Assembly: GCF_002750975.1 (NCBI RefSeq)
Contig: NZ_PEJS01000001.1
Coordinates: forward strand, 2,666,001 to 2,730,000
Direction of reading: 5' to 3'
Length of the DNA stretch: 64,000 nucleotides
Source: Stenotrophomonas indicatrix
GTDB taxonomy: Bacteria; Pseudomonadota; Gammaproteobacteria; Xanthomonadales; Xanthomonadaceae
In this document: positions 1 to 64,000 of the stretch, piece by piece
How positions within the stretch are numbered: position 1 is the stretch's first letter
How the letters are laid out: every line of letters starts with the position of its first letter
Made by a program: the position numbers and the translations under genes
The notes under the pieces: generated by a model
Seen by the model: only the letters and a program-made list of their open reading frames with translations
Told to the model about the DNA's origin: nothing
The model's database searches: none

Positions 1-1656
1 ATGCAGCCCGAAGGCGTTGGCCTGGAAGCTGGCGACCGGGGCCGGTCCCCACCAACCATCGCCATAGCCGACGAAGGCGTTGTGCCAATGCCTGCCCGAA
101 GGCGAAACATCCTTGCTGCCGGTGTAATTACCACTGCCTTCCGGCGGCAGCCCGGCATCGCCCCACGGGTAGCGGCCACTGCTGCCGGCACGCATCGCGT
201 ACTCGAACTCGGCCTCGCTGGGCAGGCGGTAGCTGCGGCCGGTCTGTTCGGACAGCCAGTTCGCGTAGTTCTCGGCATCACGAACGCTCACGTGCATCAC
301 CGGCGAATTGCCCAGTGCCCGCCCGCCGTCATAGTCGGACCGCCAGTCCACGCCGCTGCGACGGATGAAATTGCCGCTGCGCTCGTCATAGACCACCGAA
401 TGTCCACGCCGGGTCGCACGTGGGCGGGCATTGGTCGCCTTCACATAGCGCTCGAAGTCACCCACGGTGATCTCGGTGATCGCCATCGCGTACCCTCGCT
501 CGAAACGCACATAGTGGGATGGCCGCTCTGCGTCGGTTGCGCCCGGTTCGGTATCACTGGCGCCCATCTGGAATCCGCCATGCGGCACCACGATCATCTG
601 CGGTCCACGGCCGCCATCACGCAGCGCATCGCTGAACACCTGCCCCGGCCGGAAGCTGCCGTAATGGGTGGCCAGTTCGATGCGTTCGCGCAGCTGCGCC
701 ACCACCGCGTCGCCCGGCAAGGCAATGCGCAGCGCTTCGGCCAACTTCTCGCGCGCAGGCTTCAGCCCCTGCGGGGTGGTCAGATCATGCAGGCCGCCAT
801 CGCGCAGCTGGACCAGTGCCGCTGCACGGATCTGCTCGATGCGCTCGAACGCATCGGCGATGGTCGGTGACGAGTCCCGCACCTTGCTGGCTTCTGCCAA
901 CCACGCGCCGGCACTGGCGAAATCGCGGATACGCGCGGCATCCTCGGCACGCCGGATCAGCCCACTTTCCGCAGCTGCCAGGCCCTGCCGCGCGCGACGA
1001 TTCGCCGGGTCCAGCGCAAGTGCCTCACGGAAGTTGCCAATCGCACCATCCCCCGCTTCGCCGATACGGTCGGCACGCAGATCGTCTTCGCCCGCGCGGT
1101 TGTAGGCGACCACACGCTGCGCGGTCTCGACCCGCCCCTGCAGCGCGCGCACCTTCTCGTCCTTCGGCGCCAGGGTCAGCAGCACCAGCGCCTGGCGCCC
1201 GGCTTCAGCCAGCGCTTCACGCTGATGCAATGGCTGCTGCAGCAACGCATCGGCCTGCTGCTGCAGCTTCTGTTTCGCGCGTTGCAGGCCCAGGCGCGCC
1301 TGCCGATCGTCGGGTTCCTCCTCCTGCACTGCCAGCCACAGGGGCACGGCCGCATCGCCATCTTCATACAGATGCCCCCGCGCGAATGCCTGGTCGGCAG
1401 CCCGGCGCAGCTGTGCCAGCGTACGTCCCTGGCGATCAACCCGCGGCGGCGTCCACTGCTGGATGTCCTCGGCCGCGTCGTCACCGGCAATGGTCACCGT
1501 GCCCCGCCCGGTACCACGCGCCGGACCGGCCTCTGGTGCGGCATCGGCCGGCTGGGCTGCGGTGGCACCGGCGGTCTGCGCAGGGGGCGACGGCGTGCAA
1601 CCGGCCAGGCTCACGGCCAAGGCGGTAAACAGCGCGGGCGACAGCAGAAAACGCAA
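1..1656 (-). CDS. Formylglycine-generating-enzyme (SUMF1) family lipoprotein, C-terminus cut
   Basis: The reading frame is open from a TTG at 1656 to the window edge (552 codons), so the C-terminus is missing. The TTG is preceded at six bases by AGGAGG, which fixes the start. The N-terminus MRFLLSPALF runs into the lipobox LAGC, so this should be an exported lipoprotein. A helical, Ala/Gln/Arg-rich region of about 300 residues follows, then an FGE-sulfatase domain (QMGASDTEPGATDAERPSHYV, then SVRDAENYANWLSEQTGRSY, RLPSEAEFEYAMRAGSSGRY, PWGD). True FGEs convert a sulfatase cysteine to formylglycine, but many family members with this layout only bind ligands. The part that would carry the active-site cysteines lies outside the window, so the activity cannot be judged. 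It is divergent from rnd. Confidence 0.85.
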   Translation of the reverse strand, partial: MRFLLSPALFTALAVSLAGCTPSPPAQTAGATAAQPADAAPEAGPARGTGRGTVTIAGDDAAEDIQQWTPPRVDRQGRTLAQLRRAADQAFARGHLYEDGDAAVPLWLAVQEEEPDDRQARLGLQRAKQKLQQQADALLQQPLHQREALAEAGRQALVLLTLAPKDEKVRALQGRVETAQRVVAYNRAGEDDLRADRIGEAGDGAIGNFREALALDPANRRARQGLAAAESGLIRRAEDAARIRDFASAGAWLAEASKVRDSSPTIADAFERIEQIRAAALVQLRDGGLHDLTTPQGLKPAREKLAEALRIALPGDAVVAQLRERIELATHYGSFRPGQVFSDALRDGGRGPQMIVVPHGGFQMGASDTEPGATDAERPSHYVRFERGYAMAITEITVGDFERYVKATNARPRATRRGHSVVYDERSGNFIRRSGVDWRSDYDGGRALGNSPVMHVSVRDAENYANWLSEQTGRSYRLPSEAEFEYAMRAGSSGRYPWGDAGLPPEGSGNYTGSKDVSPSGRHWHNAFVGYGDGWWGPAPVASFQANAFGLH

Positions 1657-1740
1657 GCAGGGCCTCCTTCGGCACGGATGCGGACCGACGTTAGGCTATT
1701 CTCCCCTGCCTGAGCAAACCCGAGTAGTAGGCCCTGACAC

Positions 1741-2820
1741 GTGGCAACCTGGATCACCACCCCCGCCGAGCTGGACACATACCGCCAGCAGCGGCCGACC
1801 CGCATCGGCCTGGATACCGAATTCATCCGTGAACGCACCTTCTGGCCACAGCTGGCGCTGGTGCAGATGGCCGTCGGCCAGGACATCCTGCTGATCGACC
1901 CGTTGATTCCCGGAATGCCCGAGGCCTTGGCGCCGTGGCTGGCCGATGAATCCATCACCAAGGTGATGCACAGCGCAAGCGAAGACCTGGTGGCGTTCAA
2001 GTGGACCTGTGGCGTGCTGCCGCGTCCGTTGTTCGACACCCAGATCGGCGCCGCGCTGGCTGGCATCGGTGCTGGCATGGGCTACCAGAAGCTGGTGCAG
2101 GAGATCACCGGCGTGGCACTGGAAAAGGGCGAAACCCGCTCTGACTGGATGCGCAGGCCGTTGTCGGACTCCCAGCTGAAGTACGCCGCCGACGACGTCG
2201 AGCATCTGTTCGCGATGCACGACGCCATCTCCGCCAAGCTGGAAGCGCTGGGGCGCCAGCAGTGGCTGCACGACGATGGCGAGCGCCTGCTGGCCAGCGT
2301 GGCAAATGACGAAGACCGCTGGCCCCACCTGGGCATGCGCTCGGCGCAGTTCCTGGACGCGCCCGCGCAGCGCCGCCTGCTGCGCCTGCTGCGTTGGCGC
2401 GACGTGCAGGCGCGCGCCAGCGACCGCCCGCGCAGCTGGATCCTGGACAACGAACTGGCCGCCACCCTGGCACGCACCCCGCCAGCCGATGCCGCTGCAG
2501 TGAGCAAGCTGTTCGAACAGTTCCCGAAGGCGCCGCGCAAGCTGGCCGCTGCGGTATGGCAGGCGCTGGACACGCCGCTGGCCGACGAAGCCGATGCGCC
2601 GTTGGCGATGCAGGCCAGCGATGCCAGCAAGCATCTGCTGAAGAAGCTGCAGGATGCGGTGGCCGAACGCAGCCGCGAGCTCGGCCTGGCCGACGGCGTG
2701 CTGGCTTCACGCAAGCATCTGGAAAGCTATCTGGAGCGTCAGCAGTGGCCGGCTGCACTGGCCGGCTGGCGCCAGCAGGAACTGGAGCCGCGGTTGCAGG
2801 CGTTGTTGCCCGCAGTCTGA
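1741..2820 (+). CDS. rnd: Ribonuclease D
   Basis: A 359-residue 3'-5' exoribonuclease that trims tRNA and other stable-RNA 3' ends in the cytoplasm. The DEDD exonuclease motifs are present: Exo I (D25-T-E27 in GLDTEFIRER), Exo II (MHSASEDL, D82) and Exo III (YAADDVEH, Y148 with D151/D152). The tyrosine places it in the DEDDy subclass. The second half contains the helical HRDC-type region expected of RNase D, and the length is normal. The start is GTG at 1741; the Shine-Dalgarno is weak (AGG in TAGGCCC). It is convergent with the TonB receptor gene and shares a strong terminator with it. Confidence 0.95.
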   Translation: MATWITTPAELDTYRQQRPTRIGLDTEFIRERTFWPQLALVQMAVGQDILLIDPLIPGMPEALAPWLADESITKVMHSASEDLVAFKWTCGVLPRPLFDTQIGAALAGIGAGMGYQKLVQEITGVALEKGETRSDWMRRPLSDSQLKYAADDVEHLFAMHDAISAKLEALGRQQWLHDDGERLLASVANDEDRWPHLGMRSAQFLDAPAQRRLLRLLRWRDVQARASDRPRSWILDNELAATLARTPPADAAAVSKLFEQFPKAPRKLAAAVWQALDTPLADEADAPLAMQASDASKHLLKKLQDAVAERSRELGLADGVLASRKHLESYLERQQWPAALAGWRQQELEPRLQALLPAV

Positions 2821-2839
2821 GGAACCTGGCGGACAACGA

Positions 2840-2866
2840 AAAACGGCGCTCGATGAGCGCCGTTTT
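2840..2866. terminator. Bidirectional terminator between rnd and TonB receptor
   Basis: A perfect 12-bp inverted repeat (AAAACGGCGCTC / GAGCGCCGTTTT) with a three-base GAT loop. The outer A and T runs give a U-tract on either strand, so it can stop both convergent genes. Confidence 0.9.
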
Positions 2867-2887
2867 CGATACTCCAACCGGTAGTGC

Positions 2888-5182
2888 TTACCAGTTCATG
2901 TTCAGCGAAACACCCACGGTGCGCGGTTCGTTGTAGACCGCGGCCATGTAGTTCTCGATCACACCCTTGAGGTTCTTCTCGTTGGTGATGTTGCGCGCGA
3001 ACAGCGCCACTTCGTAGGCACCGTAGTTGCCCGAATAGCCGATCTTCAGGCCACCCTCGAAATCACCCTTGGAGTTGAACTCCCTGCTGTCGTACAGCAC
3101 GAAGCTGGTGTAGCCCTGCTTGTTCCAGTCGGTGGACACGAACATCGTGGCCGCGTCGCTGACCGGGAAGTCGTAACGCGCTGCCAGGTTGATGTTGTAC
3201 TTCGGCGCGTTCGGCAGCGGGTTGCCATCGATCTGCGCGAAGGTGTTGGCACCGACCTTGATGGTCGGATCGTTCACCGTGCACACCACCTGGCCGTTCA
3301 GGCCGCAGACCTGCGCGTAGACGCGCTTGTCCTTGATCTCGCTGTGCAGCAGGCTCAGGCCGGCGCTCAGGGTCAGGTTCTGGATCGGGCGCAGCTCCAT
3401 GTCCGCTTCGAAGCCGTAGGCCTTGGCCTTGTCTGCGTTGAACAGCACGCCGTTGCCGTCCGAATCGTTGCCGTTGAGCTGGATGTCGTTGACGGCGTAG
3501 GTGAACGCGGTGGCGTTCAGGCGCAGGCGGTTGTCCCACAGGCTGCTCTTCACGCCCGCTTCCCACGACAGGATCGTCTCCGAATCGGCGGTGGTGAAGT
3601 CGGCATTGAACACCGCCGAACGGCCCTGGATGGTCGGGCCACGGAAGCCGCGGGCGACCTTCGCATAGACGCTCACGTCCGGGGTGATCTGATACATCGC
3701 GCTCAGATCCCAGCTCGGGGTGGTGTCGGTCATCTTGACGTCGGTGCGGCCCTTGTAGGTGACCAGGCCGGCAGCGGTATCGGCCGTCTTCAGCAGGCGG
3801 GTGTGCTTCTCATCGCGGGTCTGGCGCAGGCCGGCGGTGACGGTGAACTTGTCGGTGAAGGCGTAGCTGAGCTGGCCGAAACCGGCCCAGGAGGTGTTCT
3901 TGTTGCGCAGGCGCACCCAGTTGTTCGGGTTGCGCGCAGCGCCCTTCAGGAACCAGGCGCGCTGGTAGAAGTCGGTGGTGTCGCTGCCGTTGAAGTAGAA
4001 CGCACCGGCCTGCCACTGCAGGGCGCTGTCGTCATGGCTGGCCAGGCGGAACTCCTGGGTCCACTGGTCCAGGTCACGGATCTGACCCATCGACTGGCCG
4101 TAGCCGTTCGGCACGCCATTGACCGGGAAGTTGACCGCAGCGCCGCCGTCGGTGTCACCGCGGCTGTAGCCGGAAGTGGTCTCGTAAGCGGTGATCGAGG
4201 TGAAGTCGATCGCGCCGAAGTCATAACGCGCCTTCACCGAACCGCCGTAGGTCTTGTACGCCTGCGGGTTGTTGTCGGCCTCGTCGTAGGCGACCTGGTC
4301 ACGCGGCACGTCGGTCTTGTTCGAGCCCTTGGTCAGTGCGTTGCGCAGGAACAGGGTCGAGGTGCCTTCGTAGTCGCGGGCGTGGGCCGAAGCAAGGATC
4401 GAGAACTCGTCGCTGGGGGTCAGCAGCAGCTGCGCACGCACGTTGCGGTCGTCGAAGCCGCCCATGGCGTTCTTTTTGGGGCTGACCGTGCCATCGGCGC
4501 TGGGGCCGGTGTAGGTGTTGTCGACGTAGTCGTCGCGGTGCTGGTACAGCGCCGACACGCGGAACGATGCGATGTCGTTGATCGGGCCGCCGAAGCCACC
4601 GTCGATCGACACGCTGTTGTAGGAGGCATAGCTGGCGCTGACGCGACCGCTGTAGTCCTGGGTCGGCTTGAGGGTGTCGAACTTGACGATGCCGGCGGTG
4701 GTGTTGCGGCCGAACAGCGAGCCCTGCGGACCGCGCAGCACTTCCACCTGGTCCACGTCATAGACCGGGTTGGACTTCAGCACCACGTGCTCCAGCACGA
4801 CGTCGTCCTGGATGATCGACACCGGCTGCGAGGCACCGAGGTAGAAATCGATGTTGCCCAGGCCGCGGATGTAGAAGCGCGGGAAGATGCGGCCGGTGGT
4901 GGTTTCCGCATACAGGCTCGGCACGCGGCCGGACAGCGCCAGCAGGGTGTCGTCGCCGCCGGCGGTGAAGTCGCGCATGCGCTCGCCCTGCACCACGCCT
5001 ACCGACACCGGCACTTCCTGCAGGTTCTGCTCGCGGTGCTCGGCGGTCACGGTGATGGTGTCCAGCCCGGTCGGGGTCGGTGCACTGTCCTGCGCGGCAG
5101 CACCGAAGCTGGCAGCCAGCGCCAGGCCTGCACAGGCCAGGGCCAGCGGATGGCGACGGAAGGAAACGAAGGAGGACGACAT
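2888..5182 (-). CDS. TonB-dependent outer-membrane receptor
   Basis: A protein of 764 residues with an N-terminal signal peptide (hydrophobic run LALACAGLALAASFGAAAQD), then a TonB-box/plug start (DTITVTAEHREQNLQEVPVS), plug motifs IRGLGNIDF and VEVLRGPQGSLFGRNTTAG, and a long beta-barrel ending in NMNW. Such receptors bring siderophores, glycans or other large ligands across the outer membrane using TonB/ExbBD energy. The ligand cannot be read from the sequence. The start chosen is ATG 5182, which leaves a normal signal peptide; ATG 5218 and an upstream extension to 5305 are possible, and none has a good ribosome site. Beyond it lie a TetR gene and an enzyme operon that could act on an imported substrate; that link is inference. 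Confidence 0.9.
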   Translation of the reverse strand: MSSSFVSFRRHPLALACAGLALAASFGAAAQDSAPTPTGLDTITVTAEHREQNLQEVPVSVGVVQGERMRDFTAGGDDTLLALSGRVPSLYAETTTGRIFPRFYIRGLGNIDFYLGASQPVSIIQDDVVLEHVVLKSNPVYDVDQVEVLRGPQGSLFGRNTTAGIVKFDTLKPTQDYSGRVSASYASYNSVSIDGGFGGPINDIASFRVSALYQHRDDYVDNTYTGPSADGTVSPKKNAMGGFDDRNVRAQLLLTPSDEFSILASAHARDYEGTSTLFLRNALTKGSNKTDVPRDQVAYDEADNNPQAYKTYGGSVKARYDFGAIDFTSITAYETTSGYSRGDTDGGAAVNFPVNGVPNGYGQSMGQIRDLDQWTQEFRLASHDDSALQWQAGAFYFNGSDTTDFYQRAWFLKGAARNPNNWVRLRNKNTSWAGFGQLSYAFTDKFTVTAGLRQTRDEKHTRLLKTADTAAGLVTYKGRTDVKMTDTTPSWDLSAMYQITPDVSVYAKVARGFRGPTIQGRSAVFNADFTTADSETILSWEAGVKSSLWDNRLRLNATAFTYAVNDIQLNGNDSDGNGVLFNADKAKAYGFEADMELRPIQNLTLSAGLSLLHSEIKDKRVYAQVCGLNGQVVCTVNDPTIKVGANTFAQIDGNPLPNAPKYNINLAARYDFPVSDAATMFVSTDWNKQGYTSFVLYDSREFNSKGDFEGGLKIGYSGNYGAYEVALFARNITNEKNLKGVIENYMAAVYNEPRTVGVSLNMNW

Positions 5183-5293
5183 GCCCGACGAACGGCGGGA
5201 ATCGGAATGGGAAGGCATCGAAAGCTCTGAGGAGGCGTCCGTGCGGCCTGCGCTGACCGGGCGGCAAATAGGAGGAAAACTGCGCAAGCGGCC

Positions 5294-5318
5294 ATTATCC
5301 TCCAAATTGTTACAATTT
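5294..5318 (-). promoter_or_regulatory. Possible TonB-receptor promoter with palindromic operator
   Basis: On the minus strand a GATAAT -10-like hexamer (5294-5299) lies next to the 15-bp palindrome AAATTGTTACAATTT (5304-5318), at the place a repressor would block polymerase. The -35 is not clear. The site is about 110 bases upstream of the chosen start. Its AT-richness stands out from the GC-rich surroundings. The cognate regulator is unknown. Confidence 0.4.
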
Positions 5319-5372
5319 CGTTGCGCCGCTGGGCAGCAGGGGGATCAGGCCGCTTTCGGCACAGTCCCCGCC

Positions 5373-5963
5373 TCAGCCGTGCTGCGGTAACGGCGCCAGC
5401 GCAACCTCGACCATCGCCAGCAGGCGTTCGCGGCTGATGCCGTCTCGCGCCTGCACCGAAATTCCATGCAGCACCGTGGCGAAATGATCGCCCAGCGCCT
5501 GCACCGACAGATCGGCGGCCAGCTCGCCAGCCGCCTGCGCCTGCTGCAGCCGCGCGATGATCGCTGCCGTGCGCTGGCGGCGGTGGCCGGCCAGCCAGTC
5601 GCGCACGCCCTCGCCATCCGGTGACACGCTGCTGGCCGAGGACACCACCAGGCAGCCATGCGGACGACCGCGACGAGTGTAGGTCAACACGGCATCCCGC
5701 AGCATGCTGCCGATCGCATCGCGCAGTGACGCCTGCTCCAGCGCGCGCGGCGCGAAGCCGCCCTCGCCTTCCTCGTACAGCGCCACCGCTTCGCGGAACA
5801 GCTGCTCCTTGCTGCCGAACGCGGCGTAGATGCGCGCCGAGGCAATGCCAAGCGCTTCGACCAGGGCCGACATCGAGGTGCCCTCATAGCCGTGCTGCCA
5901 GAACAGCAGCATCGCCTTGCGCAATGCCTGGTCCCTGTCGAATTCGCGCGGTCGCCCTGCCAT
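5373..5963 (-). CDS. TetR/AcrR family transcriptional regulator
   Basis: A 196-residue one-component repressor type. The N-terminal DNA-binding domain starts at AGRPREFDRDQALRKAMLLF and contains the helix-turn-helix MSALVEALGIASARIYAAFG followed by SKEQLF, a classic TetR signature. The C-terminal half would bind an unknown ligand. ATG 5963 is chosen because the TetR domain begins directly after it. It is divergent from the isomerase/hydrolase/esterase operon with about 100 bases between starts, so control of that operon, and perhaps of the TonB receptor downstream on its own strand, is a reasonable inference. Confidence 0.9.
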   Translation of the reverse strand: MAGRPREFDRDQALRKAMLLFWQHGYEGTSMSALVEALGIASARIYAAFGSKEQLFREAVALYEEGEGGFAPRALEQASLRDAIGSMLRDAVLTYTRRGRPHGCLVVSSASSVSPDGEGVRDWLAGHRRQRTAAIIARLQQAQAAGELAADLSVQALGDHFATVLHGISVQARDGISRERLLAMVEVALAPLPQHG

Positions 5964-6005
5964 CTGCCTGCCTGCCGTTCTGAGGCGCGCAGTGTAACGC
6001 GGGTG

Positions 6006-6034
6006 TTGACCATCCCGATGCACGCGCCTATTCT
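6006..6034 (+). promoter_or_regulatory. Sigma-70 promoter of the isomerase/hydrolase operon
   Basis: TTGACC (6006-6011) and TATTCT (6029-6034) are separated by exactly 17 bases. The expected transcript starts near 6041, giving a short leader before the ATG at 6065. It sits in the divergent gap with the TetR gene, where an operator is expected; I see no convincing palindrome there. Confidence 0.7.
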
Positions 6035-6064
6035 TTGGCGACCGACAAACAATTGGAGCAACAC

Positions 6065-7120
6065 ATGCAAACCCTCAAAGGCCCCAGCCTGCATCTGGCG
6101 CAGTTCGCTGGCGACCAGGCGCCGTTCGACAGCCTGTCCGGCATCGCCGCCTGGGCGGCCGGTCATGGTTTCAAGGCCCTGCAGATTCCGGCATGGGAAG
6201 CGCGCCTGTTCGACCTGGCCACCGCCGCCGACAGCCAGGACTACTGCGATGACCTGCGTGGCACCCTGGCCGAGCACGGCCTGCAGGTCAGCGAGCTGAC
6301 CACCCACATCCTGGGCCAGCTGGTGGCGGTGCATCCGGCCTACGATGAGCTGTGCGATGGTTTTGCACCGGAAGCACTGCGCGGCAACCCGCAGGCACGC
6401 AGCGAATGGGCACAGCAGCAGCTGCATCTGGCCGCCCGCGCCTCGCGCCGGCTCGGGCTGCAGGACATGGGCACCTTCTCCGGCTCATTCGCCTGGCCCT
6501 ACCTGTTCCCCTTCCCGCAGCGTCCGCCGGGCCTGATCGATGCCGCATTCGATGAGCTGGCACGCCGCTGGCGGCCGATCCTCGATACCTGCGGGGACAA
6601 CGGCATCAACCTCTGCTACGAAATCCATCCCAGCGAAGACCTGCACGATGGCACCAGCTTCGAACGCTTCTTCGAGCGTGTGGGCCAGCACGAGCGCTGC
6701 CGCATCCTGTTCGATCCCAGCCACTTCGTCCTGCAGCAGCTGGATTACCTGCAGTTCCTGGACATCTACCATCCGCTGATCCGCATGTTCCACGTCAAGG
6801 ATGCGGAGTTCCGTCCCAATGGTCGCCAGGGCATCTACGGTGGCTACGCCGACTGGACCGAACGCGCGGGCCGCTTCCGCTCGCTGGGCGATGGCCAGGT
6901 CGATTTCAAGTCGATCTTCTCCAAGCTGGCGCAGTACGACTACGCCGGCTGGGCAACGCTGGAATGGGAGTGCTGCCTGAAGGACCAGGAAGCCGGTGCG
7001 CGCGAAGGTGCCGCCTTCATCCGCGACCACATCATCCCGGTCACCGACAAGATCTTCGACGACTTCGCCGGCGCGCCGATCAGCAGCGCCCAGCTGCAGC
7101 ACATGCTCGGCATCGCCTGA
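6065..7120 (+). CDS. Sugar phosphate isomerase/epimerase family TIM-barrel protein
   Basis: A 351-residue protein of the xylose-isomerase-like TIM-barrel (AP endonuclease 2) fold. Likely metal-binding positions are visible in order: the Glu of CYEIHPSEDL, the Asp and His of LFDPSHF, the His and Asp of MFHVKDAEF, and the Glu of TLEWECCLKDQEAGAREG. This family isomerises or epimerises sugars and related hydroxy-ketones, or dehydrates inositol derivatives; the substrate here is unknown. ATG 6065 is preceded by GGAG at six bases, so the GTG at 6035 is not preferred. It is the first gene of an operon with two alpha/beta hydrolases and is divergent from a TetR gene. Confidence 0.85.
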   Translation: MQTLKGPSLHLAQFAGDQAPFDSLSGIAAWAAGHGFKALQIPAWEARLFDLATAADSQDYCDDLRGTLAEHGLQVSELTTHILGQLVAVHPAYDELCDGFAPEALRGNPQARSEWAQQQLHLAARASRRLGLQDMGTFSGSFAWPYLFPFPQRPPGLIDAAFDELARRWRPILDTCGDNGINLCYEIHPSEDLHDGTSFERFFERVGQHERCRILFDPSHFVLQQLDYLQFLDIYHPLIRMFHVKDAEFRPNGRQGIYGGYADWTERAGRFRSLGDGQVDFKSIFSKLAQYDYAGWATLEWECCLKDQEAGAREGAAFIRDHIIPVTDKIFDDFAGAPISSAQLQHMLGIA

Positions 7121-7140
7121 GCCCCCACAGGAACATCCCC

Positions 7141-8034
7141 ATGACGAATTTTTCCACCGCTGGTACCCCCGGCGACGACACCGTGCGCCACCACTACCTG
7201 CGCATCGACGGCCAGCGCGTGCATTGCGTTTCCGCCGGCAGCGGTCAACCGGTGCTGTTGATTCCCGGCTGGCCGCAGACCTGGTACGCCTGGCGCCACG
7301 TGCTGCATGCCCTGGCCGAGGCCGGCTTCGAAGCGATCGCGGTCGACCCGCCCGGCATCGGCGAATCCGATCGCCCTGCGCACGGCTACGACACCGGCAG
7401 CGCCGCCGCAGTACTGCACCAGACCATGCAGGCGCTGGGCCACGAGCGCTATCAGGTGGTCGGCCATGACATCGGCATGTGGATCGCCTATGCATTGGCC
7501 AGCGACCAGCCGCAGGCGGTGCAGCGCCTGGCCGTGACCGAAGCGGTGATTCCCGGGTTGGCGCCTGAGCCGGGCATCTTCGCCACGCCGGCCGACAACA
7601 TCTTCCTGTGGCACTTCATGTTCAACCAGGTGGCCGATCTTCCCGAGGCCCTCATCACCGGTCGCGAACGTGCCTACCTGGACTTCATGTTCGACCGCTG
7701 GTCGTACCGGCGCGACGCGGTGGCCAGCGAAACCTACATCGCCGCCTACAGCCGCCCCGGCGCGTTGCGTGCAGGGTTTGCCTGGTACCGCGCGATTCCG
7801 GAAACCATCCGCCAGAACCAGCTCCGCGCACAACGCCGGCTGACGATGCCGGTGCTGGCCATCGGCGCCGAGCACGCCACCGGCAACGCCCCCATGCTGA
7901 CCCTGCAGCCGCACGCCGATGACCTGCGCGGCAGCGTCGTGCCGGGGTGTGGCCACTTCATCATGGAAGAAGCACCGCACGCCTTCCTCGCCCAGCTGCT
8001 GCCGTTCCTGCAGGAGGCTGACCATGCCGCTTGA
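7141..8034 (+). CDS. Alpha/beta hydrolase, epoxide-hydrolase-like
   Basis: A 297-residue cytoplasmic alpha/beta hydrolase. The oxyanion segment is IPGWPQTWYAW and the nucleophile elbow reads VVGHDIGMW, which puts Asp110 rather than Ser at the nucleophile position, as in epoxide hydrolases and haloalkane dehalogenases. The catalytic His is probably in PGCGHFIMEE near the C-terminus. DPPGIGESDRP is typical of this branch. It follows the isomerase by 20 bases and overlaps the next gene by 11 bases, so the three are probably co-expressed. The substrate is unknown. Confidence 0.88.
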   Translation: MTNFSTAGTPGDDTVRHHYLRIDGQRVHCVSAGSGQPVLLIPGWPQTWYAWRHVLHALAEAGFEAIAVDPPGIGESDRPAHGYDTGSAAAVLHQTMQALGHERYQVVGHDIGMWIAYALASDQPQAVQRLAVTEAVIPGLAPEPGIFATPADNIFLWHFMFNQVADLPEALITGRERAYLDFMFDRWSYRRDAVASETYIAAYSRPGALRAGFAWYRAIPETIRQNQLRAQRRLTMPVLAIGAEHATGNAPMLTLQPHADDLRGSVVPGCGHFIMEEAPHAFLAQLLPFLQEADHAA

Positions 8035-8938
8035 ACCCGCGTTGCAATCGTTCGTGGATGCGGTGGCGGCGCAACCACTGCCAGACGATCTGCTGGAACT
8101 GCGTGCACTCAGCGAACAGGCGCTGCCCACGCTGCAGGGTGCCACCGAGGCGGTATCGCATGTCGTGGAGCACGTCATCAGCGCACGCGACGGCCATGCG
8201 CTCGTCGTGCGCCTGTATACGCCCGCAGCCAACGGCACCGAGCTGCGCCCTGCCCTGTTGTTCGCCCACGGCGGTGGTTGGTTCCAGTGCTCGCTGGCGG
8301 TCTATGACGGCCCCTGCCGGGCCCTGGCCAATGCCAGCGGCCATGTCGTCGCTGCCGTCGGCTATCGCCTGGCGCCGGAGCATCCGTTCCCGACGCCGCT
8401 GCACGACGTCGCCGATGCGTGGCTGTGGCTGCAGGCCCATGCCGCCGCGCTGGGTCTTGATCCGGCACGGCTGGTCATCGGCGGCGACAGCGCCGGCGGC
8501 AATCTCGCCGCCGCGTGCTGCCTGCTGCTGCGCGATCAGGGACTGCCGTTGCCATCGCATCAACTGCTGCTGTACCCGGCACTGGATGCCGCCATGGCCA
8601 GCGGCTCCTACCGCGAGTTCGCCGACGGCTACTACCTCAGCGCCGAACTGATGCAGCGCTGCTGGCAGGCCTACCTCGGCGACAGTGACCGCCGACAGGC
8701 GCTGGCTTCGCCCCTGCACGCCCGCGATCTGCGCGGCCTGCCGGCGGCCACGGTGCTGAGCTGTGAGTTCGATCCGCTGCGCGACGAAGCTGAACAGTAC
8801 GCCGCCAACCTCCGGGAAGCGGGTGTGGACTGCACGCTGGAGCGCCTGCCGGGGATGATCCACGCCTGCATCCACCTGCATGGTGTGTCGGCGGCGACCG
8901 ACATCGCGATCCAGCGCGCGGCGGCCCTGCTGCCCTGA
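8024..8938 (+). CDS. HSL-family alpha/beta hydrolase (esterase)
   Basis: A 304-residue carboxylesterase of the hormone-sensitive lipase type: HGGGW oxyanion motif (82-86), nucleophile GDSAGG with Ser156, acid in CEFDPLRDE (Asp250 or 254) and His280 in GMIHACIHL. The start ATG 8024 lies inside the end of the preceding hydrolase and has AGGAGG eight bases upstream, which argues for translational coupling. It closes the operon begun at 6065. Members cleave short acyl esters or lactones; a substrate shared with the two upstream enzymes is only inferred. Confidence 0.9.
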   Translation: MPLEPALQSFVDAVAAQPLPDDLLELRALSEQALPTLQGATEAVSHVVEHVISARDGHALVVRLYTPAANGTELRPALLFAHGGGWFQCSLAVYDGPCRALANASGHVVAAVGYRLAPEHPFPTPLHDVADAWLWLQAHAAALGLDPARLVIGGDSAGGNLAAACCLLLRDQGLPLPSHQLLLYPALDAAMASGSYREFADGYYLSAELMQRCWQAYLGDSDRRQALASPLHARDLRGLPAATVLSCEFDPLRDEAEQYAANLREAGVDCTLERLPGMIHACIHLHGVSAATDIAIQRAAALLP

Positions 8939-8991
8939 GCCAGGCCTGCAGCGGCGCAGAGCACCTGCGCCGCTGTGTCCGGCCCGCCCCT

Positions 8992-9020
8992 TTGCAGCCG
9001 GCACCGGCCAGCGCTATGCT
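8992..9020 (+). promoter_or_regulatory. Promoter of tRNA-Ala
   Basis: TTGCAG (8992-8997) and TATGCT (9015-9020) with a 17-base spacer, about 50 bases upstream of the mature tRNA. Confidence 0.7.
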
Positions 9021-9072
9021 AGGGTCGTCACGTGGCGCCAGCTCCGCTGCCCACGGGATGCAACACCCCCAT

Positions 9073-9148
<76 letters not shown>

Positions 9149-9153
9149 TATGA

Positions 9154-9192
9154 AAAACAGAAAGCCCCGGCACTGCCGGGGCTTTCTGTTTT
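9154..9192 (+). terminator. Terminator of tRNA-Ala
   Basis: An 18-bp perfect inverted repeat (AAAACAGAAAGCCCCGGC and its complement) with the loop ACT and a TTTT end, six bases past the CCA. Confidence 0.9.
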
Positions 9193-9264
9193 GCGCAGGG
9201 CGCAGAATAATGATGAAGATAGCGATCACGCCGTCGACCATCACTCATCACTGCGGAGAATTCC

Positions 9265-9699
9265 ATGAAGGGAATCATTGCAACTGTTGCCGTTTCGCTT
9301 CTGCTTGCTGGATGCTCGGCCACCCGCCCCATCTCGGCGGACGCGGCCAAGCCTGTACCAGCCAATCAGATCTTCGCCTACAACCAACCTGATGCGCGCG
9401 CCGGCACCGTGGTCGTCACCCGGGACATCGGTCTGTCAGGATCAAAGTGCCCCGTCGCCTTCTATGTCGATGGCAAGGTCGCGGCTCATGTGGACAACGG
9501 TCAGACGATGACGCTGCATGTCCCCTCCGGCAGCCACATCTTCGGTTCCGGCCCGGCAGGCAGCGGAGTATGTGGCGTGGTCAGCAGGACCGCGCACCTG
9601 CGGGAAGCGAGCTTTGACATCGTTGCCGGTGGCACCCTCAAGCTTCGCTTGGGCTTTACCCGGGATGGCACCTACCAGATTACCCCAACGGCGTTCTGA
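9265..9699 (+). CDS. Hypothetical lipoprotein
   Basis: A 144-residue protein with a lipoprotein signal (MKGIIATVAVSLLLAGC; lipobox LAGC) and a mature beta-rich domain with two cysteines (SGSKCPVAFYVDG and GVCGVVSRTAH). The hydrophobic/polar spacing suggests a small beta-sandwich similar to other short periplasmic lipoproteins, but I do not recognise a named family. GGAG lies six bases before the ATG. It is probably anchored in the envelope; the role is unknown. Confidence 0.8.
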   Translation: MKGIIATVAVSLLLAGCSATRPISADAAKPVPANQIFAYNQPDARAGTVVVTRDIGLSGSKCPVAFYVDGKVAAHVDNGQTMTLHVPSGSHIFGSGPAGSGVCGVVSRTAHLREASFDIVAGGTLKLRLGFTRDGTYQITPTAF

Positions 9700-9736
9700 G
9701 CGGTCATCGCCAACGCGGCGTCAGCTTGACAGCCGC

Positions 9737-9910
9737 TCAGGCCGGGTCCTGCCCGCCGTCCTTGCGCATGGGCGCGCGCGAATGTGCATCGCGCACCTTC
9801 TGGTCCTGCTGGCCGGGACGCTGCTTGGCCACTTCATCCTGCTGCCGGTCCTGCCGACTCTCCTGCACACCTTCGCGTGCGTGGGAGGGCTTCTTGTCAT
9901 GTTCGCTCAT
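9737..9910 (-). CDS. Small hydrophilic protein
   Basis: A 57-residue frame beginning MSEHDKKPSHAREG, almost wholly charged or polar (Gln, Arg, Lys, Asp) with no hydrophobic core, so it is probably disordered. Support is the Shine-Dalgarno GGAG six bases before ATG 9910 and a composition unlike random GC-rich antisense sequence. No function is recognised. A frame extension to 10027 exists but looks like noise. Confidence 0.5.
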   Translation of the reverse strand: MSEHDKKPSHAREGVQESRQDRQQDEVAKQRPGQQDQKVRDAHSRAPMRKDGGQDPA

Positions 9911-10127
9911 GCATCGCTCCGACGGCGCCGGCAACAGGCCAGCGTGACGCAGACACGCTAGCGGCGACTGCGTGATGTGACGGTCAGCTGCCTGCGAACA
10001 GCGCGTGCAGCCATCACACCCCGGCAATTACCGCCACCCGCTCAACATCTACCAGATCCAGATACGCGCCGCCAATCAGCTGCGTTTCGCCCAGTAGGCC
10101 AACGAACGGCGTGCGTTAGAAGAAGGG

Positions 10128-10151
10128 AGGCACCGGAATGTTCCGGTGCCT
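10128..10151 (-). terminator. Terminator of MDR oxidoreductase gene
   Basis: A perfect 11-bp inverted repeat AGGCACCGGAA / TTCCGGTGCCT with a two-base loop, 17 bases past the oxidoreductase stop. On the minus strand a pyrimidine-rich CCTTCTTCT tract follows. Confidence 0.65.
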
Positions 10152-10167
10152 TCAATGAAGCGATCGC

Positions 10168-11187
10168 TCAATCCAGCTTCACCACCAGCTTGCCGAAGTT
10201 GCGCCCCTGCAGCAGGCCGAAGAAGGCTTCGGGTGCATTCTCCAGACCCTGCACGACGTCTTCGCGGTACTTGATGCGCCCATCGCGCAGCCACTGCGGC
10301 ATGTCGCGCTCGAATTCCGGCCACAGATGCTTGAAGTCATGCACGATGAAGCCACGCACGGTCAGGCGCTGGCGCAGGATCTGGCTGAACAGCGCTGGCA
10401 GCCGGTCCGGTCCAGGCTGCGCGACGCCGCGGGCGTTGTAGGTGGCGATGGTGCCGCACACCGGAATGCGCGCGAAATCATTGAGCAGCGGCAGCACGGC
10501 ATCGAGCACATGCCCACCCACGTTCTCGAAGTACACGTCGATGCCATCCGGCACGGCAGCGCTCAGCTGTTCGGCAAAACCAGAGGCGCGATGGTCCAGC
10601 GCCACGTCCACGCCCAGTGTTTCCAGATAGGCACGCTTGGCCTCACCGCCGGCGATAGCAACCACCCGCGCGCCCTGCAGCTTTGCCAACTGGGCCACGG
10701 TGGCGCCGACCGGTCCACTGGCAGCGGCCACCACCAGGGTCTCGCCGGGTTGCAGCTTGCCGATTTCGATCAGGCTGGAGTACGCGGTGAACCCCGGCAT
10801 GCCGTACACGCCCAACGCTGTGCTCAGCGGCAGCCCGGCCGGATCCAGGTGCCGGCTGATCGCATCACCCGCCACCACGGCATGCGTCTGCCAGCCACCG
10901 GGGGCCAGCACCAGCTCGCCCACCGCCAGGCCGGGCGCCTGCGACTGCAGCACCTCGGCCACGGTCTGGCCCTCCATCACCGCATCCACTGCCACCGGCG
11001 GTGCGTACGACGGGCCATCGTCCATGCGTCCGCGCATGTACGGATCCAACGACAGGTAGCGGTTGCGCAGCAGCACCTGGCCCGGGGCCAATGCCGGCAG
11101 CGGCACCTGTTCGAGGAGGAAATTGGCGGCGACCGGCGCACCTTGGGGGCGCGAGGCAAGCACGATGCGGGTGGTTGAATCGGACAT
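10168..11187 (-). CDS. NADP-dependent oxidoreductase (MDR, leukotriene B4 dehydrogenase-like)
   Basis: A 339-residue zinc-independent medium-chain dehydrogenase/reductase. It starts MSDSTTRIVLASRPQGAPVA. It contains LRNRYLSLDPYMRGRMDD, which is typical of the prostaglandin reductase/curcumin reductase branch, and the cofactor-binding turn AAASGPVGATVAQLAK. These enzymes reduce the alkene of alpha,beta-unsaturated ketones and aldehydes with NADPH. ATG 11187 is chosen at the start of homology; the frame extends far upstream without support. It is a monocistronic gene in the cytoplasm, and the substrate is not known. Confidence 0.92.
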   Translation of the reverse strand: MSDSTTRIVLASRPQGAPVAANFLLEQVPLPALAPGQVLLRNRYLSLDPYMRGRMDDGPSYAPPVAVDAVMEGQTVAEVLQSQAPGLAVGELVLAPGGWQTHAVVAGDAISRHLDPAGLPLSTALGVYGMPGFTAYSSLIEIGKLQPGETLVVAAASGPVGATVAQLAKLQGARVVAIAGGEAKRAYLETLGVDVALDHRASGFAEQLSAAVPDGIDVYFENVGGHVLDAVLPLLNDFARIPVCGTIATYNARGVAQPGPDRLPALFSQILRQRLTVRGFIVHDFKHLWPEFERDMPQWLRDGRIKYREDVVQGLENAPEAFFGLLQGRNFGKLVVKLD

Positions 11188-11456
11188 GTCCAATGGCTCT
11201 GCTGCGGGCAGCGTCGGGAGAGGAACCGCGACAGTACGCCGCGCCCTGCCCTCGTGGGTGCCATGAAAACAGCGTTCCATCGGTGCCTTCCCCACTCCGC
11301 CGCTGCATCGCTTGCCCCGTCGCCTTTGGCGCCAGCGACGGGCCGCTGTTTTCCGCGTCCGGCATTCCCGGTCAGGCCGGCTCAACGCAGGATCAACCAC
11401 TTGCAGGTACTTCCGCTGGCCGCAGACACCAATGTGAAGGTTTTTTTCCAAAACGC
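11188..11456. other. Intergenic stretch without gene
   Basis: The space between the divergently placed oxidoreductase start and the tRNA-Phe promoter. It holds a T-run at 11441-11447 just upstream of the tRNA promoter. The open frames across it have no ribosome sites or recognisable sequence. It presumably contains the oxidoreductase promoter, which I could not define. Confidence 0.5.
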
Positions 11457-11485
11457 TTGCCGAACCTGTCCTACGTCCGTAATAT
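11457..11485 (+). promoter_or_regulatory. Promoter of the tRNA-Phe pair
   Basis: TTGCCG (11457-11462) and TAATAT (11480-11485) with a 17-base spacer, followed by the GC-rich discriminator GCGCGTCC that is typical of stringently controlled stable-RNA promoters. A T-run lies upstream of the -35. Confidence 0.8.
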
Positions 11486-11524
11486 GCGCGTCCTCGGCAG
11501 CGACATCGCTGCAACGAAACAAGT

Positions 11525-11600
11525 GGCCGAGTAGCTCAGTTGGTAGAGCAGGGGATTGAAAATCCCCGTGTCGGCGGTTCGATTCCGTCCTCGGCCACCA
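11525..11600 (+). tRNA. tRNA-Phe(GAA), first copy
   Basis: A 76-base cloverleaf with encoded CCA. Acceptor GGCCGAG/CTCGGCC, anticodon stem GGGGA/TCCCC with loop TTGAAAA (anticodon GAA), and T arm GGCGG-TTCGATT-CCGTC. Identical to the copy at 11643. Confidence 0.97.
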
Positions 11601-11606
11601 CTTTCG

Positions 11607-11636
11607 AAGACCTGCAGAAATGCGGGTCTTTTTTTT
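11607..11636 (+). terminator. Terminator after first tRNA-Phe
   Basis: AAGACCTGC / GCGGGTCTT hairpin (one G-U pair) with an AGAAAT loop and a run of eight T. If it works, the second tRNA depends on readthrough or its own promoter. Confidence 0.85.
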
Positions 11637-11642
11637 CTACAT

Positions 11643-11718
11643 GGCCGAGTAGCTCAGTTGGTAGAGCAGGGGATTGAAAATCCCCGTGTCGGCGGTTCGA
11701 TTCCGTCCTCGGCCACCA
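11643..11718 (+). tRNA. tRNA-Phe(GAA), second copy
   Basis: The same sequence as the first copy, starting 118 bases later. The 3' flank is also duplicated, so the unit copied was tRNA plus terminator. No separate promoter is visible in the 42-base gap. Confidence 0.97.
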
Positions 11719-11723
11719 TGTTC

Positions 11724-11753
11724 AAAGACCTGCAGAAATGCAGGTCTTTTTTT
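11724..11753 (+). terminator. Terminator after second tRNA-Phe
   Basis: Perfect hairpin AAAGACCTGC / GCAGGTCTTT with loop AGAAAT and a seven-T tail. It is a copy of the terminator at 11607 with the G-U pair restored to A-U. Confidence 0.9.
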
Positions 11754-11891
11754 GTCCGTGACGTTCCGTCCACGCACGACATGGATCGCGCCGCACCGAT
11801 CCTGCACGGATGCGGCACGAGGGTTGACGAAACATTCACACCTCCGCGTGCTTCGCAACCTACGCTCCAGACTCCTGCCCGGAGCCGACCA

Positions 11892-12443
11892 ATGCGCTTG
11901 CACCCTGCCCTGCTCGCCTGCCTGCTGCTTTTCGCCGCACCGGCACTCGCTGCCGAGCCCGTGCGCGCGGTCAGCGAACTGGACATCGATCGCTATGCCG
12001 GCCAGTGGCACGAGATCGCACATCTGCCGGTGTCGTTCCAGAAGCAGTGCGTGGGCGAGATCACTGCCAACTACGGGCTGCGCCGCGATGGCCGGATCAG
12101 CGTCACCAACGCCTGCCGCAAGGCCGATGGCGAGCGGATTGTCGCCGAGGGTGTGGCGCGGCCCGTTGCGGGGCAGCCCGGCCAGCTGCAGGTACGCTTC
12201 GTTCCCGACTGGCTGAGCTGGGTGCCTCTGGTCTGGGCCGACTACTGGGTGATCGCGCTGGACCCGGACTACCAGTGGGCAATGGTCGGTGAGCCCGGCC
12301 GCAGGTATCTGTGGATCCTCGCGCGCCTGCCGGAGATGGACCGCGCCCTGTTCGACCAGCTCAAGGCGAAGGCGCAAGCGATGGGCTACGACCTGGCGCC
12401 GCTGCGTCTGATGGCGCCCGTGCGCGACGCGCCCGCCGACTGA
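11892..12443 (+). CDS. Lipocalin family protein (Blc-like)
   Basis: A 183-residue protein with a cleavable signal peptide (MRLHPALLACLLLFAAPALA) and a bacterial lipocalin domain. The first conserved region is RYAGQWHEIAHLP (G37-x-W39), then AVxVTNACRKADG-type strands, and the third region is YLWILARLPEMD. E. coli Blc is a lipoprotein that binds lysophospholipids; here the signal region ends without a clear lipobox, so a soluble periplasmic form is likely. Binding of lipids or other hydrophobic ligands at the envelope is inferred from the family. ATG 11892 has only a distant GGAG (11881). Confidence 0.92.
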   Translation: MRLHPALLACLLLFAAPALAAEPVRAVSELDIDRYAGQWHEIAHLPVSFQKQCVGEITANYGLRRDGRISVTNACRKADGERIVAEGVARPVAGQPGQLQVRFVPDWLSWVPLVWADYWVIALDPDYQWAMVGEPGRRYLWILARLPEMDRALFDQLKAKAQAMGYDLAPLRLMAPVRDAPAD

Positions 12444-12606
12444 GCCGCCGCCCAACCGGCGCACGCAACGTCCGCAATCCAGCATCGCGCACGCCTCCCG
12501 TGCATCTTCACACGCTACCCTCTGTGGCCGGTCGCCGCGGGCGACCCTTTCCACCATACGCCGTAGTATGCTTATCCCACGCACCGCCTTCAGAGGACCT
12601 GCGCCC

Positions 12607-13083
12607 ATGTTCCACCGCTTCCGTACCGTCTTGATCGTCCTGTGCACCCTGGCCCTGGTCGCTTGCGGCGATGGCATCGTCAAGCGTGTTTCGGAACCGG
12701 CCGCGAGCCTGCAGCAGCTGACCGTGCAGGCCAATGGTGACTGGACTGTCGCTCTGCGCCTGCAGAACTACAGTTCGATGCCGATGAGTTTCGACGACGT
12801 CGCACTGACCCTGACCATCGGCGACACCGAGGCCGGCCCGCTGTCGGCCAAGCCGGGTATCTCCATCGGCGGCGTCTCTGCCGATGTCATCAACGTCAAC
12901 TTCAAGCCCAGCCCGGCCGCGCGCCTGGTGATCGCCGACGCACTGGCCAGCAACCGCACCCTCGCCTACAGCCTGAAGGGCACGGTGTCGGCCACGCCGC
13001 AGGAAAAGAAGCAGCGCACCTTCGATATCAACAGCCGCAGCACGCTCAACCAGGCCCCGGGCCTGCCCGGCGTGCTGCGCTGA
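12607..13083 (+). CDS. LEA type 2 family lipoprotein
   Basis: A 158-residue protein with a lipoprotein signal (FHRFRTVLIVLCTLALVAC; lipobox LVAC) and a single beta-sandwich of the LEA14/WHy type: SEPAASLQQLTVQANG, then WTVALRLQNYSSMPMSFDDV and a closing strand pair. The pattern LxNYSxMPMxF is typical of the family. In plants the fold is linked to desiccation tolerance; bacterial members are periplasmic lipoproteins of unclear role. GAGG lies about a dozen bases before ATG 12607. Confidence 0.85.
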   Translation: MFHRFRTVLIVLCTLALVACGDGIVKRVSEPAASLQQLTVQANGDWTVALRLQNYSSMPMSFDDVALTLTIGDTEAGPLSAKPGISIGGVSADVINVNFKPSPAARLVIADALASNRTLAYSLKGTVSATPQEKKQRTFDINSRSTLNQAPGLPGVLR

Positions 13084-13148
13084 TCTCCGCTTTCCGCCGC
13101 GACGCATCGCGCCGCTCCCCCTGTTACTGATCAAATCGAGACGCACCG

Positions 13149-14939
13149 ATGAGCAGCTACACCGCCCCGCTTTCCGACCTTCGTTTCGGCCTGCACGATG
13201 TGCTGAAGGTCGAGCCGCTGTTCGCCCGTCTTGGCTTCACCGACGCCACCGCCGATGTCGTCGATGCCGTGCTGGAAGAAGCCGGCCGCTTCAGCGCCAG
13301 CGTGCTGGCCCCGCTCAACAGCGTGGGCGACGAGATCGGCTGCGTGCTCGACCAGGCCAGCGGCGAAGTGACCACGCCACCCGGCTTCAAGCAGGCCTAC
13401 GACCAGTTCGTCGACGGCGGCTGGACCGGCCTGACCGCATCGCCGGAACTGGGCGGCCAGGGCCTGCCGCACACGCTGGGCGTGCCGCTCAATGAAATGA
13501 TCAACGCCGCCAACCTGGCCTGGGGCAACTTCCCGCTGCTGTCGCACGGCGCCATCGAAGCACTGAAGCAGCATGGCGAAGCCTGGCAGCACGAGGCCTT
13601 CCTGAAGCCGCTGATCGAGGGCCGCTGGACCGGCACCATGTGCCTGACCGAGCCGCATTGCGGCACCGACCTGGGCCTGCTCAAGACCAAGGCCGAGCCG
13701 AACGCCGATGGCAGCTATTCGATCACCGGCACCAAGATCTTCATCACCGCCGGCGAGCACGACCTGACCGGCAACATCGTGCACCTGGTGCTGGCCAAGC
13801 TGCCCGATGCTCCCCCGGGCGCCAAGGGCATCTCGCTGTTCGTCACCCCGAAGTTCAAGGTCGACCGCGACGGCAACGTCGGTGAGCGCAACGCGCTGCG
13901 CTGCGGCTCGATCGAGCACAAGATGGGCATCAAGGGCTCGGTCACCTGCGTGATGAATTTCGATGGCGCCCAGGGCTACCTGGTCGGCCAGCCGCACAAG
14001 GGCCTGCAGGCGATGTTCACCATGATGAACACTGCTCGCCTGGGTGTCGGCCTGCAGGGCATCGGCCTGTCCGAGCGCGCCTACCAGAACGCGCTGAAGT
14101 ACAGCCGTGAGCGCCTGCAGTCGCGTTCGCTCAGCGGCGCCAAGTTCCCGGACAAGCCGGCCGACCCGATCCTGGTGCATCCGGACGTGCGCCGCATGTT
14201 GCTGACCATCAAGTCGCTGGTGGAAGGCAGCCGCCTGCTGGCCCTGCATGCGGCCACCCTGATCGACGTCGCCCACCATGCGGAAGATGCCGGTGAACGC
14301 GAGCGCTCTGACACCCTGGTGAGCTTCCTGACCCCGATCTCCAAGGCCTGCCAGACCGAATGGGGCATCGAGAACACCTACAACGCCCTGCAGTGCTTCG
14401 GCGGCCACGGCTACATCCGCGAGCACGGCATGGAACAGCTGGCCCGCGATGCCCGCATCACCACCTTGTATGAAGGCACCACCGGCATCCAGGCGCTGGA
14501 CCTGATCGGCCGCAAGACCGCGTCCAGCCAGGGCGCTGGCCTGAAGCTGATGCTGGCCGAGATCGAGGCGTTCGCCAAGGCGAATGAAGGCAACGAGAGC
14601 CTGGCCGAGTTCATCGGCCCGCTGCGCGCCAAGGCCGCCGAATGGGGCAAGCTGACGATGGACGTGCTGCAGCGTTCGGCCGCCAATCCGGACGAACTGG
14701 GCGCAGCGAGCTACGACTACCTGTTCTATTCGGGTTATGTGGTGCTGGCCTACTGGTGGGCCCGCAGCGTTGCCGCCGCCGATGCCAGCGCACACGGTGC
14801 GGCGTTTGCCCAAGGCAAGCGCGAGACCGCGCGCTTCTACTTCGCCCGCGTGCTGCCGCGCACCCTCAGCCACGCCGCCGCCATCCAGGCGGGCGCCGCA
14901 CCGCTGATGGCAATGGACGACGAACGCTTCGGCGCCTGA
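13149..14939 (+). CDS. Acyl-CoA dehydrogenase family protein (large, C-terminal domain type)
   Basis: A 596-residue FAD enzyme of the DmdC/AcdA-like branch, longer than classical acyl-CoA dehydrogenases (about 390) because of extra N- and C-terminal domains. FAD and substrate motifs are visible: MCLTEPHCGTDLG, then ITGTKIFITAGEHD, and NALQCFGGHGYIREHGMEQLARDARI. The probable catalytic Glu442 is in YEGTTGIQALDL. It should oxidise an acyl-CoA to the 2-enoyl-CoA in beta-oxidation or a related route and pass electrons to ETF. It is monocistronic as far as can be seen. Confidence 0.95.
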   Translation: MSSYTAPLSDLRFGLHDVLKVEPLFARLGFTDATADVVDAVLEEAGRFSASVLAPLNSVGDEIGCVLDQASGEVTTPPGFKQAYDQFVDGGWTGLTASPELGGQGLPHTLGVPLNEMINAANLAWGNFPLLSHGAIEALKQHGEAWQHEAFLKPLIEGRWTGTMCLTEPHCGTDLGLLKTKAEPNADGSYSITGTKIFITAGEHDLTGNIVHLVLAKLPDAPPGAKGISLFVTPKFKVDRDGNVGERNALRCGSIEHKMGIKGSVTCVMNFDGAQGYLVGQPHKGLQAMFTMMNTARLGVGLQGIGLSERAYQNALKYSRERLQSRSLSGAKFPDKPADPILVHPDVRRMLLTIKSLVEGSRLLALHAATLIDVAHHAEDAGERERSDTLVSFLTPISKACQTEWGIENTYNALQCFGGHGYIREHGMEQLARDARITTLYEGTTGIQALDLIGRKTASSQGAGLKLMLAEIEAFAKANEGNESLAEFIGPLRAKAAEWGKLTMDVLQRSAANPDELGAASYDYLFYSGYVVLAYWWARSVAAADASAHGAAFAQGKRETARFYFARVLPRTLSHAAAIQAGAAPLMAMDDERFGA

Positions 14940-14953
14940 GCCGGGCCGCAGCC

Positions 14954-14988
14954 GGCACCCGGCACCCGGCACCCGGCACCCGGCACCC
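14954..14988. repeat. Tandem GGCACCC heptamer array, five units
   Basis: Five perfect copies of the 7-bp unit GGCACCC directly after the acyl-CoA dehydrogenase stop. The copy number is likely to vary among strains through slippage. It is too short and spacer-less to be a CRISPR array. Confidence 0.9.
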
Positions 14989-14991
14989 ACG

Positions 14992-15014
14992 GTAGTGCCG
15001 GCCGCTGGCCGGCA
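14992..15014 (+). repeat. SMAG (GTAG-headed REP palindrome)
   Basis: GTAG followed by TGCCGGCC-GCT-GGCCGGCA, a perfect 8-bp stem with a three-base loop. The GTAG head plus a GC-rich palindrome is the hallmark of SMAG elements of S. maltophilia. Confidence 0.85.
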
Positions 15015-15059
15015 ACCGCAACAGCTGGAGCAACAGCAACAGCTGGTTTCCTGCGGGAT

Positions 15060-15161
15060 GGCGGGGTGGGTCCAATTGCGGGGGACGCTGCAAGTACGTC
15101 CATGTAAGCTCGGTCGCCGCATCCATGCGGCTCACGCCCCCGCAACCGGCCCCACCCCGCC
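15060..15161. repeat. Long imperfect inverted repeat with internal hairpin
   Basis: The arms 15060-15084 (begins GGCGGGGTGGG) and 15137-15161 (ends CCCACCCCGCC) pair at 22 of 25 positions. The 52-base centre holds a second hairpin CCGCAT-CC-ATGCGG (15117-15130). It is non-coding and lies in a repeat-dense gap. I believe similar units occur many times in Stenotrophomonas and Xanthomonas intergenic DNA, but could not check. Confidence 0.75.
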
Positions 15162-15176
15162 TTCGACAATTTCCCG

Positions 15177-15199
15177 GTAGATCCACACCAAGCGTGGAT
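15177..15199 (+). repeat. SMAG variant (GTAGATCCAC type)
   Basis: GTAG followed by ATCCAC-ACCAAGC-GTGGAT. The loop has diverged from the GCCATGC form seen near 18.1 kb, so this copy is partly degraded. Confidence 0.75.
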
Positions 15200-15229
15200 G
15201 GAAACCACCCGTAATGCCTCTGGAGAAAA

Positions 15230-15251
15230 GCCCCCTTTTGTTAAAGGGGGC
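15230..15251 (-). terminator. Terminator-like hairpin
   Basis: GCCCCCTTT-TGTT-AAAGGGGGC, a perfect 9-bp stem. On the minus strand it is followed by TTTTCT, so it could terminate leftward transcription into the repeat region; there is no obvious gene for it to serve. Confidence 0.5.
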
Positions 15252-15287
15252 GCGCCGACAGGCGCGGGGAATAGGAAGAATGCGCGG

Positions 15288-15350
15288 ACCTGAATCATTG
15301 CGATTTGGGTATCGCCCTCCGGGCGATACCCAAATCGCAATGATTCAGGT
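15288..15350. repeat. Perfect 30-bp inverted repeat with 3-base loop
   Basis: Arm 15288-15317 (begins ACCTGAATCATTGCG, ends GGTATCGCCC), loop TCC, and arm 15321-15350 as its exact complement. It ends 16 bases before the HNH gene ATG, and the last base of the arm begins TATAAG (15350-15355), a possible -10 hexamer. It is much longer than a terminator needs and lacks a U-tract on the plus strand. There is no sign of coding. Confidence 0.9.
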
Positions 15351-15366
15351 ATAAGCTGTTTTCCCG

Positions 15367-16032
15367 ATGGAGACAGACACTACACGCTTGGGTCTGATCG
15401 AAGCCGGAGCTCCGTTTTCTGCTCCGGGCGCCGAAGCATCGCCCAACGCCACGACGCTGCATCGCCCCGGCACGGTCCGGTTGCTCTCACTGGATGGTCA
15501 TGGCCGGGTCCTGGATTGGATCACCTGGCAGGACGCCGCCTGCCTCTACGCCCGCGATGCCGTCGCCTGGACCCTCGGCGATCCCTGCCTGCACATCCAC
15601 GGTGGGACCAATCGTCGCAGTGGCATGCAGAGCGGAATGGACCTGCACCCGATCATCGCCGCGCGCGGCCATGCCCGCTCGCGTGCATTGGACCCGACAC
15701 CGAACCTGACCAACCCGGCCCTGTTCGCCCGCGATGCCCATCTCTGTCTTTACTGTGGACAGCAGTTCGGACGCCCGACTCTGACCCGCGACCACGTCAT
15801 GCCCTTGTCCAAAGGCGGCCTGGATACCTGGGAAAACGTAGTCACCGCCTGCTTCCACTGCAATTCGCGCAAGAGCGACCGCACCCCGCAACAGGCCGGC
15901 ATGCCGCTGCTGGCGGTGCCGTACCGGCCGAGCTGGATCGAGCACCTGATCCTGTCCAACCGCAACATCCTGGCCGACCAGATGGCGTTCCTGAGGGCCC
16001 AGCTGCCCAAGCGTTCCAAGCTCTGCACCTGA
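15367..16032 (+). CDS. HNH endonuclease domain protein
   Basis: A 221-residue protein whose C-terminal half is an HNH module with two CxxC zinc knuckles: CLYCGQQF, then LTRDHVMPLSKGGLDTWENV, then ACFHCNSRKSDRTP. The RDHV His would be the general base. The N-terminal half (VRLLSLDGHGRVLDWITWQD) resembles the small beta domain found before HNH modules of this conserved type. It is not next to a methylase or recombinase, so a restriction role is unlikely; DNA repair or processing is possible. It starts right after the 30-bp perfect inverted repeat, without a clear ribosome site. Confidence 0.88.
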   Translation: METDTTRLGLIEAGAPFSAPGAEASPNATTLHRPGTVRLLSLDGHGRVLDWITWQDAACLYARDAVAWTLGDPCLHIHGGTNRRSGMQSGMDLHPIIAARGHARSRALDPTPNLTNPALFARDAHLCLYCGQQFGRPTLTRDHVMPLSKGGLDTWENVVTACFHCNSRKSDRTPQQAGMPLLAVPYRPSWIEHLILSNRNILADQMAFLRAQLPKRSKLCT

Positions 16033-16134
16033 ACATCGGGGAATGCAACCCTCACCGTCCTGTCACGGGCGGCGGCGTTTGCTTGCCCCACCCCCGTTTG
16101 AGGGCGAAAATGGGCGTTCAGAACAAGTGCGAAC

Positions 16135-18045
16135 ATGATGATCGACTCTGCCCGCTATCCCCGCCTCGCGCGCATCCAGACACCGGATGACCTGCGCACG
16201 TTCGACGAATCCGAACTGACGGCGGTCGCCGATGAACTGCGTGCCTACCTGATCGAATCGGTCGGCAAAAGCGGTGGCCATTTCGCCGCCGGCCTGGGCG
16301 TGATCGAGCTCACCGTGGCCCTGCACTACCTGTACCAGACCCCGGTCGACCAGCTGGTCTGGGACGTCGGCCACCAGACCTATCCGCACAAGATCCTCAC
16401 CGGTCGCCGCGACGAGATCCATACCGTCAAGCAGAAGGATGGCGTCGCGCCGTTCCCCAAGCGCGAGGAAAGCGAGTACGACACCTTCGGTGTCGGCCAC
16501 TCCTCGACCTCGATCTCGGCGGCACTGGGCATGGCCATCGCGCGCCAGACCGAAGGTGATGATCGCAAGGTCGTGGCCGTGATCGGCGACGGTGCGATGA
16601 CCGCCGGCATGGCGTTCGAAGCGCTGATGCACGCCGGCGGCATGGAACCGGAACCGAACCTGCTGGTGATCCTCAACGACAACAACATGTCGATCTCCGA
16701 GGCAGTGGGCGGGCTGACCAAGATGCTCGGCCGCGCCACCGGCAGCCGCACGCTCAATGCGCTGCGCGAAGGCGGCAAGAAGATCCTTGGCGACAAGAAG
16801 AACAATCCCGCGCGTTTCGTGAAGCGCTGGGAAGAACACTGGAAGGGCATGTTCGTGCCGTCCACGATGTTCGAGGAAATGGGCTTCCATTACACCGGCC
16901 CGATCGATGGCCATGACCTGCCGGCGCTGCTGTCCGCGCTGAAGACGCTGCGTGCCTCCAAGGGCCCGAAGCTGCTGCATGTGATGACCACCAAGGGCAA
17001 GGGTTACGAGCCGGCTGAAGGCGACCAGATCGGTTACCACGCGGTGGGCCCGTTCGATCCGGACAAGGGCCTGGTGGCCAAGACCGGCGCGAAGAAGCCC
17101 ACCTATACCGATGTGTTTGGCGACTGGTTGTGTGACGCCGCCGCGGCCGAGCCGCGTCTGTATGGCATCACTCCGGCAATGCGCGAAGGCTCGGGCCTGG
17201 TGCGCTTCAGCAGGGAATATCCGCAGCGCTACTTCGACGTAGCCATCGCAGAGCAGCACGCGGTGACCCTGGCCGCAGGCATGGCCACCCAGGGCGGCAA
17301 GCCGGTGGTGGCGATCTATTCCACCTTCCTGCAGCGCGCGTACGACCAGTTGGTGCATGACGTGGCCATCCAGGACCTGGATGTGCTGTTCGCGATCGAT
17401 CGCGCCGGCGTCGTCGGCCCGGATGGTGCAACCCACGCCGGCAACCTCGACCTCAGCTTCCTGCGCTGCGTGCCGAACATGGTGGTGATGGCACCCTCCA
17501 ACGAGGCCGAGTGCCGGCAGATGCTCAGCACCGGCCTGCAGCACCCCGGCCCGGCTGCGGTGCGCTACCCGCGCGGCAGCGGTACCGGCGTGGATGCCGG
17601 CAGCGATCTGTCGACCCTGCCGATCGGCAAGGGCGAGCTGCGCCTGCAAGGCAACCGCGTCGCCCTGCTCGCGTTCGGCAGCACCGTCGCCGCCGCCGAA
17701 CAGGTGGGTCGCGAACTGGGTTTGAGCGTGGTCAACATGCGTTTCATCAAGCCACTCGATCGCGAGCTGGTGCTGGCCATGGCCAACCAGCACGACGCCC
17801 TGGTGACGATCGAAGACAACGTGGTGGCGGGCGGCGCAGGTTCGGCCGTGGCCGAACTGCTCAATGCCGAGGACGTGCTGCGTCCGATCCTGCACCTGGG
17901 CCTGCCCGATGCCTTCCAGCATCACGCCAGCCGCGAGGACCTGCTGGCCGAGGCCGGCATCGATGCGGCCGGCATCCGTGCGGCCCTGCTCAAGCGCTGG
18001 CCGCAGCTGGCCGCCGGCAACCCGCCGTTGAGCGCGGCGGGCTGA
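16135..18045 (+). CDS. dxs: 1-deoxy-D-xylulose-5-phosphate synthase
   Basis: A 636-residue thiamine-diphosphate enzyme that condenses pyruvate and glyceraldehyde 3-phosphate, the first and flux-controlling step of the MEP isoprenoid pathway. Visible motifs: [21 protein letters not shown] at the N-terminus, [16 protein letters not shown], the ThDP motif [13 protein letters not shown] ending in LNDNNMSIS, and in the second half [17 protein letters not shown] with the conserved Glu. The length is as expected. ATG 16135 is immediately followed by a second ATG. It is cytoplasmic and appears monocistronic. Confidence 0.98.
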
Positions 18046-18099
18046 GAGCGTTGCAGGGGTCTGGTGGGGCCAGGCCATGCGTGGCTCCCCAGGTTCCTC

Positions 18100-18122
18100 A
18101 TCCACGCATGGCGTGGATCTAC
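18100..18122 (-). repeat. SMAG (GTAGATCCAC type)
   Basis: On the minus strand GTAG followed by ATCCACGCC-ATGC-GTGGAT. It lies 55 bases past the dxs stop and faces another copy at 18144. A more degraded relative (GGGGCCA ... TGGCTCCCC) precedes it at 18068-18090. Confidence 0.8.
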
Positions 18123-18143
18123 CAGATTGCTGGTGGCGCAAAA

Positions 18144-18166
18144 GCAGATCCACGCCATGCGTGGAT
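18144..18166 (+). repeat. SMAG variant with GCAG head
   Basis: GCAG followed by the same ATCCACGCCATGCGTGGAT core as the copy at 18100, in opposite orientation. The pair forms a head-to-head dimer between dxs and a convergent small gene. Confidence 0.75.
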
Positions 18167-18195
18167 GGCGCGGACCGTGCGGACACGCGGCGTGC

Positions 18196-18399
18196 TCAGC
18201 CGTAGCTGATCGCCTCGACAAACGCACCGCTGGACTCCACCCGCACCGAGGCGCGCTGGCCGGTATCGGTGAAATGCAGGCGGGCCAGGGTTTCGGCGAA
18301 ATCGAAGGCACGGACGCCATCGCGGAACTCGATCGGCTCCGGCTTGTCCGGGTGCAGCACGCGCCATTGGCGCTGCTCACATTGCAGTCGGATCAACAT
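18196..18399 (-). CDS. Small conserved protein, paralog of 19268-19474
   Basis: A 67-residue protein starting MLIRLQCEQRQWRVLHPDKP. It lines up along its length with the 68-residue product at 19268-19474: both have QC-x3-RWxVL-P, AFD-A, TGQ-x2-SVRVE and an end in A-x2-YG or A-x2-FG. An AAGGAG sits about ten bases before ATG 18399. No signal peptide, so cytoplasmic. The fold looks like a short alpha/beta domain; no function is recognised. A palindrome shared with the paralog lies 134 bases upstream. Confidence 0.8.
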   Translation of the reverse strand: MLIRLQCEQRQWRVLHPDKPEPIEFRDGVRAFDFAETLARLHFTDTGQRASVRVESSGAFVEAISYG

Positions 18400-18532
18400 G
18401 CGTTGCTCACTCCTTGAACAGCGTATCGACGACGAGAGAATGACCGCACCAGGCGCGACAGGAATGGCCAGTGCGAACCGGGACGCGCAAGGCGTCCCGG
18501 GAGTCGACAATACGAGGAAAGAAGTGTGATCG

Positions 18533-18550
18533 CTATCAGATTTTTCTGAT
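18533..18550. promoter_or_regulatory. Palindrome A shared by the small paralogs
   Basis: CTATCAGATTTTTCTGAT contains the dyad ATCAGA-TTTT-TCTGAT. It matches 14 of 18 bases of the site at 19565, and one difference is a paired A/T to G/C change that keeps the dyad. A likely operator, or less likely an RNA hairpin, upstream of 18399. Confidence 0.5.
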
Positions 18551-18573
18551 CTTGAGCCGATTGCGACAGCCGC

Positions 18574-19137
18574 TCAATTCACCTGGAACTGGGCCCTGCA
18601 GCCATTGCTGACCCAGATGCCACGGCGGTCCCAGCCCCAGGACTGGCCTTCGATGCAGGCACTGCGCGATTCCTGTCGTACCAGACGCACGCCGCGACGA
18701 ACCTGCGCATCGCAGTACTGCTGGCGCCGGTCATTGGAATGGCAGGCAATCACCTGGCCACCACCACCCCACTGGCTTCCGCCCCAGCCGTTGCCACCAC
18801 CGCCACCCCAACCACCGCCGCCACCGCCCGGCCGCCGGTATTCACCGACGAATTCGGCACGGCAGCCCTGGGTAACCCAGACACCGTAACGGGACTGGCC
18901 CCAGGTCTCACCTTCCACACAGGGGGAGCCGGATAACTGGCGGATCATGCGCGCACGCCCTTCCAGCCGGCACTCGTTGCTGCGGTTCTTGATCGATTCG
19001 CAGCGCACGATGCCATTGCCACCACGATCATCGTAGCGATCGTCGTAGCCATAGTTCTGCGCCTGCACGCCGCCAGCAGCAGCCATCATCGGCAACAGGG
19101 TGCACGCCACGGTGCGCCAAGTGAGTCCCTTGCCCAT
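18574..19137 (-). CDS. DUF3011 family secreted protein
   Basis: A 187-residue exported protein with a signal peptide (TLLPMMAAAGGVQAQ) and two DUF3011 units separated by a Gly/Trp-rich linker of about 30 residues. Each unit reads (V/I)xC-S-x-N-x(R)-x-C, then RQ-S-S-C-EGxxWGxxRxGxWVxxGCRAxF, so each contributes three cysteines, probably a disulfide-stabilised lectin-like fold. GGAG lies seven bases before ATG 19137. It is flanked on both sides by the small paralogs and has a second family member at 25429. Its place should be the periplasm or surface; the ligand is unknown. Confidence 0.88.
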   Translation of the reverse strand: MGKGLTWRTVACTLLPMMAAAGGVQAQNYGYDDRYDDRGGNGIVRCESIKNRSNECRLEGRARMIRQLSGSPCVEGETWGQSRYGVWVTQGCRAEFVGEYRRPGGGGGGWGGGGGNGWGGSQWGGGGQVIACHSNDRRQQYCDAQVRRGVRLVRQESRSACIEGQSWGWDRRGIWVSNGCRAQFQVN

Positions 19138-19267
19138 CCCTTGTCTCCAGGTGAATACGGTGGAGGCAAGCATCAGGGATTCCCGGCGTGCCGCACAGAG
19201 GGAGCCGCGACGGCGGTTTTTCCCCCATTCAACCAACCCAACCGCAACTGACTGCGGCTGCGGTGGC

Positions 19268-19474
19268 TCAGCGGCCGAAGTGCAGCGCGTCGACCGCGGT
19301 GCCCAGCGCTTCCACGCGTACGGTGCTGTGCTGGCCGGTACGGCAGTGATGCTCGCTGGCCCGCGAGGCAGCGGCATCGAAGGCGGCCGCACCGGTGCTG
19401 AACACTTCGGTCGCGCGTGTCTGCGGATCCAGGACGGACCAGCGCTGGGCGGTGCATTGGACAGTGATGACCAT
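19268..19474 (-). CDS. Small conserved protein, paralog of 18196-18399
   Basis: A 68-residue cytoplasmic protein starting MVITVQCTAQRWSVLDPQTR and ending DALHFGR. It shares the QC...RWxVL-P and TGQ-x2-TVRVE pattern with the product at 18196-18399, so the two come from a duplication that now brackets the DUF3011 gene. AGGAG lies about seven bases before ATG 19474. A palindrome related to that upstream of the paralog is found 91 bases upstream. Function unknown. Confidence 0.8.
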   Translation of the reverse strand: MVITVQCTAQRWSVLDPQTRATEVFSTGAAAFDAAASRASEHHCRTGQHSTVRVEALGTAVDALHFGR

Positions 19475-19564
19475 GGTGGGCTCCTGCGTTTCTGGGAAAT
19501 CGGGGGACCGGCGCAAGGCCGATCTCCGATGCCCGACCAGCCTAGCCAGCGCCCCGGAGAAGAC

Positions 19565-19582
19565 CTATCGGATTTATCCGAA
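19565..19582. promoter_or_regulatory. Palindrome B shared by the small paralogs
   Basis: CTATCGGATTTATCCGAA. Compared with 18533-18550 the inner pair A/T has become G/C, keeping the dyad. It is at a similar place upstream of the paralogous gene on the same strand. Confidence 0.5.
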
Positions 19583-19713
19583 AACTCCCCACCATCGCCT
19601 CAGAACGCGCCCCCCATCACATCCCTGAGGCCATTTAGGAAACTCGTTCCGTGACCCTTGTCACGAAGTCAGCCGCGCTTCACACTATCGTCATCAACAG
19701 GGGCCCCTTCCAC

Positions 19714-19818
19714 ATGCGCACCTCGCTTCCACTGCAGCGTTCGACGCTGCTGAAGTTCTATTTCGCCGCCAGCTACGTGGTATTGATCGAGGAACTGGTC
19801 CGCGCATCGCTGAGTTGA
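19714..19818 (+). CDS. Putative 34-residue small protein
   Basis: ATG 19714 opens a 34-codon frame beginning MRTSLPLQRSTLLKFYFAAS and continuing through YVVLIEELVRASLS. A basic N-terminus precedes an amphipathic or membrane-seeking stretch, and AGGGG stands about a dozen bases before the ATG. No family is recognised; it could be a real microprotein or chance. Confidence 0.4.
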   Translation: MRTSLPLQRSTLLKFYFAASYVVLIEELVRASLS

Positions 19819-19891
19819 GGATCGGCCAGCGATGCTTGCCGCGGCTGCCGGGACCGAACAGACTGTCGGTTTACGGCACGGAGCCGCGCCC

Positions 19892-20155
19892 ATGAAAGTC
19901 CTGATGCTGATCCCGCTGCTGGCTCTGGCCGCGTGTGCCAGCCCGGAAAAACCAGTCACCCATGACGCCGCCACACCCGTGGTCGGTGGCGATCGCGATG
20001 CGCACGGTTGCATCGGTTCGGCCGGCTATCAGTGGTGCGAACGCAGCCAGCGCTGCGAGCGCCCGTGGGAACTGGCACAGGCGCAGGGCCTGGCCAACAC
20101 CGCCGAAGCCATCGATGCCTACTGCGCCACTCCGGCGTCGCCGGCACGCAGGTAA
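19892..20155 (+). CDS. Small lipoprotein with GCIGSAGYQWC motif
   Basis: An 87-residue protein with a lipoprotein signal (MKVLMLIPLLALAAC; lipobox LAAC) and a mature part with four more cysteines, including GCIGSAGYQWCERSQRCERP. This short Cys/Trp motif recurs in small envelope lipoproteins of proteobacteria; the role is unknown, though some resemble protease-inhibitor-like peptides. GGAG stands seven bases before ATG 19892. The next gene follows by 11 bases, suggesting a pair. Confidence 0.8.
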   Translation: MKVLMLIPLLALAACASPEKPVTHDAATPVVGGDRDAHGCIGSAGYQWCERSQRCERPWELAQAQGLANTAEAIDAYCATPASPARR

Positions 20156-20166
20156 CGGGCCCACCA

Positions 20167-20400
20167 ATGACCGACCTGACCCCGCTGCCCGCGCTGGCAC
20201 CTGGCCGCTACCGCCACTTCAAGGGTGGCGAGTACGAAGTGATCGACATCGTCCGCAGCAGTGAGACGCTGCAGCCGATGGTTCTCTACCGCGCTCTGTA
20301 TGGCGAGGGCGGCCTGTGGGTGCGGCCCTATACGATGTTCATTGAGCAGGTGCCCGGCGAGCACGGCCCGCAGGCGCGTTTCGCCCGCATCAGCGACTGA
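20167..20400 (+). CDS. DUF1653 domain protein
   Basis: A 77-residue protein made of one DUF1653 domain: PGRYRHFKGGEYEVIDIVRS, then SETLQPMVLYRALYGEGGLW and VRPYTMFIEQV. The compact beta fold is widespread in proteobacteria and is often found alone or fused to other domains; the function is not established. No signal peptide. It is close behind the small lipoprotein, and the ribosome site is weak. Confidence 0.9.
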   Translation: MTDLTPLPALAPGRYRHFKGGEYEVIDIVRSSETLQPMVLYRALYGEGGLWVRPYTMFIEQVPGEHGPQARFARISD

Positions 20401-20470
20401 GCGGTGCGGCTCACGCCGCGCGCACGGTATCGCCGGGCATGCTGAAGACCCCCTGCGAGACGGAACCCGC

Positions 20471-21226
20471 ATGCGCCACACCCTGTTGATCGCCCTGTCG
20501 CTGGCCAGCACCCCGGTGCTGGGCGCGGAACCTCCCAGCTTCGATCGTCCCGGCATCGGCTTCGGCACCGACACGGTGCCGCGTGGCGGCCTTGCCGTCG
20601 AACTGGGCCTGCCCAGCTATCAACGCGAGCGTGATCGCGACGGCCTGCGCACGACGACGCTGTCCAGCGACCTGCTGCTGCGCACGGGCCTGGCGCCGGG
20701 CTGGGAACTGCAGTTGGCGTCCTCGCCATGGCAGCGTCAGCGAGAACGTGGCCCCGACATGCCGCGCACGCAGCAGCGCGGCGCCGGCGACAGCACCGTC
20801 GGACTGAAATGGGCAGGTCCCGGCAGTACCGAGCGCACGGCGTGGGCGCTGCTGGCCAGCGGGGTGATCGCGCGTGGCGATGCAGCCTTCAGCGACGGCC
20901 GCCAGTACGCGCTGGCCGCCAGCGTCGAGCACAGCTTCAACGACCGCTGGAGCGGCGCGCTGTATGGCAGTCATCAGCGTGGCGCCGGCCAGCGCAGCAC
21001 CACCTGGTCGCCCAGCCTCTCGTTGAGCGTGACCGAGCGGCTTGGCACCTATCTCGAAGCCGGTTTCACCCACGCCAACCAGCAACCTGACCAGGCCATC
21101 GCCGGCGCAGGGCTGACCTGGATGCTGCGGCCGAACGTGCAGCTGGACGCCTCGTTCGACCTGGGCCTCAATCGTAACAGCCCCGACCTGCAGCTCGGCA
21201 CCGGCATCGCGTTCTATCTGCAGTGA
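20471..21226 (+). CDS. Outer-membrane transporter-like protein (MetA-pathway type beta-barrel)
   Basis: A 251-residue protein with a signal peptide (MRHTLLIALSLASTPVLGAE) and alternating beta strands ending in GTGIAFYLQ, as in outer-membrane barrels. The layout (LELGLPSYQRERD, SSDLLLRTGLAPGWELQLAS, GAGDSTVGLKW) matches the family annotated as MetA-pathway of phenol degradation or transporter, thought to be hydrophobic-compound channels. The substrate is unknown. It is followed by a TetR-SMR pair but is probably a separate unit. Confidence 0.8.
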   Translation: MRHTLLIALSLASTPVLGAEPPSFDRPGIGFGTDTVPRGGLAVELGLPSYQRERDRDGLRTTTLSSDLLLRTGLAPGWELQLASSPWQRQRERGPDMPRTQQRGAGDSTVGLKWAGPGSTERTAWALLASGVIARGDAAFSDGRQYALAASVEHSFNDRWSGALYGSHQRGAGQRSTTWSPSLSLSVTERLGTYLEAGFTHANQQPDQAIAGAGLTWMLRPNVQLDASFDLGLNRNSPDLQLGTGIAFYLQ

Positions 21227-21269
21227 GCTCAAGACCTGCTCGTGCGCCCCGGGCGCATCGCCCTCGCGC

Positions 21270-21292
21270 TACAATCATACCGTCCAGTCGGT
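21270..21292 (+). promoter_or_regulatory. Promoter -10 and TetR operator of the TetR-SMR operon
   Basis: TACAAT (21270-21275) is followed by the imperfect palindrome ACCGTCCAGTCGGT (21279-21292), which would overlap the transcription start. The palindrome style fits TetR-type repressors; autoregulation is inferred. No good -35 is seen. Confidence 0.55.
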
Positions 21293-21303
21293 TTCGTCCC
21301 CCC

Positions 21304-21876
21304 ATGACAGAATCCCCTCCTCGCTCCCGCCGCAAGGCGCCCGACAGCGTGCGCCAGGCACTGCTGCACGCAACCGCCCATACCCTCGGCCAGAATGGGC
21401 TGGCGGCCCTCACCGTGCAGGACGTCGCCGACGCCGCCGGTGTCAGCAAGGGCGCGCTGTTCCATCACTTCAGCAGCAAGCAGGACCTGGTCGAGGCGAC
21501 GCTGACCTCGCTCATCGCCGACTTCGAGGACAGAGTGCGTGCGGTGCTGCGACAGTCCCCGAGCCGACATGGCGGCTTCAGCCGTGCCTATGTGCAGGTG
21601 AATTTCGAACATCTGCTGCAGCAGGAGCAGATCAACGACATCGGGCTCACCATGGGCAACATGCTGGAGCCGGCACTTCTGGTGTACTGGCGCACGTGGC
21701 TGCGCGGCATGCTCGCCGAGTTCCCGGATGAAGCCAGCGATCCGCGCCTGTACGCCGCGCGTTGCGTTGCCGATGGTTACTGGGCCACCGTCTATGGGCG
21801 GCCGCTGGACGAAGACGAGCGGCAGAGCGCCCAGGCGATGGCCCTGGAGGCACTGAAGCTGTGCGAACCGGCATGA
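21304..21876 (+). CDS. TetR family regulator of SMR efflux gene
   Basis: A 190-residue repressor type. The helix-turn-helix region reads LTVQDVADAAGVSKGALFHH followed by FSSKQDLVEA, a textbook TetR/AcrR signature; the remaining helices form the ligand pocket. ATG 21304 is taken over the upstream frame extension because the region before it is the promoter/operator. The SMR gene follows by 13 bases, so the regulator probably represses both itself and the pump until a toxic cation or dye binds. Confidence 0.92.
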   Translation: MTESPPRSRRKAPDSVRQALLHATAHTLGQNGLAALTVQDVADAAGVSKGALFHHFSSKQDLVEATLTSLIADFEDRVRAVLRQSPSRHGGFSRAYVQVNFEHLLQQEQINDIGLTMGNMLEPALLVYWRTWLRGMLAEFPDEASDPRLYAARCVADGYWATVYGRPLDEDERQSAQAMALEALKLCEPA

Positions 21877-21889
21877 GCAGGAGGATTCG

Positions 21890-22228
21890 ATGAACCCATA
21901 TGTCTACCTGGCCGGTGCGATCGTGCTGGAGGTGATCGCCACGTCCCTGCTCAAGGCATCCGAAGGCATGACCCGGCTCGGTCCCAGGCTGGGCGCGCTT
22001 GCCGGTTACGGTGTGTGCTTCTACCTGCTGTCGCTGTCGCTGACGATGAAGTCGATCCCCACCGGCATCGCCTATGCGATCTGGTCCGGCGTCGGCATCG
22101 TGCTGATTTCGCTGATCGGGCTGCTGGTGTTCAAGCAGCGCCTGGACGCTCCGGCGCTGATCGGTATCGGCCTGATCTGTGCCGGCGTGCTGGTCATCAA
22201 CCTGTTCTCGCACAGCAGCGCGCATTGA
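21890..22228 (+). CDS. Small multidrug resistance (SMR) efflux protein, EmrE/Qac type
   Basis: A 112-residue inner-membrane protein with four transmembrane helices. MNPYVYLAGAIVLEVIATSL carries the essential membrane Glu (E14), followed by LLKASEGMTRLGP and later AYAIWSGVGIVLISLIGLL, all hallmarks of the drug-exporting SMR class. It works as a dimer exchanging protons for quaternary ammonium compounds and dyes. AGGAGG lies five bases before ATG 21890. It is co-transcribed with the TetR gene. Confidence 0.95.
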   Translation: MNPYVYLAGAIVLEVIATSLLKASEGMTRLGPRLGALAGYGVCFYLLSLSLTMKSIPTGIAYAIWSGVGIVLISLIGLLVFKQRLDAPALIGIGLICAGVLVINLFSHSSAH

Positions 22229-22253
22229 ACGCGCTGCTGCACGAACACCCGGG

Positions 22254-22427
22254 CTAGGCGACCTTCTTGGCGACGGTCATGCCAAGCACGAAAAGTACGA
22301 CGGCAATGATGATGCCGGCCCAGAACAGGAACTTGGCGATGCCCACGGCAGCGCCGGCGACGCCGCCGAAACCCAGCGCACCGGCGATCAGGCCGATGAT
22401 GGCGAAAATGATGGCCCACTTGATCAT
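22254..22427 (-). CDS. DUF1328 (YtjA) family small membrane protein
   Basis: A 57-residue protein ([20 protein letters not shown], then [20 protein letters not shown] and AVVLFVLG) with two transmembrane helices and a basic tail VAKKVA. It clearly matches the DUF1328/YtjA family of small inner-membrane proteins, often induced by stress, of unknown mechanism. A GGAGAGG ribosome site lies five to eleven bases before ATG 22427. It is convergent with the SMR gene and monocistronic. Confidence 0.93.
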
Positions 22428-22531
22428 GTCGATCCTCTCCCTGGCGGGAATGCTGAAGGTGGGATCAGGTTAGGTACGCCGCGATGCCACACGCGTGAAC
22501 AGGTCGCAGGCGCGGCGTGAAACGAACCCGC

Positions 22532-23173
22532 TCAGCGCGGCCGGAAGCGCAGCAGCGCCACTGCGAAAGCGAGGAACACGCTGCCGACCAGGCGTTCGAA
22601 CCAGCGTTGCGCAAATGGCTTTGCCAGCCAACGGCGCAGCCCATGTCCGCCTGCGGCATACATCACGTACCAGAACAGTTCGCAGGTGGCGAAGGTCGCC
22701 ACCAGCACCGTGTACTGCACGGCCTGGCCACGCGCGGGGTCGACGAACTGCGGCAGGAACGCGGCGGCGAACAGCAGCAGCTTGGGATTGCTCAACCCCA
22801 CCAGCAGGCCACCACGGAACACTGCCCAGGCACCGTGCACCGGCGCCAGCGCTGCTGCATCGACGTCTGTCGCCACCGGCGCCTGCCGGTAGCTGTCCCG
22901 CCACGCCTTGATGCCCAGCCAGGCCAGGTAGGCCACACCCAGGTAACGCAGCACATCGAACAGCATCGGCGATGATCGCAGCACCGCGCTCAGGCCGGCC
23001 GCGGACGCCGCAAGCACCAGCAGCATCGCCAGCAGGCAACCGGCCATGGCCGGCACGCTGCGACGGAAGCCCAGGCCGACGCTGCGCCCCAGGATGTGCA
23101 GCATGTTCGGGCCCGGCGTGCCACACAGCACGAAGACTGTCGCCAGGAACCACCACCAGGTATGCAGGGCCAT
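22532..23173 (-). CDS. LysE/RhtB family amino-acid exporter
   Basis: A 213-residue inner-membrane protein with about six transmembrane segments. The family signature GTPGPNMLHILGRSVGLGFR is near the N-terminus, followed by LGVAYLAWLGIKAWRD and GLLVGLSNPKLLLFAAAFLP. Members export amino acids or homoserine lactones; the substrate cannot be read here. ATG 23173 with a GGTGG-like site is preferred over an upstream GTG at 23185. It stands alone between DUF1328 and the cation transporter. Confidence 0.92.
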   Translation of the reverse strand: MALHTWWWFLATVFVLCGTPGPNMLHILGRSVGLGFRRSVPAMAGCLLAMLLVLAASAAGLSAVLRSSPMLFDVLRYLGVAYLAWLGIKAWRDSYRQAPVATDVDAAALAPVHGAWAVFRGGLLVGLSNPKLLLFAAAFLPQFVDPARGQAVQYTVLVATFATCELFWYVMYAAGGHGLRRWLAKPFAQRWFERLVGSVFLAFAVALLRFRPR

Positions 23174-23272
23174 CACTTCATCCACCGTAATAATCCCTGC
23201 AAGGATAGTGCGCAGCGGCTGTCACCACCATGTACAGTCCGGGGTCGATTCGACGGTTACAGCTGCTGCGGC

Positions 23273-23905
23273 TCAGCTGCTGGCAATGCGCGATGCGCGC
23301 AGCTCGGTCATCGCGATGCGCAGCACCCGCAGCGCCGAGCGCAGGAACACGACCAGCAGCGCGATGGCGACCAGCAGGTCCGGCCAACCGGCACCGAACA
23401 GCGCCACCAGCCCCGCCGCCAGCACCACCGAAACGCCCTCGAAGATATCGTTGCGTGCGCATTCCCAGGCCGATGCCAGGTTCACGTCATCATTGCGATA
23501 CGGCGTCAGCAGCCACAGGCAGAAACCGTTGGCAGCAAGGTTCAACAGCGCGGCCAGGCCCATGCTTTCAAACAGGGGGACCTGCGGATGCGCCAGCCGC
23601 CATCCAATCTGCACGGCCACTGCCACGGCCGCAGCCAGGATCAGCACGCCCTTGAACAACGCAACCCGCGCCTTGGCCGCCACGCCGGCCCCCACCACCA
23701 GCAGGCTCAGCAGATAGGTCGCCGCATCGCCCAGGTTGTCCAGCGCACCGGAGAGCAACGAGGACGAATGGCTGTACCAGGACGCGCCGACCATCATCAG
23801 GAAGGTCGCCAGGTTGATCAGCAGGACGACCCACAGCACGCGCCGGTGGCGCGCCTGCATGGCTGCCACATCCAGCGTCTTGCCGCAGCCACAGCACTCG
23901 CCCAT
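23273..23905 (-). CDS. Cation transporter of CDF type with Cys-rich N-terminus
   Basis: A 210-residue inner-membrane protein starting MGECCGCGKTLD, so three cysteines stand right at the cytoplasmic N-terminus. Five to six transmembrane helices follow; SSSLLSGALDNLGDAATYLL in helix 2 and CARNDIFEGVSVVLAAGLV in helix 5 hold the Asp residues that bind metal in cation diffusion facilitators. The usual C-terminal cytoplasmic metal-sensing domain is absent: the protein ends soon after the last helix. It is likely to export a divalent metal; which one is unknown. ATG 23905 has an upstream GAGGGCAGGG. Confidence 0.88.
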   Translation of the reverse strand: MGECCGCGKTLDVAAMQARHRRVLWVVLLINLATFLMMVGASWYSHSSSLLSGALDNLGDAATYLLSLLVVGAGVAAKARVALFKGVLILAAAVAVAVQIGWRLAHPQVPLFESMGLAALLNLAANGFCLWLLTPYRNDDVNLASAWECARNDIFEGVSVVLAAGLVALFGAGWPDLLVAIALLVVFLRSALRVLRIAMTELRASRIASS

Positions 23906-24042
23906 CGCCCTGCCCTCTGCCTGTCGTACCCCATTATCACGCCGATCAGGCCCGTCGGCTGCTGCTGCGACGGCTCCACCCACAATTGCACGCCCCGGCC
24001 CATGTTGTGCTGCAATGGCGCTTCCCCGGCACGGAGACACGC

Positions 24043-24735
24043 ATGAAGACGCTTGGCCTGATCGGTGGCATGAGCTGGGAAAGTTCGGCGCAGTACTACC
24101 GCCTCATCAATGAAGAGGTACGCGCGCGGTTGGGCGGCGCGCATTCGGCGCAGTTGCTGATGTGGTCGCTGGATTTCGCCCGCATCAAGCAACTGCAGCA
24201 CGACGGCGACTGGAATGCCCTGGGCAACGAAATGGTCGATGCCGCACGGCGGCTGCAGGCCGGTGGCGCCGACCTGCTGCTGATCTGCACCAACACCATG
24301 CACAAACTCGTTGCTGAGATCGAGGCGGCCTGCCCGCTGCCCTTGCTGCATATCGCCGACCCGACCGCCACGGCGATCGTGCAGGCCGGTCTGCAGCGCG
24401 TCGGCCTGCTCGGCACCGCCTTCACCATGGAGGAAGACTTCTACCGTGGCCGCCTGAGCGAGCGCTTCGGCCTGGACGTACTGGTTCCGGAGGCCGATGA
24501 CCGCCGCGAGGTACACGCGATCATCTACGAGGAGTTGATCGCCGGGGTGGTCAACGAGCGATCACGGCAGGTGTACGTCGAAGTGATTGAACGCCTCGTT
24601 GCCCGCGGTGCCGAGGCGATCATCCTCGGCTGTACCGAGATCATGCTGCTGGTACGCGCCGAAGACAGCCCGGTGCCGCTGTTCGACACCACGACCCTGC
24701 ATGCGCGCGCGGCAGTGGACGCAGCGTTGGCGTAA
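24043..24735 (+). CDS. Aspartate/glutamate racemase family protein
   Basis: A 230-residue cofactor-independent racemase. It starts MKTLGLIGGMSWESSAQYY, typical of the aspartate racemase/YgeA group, and has the two catalytic cysteines of the family in LLICTNTMHK and IILGCTEIMLL. It interconverts L- and D-forms of an amino acid in the cytoplasm, for example aspartate or glutamate for cell-wall or signalling use. GGAG lies seven bases before ATG 24043. A hairpin follows the stop and may end both this and the convergent gene. Confidence 0.93.
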   Translation: MKTLGLIGGMSWESSAQYYRLINEEVRARLGGAHSAQLLMWSLDFARIKQLQHDGDWNALGNEMVDAARRLQAGGADLLLICTNTMHKLVAEIEAACPLPLLHIADPTATAIVQAGLQRVGLLGTAFTMEEDFYRGRLSERFGLDVLVPEADDRREVHAIIYEELIAGVVNERSRQVYVEVIERLVARGAEAIILGCTEIMLLVRAEDSPVPLFDTTTLHARAAVDAALA

Positions 24736-24748
24736 CCCACGGCGGGAT

Positions 24749-24770
24749 GCAGTCGAGCAGGCTCGACTGC
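24749..24770. terminator. Hairpin between convergent genes
   Basis: Perfect 10-bp inverted repeat GCAGTCGAGC / GCTCGACTGC with a two-base loop, between the racemase and the convergent hypothetical gene. No T-run, so it may be a REP-type element acting as a weak bidirectional stop. Confidence 0.55.
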
Positions 24771-24786
24771 ACGGTCAGGCGTCCGG

Positions 24787-25152
24787 TCACGCAGGCGATT
24801 CGGGTTGCACTTCCAGCGAAGTAACCAGCCATTCCACCACCGGTGGCGAATCGCACAGGAAGAACACGGCGTCACCGCTGCGGGCTTCGGTCAGCATCCG
24901 GTAGACACTGATGGCCACGCCCGATTGGCTGGCAATGAAAATCTCGCTGCTGCGCGGCCCGTCGGCCTGGCGGGAAACCCGCCGCAAGGCATCGCGGGCC
25001 GCAACCGTATCTTCCGGCTCGGCTTCGCGGGTCAGTTCCAGGCCACGCAGGCCCCACGCAACAAAAACACGCTTGCCCTTGAACGTCGTGTCCAGGACCT
25101 GCACGTCGGCCGTGCCTGTGCCGGCCGACCGATGAATGACGATACTGCTGAT
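24787..25152 (-). CDS. Hypothetical protein
   Basis: A 121-residue cytoplasmic protein with no signal peptide or membrane segment. Visible stretches: ISSIVIHRSAGTGTADVQVL, FKGKRVFVAWGLRGLELTRE and SQSGVAISVYRMLTEARSG. I do not recognise the family. The start is uncertain: TTG 25152 follows a GGGGG site, while ATG 25188 would add twelve residues with a poorer site. It is divergent from the DUF3011 gene at 25429 with a 276-base gap that contains AT-rich DNA. Confidence 0.7.
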   Translation of the reverse strand: MSSIVIHRSAGTGTADVQVLDTTFKGKRVFVAWGLRGLELTREAEPEDTVAARDALRRVSRQADGPRSSEIFIASQSGVAISVYRMLTEARSGDAVFFLCDSPPVVEWLVTSLEVQPESPA

Positions 25153-25428
25153 CAACGCAACCCCCTGTGGTCGTCGTGGTCCGCACATCCTTGTCCGCAC
25201 CCGCGCCAGCGGCCACGGGCGATGCCCGAAGGCCGCGTCCGAAAGCGCTGGAACGTGTAAAAAACTGTAAACCGATGCAATCGGATGTGCCCGGGATGAT
25301 ACGGGATGTAACGCCCTGCATGCGCCGTCGCACACTTATAAATCCGTCCTGAGCCAGCGCAGCCCGCAGTCGTCGCAGCGCGCCATACGTGCGCCATTCT
25401 TGCGTCCCATCCCCAAACCGAGGTTTCA

Positions 25429-25944
25429 ATGAGCCTTCGCCTGCTACTGCCCTTGGGCGGCTCTGCACTTGCCCTGCTGCTGGCCGCAACGACTGTCTCG
25501 GCCCAGGATTACGACAGCGAATCGTCGCCGCGCACGACCTGCGAATCGCACTTCAACAAGACCCAGCAGTGCCCGTTCGAAGGACGCGCGCGACTGGCGC
25601 GGCAGCTGTCGGTGACGCGATGCGTTGAAGATGACAACTGGGGACAGCGCCGCGGCATGCTGTGGGTTACCGACGGCTGCCGCGCCGAATTCGTCGCCGA
25701 AGAACGCGGGCGTGGCCGCTGGCCTGGGCGTGGGCGGGGGCGTGACCGTGATCGCGATGGCGAGCGCCTGGTCTGCGAATCCTACGAAAACAAGGAGAAA
25801 CAGTGCCGCATCCGCGTCCGTCATGACGTGCGGCTGGTCAAGCAGAAATCGGTCACCCCCTGCACCGAGGACCGCAACTGGGGCTGGGACCGACGCGGTG
25901 TATGGGTCAGCGACGGCTGCCGCGCCGAATTCCGCGTCTACTGA
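25429..25944 (+). CDS. DUF3011 family secreted protein, second copy
   Basis: A 171-residue exported protein with a signal peptide (LALLLAATTVSAQ) and two DUF3011 units: CESHFNKTQQCPFEGRARLA ... CVEDDNWGQRRGMLWVTDGC and CESYENKEKQCRIRVRHDVR ... CTEDRNWGWDRRGVWVSDGC. The linker is Arg/Gly-rich rather than Gly/Trp-rich as in the paralog at 18574. Six cysteines plus the repeated W(G)xxRxGxWV pattern suggest a disulfide-bonded carbohydrate- or wall-binding domain; the ligand is unproven. A TATAAA at 25337 may be its -10. Confidence 0.88.
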   Translation: MSLRLLLPLGGSALALLLAATTVSAQDYDSESSPRTTCESHFNKTQQCPFEGRARLARQLSVTRCVEDDNWGQRRGMLWVTDGCRAEFVAEERGRGRWPGRGRGRDRDRDGERLVCESYENKEKQCRIRVRHDVRLVKQKSVTPCTEDRNWGWDRRGVWVSDGCRAEFRVY

Positions 25945-26003
25945 GTGCGATGGCTGCGGGCCCATCATCGCTAGAATGAAGCTCCCGCAGCAGGAAACAC
26001 CGC

Positions 26004-26357
26004 ATGGAACGCTGGTACCTGGCAACGATGATGTCCTTGCTGCTGCATCAGATCGATGCCGCGTTCTGGCAGGAGTGGCGGATGTTCCAGGTGCCCGGCG
26101 GCATCCAGGGATTCCTGCTTTTCAATCTGCTTGCCATCGGCGTACTGCTGCACGGTTACCGTCAGGTCGTGCTCGGCCTGGGCTCTGCGCGCCGCTACGC
26201 ACTGCTGTGCGGCGCGCTGGGTATCGGCACAGCCCTCATCCATGCAGGCTTCGCTGCGGCCGGTCGTGGTGAATTCCACCTGCCGCTGTCGCTGCTCACG
26301 CTTCTGGCCTGCCTGGTCAGCGGCAGCGGTTTGATGCTGCGCAGCCGTCGGCGATGA
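26004..26357 (+). CDS. Conserved membrane protein (DUF6713-like)
   Basis: A 117-residue inner-membrane protein with three to four transmembrane helices. The N-terminus SLLLHQIDAAFWQEWRMFQV followed by PGGIQGFLLFN (a helix with His-x2-Asp and Glu-Trp) resembles a family of small membrane proteins of unknown function. AGGA lies nine bases before the ATG. The stop overlaps the start of the GNAT gene (ATGA), so the two are translationally coupled. Confidence 0.8.
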   Translation: MERWYLATMMSLLLHQIDAAFWQEWRMFQVPGGIQGFLLFNLLAIGVLLHGYRQVVLGLGSARRYALLCGALGIGTALIHAGFAAAGRGEFHLPLSLLTLLACLVSGSGLMLRSRRR

Positions 26358-26803
26358 ACGTGCGGGCTCCAGCAGTTCGGATACGCGCGGCCGTGTGCAC
26401 GGATCTTCCGGCACTGATCTCCCTGGACAGCGTTGCGGCCGATGACCCACGGCGTGCCGTGCAGATCGGCCAATGGCTGGCGGATGGCCACATGCACGTC
26501 GCCGAACTCGACGACACGCTGGCCGGCTACCGGGTCCAGCACCGGCACTTCTTCGGTGAAGCCTTCATCGAGATGCTGATGGTCGCCTCGCCACTGCGCG
26601 GACACGGCGTCGGCAGCGCGCTGCTTCTGCATGCCACGTCGTGCAGCGCAGGTGCCAGGCTTTTCACCTCCACCAACCAATCCAACGCCAACATGCAGCG
26701 GCTGCTGGCAGCCGCTGGTTTCCAGCAGTGCGGCATCGTGCACGGCCTCGACGAAGGCGATCCGGAGTTGATCTACCGCTTCGCTACTGACGATGTGAGG
26801 TAA
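26354..26803 (+). CDS. GNAT family N-acetyltransferase
   Basis: A 149-residue cytoplasmic acetyltransferase. The acetyl-CoA binding motif A is VASPLRGHGVGSALLLHATS (Q/RxxGxG/A form RGHGVG), followed by FTSTNQSNANMQRLLAAAGF, which is motif B of GNATs. The substrate is unknown. It overlaps the upstream membrane-protein gene by four bases and its 3' end overlaps the convergent phosphatase gene by 31 bases. Confidence 0.9.
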   Translation: MNVRAPAVRIRAAVCTDLPALISLDSVAADDPRRAVQIGQWLADGHMHVAELDDTLAGYRVQHRHFFGEAFIEMLMVASPLRGHGVGSALLLHATSCSAGARLFTSTNQSNANMQRLLAAAGFQQCGIVHGLDEGDPELIYRFATDDVR

Positions 26804-27114
26804 GGCGCGACCTTCGCTTCAAGCAGCGCCATCAGCGCCGGATCCATGCAGCGATAGTCGTCGGGGATATCCAGGCAGTGCAGCGGCGTGTGTTCAAGCA
26901 GGCGGGCAAATTTCGCCTGCAGCCGATGCTGGTGCTTGGGCTCCATCACGAAGATGACATCAGCCCAGCGGATATCCGCTGGGCTGATGGGCCGGCGCGC
27001 ATGCGGGCTGGTGCCTGCCGAGCGCGCACTGATACTTGGCCGGCGCTGCCACATCGCTTCAGCGGTGGGGCTGCGCAGCTGGTTGCGACTGCAGACAAAC
27101 AACAGGTTCAACAT
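26773..27114 (-). CDS. Low-molecular-weight protein-tyrosine-phosphatase-like protein
   Basis: A 113-residue protein. It begins MLNLLFVCSRNQLRSPTAEA, where C8-x5-R14-S is the P-loop of LMW phosphatases (usually CxGNxCRS; here the middle cysteine is Leu). DIRWADVIFVMEPKHQHRLQ matches the conserved region after the loop, and LDIPDDY could hold the catalytic acid. It is shorter than classical enzymes (about 150) and is closer to a bacterial predicted phosphatase subgroup. Its start overlaps the upstream small gene by seven bases. A 32-bp perfect palindrome lies within it. Confidence 0.88.
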   Translation of the reverse strand: MLNLLFVCSRNQLRSPTAEAMWQRRPSISARSAGTSPHARRPISPADIRWADVIFVMEPKHQHRLQAKFARLLEHTPLHCLDIPDDYRCMDPALMALLEAKVAPYLTSSVAKR

Positions 27115-27311
27115 TCCTGGTCCAGCAGTTGCCGCGGGCTGAGGACTGGATAGGTGAAACCCAGCTGGCGCGCCCGCAGCAGCTTGTCGCCGCGCGTATA
27201 CATCAGCTTCCAGTTCTTTTCCGGCTTGAAGATCGACGGTGCTGCCGTGTGGTCGCCAGCGTGGTGGCGCGACTGCGAGCGCCTCCAGGCGCGGTTCCTT
27301 TGCGTTTCCAT
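27108..27311 (-). CDS. Small basic protein upstream of LMW-PTP
   Basis: A 67-residue protein starting METQRNRAWRRSQSRHHAGD and ending SPRQLLDQEC. It is basic with no membrane segment. The stop overlaps the phosphatase ATG by seven bases, suggesting coupled translation. The middle part (FKPEKNWKLMYTRGDKLLRA) looks conserved in style, but I cannot name a family. A role as partner or substrate of the phosphatase is speculation. Confidence 0.65.
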   Translation of the reverse strand: METQRNRAWRRSQSRHHAGDHTAAPSIFKPEKNWKLMYTRGDKLLRARQLGFTYPVLSPRQLLDQEC

Positions 27312-27383
27312 GATCGTGTTCTCGTGAGTACCGGGTTCAGCAGCCGCGGTAGTACGAGTGCGCGCAGGATACAACGCCGCAAC

Positions 27384-27413
27384 AAAAAAGCCCACGCATC
27401 GCTGCGCAGGCTT
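27384..27413 (-). terminator. Terminator of tRNA-Pro
   Basis: On the minus strand AAGCCTGCGCA-GCGA-TGCGTGGGCTT (two G-U pairs) followed by TTTTTT, 16 bases past the tRNA 3' end. Confidence 0.85.
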
Positions 27414-27429
27414 GTCTGTTACATCACAG

Positions 27430-27506
27430 TGGTCGGGACGGCCGGATTCGAACCGACGACCCTCTGCCCCCCAGGCAGATGCGCTACCAGGCTGCGCTAC
27501 GCCCCG
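27430..27506 (-). tRNA. tRNA-Pro(GGG)
   Basis: A 77-base cloverleaf with encoded CCA. The acceptor CGGGGCG pairs with CGTCCCG (one G-U), the anticodon stem is TCTGC/GCAGA with loop CTGGGGG (anticodon GGG, reads CCC), and the T arm is TCGG-TTCGAAT-CCGG. A TATACT -10 is visible at 27547-27552 on the minus strand. Confidence 0.96.
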
Positions 27507-27522
27507 ACTGATGCTGCGATGT

Positions 27523-27541
27523 GCCCGCCAGTGCGGCGGGC
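27523..27541 (-). terminator. Hairpin between merR-type gene and tRNA-Pro
   Basis: GCCCGCC-AGTGC-GGCGGGC, a 7-bp stem between the end of the MerR gene and the tRNA. It lacks a T-run; it could be a weak terminator or part of the tRNA precursor leader. Confidence 0.45.
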
Positions 27542-27573
27542 CGTGAAGTATAGCGGATTACGGCGGAAATGGG

Positions 27574-27930
27574 TCAGCGACGCAGCAGTTGCAGCACTTC
27601 TTCCAGTTCCATCCGCACCTGCTTGATGATCTGGTTGCTCAAGGCCGATTCCTCGCGCGCATCCGGACCATCCAGGCGCAGGCGCGCGCCACCGATGGTG
27701 TAGCCCTGTTCGTACAGCAGGCTGCGGATCTGCCGCACCATCAGCACGTCGTGGCGCTGGTAGTAACGACGGTTGCCACGGCGCTTGGCCGGCTCGAGAC
27801 TGGGAAACTCGGTTTCCCAGTAGCGCAGCACGTGCGGCTTGACGTCGCACAGTTCGCTGACTTCACCAATGGTGAAGTAGCGCTTGGCCGGAATCGGCGG
27901 AAGTTCGCGGTTACTGCCCGGATCCAGCAT
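27574..27930 (-). CDS. MerR family transcriptional regulator next to ihfA
   Basis: A 118-residue protein with a MerR-type winged helix: [20 protein letters not shown] followed by [20 protein letters not shown] and [20 protein letters not shown]. The short C-terminal part is only a coiled-coil dimer helix ([20 protein letters not shown]) with no effector domain, as in the conserved MerR gene found after ihfA in many gammaproteobacteria. Its start lies inside the end of ihfA (20-base overlap). The target is unknown. Confidence 0.92.
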
Positions 27931-28210
27931 AAGCTTCCACCCTCTCCTTGAGCTTCTGGCCCGGACGGAAGGTAACCACCGTACGGGCGGAAATCGGAAT
28001 TTCCTCGCCGGTCTTGGGGTTGCGACCCGGGCGCTGGTTCTTGCGCCGCAGGTCGAAATTGCCAAAGCCCGACAGCTTCACCTGACGTCCCTGTTCCAAT
28101 GCTTCACGCAGCACATCGAAGAACGCGTCGACGAATTCCTTGGCTTCCCGCTTGTTCAGACCGACTTCGTCGAACAGCTTTTCCGCCATCTCCGCCTTGG
28201 TCAATGCCAT
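27911..28210 (-). CDS. ihfA: Integration host factor subunit alpha
   Basis: A 99-residue DNA-bending protein that pairs with IhfB. It starts [20 protein letters not shown], and the arm carrying the minor-groove Pro reads [20 protein letters not shown]. It acts in recombination, replication and promoter architecture. It is the last classical gene of the infC-rpmI-rplT-pheST-ihfA order and lies 27 bases after pheT. Confidence 0.98.
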
Positions 28211-28237
28211 TGCCTGCTACCCCCGAGTGCTGCCCGC

Positions 28238-30619
28238 TCAGCCGCGGATCCGGGCGTGGTGTTCACGCTCGATGGCAGTGACCGCCTCGGCCACTACCGC
28301 TTCCACGTCGCGGTCCGTCAGAGTGCGCGACTTGTCCTGCAAAATCAAGCCCATAGCGAGACTCTTGAATCCCGGCTCGACGCCCTGGCCGACATAGCGG
28401 TCGAACAGGTTCAGCTCGCGCAGCAACGGGCCGGCAGCCTGGCGGATGGTCGCGGCCAGGTCACTCCAGGCCACCTGTTCAGGCACCAGGAAGGCCAGGT
28501 CGCGGCGCACCGCCGGATAGCGCGACAGTTCACCGGCGCGCGGCAGCGCACGGGCGGACAGCGCTTCAAGATCCAGCTCGAAGGCGTACACGTCCACGTC
28601 GATGTCCATCGCCTTGGCCAGGCGCGGGTGGATCTGGCCGATCCAGCCGATGGCCAGGCCGTCGCGGAACACCTCGGCCGAACGCACCGGATGGCCGTAG
28701 GCACGCGAGGATGGGCGGAACTCCAGGACCGCGCCACTGGCCGCGGCCAGCGATTCCAGGTCGCCCTTCAGGTCATGGAAATCGACCTTGCGGGTCGGCA
28801 GGCCCCACTGCACCGCCTGCGCTTCACCGCAGACCGCAGCGGCCACGCGCGGGGTTTCCAGCGGCGCCGGCTGGCCGTCTCCGGCCTGCTGCGCGAACAC
28901 CCGGCCGAGCTCGAACAGGCGCACCCGGCCGAGCTGGCGGGCGGCGTTGCGGCCCAGCGTGGCAACCAGGCCCGGCAGCAGAGACGGGCGCATCACCGCC
29001 AGTTCGGCCGACAGCGGGTTGGCCAGCGGCACCAGATCCTCGCGCAGCTGCCACTGGCCCAGCAGGCCATCGTCGACGAAGGCGAAATTGACGGTTTCCT
29101 GAAGATCGCGTGCGATCAGCTGGCGGCGCACGCTCAGCGCGTCCAGCTGGGTCTCGGACGGCATCGCGACACGCGATGCGCCACCCGGCAGCGTGGTCGG
29201 GATCTGCTCATAACCGTGGATCCGGGCCAGCTCCTCGATCAGGTCTTCTTCGATGGCGATGTCGAAGCGGCGGCTCGGCGCGGTGACCTGCCAGCCTTCG
29301 CCAGCGTCCACCACCTGCATGCCCAGCGCGCGCAGGATGCGCTCGACTTCGGCGTCTTCGATGGTGATGCCCAGCACGCGGGTGATGCGCGCGCGGCGCA
29401 GCAGGATCGTCGCCGGCTGCGGCAGGTCGGCCTCTCGTACCGCTTCGGTAACCGGTGCGGGGGTACCGCCGGCCAGGTCCAGCACCAGGCGGGTGGCGTA
29501 TTCGATGGCAGTACGCGGCAGCGCCGGGTCGACGCCACGCTCGAAGCGGTGGCCGGCATCGGTGTGCAGGCCCAGCTTGCGGCCGCGGCCCATGATCGCG
29601 GCCGGCGCGAAGTGCGCCGCTTCCAGGAACACGGCGGTGGTCGCATCGGTGACGCGCGTATCGAAGCCGCCCATCAGGCCGGCCAGGCCGACCGCGCGAT
29701 CAGCGTCGGTGACCACCAGGAAGCTGTCGTCCAGCGCAGCATCACGGCCATCCAGCAGCTTCAGGCTTTCGCCTGCGCGCGAACGGCGCACACCGATCGT
29801 GCCCTGCAGGGTGCCGAGATCGTAGGCATGCATCGGCTGGCCCAGCTCGAGCATGACGTACTGGGTGATGTCGACCAGCAGCGATACCGGGCGCACGCCA
29901 CTGCGGCGCAGGCGCTCGGCCATCCACAACGGGGTCTTCGCCGCGGCGTTGACATCTTCGATGACACGACCCAGATAGCGCGGCGCTTCGGCACCTGCAT
30001 CGAGCTGGATTGCCAGCTCGCGGCTGCTCTGGGCAGCGATCGGCGCTGCGATGAAATCCAGTACCTCGCTGCGCGTCGCTGCGGCGACGTCATAGGCGAT
30101 GCCGCGGATGCTGAAGCAGTCGGCGCGGTTGGGGGTCAGCTTGATCTCGATGCTGGCATCCGGCAGGCCGAGGTACTCCACCAGGGACTGGCCGACCGGC
30201 GCGTCGTCCGGCAGTTCCAGCAAACCGGAGGCATCGTTGTCCAGGCCCAGCTCCTTGGCCGAGCACAGCATGCCGTTGGATTCGACGCCGCGGAGCTTGG
30301 CCGGCTTGATCTTCAACTCACCGATCTGCGCACCGACCATCGCCAGCGGCGCGACCAGGCCCGGTCGTGCATTCGGCGCACCACAGACGATCTGCAGCAA
30401 CTCAGCCTGCCCCGCATCAACCTTGCACACCTGCAGGCGGTCGGCTTCGGGATGGCGCTCGGCTTCGACGATACGCGCGACGACCACGTGCTGCAGGCCA
30501 TCGCCAAGCGCGGTCACGTCTTCCACTTCCAGGCCGATGGCGGTCAGCACCGCGCTGAGCTCATCGCGCGAGGCAGTGGTCGGGACGTGGCTGCGCAGCC
30601 AGTTTTCGGAGAATTTCAT
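28238..30619 (-). CDS. pheT: Phenylalanine--tRNA ligase beta subunit
   Basis: A 793-residue subunit of the (alpha beta)2 PheRS. It begins MKFSENWLRSHVPTTASRDE. An EMAP/tRNA-binding domain (VVVARIVEAERHPEADRLQV) comes first, then the B3/4 editing region, the B5 domain and a C-terminal FDX-ACB domain ending DRDVEAVVAEAVTAIEREHH. It edits Tyr-tRNA(Phe) and binds the tRNA. AGGGTG precedes ATG 30619. A SMAG element lies between it and pheS. Confidence 0.98.
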   Translation of the reverse strand: MKFSENWLRSHVPTTASRDELSAVLTAIGLEVEDVTALGDGLQHVVVARIVEAERHPEADRLQVCKVDAGQAELLQIVCGAPNARPGLVAPLAMVGAQIGELKIKPAKLRGVESNGMLCSAKELGLDNDASGLLELPDDAPVGQSLVEYLGLPDASIEIKLTPNRADCFSIRGIAYDVAAATRSEVLDFIAAPIAAQSSRELAIQLDAGAEAPRYLGRVIEDVNAAAKTPLWMAERLRRSGVRPVSLLVDITQYVMLELGQPMHAYDLGTLQGTIGVRRSRAGESLKLLDGRDAALDDSFLVVTDADRAVGLAGLMGGFDTRVTDATTAVFLEAAHFAPAAIMGRGRKLGLHTDAGHRFERGVDPALPRTAIEYATRLVLDLAGGTPAPVTEAVREADLPQPATILLRRARITRVLGITIEDAEVERILRALGMQVVDAGEGWQVTAPSRRFDIAIEEDLIEELARIHGYEQIPTTLPGGASRVAMPSETQLDALSVRRQLIARDLQETVNFAFVDDGLLGQWQLREDLVPLANPLSAELAVMRPSLLPGLVATLGRNAARQLGRVRLFELGRVFAQQAGDGQPAPLETPRVAAAVCGEAQAVQWGLPTRKVDFHDLKGDLESLAAASGAVLEFRPSSRAYGHPVRSAEVFRDGLAIGWIGQIHPRLAKAMDIDVDVYAFELDLEALSARALPRAGELSRYPAVRRDLAFLVPEQVAWSDLAATIRQAAGPLLRELNLFDRYVGQGVEPGFKSLAMGLILQDKSRTLTDRDVEAVVAEAVTAIEREHHARIRG

Positions 30620-30670
30620 GGGTTCACCCTGGTGGGCCCGGCGCATGCGCCTGGGCCTGCGTTGTTGAGT

Positions 30671-30694
30671 CCGCCGGGCATGGCCCGGCGCTAC
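30671..30694 (-). repeat. SMAG between pheS and pheT
   Basis: On the minus strand GTAG followed by CGCCGGGCCATGCCCGGCGG, a 7-bp GC stem. It sits in the 83-base gap of the pheST transcript, so it would be transcribed and could act as an mRNA stability element. Confidence 0.85.
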
Positions 30695-30702
30695 CTGATG
30701 CG

Positions 30703-32252
<1,550 letters not shown>

Positions 32253-32262
32253 GTATCAGTCC

Positions 32263-32460
32263 TCAGAGGTAGGGAAGCATGCGGTCCAGACGGCCTGCGT
32301 CTTCTGCGCGGACGTGATTCGTCTGACGCAGGTTACGCTTACGCTTGGTCGCTTTCTTCGTGAGGATGTGGCTACGGTTGGCGTGGCCGCACTTGTACTT
32401 GCCCGAGGCGGTCTTGCGGAAACGCTTGGCCGCTGCCCGGTTGGTCTTGATCTTGGGCAT
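32263..32460 (-). CDS. rpmI: 50S ribosomal protein L35
   Basis: A 65-residue very basic ribosomal protein: [20 protein letters not shown] through [20 protein letters not shown]. Length and sequence are normal for L35. It is the first gene of the rpmI-rplT pair and is separated from infC by a terminator, so it probably has its own promoter in the 32461-32652 leader. Confidence 0.98.
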
Positions 32461-32652
32461 TGCAATGTCCTTGATGGGATATGACCCTGGTTTCTGACTG
32501 ATCTGGCGGCGGCCTGGGCCGCTCTTTCCGTCCTGCCATGATCGGCGTACGACCCGTCCTGGGTGGGTCGAGCCGGGCATGATACAGGCAAATCCGCCCT
32601 GTAACCAGCCCCCACACCGTTTTCACACCGAGACCGGCCCTGCCCGCCCCGG

Positions 32653-32680
32653 AAAAGCAAAAGGACGCCAGCGGCGTCCC
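32653..32680 (-). terminator. Terminator of infC
   Basis: On the minus strand GGACGCC-GCT-GGCGTCC followed by TTTTGCTTTT, 54 bases past the infC stop. The gap then continues 190 bases to rpmI; a TATCAT hexamer near 32577 on the minus strand may belong to a promoter there. Confidence 0.8.
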
Positions 32681-32733
32681 TTCACCTTCATCCATTCAGC
32701 CGCCAGGCGCCCCGCGAGGCAGCCCGTCAGGCG

Positions 32734-33261
32734 TCAGGTCTTCTTCTTCGGCGCGATCATCATCACCATCTGACGCCCTTCCAGGCGCGGACGGGATTCG
32801 ATGACGATGTCTTCGCCCAGATCGGCTTCGATCCGGCCAGCCATCTCGCGGCCCAGTTCCTGGTGGCTCATTTCACGGCCACGGAAACGGATGTTGACCT
32901 TGATCTTGTCGCCTTCTTCAAGGAAACCGCGCATCTTGCGCAGCTTGATCTGGTAGTCGCCCTCGTCCGTGACCGGACGGAACTTCACTTCCTTGATCTC
33001 GACCTGCTTGGTCTTCTTCTTGGCCTCGCTGGCCTTCTTCTGGGCTTCGAACTTGAACTTGCCGAAGTCCATGATCTTGCACACCGGCGGGTCGGCCTGC
33101 GGCTGGATCTCGACCAGGTCCAGGCCTTCATCTTCGGCCATGGACAACGCTTCGTCTCGCGTCAACACGCCGATCATTTCTCCGTCACTGCCGATCACGC
33201 GGACGCGCGGCACACGGATTTCCTGATTCTTGCGGTTCTGTTTGTTGTCAGGGGTACTGAT
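32734..33261 (-). CDS. infC: Translation initiation factor IF-3 (ATC start)
   Basis: A 175-residue factor that binds 30S subunits and checks the start codon. The IF3 N-domain ([20 protein letters not shown]) and C-domain ([20 protein letters not shown]) are complete. No ATG or GTG fits the conserved N-terminus [15 protein letters not shown]; the codon before it is ATC at 33261-33259, with GGGAG eight bases upstream. E. coli infC uses ATT, and the rare start lets IF3 repress its own synthesis, so an ATC start is believable here. The first in-frame ATG downstream would delete the N-terminal region. Confidence 0.93.
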
Positions 33262-33325
33262 ATTGCGATCTCCCAAGGGTGTCGAACCCGGCCCGGGCGC
33301 CATTGCGCACGGGCCGGACCTTTGT

Positions 33326-35227
33326 TTACGCGCCCTCGGCCTGGAGCCGCTCGGTGAAAGCCTGGAGGCTCATGCTGCCGAGATCTTCGCCAGAACGCGT
33401 ACGCACCGCCACAGCGCCGTTTTCCTTCTCGCGGTCACCAATGACCAGCAGGTACGGCACGCGCTGCAGCGTGTGCTCGCGAATCTTATAGCCGATCTTC
33501 TCGTTACGCAAATCGGCGCTGACGCGGAAGCCTTGATCCGCAAGGCTTTTGGTCACCGCAGAGACGTATTCAGCCTGCGCATCGGTGATATTGGCCACCA
33601 CCACCTGGGTCGGCGCCAGCCAGGCCGGGAACTGGCCGGCATGGTGCTCGATCAGGATGCCCAGGAAACGCTCCATCGAGCCGACGATGGCCCGGTGCAG
33701 CATCACCGGATGCTTCTTCTGGCTGTTTTCGTCCACGTATTCAGCGCCCAGACGGCCAGGCATCATGAAATCGACCTGCATGGTGCCCAGCTGCCAGGTG
33801 CGACCGATGGCGTCCTTCAGGTGGTACTCGATCTTCGGGCCATAGAAGGCGCCCTCGCCCGGCAGCTCCTGCCATTCCACCCCGCAGCTGGACAGCGCCG
33901 AGCGCAGCGCGCCCTCTGCCTTGTCCCAGGTGGCGTCATCGCCCAGGCGCGATTCGGGGCGCAGCGCGATCTTGACCTGGATCTCCTCGAAGCCGAAGTG
34001 CTGGTACACCGCCAGCGCCTGCTGGTGGAACGCGGTCACTTCCGCCTCGACCTGGTCTTCGGTGCAGAACACGTGACCGTCGTCCTGGGTGAAGCCACGC
34101 ACGCGCAGGATGCCGTGCAGCGCGCCGGAGGGCTCGTTGCGGTGGCAGGCGCCAAACTCACCGTAGCGGATCGGCAGATCGCGGTAGCTGTGCAGCCCCT
34201 GGTTGAACACCTGCACGTGACCCGGGCAGTTCATCGGCTTGAGCGCGTAGGTACGCTTCTCCGACTCGGTGAAGAACATCGCGTCCTGGTAGTTGTCCCA
34301 GTGGCCCGATTTCTGCCACAGCGACACGTCCAGGATCTGCGGGCAGCGCACTTCGCCGTAGCCGGTGCTGCGGTACACCTTGCGCATGTACTGCTCGACC
34401 ACCTGCCACAGCGCCCAGCCCTTCGGGTGCCAGAACACCAGGCCCGGGGCCTCTTCCTGCAGGTGGAACAGGTCCTGCTGCTTGCCGATGCGACGGTGGT
34501 CGCGCATCTCCGCTTCTTCGATGCGCTTGATGTACGCATCGAGCTGCTTCTTGTCGGCCCAGGCGGTGCCGTAGACGCGCTGCAGCTGCTCGTTCTGCGC
34601 GTCGCCGCGCCAATAGGCGCCGGAAATGCGGGTCAGCTTGAAGGCCTTCAGGAAGCGCGTGTTCGGCACGTGCGGGCCGCGGCACATGTCCACGTATTCC
34701 TGGTGGTAGTACATGCCCATCGCCTGGATGTCAGGCGACATGTCCTCGATCAGGCGCAGCTTGTAGTCCTCGCCACGGGCCTTGAAGATCTCGATGACTT
34801 CCGCGCGCGGCGTCACTTTCTTGATGACGTCGTAGTCCTGCGCGATCAGCTCGCCCATGCGCTTTTCGATCGCCGCCATGTCTTCGGGGGTGAACGGGCG
34901 CTCGGAGTAGATGTCGTAGTAGAAGCCCTCGGCGATCACCGGGCCGATCACCATCTTCACGTCCGGATAGAGCTGCTTGACCGCGTGGCCGACCAGGTGG
35001 GCACTGGAGTGGCGGATGATTTCCACGCCCTCCTCGTCCTTGGCGGTGATGATGCGCAGGGACGCATCGTGGTCGATGACGTCACTGGCATCGACCAGCA
35101 CGCCATCCACCGAACCGGCGATGGTGGCCTTGGCCAGGCCGGCGCCGATCGACTGGGCGACGTCCATGACGCTGACGGGGTTTTCGAATTCGCGGCGGCT
35201 GCCGTCGGGAAGGGTAATCGTGATCAT
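33326..35227 (-). CDS. thrS: Threonine--tRNA ligase
   Basis: A 633-residue class II synthetase. The TGS domain ([20 protein letters not shown]) is followed by the editing domain with [16 protein letters not shown] and the catalytic core (YFDMCRGPH-like [20 protein letters not shown]; motif 2 [20 protein letters not shown]). It ends with an anticodon-binding domain ([20 protein letters not shown]). It charges tRNA-Thr and edits Ser-tRNA. The 65-bp-plus leader upstream carries a short Thr-rich ORF and a terminator. infC follows by 64 bases, as in E. coli. Confidence 0.98.
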
Positions 35228-35294
35228 TGCAATGGCTTCATGCGGGGCCCGCCGTGGCGGGCTGGAAAGCGCTCCCGGGCTGTCGTCCGGGCAA

Positions 35295-35317
35295 TAAAAA
35301 AGCGCCGCGAGGGCGCC
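35295..35317 (-). terminator. Attenuator-type terminator in the thrS leader
   Basis: On the minus strand GGCGCC-CTC-GCGGCGC (core stem GCGCC/GGCGC) followed by TTTTTTATT, lying 68 bases upstream of the thrS ATG and 26 bases after the stop of a Thr-rich leader ORF. A terminator at this place makes sense only as a regulated one. Confidence 0.75.
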
Positions 35318-35342
35318 TGGAATGCAGGGCCTTCGGGGCAGG

Positions 35343-35369
35343 TCAACAGTGGGCGGTGGTAGTGCTCAT
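35343..35369 (-). CDS. Putative thrS leader peptide MSTTTAHC
   Basis: A nine-codon frame (ATG to TGA) encoding MSTTTAHC, three consecutive Thr codons (ACT ACC ACC) in eight residues. It lies between a likely thrS promoter and the leader terminator. The layout matches leader peptides of amino-acid operons, where a ribosome stalled at hungry codons prevents terminator formation. The ribosome site is poor (GAG in CCGAGCG), and the antiterminator pairing was not worked out. Too short for standard gene finding. Confidence 0.6.
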
Positions 35370-35431
35370 GTCGCACGCTCGGCCGGCGCAGTGCGCGGGC
35401 CACCTTGGTTCCAGGATGTGGTTGCCCGTGA

Positions 35432-35460
35432 TCTTAAACCAGCGGCGGACAAAGCCCAAG
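35432..35460 (-). promoter_or_regulatory. Probable thrS leader promoter
   Basis: On the minus strand TTGGGC (35460-35455) and TAAGAT (35437-35432) with a 17-base spacer. The transcript would start near 35425, about 56 bases before the leader-peptide ATG. The hexamers are moderate matches. Confidence 0.5.
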
Positions 35461-35646
35461 CGGTGCCTGAATGGCGCTGGCTGGCGGCGTGAAAACGCAA
35501 TGATTACCATGTCCGCGCAGCCCGCCCCGTGCCGGCCTGCCCGCTTCCCCCCAGGATCCTGCAATGCGCCACCCGCCCCGACCGGCGCCTGCCGGTCCCG
35601 CCCGTGCCCCGCGTTCACCGGCCCTATGCCGGGCCCGGAGCCGCCG

Positions 35647-35943
35647 ATGATCACCGTTGGCCTGTCGACCCTGGGCTTCTGCAGCCTCGGCATGCTGTCG
35701 GCGATGTTCTCCGCGCTGGCCTTCTATGCCGCCTCCCCGCACTGCCGCTGGCCACGCCTGCGCCGTGCCGGGCGCCTGGGCCGGCAGATCGGCCTGGTCG
35801 CTGCAGTCGCTGCGCTGTGGCTGTGGATGGCCGAACTGGGCTTTGCCGCCGGCCTGGTGGCGATGCTGTGCACCTGGATGCTGGCCGCCATGCTGCTGCC
35901 GGCACTGGCCGCGTGGCACCGTCCCGATGTGGAGCCGCGCTGA
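35647..35943 (+). CDS. DUF3325 family membrane protein
   Basis: A 98-residue inner-membrane protein with three transmembrane helices (TLGFCSLGMLSAMFSALAFY; QIGLVAAVAALWLWMAELGF; AAGLVAMLCTWMLAAMLLPA). The pattern fits DUF3325, which in many proteobacteria sits with DUF3649 and a PepSY protein beside siderophore receptors. GGAG lies six bases before ATG 35647. The stop overlaps the next start (TGATG). A link to iron uptake is inferred from neighbours. Confidence 0.75.
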   Translation: MITVGLSTLGFCSLGMLSAMFSALAFYAASPHCRWPRLRRAGRLGRQIGLVAAVAALWLWMAELGFAAGLVAMLCTWMLAAMLLPALAAWHRPDVEPR

Positions 35944-36206
35944 TGTGGTCGCGCGCACTGGCCGGCATCTTCGCCGGCTTCTTCCTTGCCGCTGCGGCGA
36001 CCGGCCTGGTCGCATGGCTGCCGCCGGGGCCCTGGCAGAAAGCCCTGGTGCCGAGCCTGATCGCGTTCGTCCCGTTGTGGATGCTGGCCGCGCTGTGGGC
36101 CTTCAGTTTCCGCAGCCCGTTGCGCGCCTGGCTGACCCTGACCGGTTGCGCGGCCCTGGGCTTCGCCTTACTCGGCCTGCTGCGCCTGGCCGGCGCAGTG
36201 CAATGA
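35943..36206 (+). CDS. DUF3649 family membrane protein
   Basis: An 87-residue inner-membrane protein with three helices (MWSRALAGIFAGFFLAAAAT; LVPSLIAFVPLWMLAALWAF; LTLTGCAALGFALLGLLRLA) and the SFRSPLRAWL turn typical of DUF3649. It is coupled by overlap to the DUF3325 gene and followed ten bases later by the PepSY gene, the usual order of this iron-linked module. Confidence 0.75.
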   Translation: MWSRALAGIFAGFFLAAAATGLVAWLPPGPWQKALVPSLIAFVPLWMLAALWAFSFRSPLRAWLTLTGCAALGFALLGLLRLAGAVQ

Positions 36207-36216
36207 GATCGACTGC

Positions 36217-37776
36217 ATGAAATTCAGTTCACAGACCCTGCGCACGTTCACCACCCTGCACACCTGGGTCGGCCTGGTCGCCGGCTTCGGGCTGTTCGTG
36301 GCGTTCTATGCCGGCGCACTGACCCTGTTCCACCATGACCTCCCGCTGTGGCAGACGCCTGGCGCGGCAACCGCATTGCCGGCCGGCCTGGATGACGCCC
36401 AGTACCTGCTCGACGACGTGCTGGCCACGCATGCGGAAGCGCGTCGCCACGTCGGCATGACCTTCCCGGGCGCCGATCATCCGCAGCCGTTGGCCTACTG
36501 GCAGGCCGAAGACGGCAGCTGGCGCTATGCATGGCCGGGACAGATCAGCGGCAGTCCGACGCCACCGCAGACCGGGCTGGCCGAACTGGTCAACGAACTG
36601 CATTACAGCTTGGGCCTGCCGGTGGCCGGGATCTACGTGATGGGCATCGTCAGCTTGCTGTACGGCATGGCCCTGCTCAGCGGGCTGGTGATCCATCTGC
36701 CCAAGCTGCTGGGCGATCTGTTCGCGCTGCGCCCGGGCCGCAATCTCAAGCAGCAGTGGCAGGACGCGCACAACGTGATCGGCGTGCTCAGCCTGCCGTT
36801 CCACCTGATGTTCGCGGTGACCGGCGCCCTGCTCTGCCTGGTGTTCATGCAGATGGCGGTACTCGATCCCCTGATCTACGACGGCAAGGCGCTGCAGGCG
36901 GTACCGACGGCGATGGATACCGCGCCGCTGCGCGAAGCCAGTGGCATCCCTGCCGCACCGGGCAGCCTGCGCGAACTGCACGCGCGGGCGCTGGAAGTGG
37001 CCCGCGCGCAGGGCGTGGCCAACTTCGAACCGGCCTACCTGAAACTGGCCAATGGCGGTGATGCCAACGCGACCATCGAAATCACCGGCGAGGCCAGCGG
37101 TACGCTTGGCCCGCTCGGCGCTGTCGCGCTGGATGTCGAAAGCGGCCGCGTGCTGGCCAGCCAGCTGCCCGGCCAGCGCGATGCCAATCACGCCACGCTC
37201 AGTGCCGCCTACGCCCTGCATTTCGGCGAGTTCGGCAACGGCGTGGTGGTCTGGCTGTACTTCCTGCTCGGCCTCGGCGGCGCCTTCCTGTTCTATTCGG
37301 GCAACCTGCTGTGGATCGAATCGCGCCGCAAGCGCCGTCAGCCGCAGCAGTCACGCGCAGCCATCAACATGGCGCGGGCCACGGTGGGCGTCTGCATCGG
37401 CCTGTGTGTGGCGATCTCGGTGGCCTTCGTGGCCGCGCTGGTGCTGGAGCGGGTAGCGCCTGCCCAGGTCGACCACGGCATCCGCTGGGCCTGCTTCGTG
37501 ACCTGGGCGGCGTGTGCGCTGTGGGCAGCCCTGCGCCGCCCGGCACAGGCGGCGCGCGAGCTGCTGTGGGCTGCGGCGATCAGCACCGCGCTGGTGCCGG
37601 TGGCGCACGGCGCCCTCAACGGTGACTGGCTGTGGCTGGCCGCCGCACGCGGCCACTGGCCGTTGTTCTGGATCGATGCGATGGCACTGGCGATGGCCTT
37701 TGGCTTTGCCCGTCTGGCGTATGCGAGCCAGCGGCGGGCCCGCAACGATGACCCCAACAGCGTGTGGGCGAACTGA
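36217..37776 (+). CDS. PepSY-associated TM protein (PiuB-like)
   Basis: A 519-residue inner-membrane protein with PepSY-associated transmembrane helices: TFTTLHTWVGLVAGFGLFVA at the N-terminus, LNWLLY-type helices GIYVMGIVSLLYGMALLSGL and VIGVLSLPFHLMFAVTGALL, and three more C-terminal helices. Periplasmic PepSY-like segments lie between. Conserved His residues in H15, FHHD and LPFH could bind haem. Family members (PiuB, FsqB-type) are thought to reduce ferric-siderophores at the inner membrane. It is the third gene of the DUF3325-DUF3649-PepSY operon. Confidence 0.9.
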   Translation: MKFSSQTLRTFTTLHTWVGLVAGFGLFVAFYAGALTLFHHDLPLWQTPGAATALPAGLDDAQYLLDDVLATHAEARRHVGMTFPGADHPQPLAYWQAEDGSWRYAWPGQISGSPTPPQTGLAELVNELHYSLGLPVAGIYVMGIVSLLYGMALLSGLVIHLPKLLGDLFALRPGRNLKQQWQDAHNVIGVLSLPFHLMFAVTGALLCLVFMQMAVLDPLIYDGKALQAVPTAMDTAPLREASGIPAAPGSLRELHARALEVARAQGVANFEPAYLKLANGGDANATIEITGEASGTLGPLGAVALDVESGRVLASQLPGQRDANHATLSAAYALHFGEFGNGVVVWLYFLLGLGGAFLFYSGNLLWIESRRKRRQPQQSRAAINMARATVGVCIGLCVAISVAFVAALVLERVAPAQVDHGIRWACFVTWAACALWAALRRPAQAARELLWAAAISTALVPVAHGALNGDWLWLAAARGHWPLFWIDAMALAMAFGFARLAYASQRRARNDDPNSVWAN

Positions 37777-37801
37777 CCGGGCCAGCTCGAAGCACGCGGG
37801 T

Positions 37802-38194
37802 TTACATGGCTTCCACGTAGCGGGCCACTTCGATCAGGTTCCCATCCGGATCACGGAAGTACACCGACTCGATCGGCCCAAGCGCTCCGGTACGCGGCAC
37901 CGGCCCTTCTTCAATCGTTACCTGCTGGGCCTGCAGGTGGGCCAGCACCGCCTGTACGCCCAGCGGGGTGATCAGGCACAGATCGGCACTGCCACGGGTC
38001 GGCAGCAGCGCGTGGGGCTGCAACGGCGCGCTGGCCGGGTGCAGGTTGATCTTCTGCTGGCCGAACTGCAGGGCGACGCGGCCGGCGCCGAAGCGCACGA
38101 CCTGCATGCCCAGCACGCGCTGGTAGAAGTCGCAGCTGCGCTCGATGTCGGCAACGGTAAGCACCAGATGGTCCAGGCGGTCGATGATGATCAT
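37802..38194 (-). CDS. VOC (glyoxalase/bleomycin resistance) family protein
   Basis: A 130-residue cytoplasmic protein with two beta-alpha-beta-beta-beta units: IDRLDHLVLTVADIERSCDF ... GRVALQFGQQKINLHP and GSADLCLITPLGVQAVLAHL ... ESVYFRDPDGNLIEVARYVE. Metal-site residues (His9, His in NLHP, Glu in IEVARY) are present. Family members include glyoxalase I, dioxygenases and fosfomycin/bleomycin resistance proteins; the substrate is unknown. The start codon lies in a perfect 12-bp inverted repeat. Confidence 0.92.
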   Translation of the reverse strand: MIIIDRLDHLVLTVADIERSCDFYQRVLGMQVVRFGAGRVALQFGQQKINLHPASAPLQPHALLPTRGSADLCLITPLGVQAVLAHLQAQQVTIEEGPVPRTGALGPIESVYFRDPDGNLIEVARYVEAM

Positions 38195-38220
38195 GCACGC
38201 AGCTTAGCGCTGCGTGCATG
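38192..38220. repeat. Inverted repeat over the VOC gene start
   Basis: CATGCACGCAGC-TTAGC-GCTGCGTGCATG, a perfect 12-bp stem with a five-base loop. One arm contains the VOC start codon, so it may be an operator or an mRNA hairpin that hides the start. Confidence 0.7.
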
Positions 38221-38297
38221 GCGCCGATGTGCGGTTTCAGGCCACAGCGTTTGCCCGTCACCGCCGTACCAGCCCCGGTCCGGAGATGTCGAACCGG

Positions 38298-39488
38298 TCA
38301 GTCGCCGACGCGGGCCTTCTGCCACGGAGCGAGCATGGCGTTGAGCAGGCTGGCCTGCTCGTCGTCACCGGTCAGCTCCCACATGAAGACACCGGCCAGG
38401 CCCTGCTCGCGCGCGAACTGCGCACGCAGGCCGATGGAGCGCGGATCCTCGTAACTGATGAAGATCTTCTGCGCCGGGTTGTACAGCCACGGACTCTGCG
38501 CCTGCGGTTGCCAATGCTTCGTCCAACCCGGCTGGTCGAGATAGCGCGCCTTGATCACCCGCCAGTCACCGGCGTCGGCCGGCGCGCTGTAGGCCTGGTA
38601 CAGGCCGTCCGCCGACTCGCCGGTGACCTTGAAGCCGCGCCCGTAGAACGGCACGCCCAGCACCAGCTTGGCCGCCGGCACGCCATGCTCGCGGTAGTAC
38701 TGCACGGCACCGGCCACGTTGTTCCAGCGCCGCAGCTCCGGCGCCAGCGGGTCGGCTGGCACTTCATGCAGGGGGGCATTGAAGGTCGATACCGATGAGA
38801 AGCCGGTGCCCATGTCGTAGCTCATCAGGTTGATGAAATCGAACACCTTGGCCAACGCCGGCAGATCGTAGCTGGCGGCGGGGTTGTATGGTCCATCGGT
38901 CTGCAGACGGCCAGCGGCCAGCGCGGCGGTCAGCAGCATCGGCTGCCCCGCCTTTCTGCCGCGGGCATCCAGCGCCAGCCGGAAGGCCTGCGCAAGCTTG
39001 GTCAGGTTGGCACGGTCCTGCGGGCGGTGCGCCAGTTCCTTCGGGCCACCGCTGACGGGGAACTCCCAGTCGATGTCCACGCCATCGAAACTGCCGGCAT
39101 GGCGCTCGAAGAACAACGCCATGCACGAATCGACCAGGCGCCTGCGGCTGGTCTCGGTCAGCGCCGCATCGGAGAATCCGCCCGCGCCCCAGCCCCCGAT
39201 CGAAATCAACGTGCGCAGATGCGGATGCCTGCGCTTGAGCTCGGCCAATGCGGCGAAGTTGGCTGGCGCCTCGGCACCGATCGCACAGCGTCCGTCCTCG
39301 ATGGTGGAAAACGCATAGAACAGATGGGTGAGTCGTTCGGCCGGGATGCTCGATACCGGATAGCGCTCGGCGGAACCGCCGGGATAGTACGCACCGAAGA
39401 TCGGCGGTTGCGCCGGTTGCGCCTGCGCGGCAATGGGCAGGGTGCCGGCGATCAGCACTGCAAGTACGGCCAAGGTCTGGCGGAACAT
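38298..39488 (-). CDS. GH18 family glycoside hydrolase (chitinase-like)
   Basis: A 396-residue secreted enzyme with a signal peptide (MFRQTLAVLAVLIAGTLPIA). The GH18 signature is intact: substrate strand TLISIGGWG (95-101) and catalytic DGVDIDWEFP with D135, D138, D140 and acid E142. Later strands FINLMSYDMGTG and VPFYGRGFKV are usual for chitinases. It should cleave chitin or related GlcNAc polymers outside the cell, with no separate chitin-binding module. It is divergent from the TPR gene; the promoter is not clear. Confidence 0.94.
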   Translation of the reverse strand: MFRQTLAVLAVLIAGTLPIAAQAQPAQPPIFGAYYPGGSAERYPVSSIPAERLTHLFYAFSTIEDGRCAIGAEAPANFAALAELKRRHPHLRTLISIGGWGAGGFSDAALTETSRRRLVDSCMALFFERHAGSFDGVDIDWEFPVSGGPKELAHRPQDRANLTKLAQAFRLALDARGRKAGQPMLLTAALAAGRLQTDGPYNPAASYDLPALAKVFDFINLMSYDMGTGFSSVSTFNAPLHEVPADPLAPELRRWNNVAGAVQYYREHGVPAAKLVLGVPFYGRGFKVTGESADGLYQAYSAPADAGDWRVIKARYLDQPGWTKHWQPQAQSPWLYNPAQKIFISYEDPRSIGLRAQFAREQGLAGVFMWELTGDDEQASLLNAMLAPWQKARVGD

Positions 39489-39693
39489 GGAAACTCCCGG
39501 GTCAAAGGCGCCGCCACGTTAGCAAACAGATCGGCCCGTGGTGCGGATGTCCGTGCATGTCGTCCGCTGGACAGTGGCGTGCCGCTGGAAGCTGACACGG
39601 TCGTGGCTGCACAACGTCGAAAGCACTTCGCTGCAGGACAACACACGACCTGCCTGAGCTAAGGTGGCGCTGGATCTTCACTGGCACACGGAC

Positions 39694-40677
39694 ATGACCG
39701 CAGACCACGACGCAGACGGCGAACTGCTGGACGACGAAACCCTCGAAAAGCTGCAGGCGCTGGAGGCCCGCGCCTATGCGGCCTTTGATGCGGGCGACCT
39801 GGCTGACGCAGCAATGCTGTTCGGCCAGCTCGTCGAATGGACACCCGACATCCCCCACCTGCACTACATGCGCGGGCTGGCACACAAGTACCTGCGCGAG
39901 TGGGCGTTGTCGCTGCAGGACAATCTCCGCTCCGAGCAGCTGCGCGATGAAGTCGATGAGGCGACCGCGTGGAATGCGGGAATTGCCGCCACCGGCGCCG
40001 GCGACTGGGCCGAGGCGCGCCGGCAATGGACCCGCTGCGGCATCACCCTCCCCGAGGGCGAAGGCCCGATCAACGGCAATTTCGGCGTTGCCTGTGTTCG
40101 CCTGAATCCGTGGTCCAGCGGCGAGACCGTGTACATGCGCCGGCTCGATCCGGTACGCGCGCGGCTGGAAAACGTGCCGCTTGCGGAGAGCGGGTTCCGC
40201 TTCGGCGACATCGTGCTGCACGACGGCGCCTCCACCGGGCGCCGGACCTACGGCGAGCGCGAAGTACCGGTGTTCAATGCCATGCAGCGCCTGCAGCAGT
40301 CGGACATGGCGACCTACGCCGTGTTCGTGCAATGCGGTTCGCCGGACGACATCGCCGCGCTGCGCGCAATGACGTTGCCCGGCATCGGCCTGGTCGAAGA
40401 CTGGACCCATTCGGTACGTCACCTGTGCCTGCGTTGCAGCTATGGCGCACCGCACCAGCACGATGACGACAGCCACGAGGATGACGGCGGCTGGGTGCGC
40501 GAGCGCAATCTCGGTATTGCCGCACAAGGCCGCGCTGCGGTCGAAAAACTGATGTCGGCCTGGGCCGCGGCAGGCACCGGGCGCACGCTCGATGCGATCG
40601 AACACCGTGAGCACCCGCAGCAGGGTCCGCAGCCGGGCCAGGTGTGGTGGCTGGGTCACGAACAAGCGGACGCATGA
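39694..40677 (+). CDS. TPR-containing protein
   Basis: A 327-residue cytoplasmic protein. Residues about 20-110 form two to three tetratricopeptide-like helix pairs (LEARAYAAFDAGDLADAAML; YMRGLAHKYLREWALSLQDN; TAWNAGIAATGAGDWAEARR). A C-terminal mixed domain has a CLRCSYG motif and an acidic His/Asp-rich loop HQHDDDSHEDD, which could bind metal. No named family is recognised for the second half. ATG 39694 is used; GTG 39664 would add ten residues. It is divergent from the chitinase gene. Confidence 0.8.
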   Translation: MTADHDADGELLDDETLEKLQALEARAYAAFDAGDLADAAMLFGQLVEWTPDIPHLHYMRGLAHKYLREWALSLQDNLRSEQLRDEVDEATAWNAGIAATGAGDWAEARRQWTRCGITLPEGEGPINGNFGVACVRLNPWSSGETVYMRRLDPVRARLENVPLAESGFRFGDIVLHDGASTGRRTYGEREVPVFNAMQRLQQSDMATYAVFVQCGSPDDIAALRAMTLPGIGLVEDWTHSVRHLCLRCSYGAPHQHDDDSHEDDGGWVRERNLGIAAQGRAAVEKLMSAWAAAGTGRTLDAIEHREHPQQGPQPGQVWWLGHEQADA

Positions 40678-40791
40678 CGGCAGGGCGCTGCAGGCCTTGC
40701 GGCACAAGGCTTTCAGAATTCTTCAGGCGTCCTTCCAGCACTTCAGCCAGCCCTCTGGCCGAATCGGCACTCCTTTCGATGGAGTCCGATC

Positions 40792-41856
40792 ATGCGTTCG
40801 CCCCTGCCTGTGTCCGCCCTGCTGCTGTGCCTGTACGCCCTCCCCTGCATCGCCGGCCCTGCCCACCCTGATCCTGGCCGCATGCGCGCGCTGGAGCAGG
40901 CCATCGCCAGCGATGAGCTGAAACAGATCCGCAGCGTGCTGCTGCAGGTTGATGGACAGGTCGTGTACGAGGGCTATTTCAACGGTGCCGATGCGCAGAC
41001 CCTGCACGACGTGCGCTCGGCCAGTAAAAGCGTGACCGCCCTGCTGGTCGGCGCAGCGATCGGCGACGGCCGGCTGCCGGGCGTTCGCGCGAAGGTGTAC
41101 GACTACTTCCCGGCCTTCGTCGCCCAGCACGACGTGGATCCCCGCCTGCGTGGCACCACGGTGGAGGACCTGCTGGCGATGAGCACGCTGTGGGAGTGCG
41201 ACGACGAGAACCCGTTCTCGGCCGGCCACGAGGAGCGCATGTACGTCGGCGAGCGCTGGCTCGATTTTGCCCTGGCGCTGCCGGTGAAGGGCTTCGCGCC
41301 CTGGATGGCGCGCCCGGAGGACAGTCCTCACGGTCGCGCGTTTGCCTACTGCACCGCCAACTCCTTCGTGCTCGGCGCGGTACTGGAACGTGCGACCGGA
41401 CAACCGCTGGCCGATTACGCAGCCCATGCACTGGAACGACCACTGGGCATCACCCACAGCCTGTGGAACCGTTCCCCCGAGGGCATCGGCATGGGCGGAG
41501 GCGGCACACGCTACCGCAGCCGGGACCTGGCCCGCCTTGGCCAGCTCGTGCTTGATGGCGGTCGTTGGCAGGGGCGCCAGCTGGTTCCACGCGACTACGT
41601 CGCCGCGATGCTGTCACCGCAGGCAACGGCCGGCGACGGCAGCGATTACGGCTATCAATGGTGGGGCCTGAAACTGACTGTCGGTGGCCAGCCACAGACC
41701 GTATGGGCGATGTCCGGCAACGGCGGCAACTACGTGTTCCTGCTGCCGCAACAGCGCGCTGTCGCGGTGGTGACCAGCCAGGCCTACAACCGCAGCATCG
41801 CTCACCCGCAGTCGCGCCGCATCCTCACCGAATTCCTGCTGCCGGCGCTGCGCTGA
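40792..41856 (+). CDS. Beta-lactamase-fold serine hydrolase
   Basis: A 354-residue exported protein with a signal peptide (MRSPLPVSALLLCLYALPCI). The active-site SxxK is S76-A-S-K79 in HDVRSASKSVTALLVG, followed by the second motif in FAYCTANSFVLGAVLERATG. WGLKLTV and SGNGGNYVFLLPQQ fit the third region. This is the class C/EstB-type family, which includes esterases, peptidases and AmpC; nothing singles out a beta-lactamase. Its 3' end overlaps the convergent regulator by 32 bases. Confidence 0.9.
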   Translation: MRSPLPVSALLLCLYALPCIAGPAHPDPGRMRALEQAIASDELKQIRSVLLQVDGQVVYEGYFNGADAQTLHDVRSASKSVTALLVGAAIGDGRLPGVRAKVYDYFPAFVAQHDVDPRLRGTTVEDLLAMSTLWECDDENPFSAGHEERMYVGERWLDFALALPVKGFAPWMARPEDSPHGRAFAYCTANSFVLGAVLERATGQPLADYAAHALERPLGITHSLWNRSPEGIGMGGGGTRYRSRDLARLGQLVLDGGRWQGRQLVPRDYVAAMLSPQATAGDGSDYGYQWWGLKLTVGGQPQTVWAMSGNGGNYVFLLPQQRAVAVVTSQAYNRSIAHPQSRRILTEFLLPALR

Positions 41857-43390
41857 GGTCGGCCAGCCCGGCGGGACGCCAGTCGGCCGCCAGCACCTGC
41901 GCACGCTGGCGGCCGATATCGGCATCGATGCGCGCCAGCAGCGGCGCCCAGCCGCGCGCCTCGTGCAGGGACGCAAACAGCGGCGTGGAACGCAACCACG
42001 CCGCATCGCGGAAGCCATCATCGACCGCCTGTTGCAGCGCGGTGACGGCAGCCTCCAGGTCGCCTTGCGCCTGCAGCAGCAGGGCCCGCTCAAGCGCGGC
42101 ATCGGACCAACCGTCGCCGCGCTGCGCCTGTAACGTTGCAAGACGCGAAGCCACCCACTCCGGCGATGCCGCGGGCTGCGCGTACAAGGCCGCCAGCGAT
42201 TGACCGAGCGATTGCTGTGGACGCAGCTGCCGCCCGCGCTCGAAGGCATCGGCAGCAGCGGCGTGATCGCCCGCCAGCAGCGCCAGTTCGCCCTGCAGCC
42301 GCAGCAACTGCGGATGTGGCGTGCCGCGTGCCAGCGCCTCGGTCAACGCCTGCCTCGCCCGGCCCGGGTCACCTGCCGCGAACAGACTGCGCGGCCAGGC
42401 GATGTTGGCGAAGACGTTGTCCGGATACAGCTGGAAATTTCGCGCGTGGCGCTGCGCGGCCGCGTGAGTGAAACCGAGCAGCTCCAGTTCGCGCGCCACC
42501 TGCACATCACGGAAGCGCAGGCGCTCGGGCGCCGTCAATGCAAGATTGGCACGCAGGGCCAGGGCAAGGTGGCCGCGCTCCTGGTGCAGGTAGGCGAGCG
42601 AGGCACGGGTGCGCTCGTCGTCCGGATCCAGCGCGATCGCCCGCTCGTATTCGGAAATGGCCTGCGGCATCTGCCCGAGGCAGTCGTAGGCATAACCTCG
42701 AAGCGCGTACACAGCACCCTCCTGCGGCGCGAGTTCACGTTCGATGTTGGCCAGCGCCAGCCCTTCCTGGACCTGCTCGGGCGATCCATTGAACAGACAG
42801 CCCTGCGCGGACAACGCTCGTGACAGGCCGCGGCGCGCCGGACTTGAATCAGGGTCCACCTGCAATGCCTGCCGGTACAGGGCGATGGCGCGCTCGTTGT
42901 TGCTGGCCTGGCCGATGCTGGCGTAATAGTCGGCGCGCTGCAGCAACGGCAGCGGGCCACCGGCCGCCGGCGTGCGCGGCCAGAACGAGGCGGCAGCGGC
43001 AAGAACGACGACACCGGCACCTGCAAGCCATGGCCATTTCTTCCGGTGCCCGGTAATGGGCACCGCCGCTGCCGGCGGTGCGATGGTCGGCACTGCACAC
43101 AACTGATAGCCGCGCCCGCGTACCGAACGGATGTAGCGCGGGCGTCGGCTGTCATCACCCAGCGCCTGCCGCAACAGCTTGACCCGCTGGCTGACCGCAT
43201 CCTCCCCAACCACTGCAGGTGCCCACACCTGTGCAGCCAGCGTGTCGAAGTCGACAACGTCGTTGCCGTGTGCCAGCAGCACGTCGAACAGGCGCCAGCT
43301 CAGCCCCTGGATCGGCAGCACGTCGCCGGCGCGGCTGACCCGCTGCGCGGGGCGGTCGATCTGCAGGTCAAGCAGGCGCAGGGTGTCCAT
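41825..43390 (-). CDS. Membrane-anchored winged-helix regulator with TPR domain
   Basis: A 521-residue one-component regulator of the CadC/ToxR layout. An OmpR-type winged helix is at residues about 5-100 (QGLSWRLFDVLLAHGNDVVD; AVSQRVKLLRQALGDDSRRP; YIRSVRGRGYQL). One transmembrane helix follows (WLAGAGVVVLAAAASFWP), then a long periplasmic TPR region (AIALYRQALQVDPDSSPARR; AISEYERAIALDPDDERTRA). It would read an envelope signal and bind DNA directly. ATG 43390 is chosen at the start of the wHTH; the targets may include the neighbouring serine hydrolase, but that is only inferred. Confidence 0.9.
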   Translation of the reverse strand: MDTLRLLDLQIDRPAQRVSRAGDVLPIQGLSWRLFDVLLAHGNDVVDFDTLAAQVWAPAVVGEDAVSQRVKLLRQALGDDSRRPRYIRSVRGRGYQLCAVPTIAPPAAAVPITGHRKKWPWLAGAGVVVLAAAASFWPRTPAAGGPLPLLQRADYYASIGQASNNERAIALYRQALQVDPDSSPARRGLSRALSAQGCLFNGSPEQVQEGLALANIERELAPQEGAVYALRGYAYDCLGQMPQAISEYERAIALDPDDERTRASLAYLHQERGHLALALRANLALTAPERLRFRDVQVARELELLGFTHAAAQRHARNFQLYPDNVFANIAWPRSLFAAGDPGRARQALTEALARGTPHPQLLRLQGELALLAGDHAAAADAFERGRQLRPQQSLGQSLAALYAQPAASPEWVASRLATLQAQRGDGWSDAALERALLLQAQGDLEAAVTALQQAVDDGFRDAAWLRSTPLFASLHEARGWAPLLARIDADIGRQRAQVLAADWRPAGLADLSAAPAAGIR

Positions 43391-43444
43391 GGGTGAAGCA
43401 TAGCGCCGCGGCACGACGCCGGCAGCGCCGGACGACAGGCAAAG

Positions 43445-43470
43445 AAAAAGCGGGCCGAAGCCCGCTTTTT
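43445..43470. terminator. Terminator downstream of pnp
   Basis: AAAAAGCGGGC-CGAA-GCCCGCTTTTT, a perfect 11-bp stem with a GAAA-type tetraloop and U-tracts on both strands. It ends the rimP-pnp transcript on the minus strand. Confidence 0.93.
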
Positions 43471-43480
43471 CATTCTGGCG

Positions 43481-43503
43481 TGTCAACCAAGGTTGACACC
43501 TAC
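43481..43503 (-). repeat. SMAG variant after pnp
   Basis: On the minus strand GTAG followed by GTGTCAACC-TT-GGTTGACA. The stem sequence differs from the GCCGGGC class but keeps the GTAG head. It lies between the pnp stop and its terminator. Confidence 0.75.
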
Positions 43504-43523
43504 CGTCATCGACCTACGGTCGA

Positions 43524-45632
43524 TTACTCGGCGGTGGCGCCTTCGCCTTCCTCGACGGCCTTCATCGACAGGCGGATACGGCCCTGCTTGTCGACTTCCA
43601 ACACCTTGACCTTGACCACATCGCCTTCCTTCAGCACGTCGCCGACCTTCTCGACGCGGTCGCTGGAGATCTGCGACACGTGGACCAGGCCGTCCTTGCC
43701 CGGCAGGATGGTGACGAATGCACCGAAGTCCATGATCTTGGCGACCTTGCCTTCGTAGATGCGGCCCGGCTCGACGTCCGAGGTGATCTGCTCGATGCGG
43801 GCCTTGGCGGCCTGGGCAGCGATGGCATTGACCGAAGCGATGACGATGGTGCCGTCATCCTGGATGTCGATCTGGGTGCCGGTTTCCTTGGTGATGGCCT
43901 GGATGGTCGAACCACCCTTGCCGATCACTTCGCGGATCTTGTCCGGGTGGATCTTGATGGTCAGCAGGCGCGGCGCGTAGTCCGACAGCTCCTCACGCGG
44001 GGCGGTCAGGCCGTGGGCCATTTCGCCCAGGATGTGCAGACGGCCAGCCTTGGCCTGCTGCAGAGCCTGCTTCATGATCTCTTCGGTGATGCCTTCGATC
44101 TTGATGTCCATCTGCAGGGCGGAGATGCCCTCAGCGGTACCGGCAACCTTGAAGTCCATGTCGCCCAGGTGATCTTCGTCACCCAGGATGTCGGACAGGA
44201 CGACGAAGCGATCGCCTTCCTTGACCAGGCCCATGGCAATGCCGGCCACCGGAGCCTTCACCGGCACGCCGGCGTCCATCAGGGCCAGCGACGAGCCGCA
44301 GACCGACGCCATCGACGAGGAACCGTTCGACTCGGTGATTTCCGAGACGACGCGGATGGTGTACGGGAAGGATTCCAGCGACGGCATCACTGCCAGCACG
44401 CCGCGCTTGGCCAGACGGCCGTGGCCGATCTCGCGACGCTTCGGGCCCATCATGCGGCCGGTTTCACCCACCGAGTAGGGGGGGAAGTTGTAATGGAACA
44501 GGAAGTTCTCTTTGTACTCACCGGAGACGGCATCGATGACCTGGCCATCACGGGCGGTGCCCAGGGTGATGGTCACGATGGCCTGCGTTTCACCGCGGGT
44601 GAACAGCGAGGAGCCGTGGGTACGCGGCAGGATGCCGGTCTTCACTGCGATCGGGCGGACGGTGTCCAGCGCACGGCCGTCGATGCGTACCTTGGTGTCC
44701 AGCACCGAGTTGCGCATGGTGCTGTATTCCAGCTCGCCGAATTCCTTCGACAGCTCGGCCGGGTTCCAGCCTTCAGCGGCAACGCGGCCGGCCAGCGACT
44801 CGACCACGTCCTTCTTGATCGCCGAGATGGCGTCGCGGCGCTGCAGCTTGTCGCGCACCTGGAAGGCCTCGCCCAGACGCGGGCCGATGGCTTCCTGCAG
44901 GGCGCTGATCAGCACGTCGTTCTTGGCCGGGGCCACCCAGGTCGACGGCTTGGTGCCGGCTTCCACGGTCAGTTCGTTGATCGCGTTGATGACCTTCTGC
45001 ATTTCGCGGTGACCGAAGGTCACGGCGCCCAGCATCACGTCTTCGGACAGCAGCGCGGCTTCGGATTCCACCATCAGCACGGCGTTGGCGGTACCGGCAA
45101 CGACCAGCTCCAGCTCCGAATCCTTCAGTTCGGTCACGGTCGGGTTGAGGATGTACTCACCGTTCTTGTAACCCACCTTGGCGGCGGCGATCGGACCCTT
45201 GAACGGGGTGCCGGCCAGCGACAGCGCAGCCGAGGCACCGATCAGGGCCGGGATGTCACCGTCGATGTCCGGGTTCAGCGACATCACGGTGGCGATGATC
45301 TGGACTTCGTTCTTGTAGTCTTCCGGGAACAGCGGACGGATCGGACGATCGATCAGACGCGAGATCAGGGTTTCCTTCTCGGTCGCGCGGCCTTCGCGCT
45401 TGAAGAAGCCACCCGGGATACGGCCACCGGCGTAGAACTTCTCCTGGTAGTCACAGGTCAGGGGGAAGAAGTCCTGGCCCTCACGCGCGCTCTTGGCGGC
45501 AACGGCGGAGACCAGCAGCACGGTGTCGTCGAACTTGACGATGACGGCGCCACCGGCCTGGCGGGCGATTTCGCCGGTCTCAAGCGTGACGGTGTGCTTG
45601 CCGTACTGGAAGGTTTTGGTGATTTTTGCCAC
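43524..45632 (-). CDS. pnp: Polyribonucleotide nucleotidyltransferase (PNPase)
   Basis: A 702-residue phosphorolytic 3'-5' exoribonuclease, a trimer and core of the RNA degradosome. Two RNase PH cores ([20 protein letters not shown] at the start; [20 protein letters not shown] in the second) are followed by a KH domain ([20 protein letters not shown]) and an S1 domain ([20 protein letters not shown]). Length is normal. It is the last gene of the rimP-pnp cluster, separated from rpsO by a terminator, as in E. coli. Confidence 0.98.
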
Positions 45633-45735
45633 GGAGGGTGTCCTTGGGGATGCTGTCTGCGAATGGACCGTGGGCGACCCTTGCCGCCAACGGATGACCG
45701 GTCATTCCGATCTGAAAAAGGTATTGCGGTGCTAC

Positions 45736-45768
45736 AAAACAAAACCGCGGCGCATCGCTGCGCCGCGG
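45736..45768 (-). terminator. Terminator between rpsO and pnp
   Basis: On the minus strand CCGCGGCGCA-GCGA-TGCGCCGCGG followed by TTTTGTTTT. A perfect 10-bp stem 12 bases past the rpsO stop. Confidence 0.9.
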
Positions 45769-45780
45769 GGGATTCGTTGC

Positions 45781-46041
45781 TTAGCGACGCAGGCCAAGCT
45801 TCTCGATCAGGGCCTTGTAACGCTCGACGTCCTTCTTCTTCAGGTAGTCGAGCAGGCTGCGGCGGCGGTTGACCATCTGCAGCAGACCACGGCGGCTGTG
45901 GTGATCCTTCTTGTGGGTCTTGAAGTGGCCGGTCAGCAGTTCGATGCGGGCGGTCAGCAGTGCAACCTGGACTTCCGGGGAGCCGGTATCAGCCGAGCTG
46001 CGCTTGTTGTCTTCAATGACCTTCTGGGTGTCGATCGACAT
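45781..46041 (-). CDS. rpsO: 30S ribosomal protein S15
   Basis: An 86-residue primary 16S rRNA-binding protein. [40 protein letters not shown] and [20 protein letters not shown] are diagnostic. In E. coli S15 represses its own translation through a pseudoknot at the start; whether this leader can do so is not visible. The Shine-Dalgarno is weak (AGAGA). Confidence 0.98.
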
Positions 46042-46219
46042 GTCTTTTTTTCTCTGTGATGCGTGGCCGGCAGGAACGCGCTTTCGCGCACCGCCTGGCT
46101 CGCCGTGAACCAACAAATGGATGAAACCCGCCTTCGGCAGGCTGCCGTAAAACGGCCGCGGAATTGTAACGGCCAGGGGGCTCTGGAACAAGGTCCGGGG
46201 CTGAACCGGGCCTCCCCGT

Positions 46220-47128
46220 TCAGAGGTTGAAGCGGCGCTGCGGGGCCAGCAGACCGCTGTCGTCGACCTGGCCCAGGCCCTGCACCACCGATCCAGGGCC
46301 AAACACCGCCACCAGGCCGCGCGGCCAGGAGAGGTCGCGCTGGCGCTGGCCCACGCAGAAGCGCTGGGTCTGCTCGGCGTCCAGGTCAACCCGGGGGTAT
46401 TCGGACAGGCCCGCCGCCAGCGGCAGCAGCAGCGCGTCCATGGCGGCCTCATCCTGCGCTTCCACCAGAGCCCTCAGCTGCTCCAGGGTGACCATCGCCG
46501 GTTCGTGGAACGGTTCCACCCACAGGCGCCGCAGGGCGCTGATGTGCGCGCCACAGCCCAGCGTTTCACCCAGGTCACGGGCCAGACTGCGGATATAGGT
46601 GCCCGAGCCGCAGGTGACCCGCAGCCGCAGCCGCTCGGGGTGCTGCTCCAGAATCTCGATGGCGTGGACCTTGACCTGGCGCTCGGGCGCCTCGACGGCG
46701 TCGCCACGGCGGGCCTTCACATACAGCGGCTCCCCGCCCTGCTTGAGCGCGGAATAGATCGGCGCACGCTGCAGGATGTCGCCAAGCAGCGGCGCGATCG
46801 CCGCCTGCAGGGCCTCGGCGCTGATCACGGGCACCGACCGCTCGAGCAGCACCTGGCCCTCGGCGTCGTCGGTATCGGTGGTCTGGCCCAGCACGATCTC
46901 GGCGTCGTAGGCCTTGGCCGAGCCCAGCAGCAGGCCGGCGATCTTGGTGGCCTCGCCGAAGCACAGCGGCAACAGGCCAGTGGCCAACGGGTCAAGGCTG
47001 CCGGTGTGGCCACCCTTCTCCGCACGGAACAGGCGACGGGCGACCTGCAGCGCGGCGTTGGAGCTCATGCCGGTCGGCTTGTCGAGCAGCAGGATGCCAT
47101 CCAGGCGGCGGAACTGAATTCGGGTCAT
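46220..47128 (-). CDS. truB: tRNA pseudouridine(55) synthase
   Basis: A 302-residue enzyme making pseudouridine 55 in the T loop of tRNAs. Conserved motifs: [40 protein letters not shown] with the catalytic Asp in the GSLDPLA loop, and [19 protein letters not shown]. The length is normal. It sits between rbfA and rpsO in the usual cluster. A SMAG and a palindrome fill the gap toward rbfA. Confidence 0.98.
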
Positions 47129-47139
47129 GACAGGTATGG

Positions 47140-47162
47140 GTAGCGCCGGGCCATGCCCAGCG
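47140..47162 (+). repeat. SMAG between rbfA and truB
   Basis: GTAG followed by CGCCGGGCCATGCCCAGCG. One stem position is mismatched. It lies 11 bases upstream of the truB start, on the opposite strand. Confidence 0.75.
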
Positions 47163-47210
47163 AGCGCGCAGCGCGGTCTGCATCAGACATCGCGCAGCCG
47201 GAATGCAACA

Positions 47211-47230
47211 ACGCCGGGCATGCCCGGCGT
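47211..47230. repeat. Perfect 20-bp palindrome after rbfA
   Basis: ACGCCGGGCATGCCCGGCGT, with no loop, seven bases past the rbfA stop. The core CGCCGGGC/GCCCGGCG relates it to the SMAG family without a GTAG head. It may act as a weak terminator or an mRNA end stabiliser. Confidence 0.75.
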
Positions 47231-47237
47231 CGCGCGG

Positions 47238-47621
47238 TTATTCTTCGTCGCCTTCGCGACGCTTTTCGGCGGCCACGGTATCGGGCAGGTCGCGCAACAG
47301 GTTGTCGATGCGCTCGCCACGATCGACCGAGTCGTCGTAGTGGAAATGCAGCTCCGGCACGTGCCGCAGCTTCATCGCGCGCGCCAGCTCCATGCGCAGG
47401 CCCCAGGCCAGTTCCTTCAGGCCCTTCACGGCTTCAACCGAACGTTCCGGTATCAGCGCGGTGACGAACACCTTGGCGTGGGCCATGTCGCGGGTGATTT
47501 CCACGTCGGACACGCTCACCGAGGGCAACCCGTGCTCACGCACGGCGTTGTGCACCAGGGTGCCGAGTTCACGGCGCAGCTGGGCGGAGACACGGTCGGT
47601 TCGATGGAAAGTCTTGGGCAC
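47238..47621 (-). CDS. rbfA: Ribosome-binding factor A
   Basis: A 127-residue KH-like protein helping 30S maturation and cold adaptation. MPKTFHRTDRVSAQLRRELG, VSVSDVEITRDMAHAKVFVT and RMELARAMKLRHVPELHFHY are typical. It follows infB in the cluster and is separated from it by a hairpin. Confidence 0.97.
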   Translation of the reverse strand: MPKTFHRTDRVSAQLRRELGTLVHNAVREHGLPSVSVSDVEITRDMAHAKVFVTALIPERSVEAVKGLKELAWGLRMELARAMKLRHVPELHFHYDDSVDRGERIDNLLRDLPDTVAAEKRREGDEE

Positions 47622-47688
47622 GCGGCAGGCTCTTGATTCGATTGTGGCCCGACCAAGGTCAGGCCCTACAGTTTACGGGATGAAACGA

Positions 47689-47710
47689 GACCGGCCCGTG
47701 AGGGCCGGTC
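47689..47710 (-). terminator. Hairpin between infB and rbfA
   Basis: GACCGGCCC-GTGA-GGGCCGGTC, a perfect 9-bp stem ten bases past the infB stop. The minus-strand tail TCTCGTTTC is a weak U-tract, so partial termination or an RNA-processing site is more likely than a full stop. Confidence 0.6.
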
Positions 47711-47720
47711 CGTTGCAGCA

Positions 47721-50363
47721 TTACAGGGTGCGCGGCACTTCGATACGCTCGAAGCACTCGATCTGGTCACCCGGCTTGACGTCGTTGTAGGCCTTCACCG
47801 CGATACCGCATTCGGTACCGTTGCGGACTTCCTCGACGTTTTCCTTGAAGCGGCGCAGCGATTCCAGCTCGCCTTCGAAGATCACCACGCTGTCGCGCAG
47901 GACGCGGATCGGCTTGTTGCGCTTGACCACGCCCTCGATGACCATGCTGCCGGCGACGGCACCCAGCTTGGAGCTGCGGAAGACGTCGCGGACCTCGGCG
48001 ATACCGATGATCTCTTCGCGGATCTCCACGCCCAGCAGACCGGAGGCCACCTGCTTCACCTGATCGATCACGTCATAGATGATCGAGAAGTAACGCAGGT
48101 CCACGCCGTTGGATTCGATGATGCGACGGGCCGAAGCATCCGCACGCACGTTGAAGCCGATGACGGTGGCCTTCGAAGCGGCAGCCGAATTGGCATCCGA
48201 CTCGGTGATGCCGCCCACGCCGGAGTGGATCACGTTGATGCGGATGTCGTCGTTGGACAGCGCCACCAGGGCCTGGCTCAACGCCTGCACCGAACCCTGC
48301 ACGTCGGCCTTGATGACCAGGTTGAGGACCTGCTGGCCCTCGCCCTTGCCCAGGGTCGCCATGATGTCTTCCATGCGGCTGCCAGCGGTGGCGACCAGGC
48401 GCGATTCGCGGCGCTTGGTCTCACGCTGCTGGGCAACGTCCTTGGCCAGACGCTCGTCGTCGACGACGACGAAGTCGTCACCGGCTTCCGGCACGCCGGA
48501 CAGGCCCAGGACCTGTACCGGAATGGACGGTCCAGCGAACTCCGGCTGCTTGCCGGTTTCGTCGAACAGCGCACGCACGCGGCCGTACTGGATGCCGCAC
48601 ACCAGGTAATCGCCCTTCTTCAGGCGGCCCTGCTGCACCAGCACCGTCGCGATCGGGCCACGGCCCTTGTCCAGCGAAGATTCGATGACCACGCCGTTGG
48701 CACGACCGTCGTCGACCGCCTTCAGTTCCAGCAGTTCAGCCTGGACCGAAACAGCTTCCAGCAGATCGTCGATGCCCAGGCCGGTCTTGGCCGAGATCTC
48801 CACCATCTGGGTGTCGCCACCGAAGTCTTCGGCCACGACCTGCTCGGAGAGCAGCTCGTTCTTGACCCGCATCGGGTCGGCACCGGACTTGTCGATCTTG
48901 TTGATCGCCACGATCAGCGGCACACCCGCCGAACGGGCGTGCTGGATCGCTTCCTTGGTCTGCGGCATGACGCCGTCATCGGCAGCCACGACCAGCACCA
49001 CGATATCGGTCAGCTTGGCACCGCGGGCACGCATCGAGGTGAACGCGGCGTGGCCCGGGGTATCCAGGAAGCTGATGACGCCCTTCGGCGTTTCAACGTG
49101 GTACGCACCGATGTGCTGGGTGATGCCGCCGGCTTCGCCGGTGGCGACCTTGGTGCGACGGATGTAATCCAGCAGCGAGGTCTTGCCGTGATCGACGTGG
49201 CCCATGATGGTGACCACCGGCGGGCGCTGCACGGCCTCGCCCTGGTTCTCGCCGGCCGATGCCAACAGCGCGTCTTCGGCGTCGTTGTCGCTGGCGCGGA
49301 TCGCCTTGTGACCCAGCTCTTCGGTGACCAGTGCCGCAGTGTCGTGGTCGATGGACTGGGTGATGGTGGCCATCACGCCCATCTTGAACAGCGCCTTCAC
49401 CACCTCGCCGCCCTTCAGCGCGAGCTTCTGCGCCAGGTCGGCCACGGTGATGGTGTCGCCGATCGCCACTTCACGCACGACCGGTGCGGTCGGACGTTCG
49501 AAGGCGTGCGGGCCGGAGTTGCCACCGCCGCGCGACATGTCGCGGCGGCCGGACGTCGGACGGCTGCCCGGGCGACCACGGTTGTTGCTGTTGTTGCTGT
49601 TGCCACGGCGCGCACGATCGGCGGCGGACAAGTGCATCTGACCGGCAAAGCGATCACCCGGGCCACGCTCGTTGCGCGGCGCGTTGCGATTGTTGCGGTC
49701 GTCGCTGCGCGGCGGCGCACTACGCGGAGCAGCCGGGGCTGCAGCCGGAGCGCGCGGCGGGCGCGGCGCGGTTTCGTCGATCGGTGCGCGCACCTTCGGC
49801 TGGCTGGCAGCCAATGCCTCGGCAGCCTTGGCGGCGACCGCAGCTTCCTCGGCCGCCTTCTTCTCGGCCTCGGCACGCTCCTTGGCAGCGACCTCTTCCT
49901 CGCGCTTGCGGACGATTTCCTCGTCACGCAGGCGGTCCTTCTCGGCCAGTGCCTGCTGCTCGGCGAGGTTGCGTGCGCGCGACTCTTCCAGCTTGCGCAG
50001 GATATCGGCACGCTCTTCGTCCGGGGTCATCGCGCGACCACCATCGGCCTTGACGTAGGTGCGCTTCTGGCGCACTTCCACGTTCACGGTTGTCTTGCTG
50101 CGACCGGAATTGACCGTCACTTCCTGCTGCTTGCGACGGTTGAGGGTGATCTTCTTGGCAGACTGATCAGTCTCTTCCGGGGCCTGCTCGGGCTTGCCAT
50201 GCGAGCGACGAAGGAAGCCCAGGAGCTTCACTTTCTCGGAGCTGGTCACGACCTGGTCGGGACCGCTGAACTTCATGCCGGCACCAGCCAGCTGTTCCAG
50301 CAGTTTTTCGACCGGTGTATTGACCAGTTCAGCAAGCTTGCGGATGGTGGTTTGCTGCGACAT
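47721..50363 (-). CDS. infB: Translation initiation factor IF-2
   Basis: An 880-residue GTPase that brings initiator tRNA to the 30S subunit. The N-terminal IF2 domain ([20 protein letters not shown]) is followed by a long charged Ala/Glu/Arg linker and an Arg/Asn/Gly-rich stretch ([20 protein letters not shown]). The G domain has P-loop [15 protein letters not shown], switch [10 protein letters not shown] and NKID. C-terminal domains II-IV end in [12 protein letters not shown]. It sits between nusA and rbfA as usual. Confidence 0.98.
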
Positions 50364-50455
50364 TCGGATCCTATGATCTTGTGGGCGCCCCCCCGCATCT
50401 GGAGGTGGCGCGGATTCTACGCCCTGATCGGCTCAGGGCCCTGTTCATTGCCGGC

Positions 50456-51967
50456 TCATTCGCCGCGTTCCAGTCGGGCGATTTCCTCGGCACGCGCGGC
50501 CAGGATCAGCGCCGCGGCGCGCTCCTGGTCCAGCCCTTCGATGCCGAAGTCCATGACCTCGTCGGCGGCCAGGTCGGACAAGTCCTCGCTGGTACGCACG
50601 CCGTGGCCGGCCAACGCATATGCGGTGGCTTCGTCCATGCCCTTCAGGGACAGCAGGTCCTGCGCCGGCTGGCCGTCCTCCAGGCCTTCCTCGACTGCCA
50701 GGGCCTCATTGAGCAGCGCATCGCGGGCACGTGCGCGCAGCTCTTCGACGATGTCTTCGTCGAAACCTTCCACGGCCAGCAGTTCGCCGACCGGTACATA
50801 TGCGATTTCCTCGACCGTGCCGAAGCCTTCGCTGACCAGGATGCCAGCGATTTCCTCGTCCACTTCCAGCTTGTCCATGAACAGCTGGCGAGCCGAAGCC
50901 TGCTCGGCTTCCGACTTGGCGGTCACCTGGTCCTGGGTCATCACGTTCAGCTGCCAACCGGTCAGGCGGCTGGCCAGGCGCACGTTCTGGCCGCCCTTGC
51001 CGATCGCCTGGGCCAGGCGGTCTTCAGCAACGGCCAGGTCCATCGAATGCTTGTCTTCATCGACGATGATCGACTGCACTTCGGCCGGCGCCATCGCGTT
51101 GATGACGAAGTTGGCCGGGTTCTCGTTCCACAGGACGATGTCCACGCGCTCGCCATTGAGCTCGTTGGACACGGCCTGCACGCGCGAACCACGCATGCCG
51201 ATGCAGGCGCCGATCGGATCGGTGCGGGCATCGTGGGCGAGCACGGCGATCTTGGCGCGGTCGCCCGGATCGCGGGCGCAGGCCTTGATTTCCACCAGGC
51301 CCTGGCCGACTTCCGGCACTTCCAGCTTGAACAGCTCGATCATGAATTCCGGCGCTGCGCGGCTGATGAACAGCTGCGGGCCACGCGGCTCCGAACGCAC
51401 TTCGGCCAGGTAGCCGCGGACGCGGTCGCCGGCACGCAGGACATCACGCGGAATGCCCTTGTCCTTCGGAATGAAGCCTTCGGCGTTGCCGCCCAGGTCG
51501 ACATAGATGTTGCCGCGCTCAGCGCGCTTGACCACGCCGGTGATCAGCTCACCGACGCGATCGGCCCAGGCATCGACCACCTGCTGGCGCTCGGCTTCGC
51601 GCACGCGCTGCACGATCACCTGCTTGGCGGCCTGGGCGGCGATGCGACCGAAGTCGGGGTTCTCGATCTGCTCTTCGATGTAATCGCCGACATCCACGCC
51701 TTCGGCTTCGTCGATGGCGTCCATCAGGCGGATCTGGCGATCCGGCGATTCCATCACTACGTCGTCGGCCACCACTTCCCAGCGGCGGAAGGTTTCGTAG
51801 TTGCCATCCTTGTGGTCGATGACCACGCGGGTCAGCACTTCCTCGTCGGGATAGCGCTTCTTCGCTGCCGAGGCCAGGGCGGCCTCGATGGCATCGAAGA
51901 TCACTTCACGCGGCACGCCCTTCTCGTTGGCGACCGCGTCCACTACCAGCAACAGTTCCTTGCTCAT
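50456..51967 (-). CDS. nusA: Transcription termination/antitermination protein NusA
   Basis: A 503-residue RNA polymerase elongation factor. The N-domain (MSKELLLVVDAVANEKGVPR) is followed by S1 (RGNIYVDLGGNAEGFIPKDK), two KH domains (DPIGACIGMRGSRVQAVSNE; RLAQAIGKGGQNVRLASRLT) and two C-terminal acidic repeats (YVPVGELLAVEGFDEDIVEE; LLSLKGMDEATAYALAGHGV). It has the gammaproteobacterial full-length layout. It starts four bases after rimP ends. Confidence 0.98.
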   Translation of the reverse strand: MSKELLLVVDAVANEKGVPREVIFDAIEAALASAAKKRYPDEEVLTRVVIDHKDGNYETFRRWEVVADDVVMESPDRQIRLMDAIDEAEGVDVGDYIEEQIENPDFGRIAAQAAKQVIVQRVREAERQQVVDAWADRVGELITGVVKRAERGNIYVDLGGNAEGFIPKDKGIPRDVLRAGDRVRGYLAEVRSEPRGPQLFISRAAPEFMIELFKLEVPEVGQGLVEIKACARDPGDRAKIAVLAHDARTDPIGACIGMRGSRVQAVSNELNGERVDIVLWNENPANFVINAMAPAEVQSIIVDEDKHSMDLAVAEDRLAQAIGKGGQNVRLASRLTGWQLNVMTQDQVTAKSEAEQASARQLFMDKLEVDEEIAGILVSEGFGTVEEIAYVPVGELLAVEGFDEDIVEELRARARDALLNEALAVEEGLEDGQPAQDLLSLKGMDEATAYALAGHGVRTSEDLSDLAADEVMDFGIEGLDQERAAALILAARAEEIARLERGE

Positions 51968-51971
51968 TGGC

Positions 51972-52899
<928 letters not shown>

Positions 52900-52918
52900 G
52901 ATCGGCGGAAGCCGCAAA

Positions 52919-52950
52919 GAAAAACGCCCTCGAAGCAGAGCTTCGAAGGC
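52919..52950 (-). terminator. Terminator of tRNA-fMet
   Basis: On the minus strand GCCTTCGAAG-CTCTG-CTTCGAGGGC followed by GTTTTTC, 12 bases past the tRNA 3' end. One mismatch in a 10-bp stem. Confidence 0.85.
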
Positions 52951-52962
52951 GCATCCTTTACT

Positions 52963-53039
52963 TGGTAGCGGGGGCAGGATTTGAACCTGCGACCTTCGGG
53001 TTATGAGCCCGACGAGCTGCCAGACTGCTCCACCCCGCA
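52963..53039 (-). tRNA. tRNA-fMet(CAT), copy nearest rimP
   Basis: A 77-base initiator tRNA with encoded CCA. The anticodon stem TCGGG/CCCGA has the three G-C pairs that mark initiators, and the loop is CTCATAA. The first base T1 faces T72, so the 1:72 pair is open, another initiator mark. The position upstream of rimP matches metY in E. coli. Confidence 0.95.
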
Positions 53040-53050
53040 TCAGAAGCGGA

Positions 53051-53079
53051 ATTATGAGGGATAACTTCAAAACCTGCAA
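53051..53079 (-). promoter_or_regulatory. Promoter of the rimP-proximal tRNA-fMet
   Basis: On the minus strand TTGCAG (53079-53074) and CATAAT (53056-53051) with a 17-base spacer, ending 12 bases before the mature tRNA. Confidence 0.6.
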
Positions 53080-53123
53080 GCTTTTCCTCATTCATCGAAT
53101 TGGTTGGCGCCGATTCGATGTGT

Positions 53124-53200
53124 TGGTAGCGGGGGCAGGATTTGAACCTGCGACCTTCGGGTTATGAGCCCGACGAGCTGCCAGACTGCTCCACCCCGCA
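53124..53200 (-). tRNA. tRNA-fMet(CAT), copy nearest nuoN
   Basis: Identical over 77 bases to the copy at 52963, including the T1:T72 mismatch and the encoded CCA. The starts are 161 bases apart; the flanking DNA is not duplicated. Confidence 0.95.
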
Positions 53201-53296
53201 CCGGAAGTGTTTGAACCGCTGCCCCACTCTGGCGAGGGAGGCGCTCCGCAACGATGTTCTGGCTGAACCGCTGCAGTGACAACTCAAGCTGCGTAT

Positions 53297-53325
53297 ATTA
53301 CACGAATCGCGCAGCTTTGTGTCAA
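53297..53325 (-). promoter_or_regulatory. Strong promoter upstream of tRNA-fMet genes
   Basis: On the minus strand consensus TTGACA (53325-53320) and TGTAAT (53302-53297) with a 17-base spacer, only three bases after the nuoN stop. No terminator is seen between nuoN and this promoter. Confidence 0.75.
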
Positions 53326-53328
53326 CTT

Positions 53329-54792
53329 TTATGCAAGATGCGCAAATGCCTGCTGGCACCAGACCATGATCGGGTTCCAGGCCAGGCCGAGCGCCAGCAA
53401 TGCCAGTGCGTTCACCCCCAGCACGACACCCAGCACGCGATCCTTGCTGCGCGGCATGGCCTCGCCCACCGGCTCATCGAAGTACATGACCTTGATGACA
53501 CGCAGGTAGTAGAAGCAGCCGACCACGGCACACAGCACGCCCAGGATCGCCAGCCACAGCAGGCCGCCATTGATGGCAGCGCCGAGTACGGCCAGCTTGG
53601 TCCAGAAACCGAGGAACGGCGGAATGCCTGCCAGCGACGCCATGATGCACAGCACCAGGCCGGCCATCCACGGGTTGCGGGCGTTCAGGCCCTTGAAGTC
53701 CTCGATGTTCTCGGCCTCGAAACCGGCGCGCGACAGCGCGATGATCGCGCCGAAAGCAGCAGTCGACATGATCGCGTAGGCCAGGGCGTAGAACAGCGCG
53801 GCCGCATAGCCCTGCGAACCGCCGCCGGCGATGCCCATCAGCAGGAAGCCGATATGCGAGACCGTGGAGAACGCCAGCATGCGCTTGAGGTTGCTCTGCG
53901 CAATGGCCATCAGGTTGCCGATCACCAGCGAGACCGCGGCCAGGCCAGCGATCAGCAGCTGCAGTTCGGTGGACAGCGGGCCCACGCCCATTTCCAGCAG
54001 GCGGTAGGCCATGCCGAAGGCGGCCAGCTTCGGCGCCGAGCTGATGAACAGCGCGACCGGCGCCGGGGCACCCTGGTACACGTCGGGCAGCCACATGTGG
54101 AACGGTGCGGCACCCAGCTTGAAGGCAACGCCGGCAATCATGAACACCGCGCCGGTGACCAGCAGCACGCGCTCTTCCGAGTGCGGGATGGCGGCCTGGA
54201 TGGCGTCCAGGTGCAGGCTGCCGGTGGCACCGTAGATCAGCGACATGCCGTACAGCAGCAGGCCCGAGGCCAGCGAACCGAGCACGATGTACTTCATCGC
54301 CGCTTCCGAGGCCAAGCCGTTGTCACGGTTGCTGGCAACCAGTGCGTAGGAGCACAGGGCCAGCAGTTCCAGGCCCAGGTACACCATCAGCAGGCTGCCG
54401 GCGGACACCAGGATCATCATGCCGGCGGTGCCGAACAGGATCAGCACCGGAATCTCGCCCTGGAACAGCTTGCGCTCGCGCAGGTAGCCCCAGCCGTAGA
54501 TCAGGGTCAGGCCGCTGAGCAGCACGATCCCGGTCTTCATCACGTCCGCGGCGGTATCGCGCACGAACATGCCATGGAAGACCTCCCCCTGCCCGCCCAC
54601 GCCGGTGGCCAGCATGAACAGCACCACGGCCAGTGCGGCGACCGAGAACAGGTGGGTGACGATCTTGTTCCGTTCGCTGACGAACAGGTCGAGGATCATC
54701 AGGGCGAAGGCACTGCCGATCAGCACCAGCTCGGGAGCGAGCGGTGGCAGGTCAGCAGCGGTCAGTGGCAGCAGCGGCGAGGTGGTCATCAT
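53329..54792 (-). CDS. nuoN: NADH-quinone oxidoreductase subunit N
   Basis: A 487-residue antiporter-like membrane subunit of complex I with about 14 transmembrane helices. LALCSYALVASNRDNGLASE carries the helix 5 region, and conserved Lys residues in FKLGAAPFHMWLPDVYQGAP and LKRMLAFSTVSHIGFLLMGI form the proton path. The start is one of two adjacent ATGs (54792 or 54789) after AGGA. Last gene of the nuo operon. Confidence 0.97.
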   Translation of the reverse strand: MMTTSPLLPLTAADLPPLAPELVLIGSAFALMILDLFVSERNKIVTHLFSVAALAVVLFMLATGVGGQGEVFHGMFVRDTAADVMKTGIVLLSGLTLIYGWGYLRERKLFQGEIPVLILFGTAGMMILVSAGSLLMVYLGLELLALCSYALVASNRDNGLASEAAMKYIVLGSLASGLLLYGMSLIYGATGSLHLDAIQAAIPHSEERVLLVTGAVFMIAGVAFKLGAAPFHMWLPDVYQGAPAPVALFISSAPKLAAFGMAYRLLEMGVGPLSTELQLLIAGLAAVSLVIGNLMAIAQSNLKRMLAFSTVSHIGFLLMGIAGGGSQGYAAALFYALAYAIMSTAAFGAIIALSRAGFEAENIEDFKGLNARNPWMAGLVLCIMASLAGIPPFLGFWTKLAVLGAAINGGLLWLAILGVLCAVVGCFYYLRVIKVMYFDEPVGEAMPRSKDRVLGVVLGVNALALLALGLAWNPIMVWCQQAFAHLA

Positions 54793-54804
54793 CAAATCCT
54801 GGAA

Positions 54805-56313
54805 TTACAGCAACTTGCTGGATGCGATCTGCATCGCCAGCTTTGCGATCGAGGGCTCCATCAGGTCGGTCAGCGGCTTGGGGTAGATGCCCAGGGCCAG
54901 TACGCCAATGGCGAACACGCCCAGCACCAGCCATTCGCGGCCGTTGATGTCCTTCAGTTCGGCGACGTGGCTGTTGGCCACCTCACCGAAGAAGATGCGC
55001 TTGTACAGCCACAGGGTGTAGGCCGCACCGATGATCAGGGTGGTGGCTGCGCCCAGGGCGATCCACGGGTTCCGCTGGAACGCCGACAGGATGACCATGA
55101 ATTCACCGACGAAACCGCTGGTGCCCGGCAGGCCGGCGTTGGCCATGAAGAACAGCATGGCGAACGTGGCGAACCACGGCATCACGTTGACCACGCCGCC
55201 GTAATCGGCGATGCGGCGGCTGTGCATGCGGTCGTACAGCACCCCGACGCAGGAGAACATCGCGCCGGACACGAAGCCGTGCGAGATCATCTGCACCATG
55301 GCGCCCTGCAGGCCCAGGCGGGCCGCATCGACGTTGCCGGCTTCACGCACCAGCCACAGGGCGATGAAGGTACCCAGGGTGACAAAGCCCATGTGCGCGA
55401 TCGACGAATAGGCGATCAGCTTCTTCATGTCGTCCTGCACCAGGGCGACCAGGCCGACGTAGATCACTGCGATCAGCGACAGCGCGATGACCAGCCATGC
55501 CCATTCCTGCGAGGCATCGGGAACGATCGGCAGGTTGAAGCGCAGGAAGCCGTAGCCACCGATCTTCAGCGCGATGGCGGCCAGGATCACCGAACCGGCG
55601 GTCGGCGCTTCCACGTGCGCGTCCGGCAGCCAGGTATGCACCGGGAACATCGGCACCTTGACCGCGAACGCGATCAGGAAGGCGAAGAAGATCCAGGTCT
55701 GTTCCTTGCCCGACAGCTGCAGTGCGTAGAGGTCGGCCAGCTGGAAGCTGCCGCCCTTCATGTACAGGTAGATCAGCGCCACCAGCATCAGCACCGAGCC
55801 GAGGAAGGTGTACAGGAAGAACTTCAGTGCGGCGTAGATGCGACGCGGGCCACCCCAGACACCGATGATCAGGAACATCGGGATCAGCATCGCCTCGAAG
55901 AACACGTAGAACAGCATCGCGTCCGTGGCGGCGAAGATGCCGACGGTGACACCTTCCAGGATCAGGAAAGCGGCCACGTACTGGTTCACGCGCTTGTCGA
56001 TCGCGCTCCAGGCGCCGATCAGGGCGAGCACGCTGACCAGCGTGGTGAGCAGGATCAGCGCTACGGCGATGCCGTCCACGCCCAGGTTGTAGCCGATGTT
56101 GTAGGTCGGGATCCAGGCGTGGGTCTCGACGAACTGCAGCGCGTCGATGCCCGGGTTGTAGCCGCCCAGCAGCGACAGACTCGCCACGAAGGTCAGCACC
56201 GCGACGCCCAGCGACGCCCAGCGGGCGGTCTGCGCATCACGGATCGCAAGGATCAGGGCACCGCCGAGGATCGGCAGCCAGATGAGGACACTGAGTAGAG
56301 GCCAGTTCGACAC
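54805..56313 (-). CDS. nuoM: NADH-quinone oxidoreductase subunit M
   Basis: A 502-residue proton-pumping membrane subunit with about 14 helices. FFEAMLIPMFLIIGVWGGPR holds the key Glu of helix 5, and FAVKVPMFPVHTWLPDAHVE and KKLIAYSSIAHMGFVTLGTF hold the conserved Lys residues of the channel. It lies between nuoL and nuoN with short gaps. Confidence 0.98.
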   Translation of the reverse strand: MSNWPLLSVLIWLPILGGALILAIRDAQTARWASLGVAVLTFVASLSLLGGYNPGIDALQFVETHAWIPTYNIGYNLGVDGIAVALILLTTLVSVLALIGAWSAIDKRVNQYVAAFLILEGVTVGIFAATDAMLFYVFFEAMLIPMFLIIGVWGGPRRIYAALKFFLYTFLGSVLMLVALIYLYMKGGSFQLADLYALQLSGKEQTWIFFAFLIAFAVKVPMFPVHTWLPDAHVEAPTAGSVILAAIALKIGGYGFLRFNLPIVPDASQEWAWLVIALSLIAVIYVGLVALVQDDMKKLIAYSSIAHMGFVTLGTFIALWLVREAGNVDAARLGLQGAMVQMISHGFVSGAMFSCVGVLYDRMHSRRIADYGGVVNVMPWFATFAMLFFMANAGLPGTSGFVGEFMVILSAFQRNPWIALGAATTLIIGAAYTLWLYKRIFFGEVANSHVAELKDINGREWLVLGVFAIGVLALGIYPKPLTDLMEPSIAKLAMQIASSKLL

Positions 56314-56336
56314 GTCTTCTTATTCCGTACAGGTCA

Positions 56337-58496
56337 TCAACGCAGGTAATGCATCAGCACGCCCAGGAGGGCAATCAGGCCGATGATCATCGCGAAGGCG
56401 TAGTGATAGAGGAAACCGGATTGGGTACGGCGCAGCACGCTGGCTGCGACGTCCACAACACGTGCCGAGAGATTGACCACACCGTCGACGATGTTGCTGT
56501 CGATCCAGCGCGAGACCTTGCCCAGCTTGACGCTGCCACCGGCAAAGCCATCGATCCACAGCTTGTCGAAGCCGTACTTGTTTTCCAGCACGGACACCAC
56601 CGGGGCGAAGGTCTTGCGTGCCTTGCCCGACAGGTCCGGCTTCCACAGGTAGAACAACGCAGCCAGCAGGAAGCCTGCCAGGGTCAGCCAGAACGGCGGC
56701 AGCATCATGCCGTGCAGCGCGAACGCCACCGGACCATGGAACTCCTCGCCCAGGAAGGCCACGGTGTTCTTGGCCGGATCGTAGAAATCGACGATGCCGG
56801 TGAAGAACGTGTTGACCTGGCCCTTGATCGCCGCATGGGCGTGGTGACCGGCCCAGTCGGTGCCATGCAGCATCGGACCGATGCTGAAGAAACCGATGGC
56901 GATCGACGGGATGGCCAGCAGGATCAGCGGCAGCGTCACCACCCACGGCGTTTCATGCGGCTCATGCGGACCGTGGCCATGGCCGTGGTCGTCATGCGCG
57001 TCGGCATGATGTGCATCGGCAGCATGGTGGTCGTCATGACCATGGCCATGATCGTCATGCGCGTCGCGGAAGCGTTCCTTGCCGTGGAAGGTCAGGAACA
57101 GCAGGCGGAAGCTGTAGAAGCTGGTCACCAGCACGCCACCCAGCACCGCCCAGTAACCATAGGTGGCCACCCAGCTGTTCTGCATGTGGGCGTGGATCTC
57201 GGCGGCCTCGATGATGGTGTCCTTCGAGTAGAAGCCGGAGAAGAACGGCGTACCGACCAGGGCCAGGGTACCGATCCACATGGTGATGAAGGTGATCGGC
57301 ATGTACTTGCGCAGGCCGCCCATCTTGCGCATGTCCTGCTCGTGGTGCATCGCGATGATGACCGAGCCGGCACCCAGGAACAGCAGCGCCTTGAAGAAGG
57401 CATGGGTCATCAGGTGGAACACGGCAGCGGAGTACGCCGACACGCCCAGCGCCACGGTCATGTAACCCAGCTGGGACAGCGTGGAGTACGCGACGACGCG
57501 CTTGATGTCGTTCTGCACGATGCCGATCAGGCCGGTGAAGAACGCGGTGGTGGCACCGATGAACAGGATGAAGTTCAACGCGGTCTGCGACAGCTCGAAC
57601 AGCGGCGACATGCGGGTGACCATGAAGATACCGGCGGTCACCATCGTCGCGGCGTGGATCAGTGCCGAGATCGGGGTCGGGCCTTCCATCGAATCAGGCA
57701 GCCAGACGTGCAGCGGAACCTGGGCCGACTTGCCCATCGCACCGATGAACAGGCCGATGCAGATGACGGTGGCGATCGACCAGATCACCGGCTCGTTCAG
57801 CAGCTGCATGCCGAACATGGTGCCGTCCCAGATCTGCAGCTGGGCGCGCGGGTCGGCGAGCATGCCGGCCTGCGAGAACACCTGCGAATAGTCCAGGGTA
57901 CCGAACACCCACAACACGCCAGCGATGCCCAGCAGGAAGCCGAAGTCGCCGACGCGGTTGACCAGGAACGCCTTCATGTTGGCGAAGATCGCGGTCGGGC
58001 GCTTGAACCAGAAACCGATCAGCAGGTACGACACCAGGCCCACTGCTTCCCAGCCGAAGAACAGCTGCAGGAAGTTGTTGCTCATCACCAGGGTGAGCAT
58101 CGAGAAGGTGAACAGCGAGATGTAGCTGAAGAACCGCTGGTAACCCGGATCATCCTGCATGTAGCCGATCGTGTAGATGTGGACCAGCAGCGACACGAAG
58201 GTCACCACCACCATCATCATCGCGGTCAGCTTGTCGACCATGAAGCCGACGTGGGCCGAGTACTGGCCGACGTCGAAGAACGTGTACAGGTTCTGGTTGA
58301 ACGGCTGCGCCCCGCCCCACAGCAGCTGGTAGAGCGTGTGCATCGACAGGCCGCAGGCAACCGCGACACCGAGGATCGTGATGGTCTGCGCGCCGAAGCG
58401 CTTGACCTGGCGACCGAACAGGCCGGCGATGATGCTGCCGAACAGCGGTGCAAGCACCACTGCGATCAACAGACTCTTGGAGAGAGTGATTTCCAT
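56337..58496 (-). CDS. nuoL: NADH-quinone oxidoreductase subunit L
   Basis: A 719-residue membrane subunit, the distal antiporter-like part of complex I with the long lateral helix at the C-terminus. NNFLQLFFGWEAVGLVSYLL, GKSAQVPLHVWLPDSMEGPT and KRVVAYSTLSQLGYMTVALG are the proton-path motifs. A loop near residues 478-514 is unusually His/Asp-rich (14 His in 37 residues, for example DDHGHGHDDHH), longer than in E. coli. It starts seven bases after nuoK. Confidence 0.98.
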   Translation of the reverse strand: MEITLSKSLLIAVVLAPLFGSIIAGLFGRQVKRFGAQTITILGVAVACGLSMHTLYQLLWGGAQPFNQNLYTFFDVGQYSAHVGFMVDKLTAMMMVVVTFVSLLVHIYTIGYMQDDPGYQRFFSYISLFTFSMLTLVMSNNFLQLFFGWEAVGLVSYLLIGFWFKRPTAIFANMKAFLVNRVGDFGFLLGIAGVLWVFGTLDYSQVFSQAGMLADPRAQLQIWDGTMFGMQLLNEPVIWSIATVICIGLFIGAMGKSAQVPLHVWLPDSMEGPTPISALIHAATMVTAGIFMVTRMSPLFELSQTALNFILFIGATTAFFTGLIGIVQNDIKRVVAYSTLSQLGYMTVALGVSAYSAAVFHLMTHAFFKALLFLGAGSVIIAMHHEQDMRKMGGLRKYMPITFITMWIGTLALVGTPFFSGFYSKDTIIEAAEIHAHMQNSWVATYGYWAVLGGVLVTSFYSFRLLFLTFHGKERFRDAHDDHGHGHDDHHAADAHHADAHDDHGHGHGPHEPHETPWVVTLPLILLAIPSIAIGFFSIGPMLHGTDWAGHHAHAAIKGQVNTFFTGIVDFYDPAKNTVAFLGEEFHGPVAFALHGMMLPPFWLTLAGFLLAALFYLWKPDLSGKARKTFAPVVSVLENKYGFDKLWIDGFAGGSVKLGKVSRWIDSNIVDGVVNLSARVVDVAASVLRRTQSGFLYHYAFAMIIGLIALLGVLMHYLR

Positions 58497-58503
58497 CTGT
58501 GGA

Positions 58504-58815
58504 TCAGCCCTTCAACGAATCGACTTCGCCGACATTGATCGTGCGGCGTGTACGGAACAGGGTCACCAGGATCGCCAGGCCAATGGCGGCCTCGGCAGCA
58601 GCCACGGTCAGGATGAAGAACACGAACAGCTGGCCGGCCGTGTCCCCCAGTTCCCGGGAGAACCCGACGAAATTGATGTTGACCGACAGCAGCATCAACT
58701 CGATGGACATCAGCAGGACGATGATGTTCTTTCGGTTGAGGAAGATGCCGGCGAGGCTGATGCAGAACAGCACCGCGCCCAGCGCCAGGATGTGGCCCAG
58801 AGTGATCGAGATCAT
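58504..58815 (-). CDS. nuoK: NADH-quinone oxidoreductase subunit K
   Basis: A 103-residue membrane subunit with three helices. The essential Glu residues are in [20 protein letters not shown] and [20 protein letters not shown]. It overlaps nuoJ by four bases (ATGA), which implies coupled translation. Confidence 0.98.
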
Positions 58816-59471
58816 GCCTTGGTCTCCTCGTCGCCCGCGGCCGGCGTGGTGTTGCTGTGGATCTGCGGCTGTTCGGCGTCCATCTTGACCATGCGCAGGC
58901 GGTCGTGTGCCTTGACCATGGTCTGCTGCGACGGGTTCTGCGTCTTCAGGCCTTCACGACGGCGCAGGGTCAGCATCACCGCGGCGACCACGGCCACGGT
59001 CAGGATGACGGCGGCGAACTCGAACGGCAGCAGGTACTCGGTGAACAGGCTGCGTGCCAGCCAGGTGACGTTGGAACTGTCGGCGGCGAGCGCGGCGGCG
59101 TTGTCGGCCGGGAACGGGTTGACCGTCCTGCCCTTCACGCCGATCAGGATCAGCATCTGCACCAGCATCGCCACGGCCACGATCAGGCCGACCGGCAGGT
59201 AGCGCACCCAGCCTTCACGCAGCTTGTCCGGATCGATGTCGAGCATCATCACCACGAACAGGAACAACACCATCACCGCACCAACGTAGACCAGCACCAG
59301 TGCCACGCCGAGGAACTCGGCGCCGACCAGCAGCCACACGCAGGCGATGGAGAAGAAGGTCAGCACCAGGCACAGGACGGCGTGCACGGGGTTGCGCACG
59401 CTGATCACCGCACCGGCCGAAACCGTTGCCGCGATGGCGAAGACCCAGAAAGCGATATTTACCCAATCCAT
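58812..59471 (-). CDS. nuoJ: NADH-quinone oxidoreductase subunit J
   Basis: A 219-residue membrane subunit with five helices. [20 protein letters not shown] and [20 protein letters not shown] (with the conserved [12 protein letters not shown]) are diagnostic of NuoJ/ND6. The cytoplasmic tail is polar. It precedes nuoK with a four-base overlap. Confidence 0.97.
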
Positions 59472-59480
59472 CTCTCGACC

Positions 59481-59972
59481 TCAGCGGTAAGCGGCATCGG
59501 CGGCACGACGCTCGGCGATCTCGGATTCGAGACGGTCGCCCAGGGCCAGCAGCTGCGGCTTGGTAACGATGTTTTCGCCACGATTCTCGAAGTGGTACTC
59601 GAGGATGTGGGTCTCGACGATCGAGTCCACCGGGCAGCTTTCCTCACAGAAGCCGCAGAAGATGCACTTGAACAGATCGATGTCGTAACGCGTGGTACGG
59701 CGGGTGCCGTCCTCGCGCTTGGCCGAATCGATGGTGATGGCCAATGCCGGGCACACCGCTTCGCACAGCTTGCAGGCGATGCAGCGCTCTTCACCGTTGG
59801 GATAACGGCGCAGGGCATGCAGGCCACGGAAGCGCGGCGACTGCGGGAACTTCTCCATCGGGTACATCATCGTGTACTTCGGCTTGAAGCTGTACTTCAG
59901 CGTCAGCCAGAGACCGGCCAGCAGTTCGAGCAGCAGCAGGCTCTTGAAGTAATGGGTAATCCTGTTCATCAC
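59481..59972 (-). CDS. nuoI: NADH-quinone oxidoreductase subunit I
   Basis: A 163-residue ferredoxin-type subunit carrying clusters N6a and N6b: [16 protein letters not shown] and [16 protein letters not shown], both full CxxCxxCxxxCP motifs. It hands electrons from NuoG toward NuoB and quinone. It starts directly after the nuoH stop. Confidence 0.98.
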
Positions 59973-61067
59973 TTAGACGCCCTTTTGAATCACGCCGAAG
60001 AACACCATGACGGCGGTAACCGCGATCCAGAAAATGGTCAGCGGGATGAAGACCTTCCAGCCCAGGCGCATGATCTGGTCATAGCGGAAGCGCGGGAAGC
60101 TTGCTCGGAACCAGATGTAGGCGCTGGCGAAGAAGAAGACCTTGACGAACAGCCACGGCCAGCCGCCCTTCCAGATCCAGTCGATGAACGGCGAGATCTC
60201 GCCCGGGTTGACCCAGCCCTGGATCGGGCTCAGCCAGCCGCCGAGGAAGAAGATCGAGATCAGGAAGCTGATCAGGATCATGTTCGCGTATTCGGCCAGG
60301 AAGAACAGGGCGAACGCACCGCCGGAGTACTCGACCATGTGGCCGGCGACGATTTCCGACTCGCCTTCCACCACGTCGAACGGCGCGCGGTTGGTTTCGG
60401 CGACGCCGGACACCCAGTACACGACGAACAGCGGGAACAGCGGGATCAGGAACCAGTCGAAGAAGCCGGAGCTGCCGGCCTGGGCCATCACGATGTTGCT
60501 GAGATTGAGGCTGCCCGAAGCGATCATCACGCCGACCAGGGCGAAGCCCATCGCGATTTCGTAGCTGATCATCTGCGCCGAGGCGCGCATGGCACCCAGG
60601 AACGCGTACTTCGAGTTGGAGGCCCAACCGGCAAGGATGATGCCGTAGATGCCCAGCGAGGTCATCGCCAGCAGGTACAGCAGGCCGGCATTGGCGTTGG
60701 ACAGCACCAGCTGATGGTCGAACGGCACCACCGACCACGCGGCGAAGGCCGGGGCCAGGGTGATCAGCGGCGCCAGCAGGAAGATCGCCTTGTTGGCGCT
60801 GCTGGGCTGCAGGACTTCCTTGAACAGCAGCTTGAAGACGTCGGCGAAGGCCTGGAAGATGCCCATGCCCACGTACATCGGGCCGTGGCGGACGTGCATC
60901 CAGCCGATCAGCTTGCGTTCCCAGACCACGTAGAAGGCCACCGAGACGATCACCGGGACGGTGATCACCAGGATCTTCAGGATGATCCAGATCAGCGCGC
61001 CGATGTCACCCAGGCCAAGCAGCCACTGGTGCAGCGGATCGACCGCGTTAATCAGCAATTCGTTCAT
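59973..61067 (-). CDS. nuoH: NADH-quinone oxidoreductase subunit H
   Basis: A 364-residue membrane subunit with eight or so helices that forms the quinone chamber. Diagnostic stretches: [20 protein letters not shown] near the N-terminus, [20 protein letters not shown] (the conserved E-rich loop) and [20 protein letters not shown]. It overlaps the end of nuoG by four bases. Confidence 0.98.
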
Positions 61068-63298
61068 GCAGCCACCACCGAAACACGAGCGGCACCCAGC
61101 GGCGCGGTTGCGCCGTGGCCCGATTCAATCCAGACCGAACCCGCAGCGACGCGGGCGTCGACCACCACCGGCAGGGTGGCCTTGCCGGCATCGGTGCCGA
61201 CCTTGGCCATCTGCCCTTCCTGCAGCTGCAGGCGGGCGGCATCGTCAGCGTTGAGCACGATGCGCGGGGCGTTGTTGAGCGGATGCGACTGCAGCGCCGG
61301 GGCGCGACGGACCACCGCATCGGTGCGGTAGATCGCAGCGGTCGAGGCCACTTCCATGCCCTCGCCCGCCAGCACCGGCTGTGCCGAAGCGGACACCTGC
61401 ACGTTCACCGGTGCCAGGCTGGCGCGCAGGCCGGCCAGGTCGATGAACTCGAAACCGGCCACGGCCAGCTCACCGCCGAGTGCACGCAGCACGCGCCAGC
61501 CCTCGCGGGCCTCGCCCGGCAGCTTGCCGCCGGCACGCGCCGACTGCTCGCGACCATCGAGGTTGGTCAGGGTGGCATCGATTTCCGGCAGCGCACCGAT
61601 CGGCAGGATCACGTCGGCAACGTCGCGGGTCGAGGCGCAGGCGAACTGGCTGAAGGCCACCACCTGTGCGCCGACCAGCGCCTTGCGCGCGGCCGGAGCA
61701 TCGGCGAAGTCCAGGCCCGGTTCCAAGCCGTAGACCACGTAGGCCTTGCGCGGATCGGCCAGCATCGCAGCGACGTCCTTGCCGGCCGGCAGTACGCCGG
61801 CGCGGGTCAGGCCGATCGCATTGGCGCCCTGCGGGATGCGGCACAGCTTGGCACCGGTGGCGGCGGCGAAATCACGCGCAGCGGCGCGGATCGCGGCAGC
61901 CTGCGGATGGTTCTCGGCGATGCCACCGACGATCAGCACCGTATTGGTACCGCCCTGCACCGCCGAACGCAGCTCGGCGTTGGCCAGCGCATCGGCGAAC
62001 TTCGACGGAGCCACGATCTGCTTGCCGGCAACGCTGAACGCGAAGTCGAAGTCGACCGGGTTGACCACGTGGATCTTCGCGCCGTTCTGGGTCTGCGCCT
62101 TGCGCAGGCGGGCGTGCAGCAGCGGCAGCTCGTGGCGGATGTTGCTGCCGAGCACGACGATGCGGTCCGCGCCTTCGATCTCGGCCAGCGGCAGGCCGAA
62201 CACTTCGGCAGTAGCGGCGTCGGAGAAGTCGCGGTTGTTGATGCGGTGGTCGATGTTGGCCGAACCCAGGCCGGTGGCCAGGCGGGCCAGCAGTGCGCCC
62301 TCTTCGTTCGACGTCGACGGGTGCACCAGCACGCCCAGGTTGTCGCCCTGGTTGGCCTTGAGGATCTCGGCGGCCGCGGCCAGGCCTTCAGCCCAGCTCA
62401 CTTCCTTCCACTCGCCGTTGACCTTGCGCAGCGGCTTGACCGCACGGTCTTCGCTGTACAGGCCCTGGTGCGAATAACGGTCACGATCGGACAGCCAGCA
62501 CTCGTTGACCGCCTCGTTGTCGCGCGGCACGGTACGCAGCACTTCGCCGCGACGTACGTGCAGGAACAGGTTCGAGCCCATCGCATCGTGGTAGCCCAGC
62601 GATTCGCGCGCGGTCAGTTCCCACGGACGGGCGCGGAACTGGAACACCTTGTTGGTCAGCGCGCCGACCGGGCACACGTCGACGACGTTGCCCGAAAGCT
62701 CGGTGGTCAGCGGCTTGCCGTCGTAGGTGCCGATCTGCAGGTTTTCACCGCGGTACATGCCACCCAGTTCATAGGTACCGGCAACGTCAGCGGTGAAGCG
62801 CACGCAGCGGGTGCACTGGATGCAGCGGGTCATCTCGGTGGCGACCAGCGGGCCCATGTCCTCGTCGGCCACCACGCGCTTGCGCTCGTTGAAGCGGCTG
62901 ACCGAACGGCCGTAGCCCAGCGACACGTCCTGCAGTTCGCACTCGCCGCCCTGATCGCAGATCGGGCAATCCAGCGGGTGGTTGATCAGCAGGAACTCCA
63001 TCACCGAGCGCTGGAACTTCAGCGCCTTTTCACTGCGGGTGGCGACCTTCATGCCTTCCATCACCGGCGTGGCGCAGGCCGGTGCCGGCTTCGGCGACTT
63101 TTCCACATCCACCAGGCACATGCGGCAGTTGGCAGCGATCGGCAGCTTCTCGTGGTAGCAGAAGCGCGGAATCGAAATGCCCGCCTTGTCGGCGGCCTGG
63201 ATGATCATCGAACCCTTGGGCACGACCAGCGACTTGCCATCGATCTCGATGGTGACGTGGTCCGGTGGCACGCTGGGATTTATGGGTTGCGCGCTCAT
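61064..63298 (-). CDS. nuoG: NADH-quinone oxidoreductase subunit G
   Basis: A 744-residue subunit of the peripheral arm. Ferredoxin-like N-terminus with the N1b ligands ([24 protein letters not shown]), N4/N5 clusters ([27 protein letters not shown]) and CPVGALTNK. The region that would bind the extra N7 cluster reads [14 protein letters not shown] with no CxxCxxxC, so N7 is absent, as in mitochondrial-type complex I. The rest is a molybdopterin-oxidoreductase-like fold without cofactor. It overlaps nuoF and nuoH by four bases each. Confidence 0.98.
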
Positions 63299-64000
63299 GC
63301 AGCGGCTGCCTCCACCTTCTTGCCGTCAACCATCGAATGACCGTTGACGATGTAGTACTCGAATTCGTCCCAGAACTGGCGCAGGAAGCCCTGGATGGGC
63401 CATGCCGCCGCTTCGCCGAACGCACAGATGGTATGGCCTTCGATCTGGCCGGCCACGGTCTTCAACTGGTGCAGGTCTTCCATCGTGGCCTTGCCGGCGA
63501 CGATGCGCTCCAGCACGCGGTGCATCCAGCCGGTACCTTCGCGGCACGGGGTGCACTGGCCACAGGATTCCTTGTGGAAGAACTGGCTGATGCGGCAGGC
63601 GAACTTGACGCAGCAGACGCTGTCATCCAGCACCACGACCGCACCGGAGCCCAGGCCGGAGCCCAGCGCACGGATGGTGTCGTAGTCCATCGGCAGGCCC
63701 TTCAGCTCGGCCGCGGTCAGCACCGGCATGGACACGCCGCCCGGGATCGCGCCCTTGAGCTTGCGACCCGGCTTGAGGCCGCCGGCCATTTCCAGCAGGT
63801 CGTCGAAGGTGGTGCCCAGCGGCACTTCGAAATTGCCGCCCTTCTGCACGCAGCCGGACACCGAGAAGCACTTCGGGCCGCCATTGGCGGTCAGGCTCAG
63901 GCCCTTGAACCACTCCGGACCATTGCGGATGATCGCCGGCACCGAACCGTAGGTTTCGGTGTTGTTGATCGTCGACGGCTTGCCATACAGGCCGAAATTG
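63295..64000 (-). CDS. nuoF: NADH-quinone oxidoreductase subunit F, N-terminus cut
   Basis: The C-terminal 235 residues or so of the FMN and NADH-binding subunit; the start lies beyond the window. NFGLYGKPSTINNTETYGSV opens the visible part, and the N3 cluster ligands are in KESCGQCTPCREGTGWMHRV with the fourth Cys in HTICAFGEAAAW. The sequence ends in an Ala-rich tail. It overlaps the nuoG start by four bases. Together with the preceding entries this shows the usual nuo order running off the right edge. Confidence 0.97.
   Translation of the reverse strand, partial: NFGLYGKPSTINNTETYGSVPAIIRNGPEWFKGLSLTANGGPKCFSVSGCVQKGGNFEVPLGTTFDDLLEMAGGLKPGRKLKGAIPGGVSMPVLTAAELKGLPMDYDTIRALGSGLGSGAVVVLDDSVCCVKFACRISQFFHKESCGQCTPCREGTGWMHRVLERIVAGKATMEDLHQLKTVAGQIEGHTICAFGEAAAWPIQGFLRQFWDEFEYYIVNGHSMVDGKKVEAAAA

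Follow-up and report, generated by a model that had tools for sequence, protein, structure and literature searches.

A probable threonine-codon attenuator in the leader of thrS in Stenotrophomonas indicatrix and its relatives

Introduction

How does Stenotrophomonas indicatrix adjust its threonyl-tRNA synthetase to the supply of charged threonine tRNA? In E. coli, the synthetase encoded by thrS is a textbook example of translational self-repression, and the operator contains a hairpin within the split ribosome-binding site of thrS itself. Classic leader-peptide attenuators are known from the trp, his and thr operons and, among the synthetase genes, from pheST with its leader gene pheM, while T-box riboswitches sense tRNA charging and act through a terminator.

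The stretch of DNA analysed here, called the window, comprises 64,000 nucleotides of contig NZ_PEJS01000001.1 (assembly GCF_002750975.1, positions 2,666,001 to 2,730,000). A preliminary description of it had seen the layout of a Thr-codon attenuator before thrS and had suggested looking in relatives for the Thr-codon ORF with its terminator, and for an antiterminator that pairs with the first terminator arm. The comparison presented below makes it likely, with a probability of roughly 85%, that thrS is controlled by a ribosome-mediated transcription attenuator that senses charged tRNA-Thr, from which a response to threonine is predicted; the leader would probably induce the synthetase when charged threonine tRNA is scarce. 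No description of a thrS leader peptide was found in the open-access literature, and an earlier description is possible. In passages of PMC2965389, the E. coli threonyl-tRNA synthetase is named once, as an autoregulator, and the word thrS is absent.

The thrS leader and its occurrence

On the minus strand, the sequence reads in order: a weak promoter-like pair, AGGTGG, a hairpin, a near-invariant stretch, a leader ORF, a spacer, a U-tailed hairpin, and thrS (33326..35227, identified by its relatives), which is the proposed regulated gene. ORF, U-tailed hairpin and thrS are thus as the preliminary description had them, and the element is compact, with about 130 nt. The best-scoring promoter-like pair is TTGGGC (35459-35454), 17 nt and TAAGAT (35436-35431), and from it transcription would start at about 35424. 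Of this earlier claim the pair itself stands, but it is weak: a strict promoter scan of the locus found none, and with a looser score the pair reaches 8.8 versus a mean of 8.2 +/- 1.0 in shuffled sequence. Over 172 distinct leaders the mean of the best upstream score is 9.5 versus 8.2 in shuffles, and the distance of the -10 element in the window is that of the median leader.

The conserved leader block is present once in the genome of S. indicatrix itself. An anchored search on 80 thrS loci of named genomes found the same block in 58 (L053 has no upstream DNA; L051 begins at the ORF and shows the block, but is not among the 58). From the 57 sequences in alignment A2 a covariance model was derived that covers the hairpin, the ATG and the first Thr codons. 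At E <= 0.001 this model has one match each in 243 of the 398 genomes of the order that were searched; two listed genomes of the own family and 153 genomes of the order's other families had no match. In a sample of the whole class the model matches only 3 of 274 genomes, namely that of the window, a second one from the genus and a third from the family. Together with the window, the 58 anchored loci, 100 fetched matches and 29 of 30 listed loci make up 188 leaders of this first class, 172 of them distinct (left out were L110, which is the window's own copy, and L081). In all 188, thrS follows on the same strand, with its start 92-635 nt (median 153.5) from the leader.

A very short reading frame with two conserved Thr codons

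The leader ORF (35369-35343) reads ATG AGC ACT ACC ACC GCC CAC TGT TGA and would encode MSTTTAHC, i.e. 8 residues and a stop. Such an ORF is too short for gene callers, and the element is absent from Rfam, in which no family matched the leader of the window or six related loci. In all 172 distinct leaders the frame is closed after 6-9 residues, in 145 of them after 8; shuffled sequence gives such a closure in a mean of 11 of 172 with a maximum of 19, and the other two reading frames have no stop at the end point of the leader ORF. The conservation of the stop codon is independent evidence, because positions beyond +12 lie outside the search model. The conservation of the Thr codons, by contrast, is partly selected, because the search model and the regular expression contained them. 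Within this limit, position 3 is Thr in 172 of 172 leaders (ACT in 169) and position 4 in 160 (ACC in 143), but position 5 in only 77, and codon 2 usually encodes Ser, in other leaders Ala, Asp, Arg, Glu or a further residue. The nine-codon frame with three Thr codons in a row is thus correct for the window, but as a sensor the triplet was rejected on the count at position 5. Judged from these leaders, the conserved core is two Thr codons, ACT ACC at codons 3 and 4 (35358..35363, the candidate sensor codons), and three in a row is a feature of the strain. ACT is rare, as it accounts for 1 of 82 Thr codons in five genes of the window.

The pattern of the ORF alone proves little, since a loose version of it (Met-x-Thr-Thr-Thr stretch, then TGA) occurs 7 times in the genome. 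That an unused short ORF just happens to stand before an ordinary terminator might find some comfort in this number and in the weak promoter, but the element is conserved across families at the same gene, and because of this conservation such a coincidence is very unlikely, to the point of being negligible. A longer, GTG-started frame that is seen in several loci was rejected: in the window the GTG is out of frame with the ATG, and the hairpin described below accounts for the sequence.

A start site apparently split by a hairpin

Upstream of the ORF lies a hairpin (35381..35401) of the form GGCC-C-GCGC ACT GCGC-C-GGCC, with AGG on one side and the ATG on the other. Changes on both sides are found at 7 of its 8 pairs, and 90% of the cells are paired versus 19-47% in slid controls, while the loop varies in alignment A2. 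In the AGGTGG motif (35400..35405), the GG is invariant and the A nearly so in the 57 sequences of A2; its last two bases also pair within the hairpin. First-class leaders without the hairpin occur in a further family of the order, in 5 of its 9 listed genomes (G066, G021, G011, G030, G059). In these (L313-L317), GAGGTGGCAC, which contains AGGTGG, directly abuts the leader ATG; a nine-residue ORF that starts with M-S/R-T and a U-tailed hairpin follow, with thrS 103-194 nt on. Because AGGTGG adjoins the ATG in these hairpin-less relatives, the comparison suggests that AGGUGG is the Shine-Dalgarno sequence of the leader ORF and forms the 5' part of a start site in two halves, with the hairpin looped out between it and the AUG. 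The leader ORF would thus have a hairpin-split start site, and the hairpin-less relatives make this idea directly testable. Of the three matches from another family that were fetched in the search for hairpin-less leaders, two were without thrS and the third ends at the contig end; L045 is identical to L313 in the part shown.

Between hairpin and ATG lies the stretch AGYGUGYGAC (35370..35379), which is nearly invariant in the 172 leaders. Its AGYGUG can form a second stem with CAnYGCU at the end of the ORF (+18..+24; in the window 35374-35379 with 35345-35351). The pair -8/+22 of this stem covaries, with 113 Watson-Crick pairs versus 94 in shuffles (0 of 2000 as many), and two other pairs tested showed no covariation. 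This stem may be a pause hairpin, which is a guess, or it may control translation of the leader. Part of the conservation is at the nucleotide level and could serve another sensor.

Terminator and antiterminator

The U-tailed hairpin of the window (35318-35300, 7 pairs, 5 of them G-C, loop of 5) is followed by a T run (35301-35296) and has the form of an intrinsic terminator; a scan of 1201 bases on both strands found 2 terminator-like sites versus 0.5 +/- 0.6 in shuffles. In 143 of the 172 leaders, that of the window included, there is a hairpin followed by 4 or more T in a row, and its stem starts 52 nt (median) past the ATG. In the other 29 the scan finds no T run, with L016, L022 and L130 as near misses. 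The difference can be found also within one genus, as L005, L006 and L012 of Xanthomonas are without the T run and L007, L008 and L080 have it. An intact ORF with a broken or missing T run was seen in L005, L006, L012, L118, L121, L133, L137, L144, L154, L209 and L210. Since the ORF is intact where the T run is lost, the output of the attenuator may differ or be decaying in those lineages.

In the spacer past the stop codon there is an element, of the CCGAGGCC or GCCACGCC type, which by folding pairs with the 5' arm and the loop of the terminator. This is the kind of partner that the preliminary description had proposed for the first terminator arm. In the window the 5' arm of the putative antiterminator lies at 35325..35340 and its 3' arm at 35303..35319, the latter being made up of the 5' arm of the terminator, its loop and the start of its 3' arm; the pairing is in the minimum-energy fold of RNA that is free from +18 or +21. 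With a ribosome at Thr3 or Thr4 the RNA would be free from about +18 to +21, and with a ribosome at the stop codon from about +36. When only the RNA left free 3' of a ribosome was folded, the median terminator probability in the 143 leaders was 0.07 with +21 as the first free base, 0.06 with +30, 0.75 with +33 and 0.99 with +36 (means 0.32, 0.29, 0.60 and 0.88), and the predicted switch point coincides with the footprint of a ribosome at the stop codon. The switch is found in 85 of 143 leaders, that of the window among them, versus 16-24% with shuffled spacers; among the 97 leaders of known family it is found in 46 of 62 of the own family and 14 of 35 of the second large family. In 32% of the 143 leaders the terminator is still the favoured fold when RNA is free from +21, and in 94 it is favoured in the naked leader.

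Specificity of the pairing was seen in a swap test: over 57 distinct loops, native spacer-terminator duplexes averaged -15.2 kcal/mol and swapped ones -13.0 kcal/mol, a difference that none of 5000 permutations reached. When the spacer was replaced by the ORF, native and swapped duplexes did not differ, and a fold test of the nascent RNA was flat (0.68 versus 0.65 in shuffles).

Proposed mechanism and alternative explanations

What sequence comparison shows is the leader ORF with its two Thr codons, the terminator and its pairing with the spacer, the 5' hairpin, and the position of the element ahead of thrS. These parts can be joined into the following model. RNA polymerase would start near 35424, and a ribosome would load on the leader ORF via AGGUGG, which the hairpin would bring near the AUG. 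With ample Thr-tRNA the ribosome would read ACU ACC, get to the stop codon and cover the start of the spacer, so that the antiterminator could not form, the terminator would fold and thrS would stay untranscribed. With scarce Thr-tRNA the ribosome would wait at codon 3 or 4 and leave the spacer free to pair with the 5' arm and loop of the terminator, and transcription would run into thrS. The attenuation reading of the preliminary description is supported by the Thr codons, the terminator and the spacer-terminator pairing.

It is conceivable that the ORF senses Thr-tRNA and that the output is another one than intrinsic termination, in that a stalled ribosome alters the access of Rho, the stability of the RNA or thrS translation, with the hairpin in a secondary role. 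The 29 leaders that keep the ORF without the T run would fit such an output, as would the two further leader classes described below, which by folding are mostly without a stable antiterminator, but a hairpin with T run at a set distance in 143 leaders, a switch point at the stop-codon footprint and the preference for the native spacer-terminator pairing in the swap test all speak for termination, and this alternative is considered unlikely. Less probable again is that threonyl-tRNA synthetase binds the leader as in an autogenous operator like that of E. coli, and that the short ORF is part of the protein-binding RNA without its translation being the sensor. The nucleotide-level conservation around the ATG and of ACT would agree with a bound protein, and so would a hairpin inside the start site; the loop of this hairpin varies, however, the position at which the reading frame ends is kept in all leaders, and an anticodon-like XGUA hairpin, present in many other gammaproteobacterial loci, is missing from those with the leaders described here (see below). 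Ribosome-mediated attenuation by charged tRNA-Thr is thus the preferred reading.

Comparison with known regulators

The leader of the window has a conserved ORF with Thr codons, a terminator between this ORF and the gene and, according to folding and the swap test, an antiterminator that depends on the position of the ribosome. These are the sequence-level features of a leader-peptide attenuator; the response to threonine that defines such an attenuator is predicted. Like in the classic attenuators, a short ORF with cognate codons and mutually exclusive antiterminator and terminator structures precede a gene of that same amino acid. The differences are that the gene is thrS, that the ORF has only 6-9 codons with the sensor codons at positions 3-4, that one of these is a nearly invariant rare ACT codon, and that the start site is apparently split by a hairpin. 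The Thr_leader family of Rfam (RF00506), which is the leader of the enterobacterial thr operon, also has Thr codons and a terminator but controls another gene. In the genome its covariance model gave no match above the cut-off, and the 36 sub-threshold matches all lie away from the thrS leader; membership in this family was therefore rejected.

With the thrS operator of E. coli the leader shares the gene and a hairpin inside a split ribosome-binding site, but the hairpin is here part of a separate ORF that lies upstream and is followed by a terminator. In the 100 nt ahead of thrS none of 187 class I loci and none of 25 class II loci has an anticodon-like XGUA hairpin, nor is there one in the leader of the window, whereas an anticodon-like hairpin with CGUA or GGUA in its loop stands there in 19 of 32 other gammaproteobacterial loci (L248-L272 and L056, L057, L061, L063, L065, L070 and L074). 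An operator of the E. coli type was thus rejected, and the contrast that the preliminary description had drawn with E. coli holds. In L261 and L262, the anticodon-like units are apparently repeated, as judged by eye. A T-box would likewise sense tRNA charging through a terminator, but here the proposed sensor is a translated ORF; the window gave no match to the T-box model of Rfam, and 35228-35500 gave none even with E allowed up to 10, and this assignment was rejected as well.

Most sampled genomes of the order's two largest families seem to use thrS attenuation that depends on tRNA charging, unlike E. coli, and this would be a case of regulator replacement at one essential gene.

Other leader classes before thrS

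A second class of leader has the order GAG, CGTAG, a 4-bp hairpin, ACGATCACC and ATG ACG CGN, with an ORF of 7-9 residues that is mostly MTRT... with few variants, and a U-tailed hairpin. A model built from six sequences finds it in 21 of 398 genomes of the order, mainly where class I is missing, as in G333. In 25 of 26 class II leaders (L023, L030, L037, L066, L067, L076 and L220-L239) thrS is downstream; the remaining one is at a contig end.

A third class occurs in another order of the class, that of G503, and is marked by GGTTATGACACCGCGAACT with peptides MTPRT..., in two cases MTPLT.... A search for GGTTATGACACCGCGAACT with up to 2 mismatches gave 25 places in 22 of 200 genomes, of which 20 precede thrS and 5 do not. 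A hairpin with T run is present in all 20 thrS-linked places and in L039 (Aquincola tertiaricarbonis). Thr codons are found within positions 2-5 in all three classes. The fold switch was mostly not seen in classes II and III, where the mean terminator probability from +21 was 0.78 and 0.69, values that stand without a shuffled baseline.

Taken together, it seems somewhat more probable than the contrary that very small Thr-sensing attenuators have replaced the synthetase-binding thrS operator in this order and also, there with different sequences, in a second order of the class. The start site of the leader would be split by a hairpin and the sensor would lie in the first elongation steps, here with a near-invariant rare ACU, so that just after initiation the ribosome would read how well one tRNA-Thr isoacceptor is charged.

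In some loci (L010, L023, L026, L032, L066, L067 and L076), tRNA gene sequence with CTACCTTGACATGGTAG was seen by eye just upstream of the leader or thrS, which is not the case in the window. The window has two pairs of adjacent tRNA genes elsewhere (11525-11715 on the plus strand and 52966-53200 on the minus strand), with equal scores within each pair, and these are perhaps tandem duplicates. The third-class loci are L039, L273-L283, L285 and L287-L294, and in L273-L277 the codons CGCGAAC can, by eye, pair with a downstream GTTCGCG.
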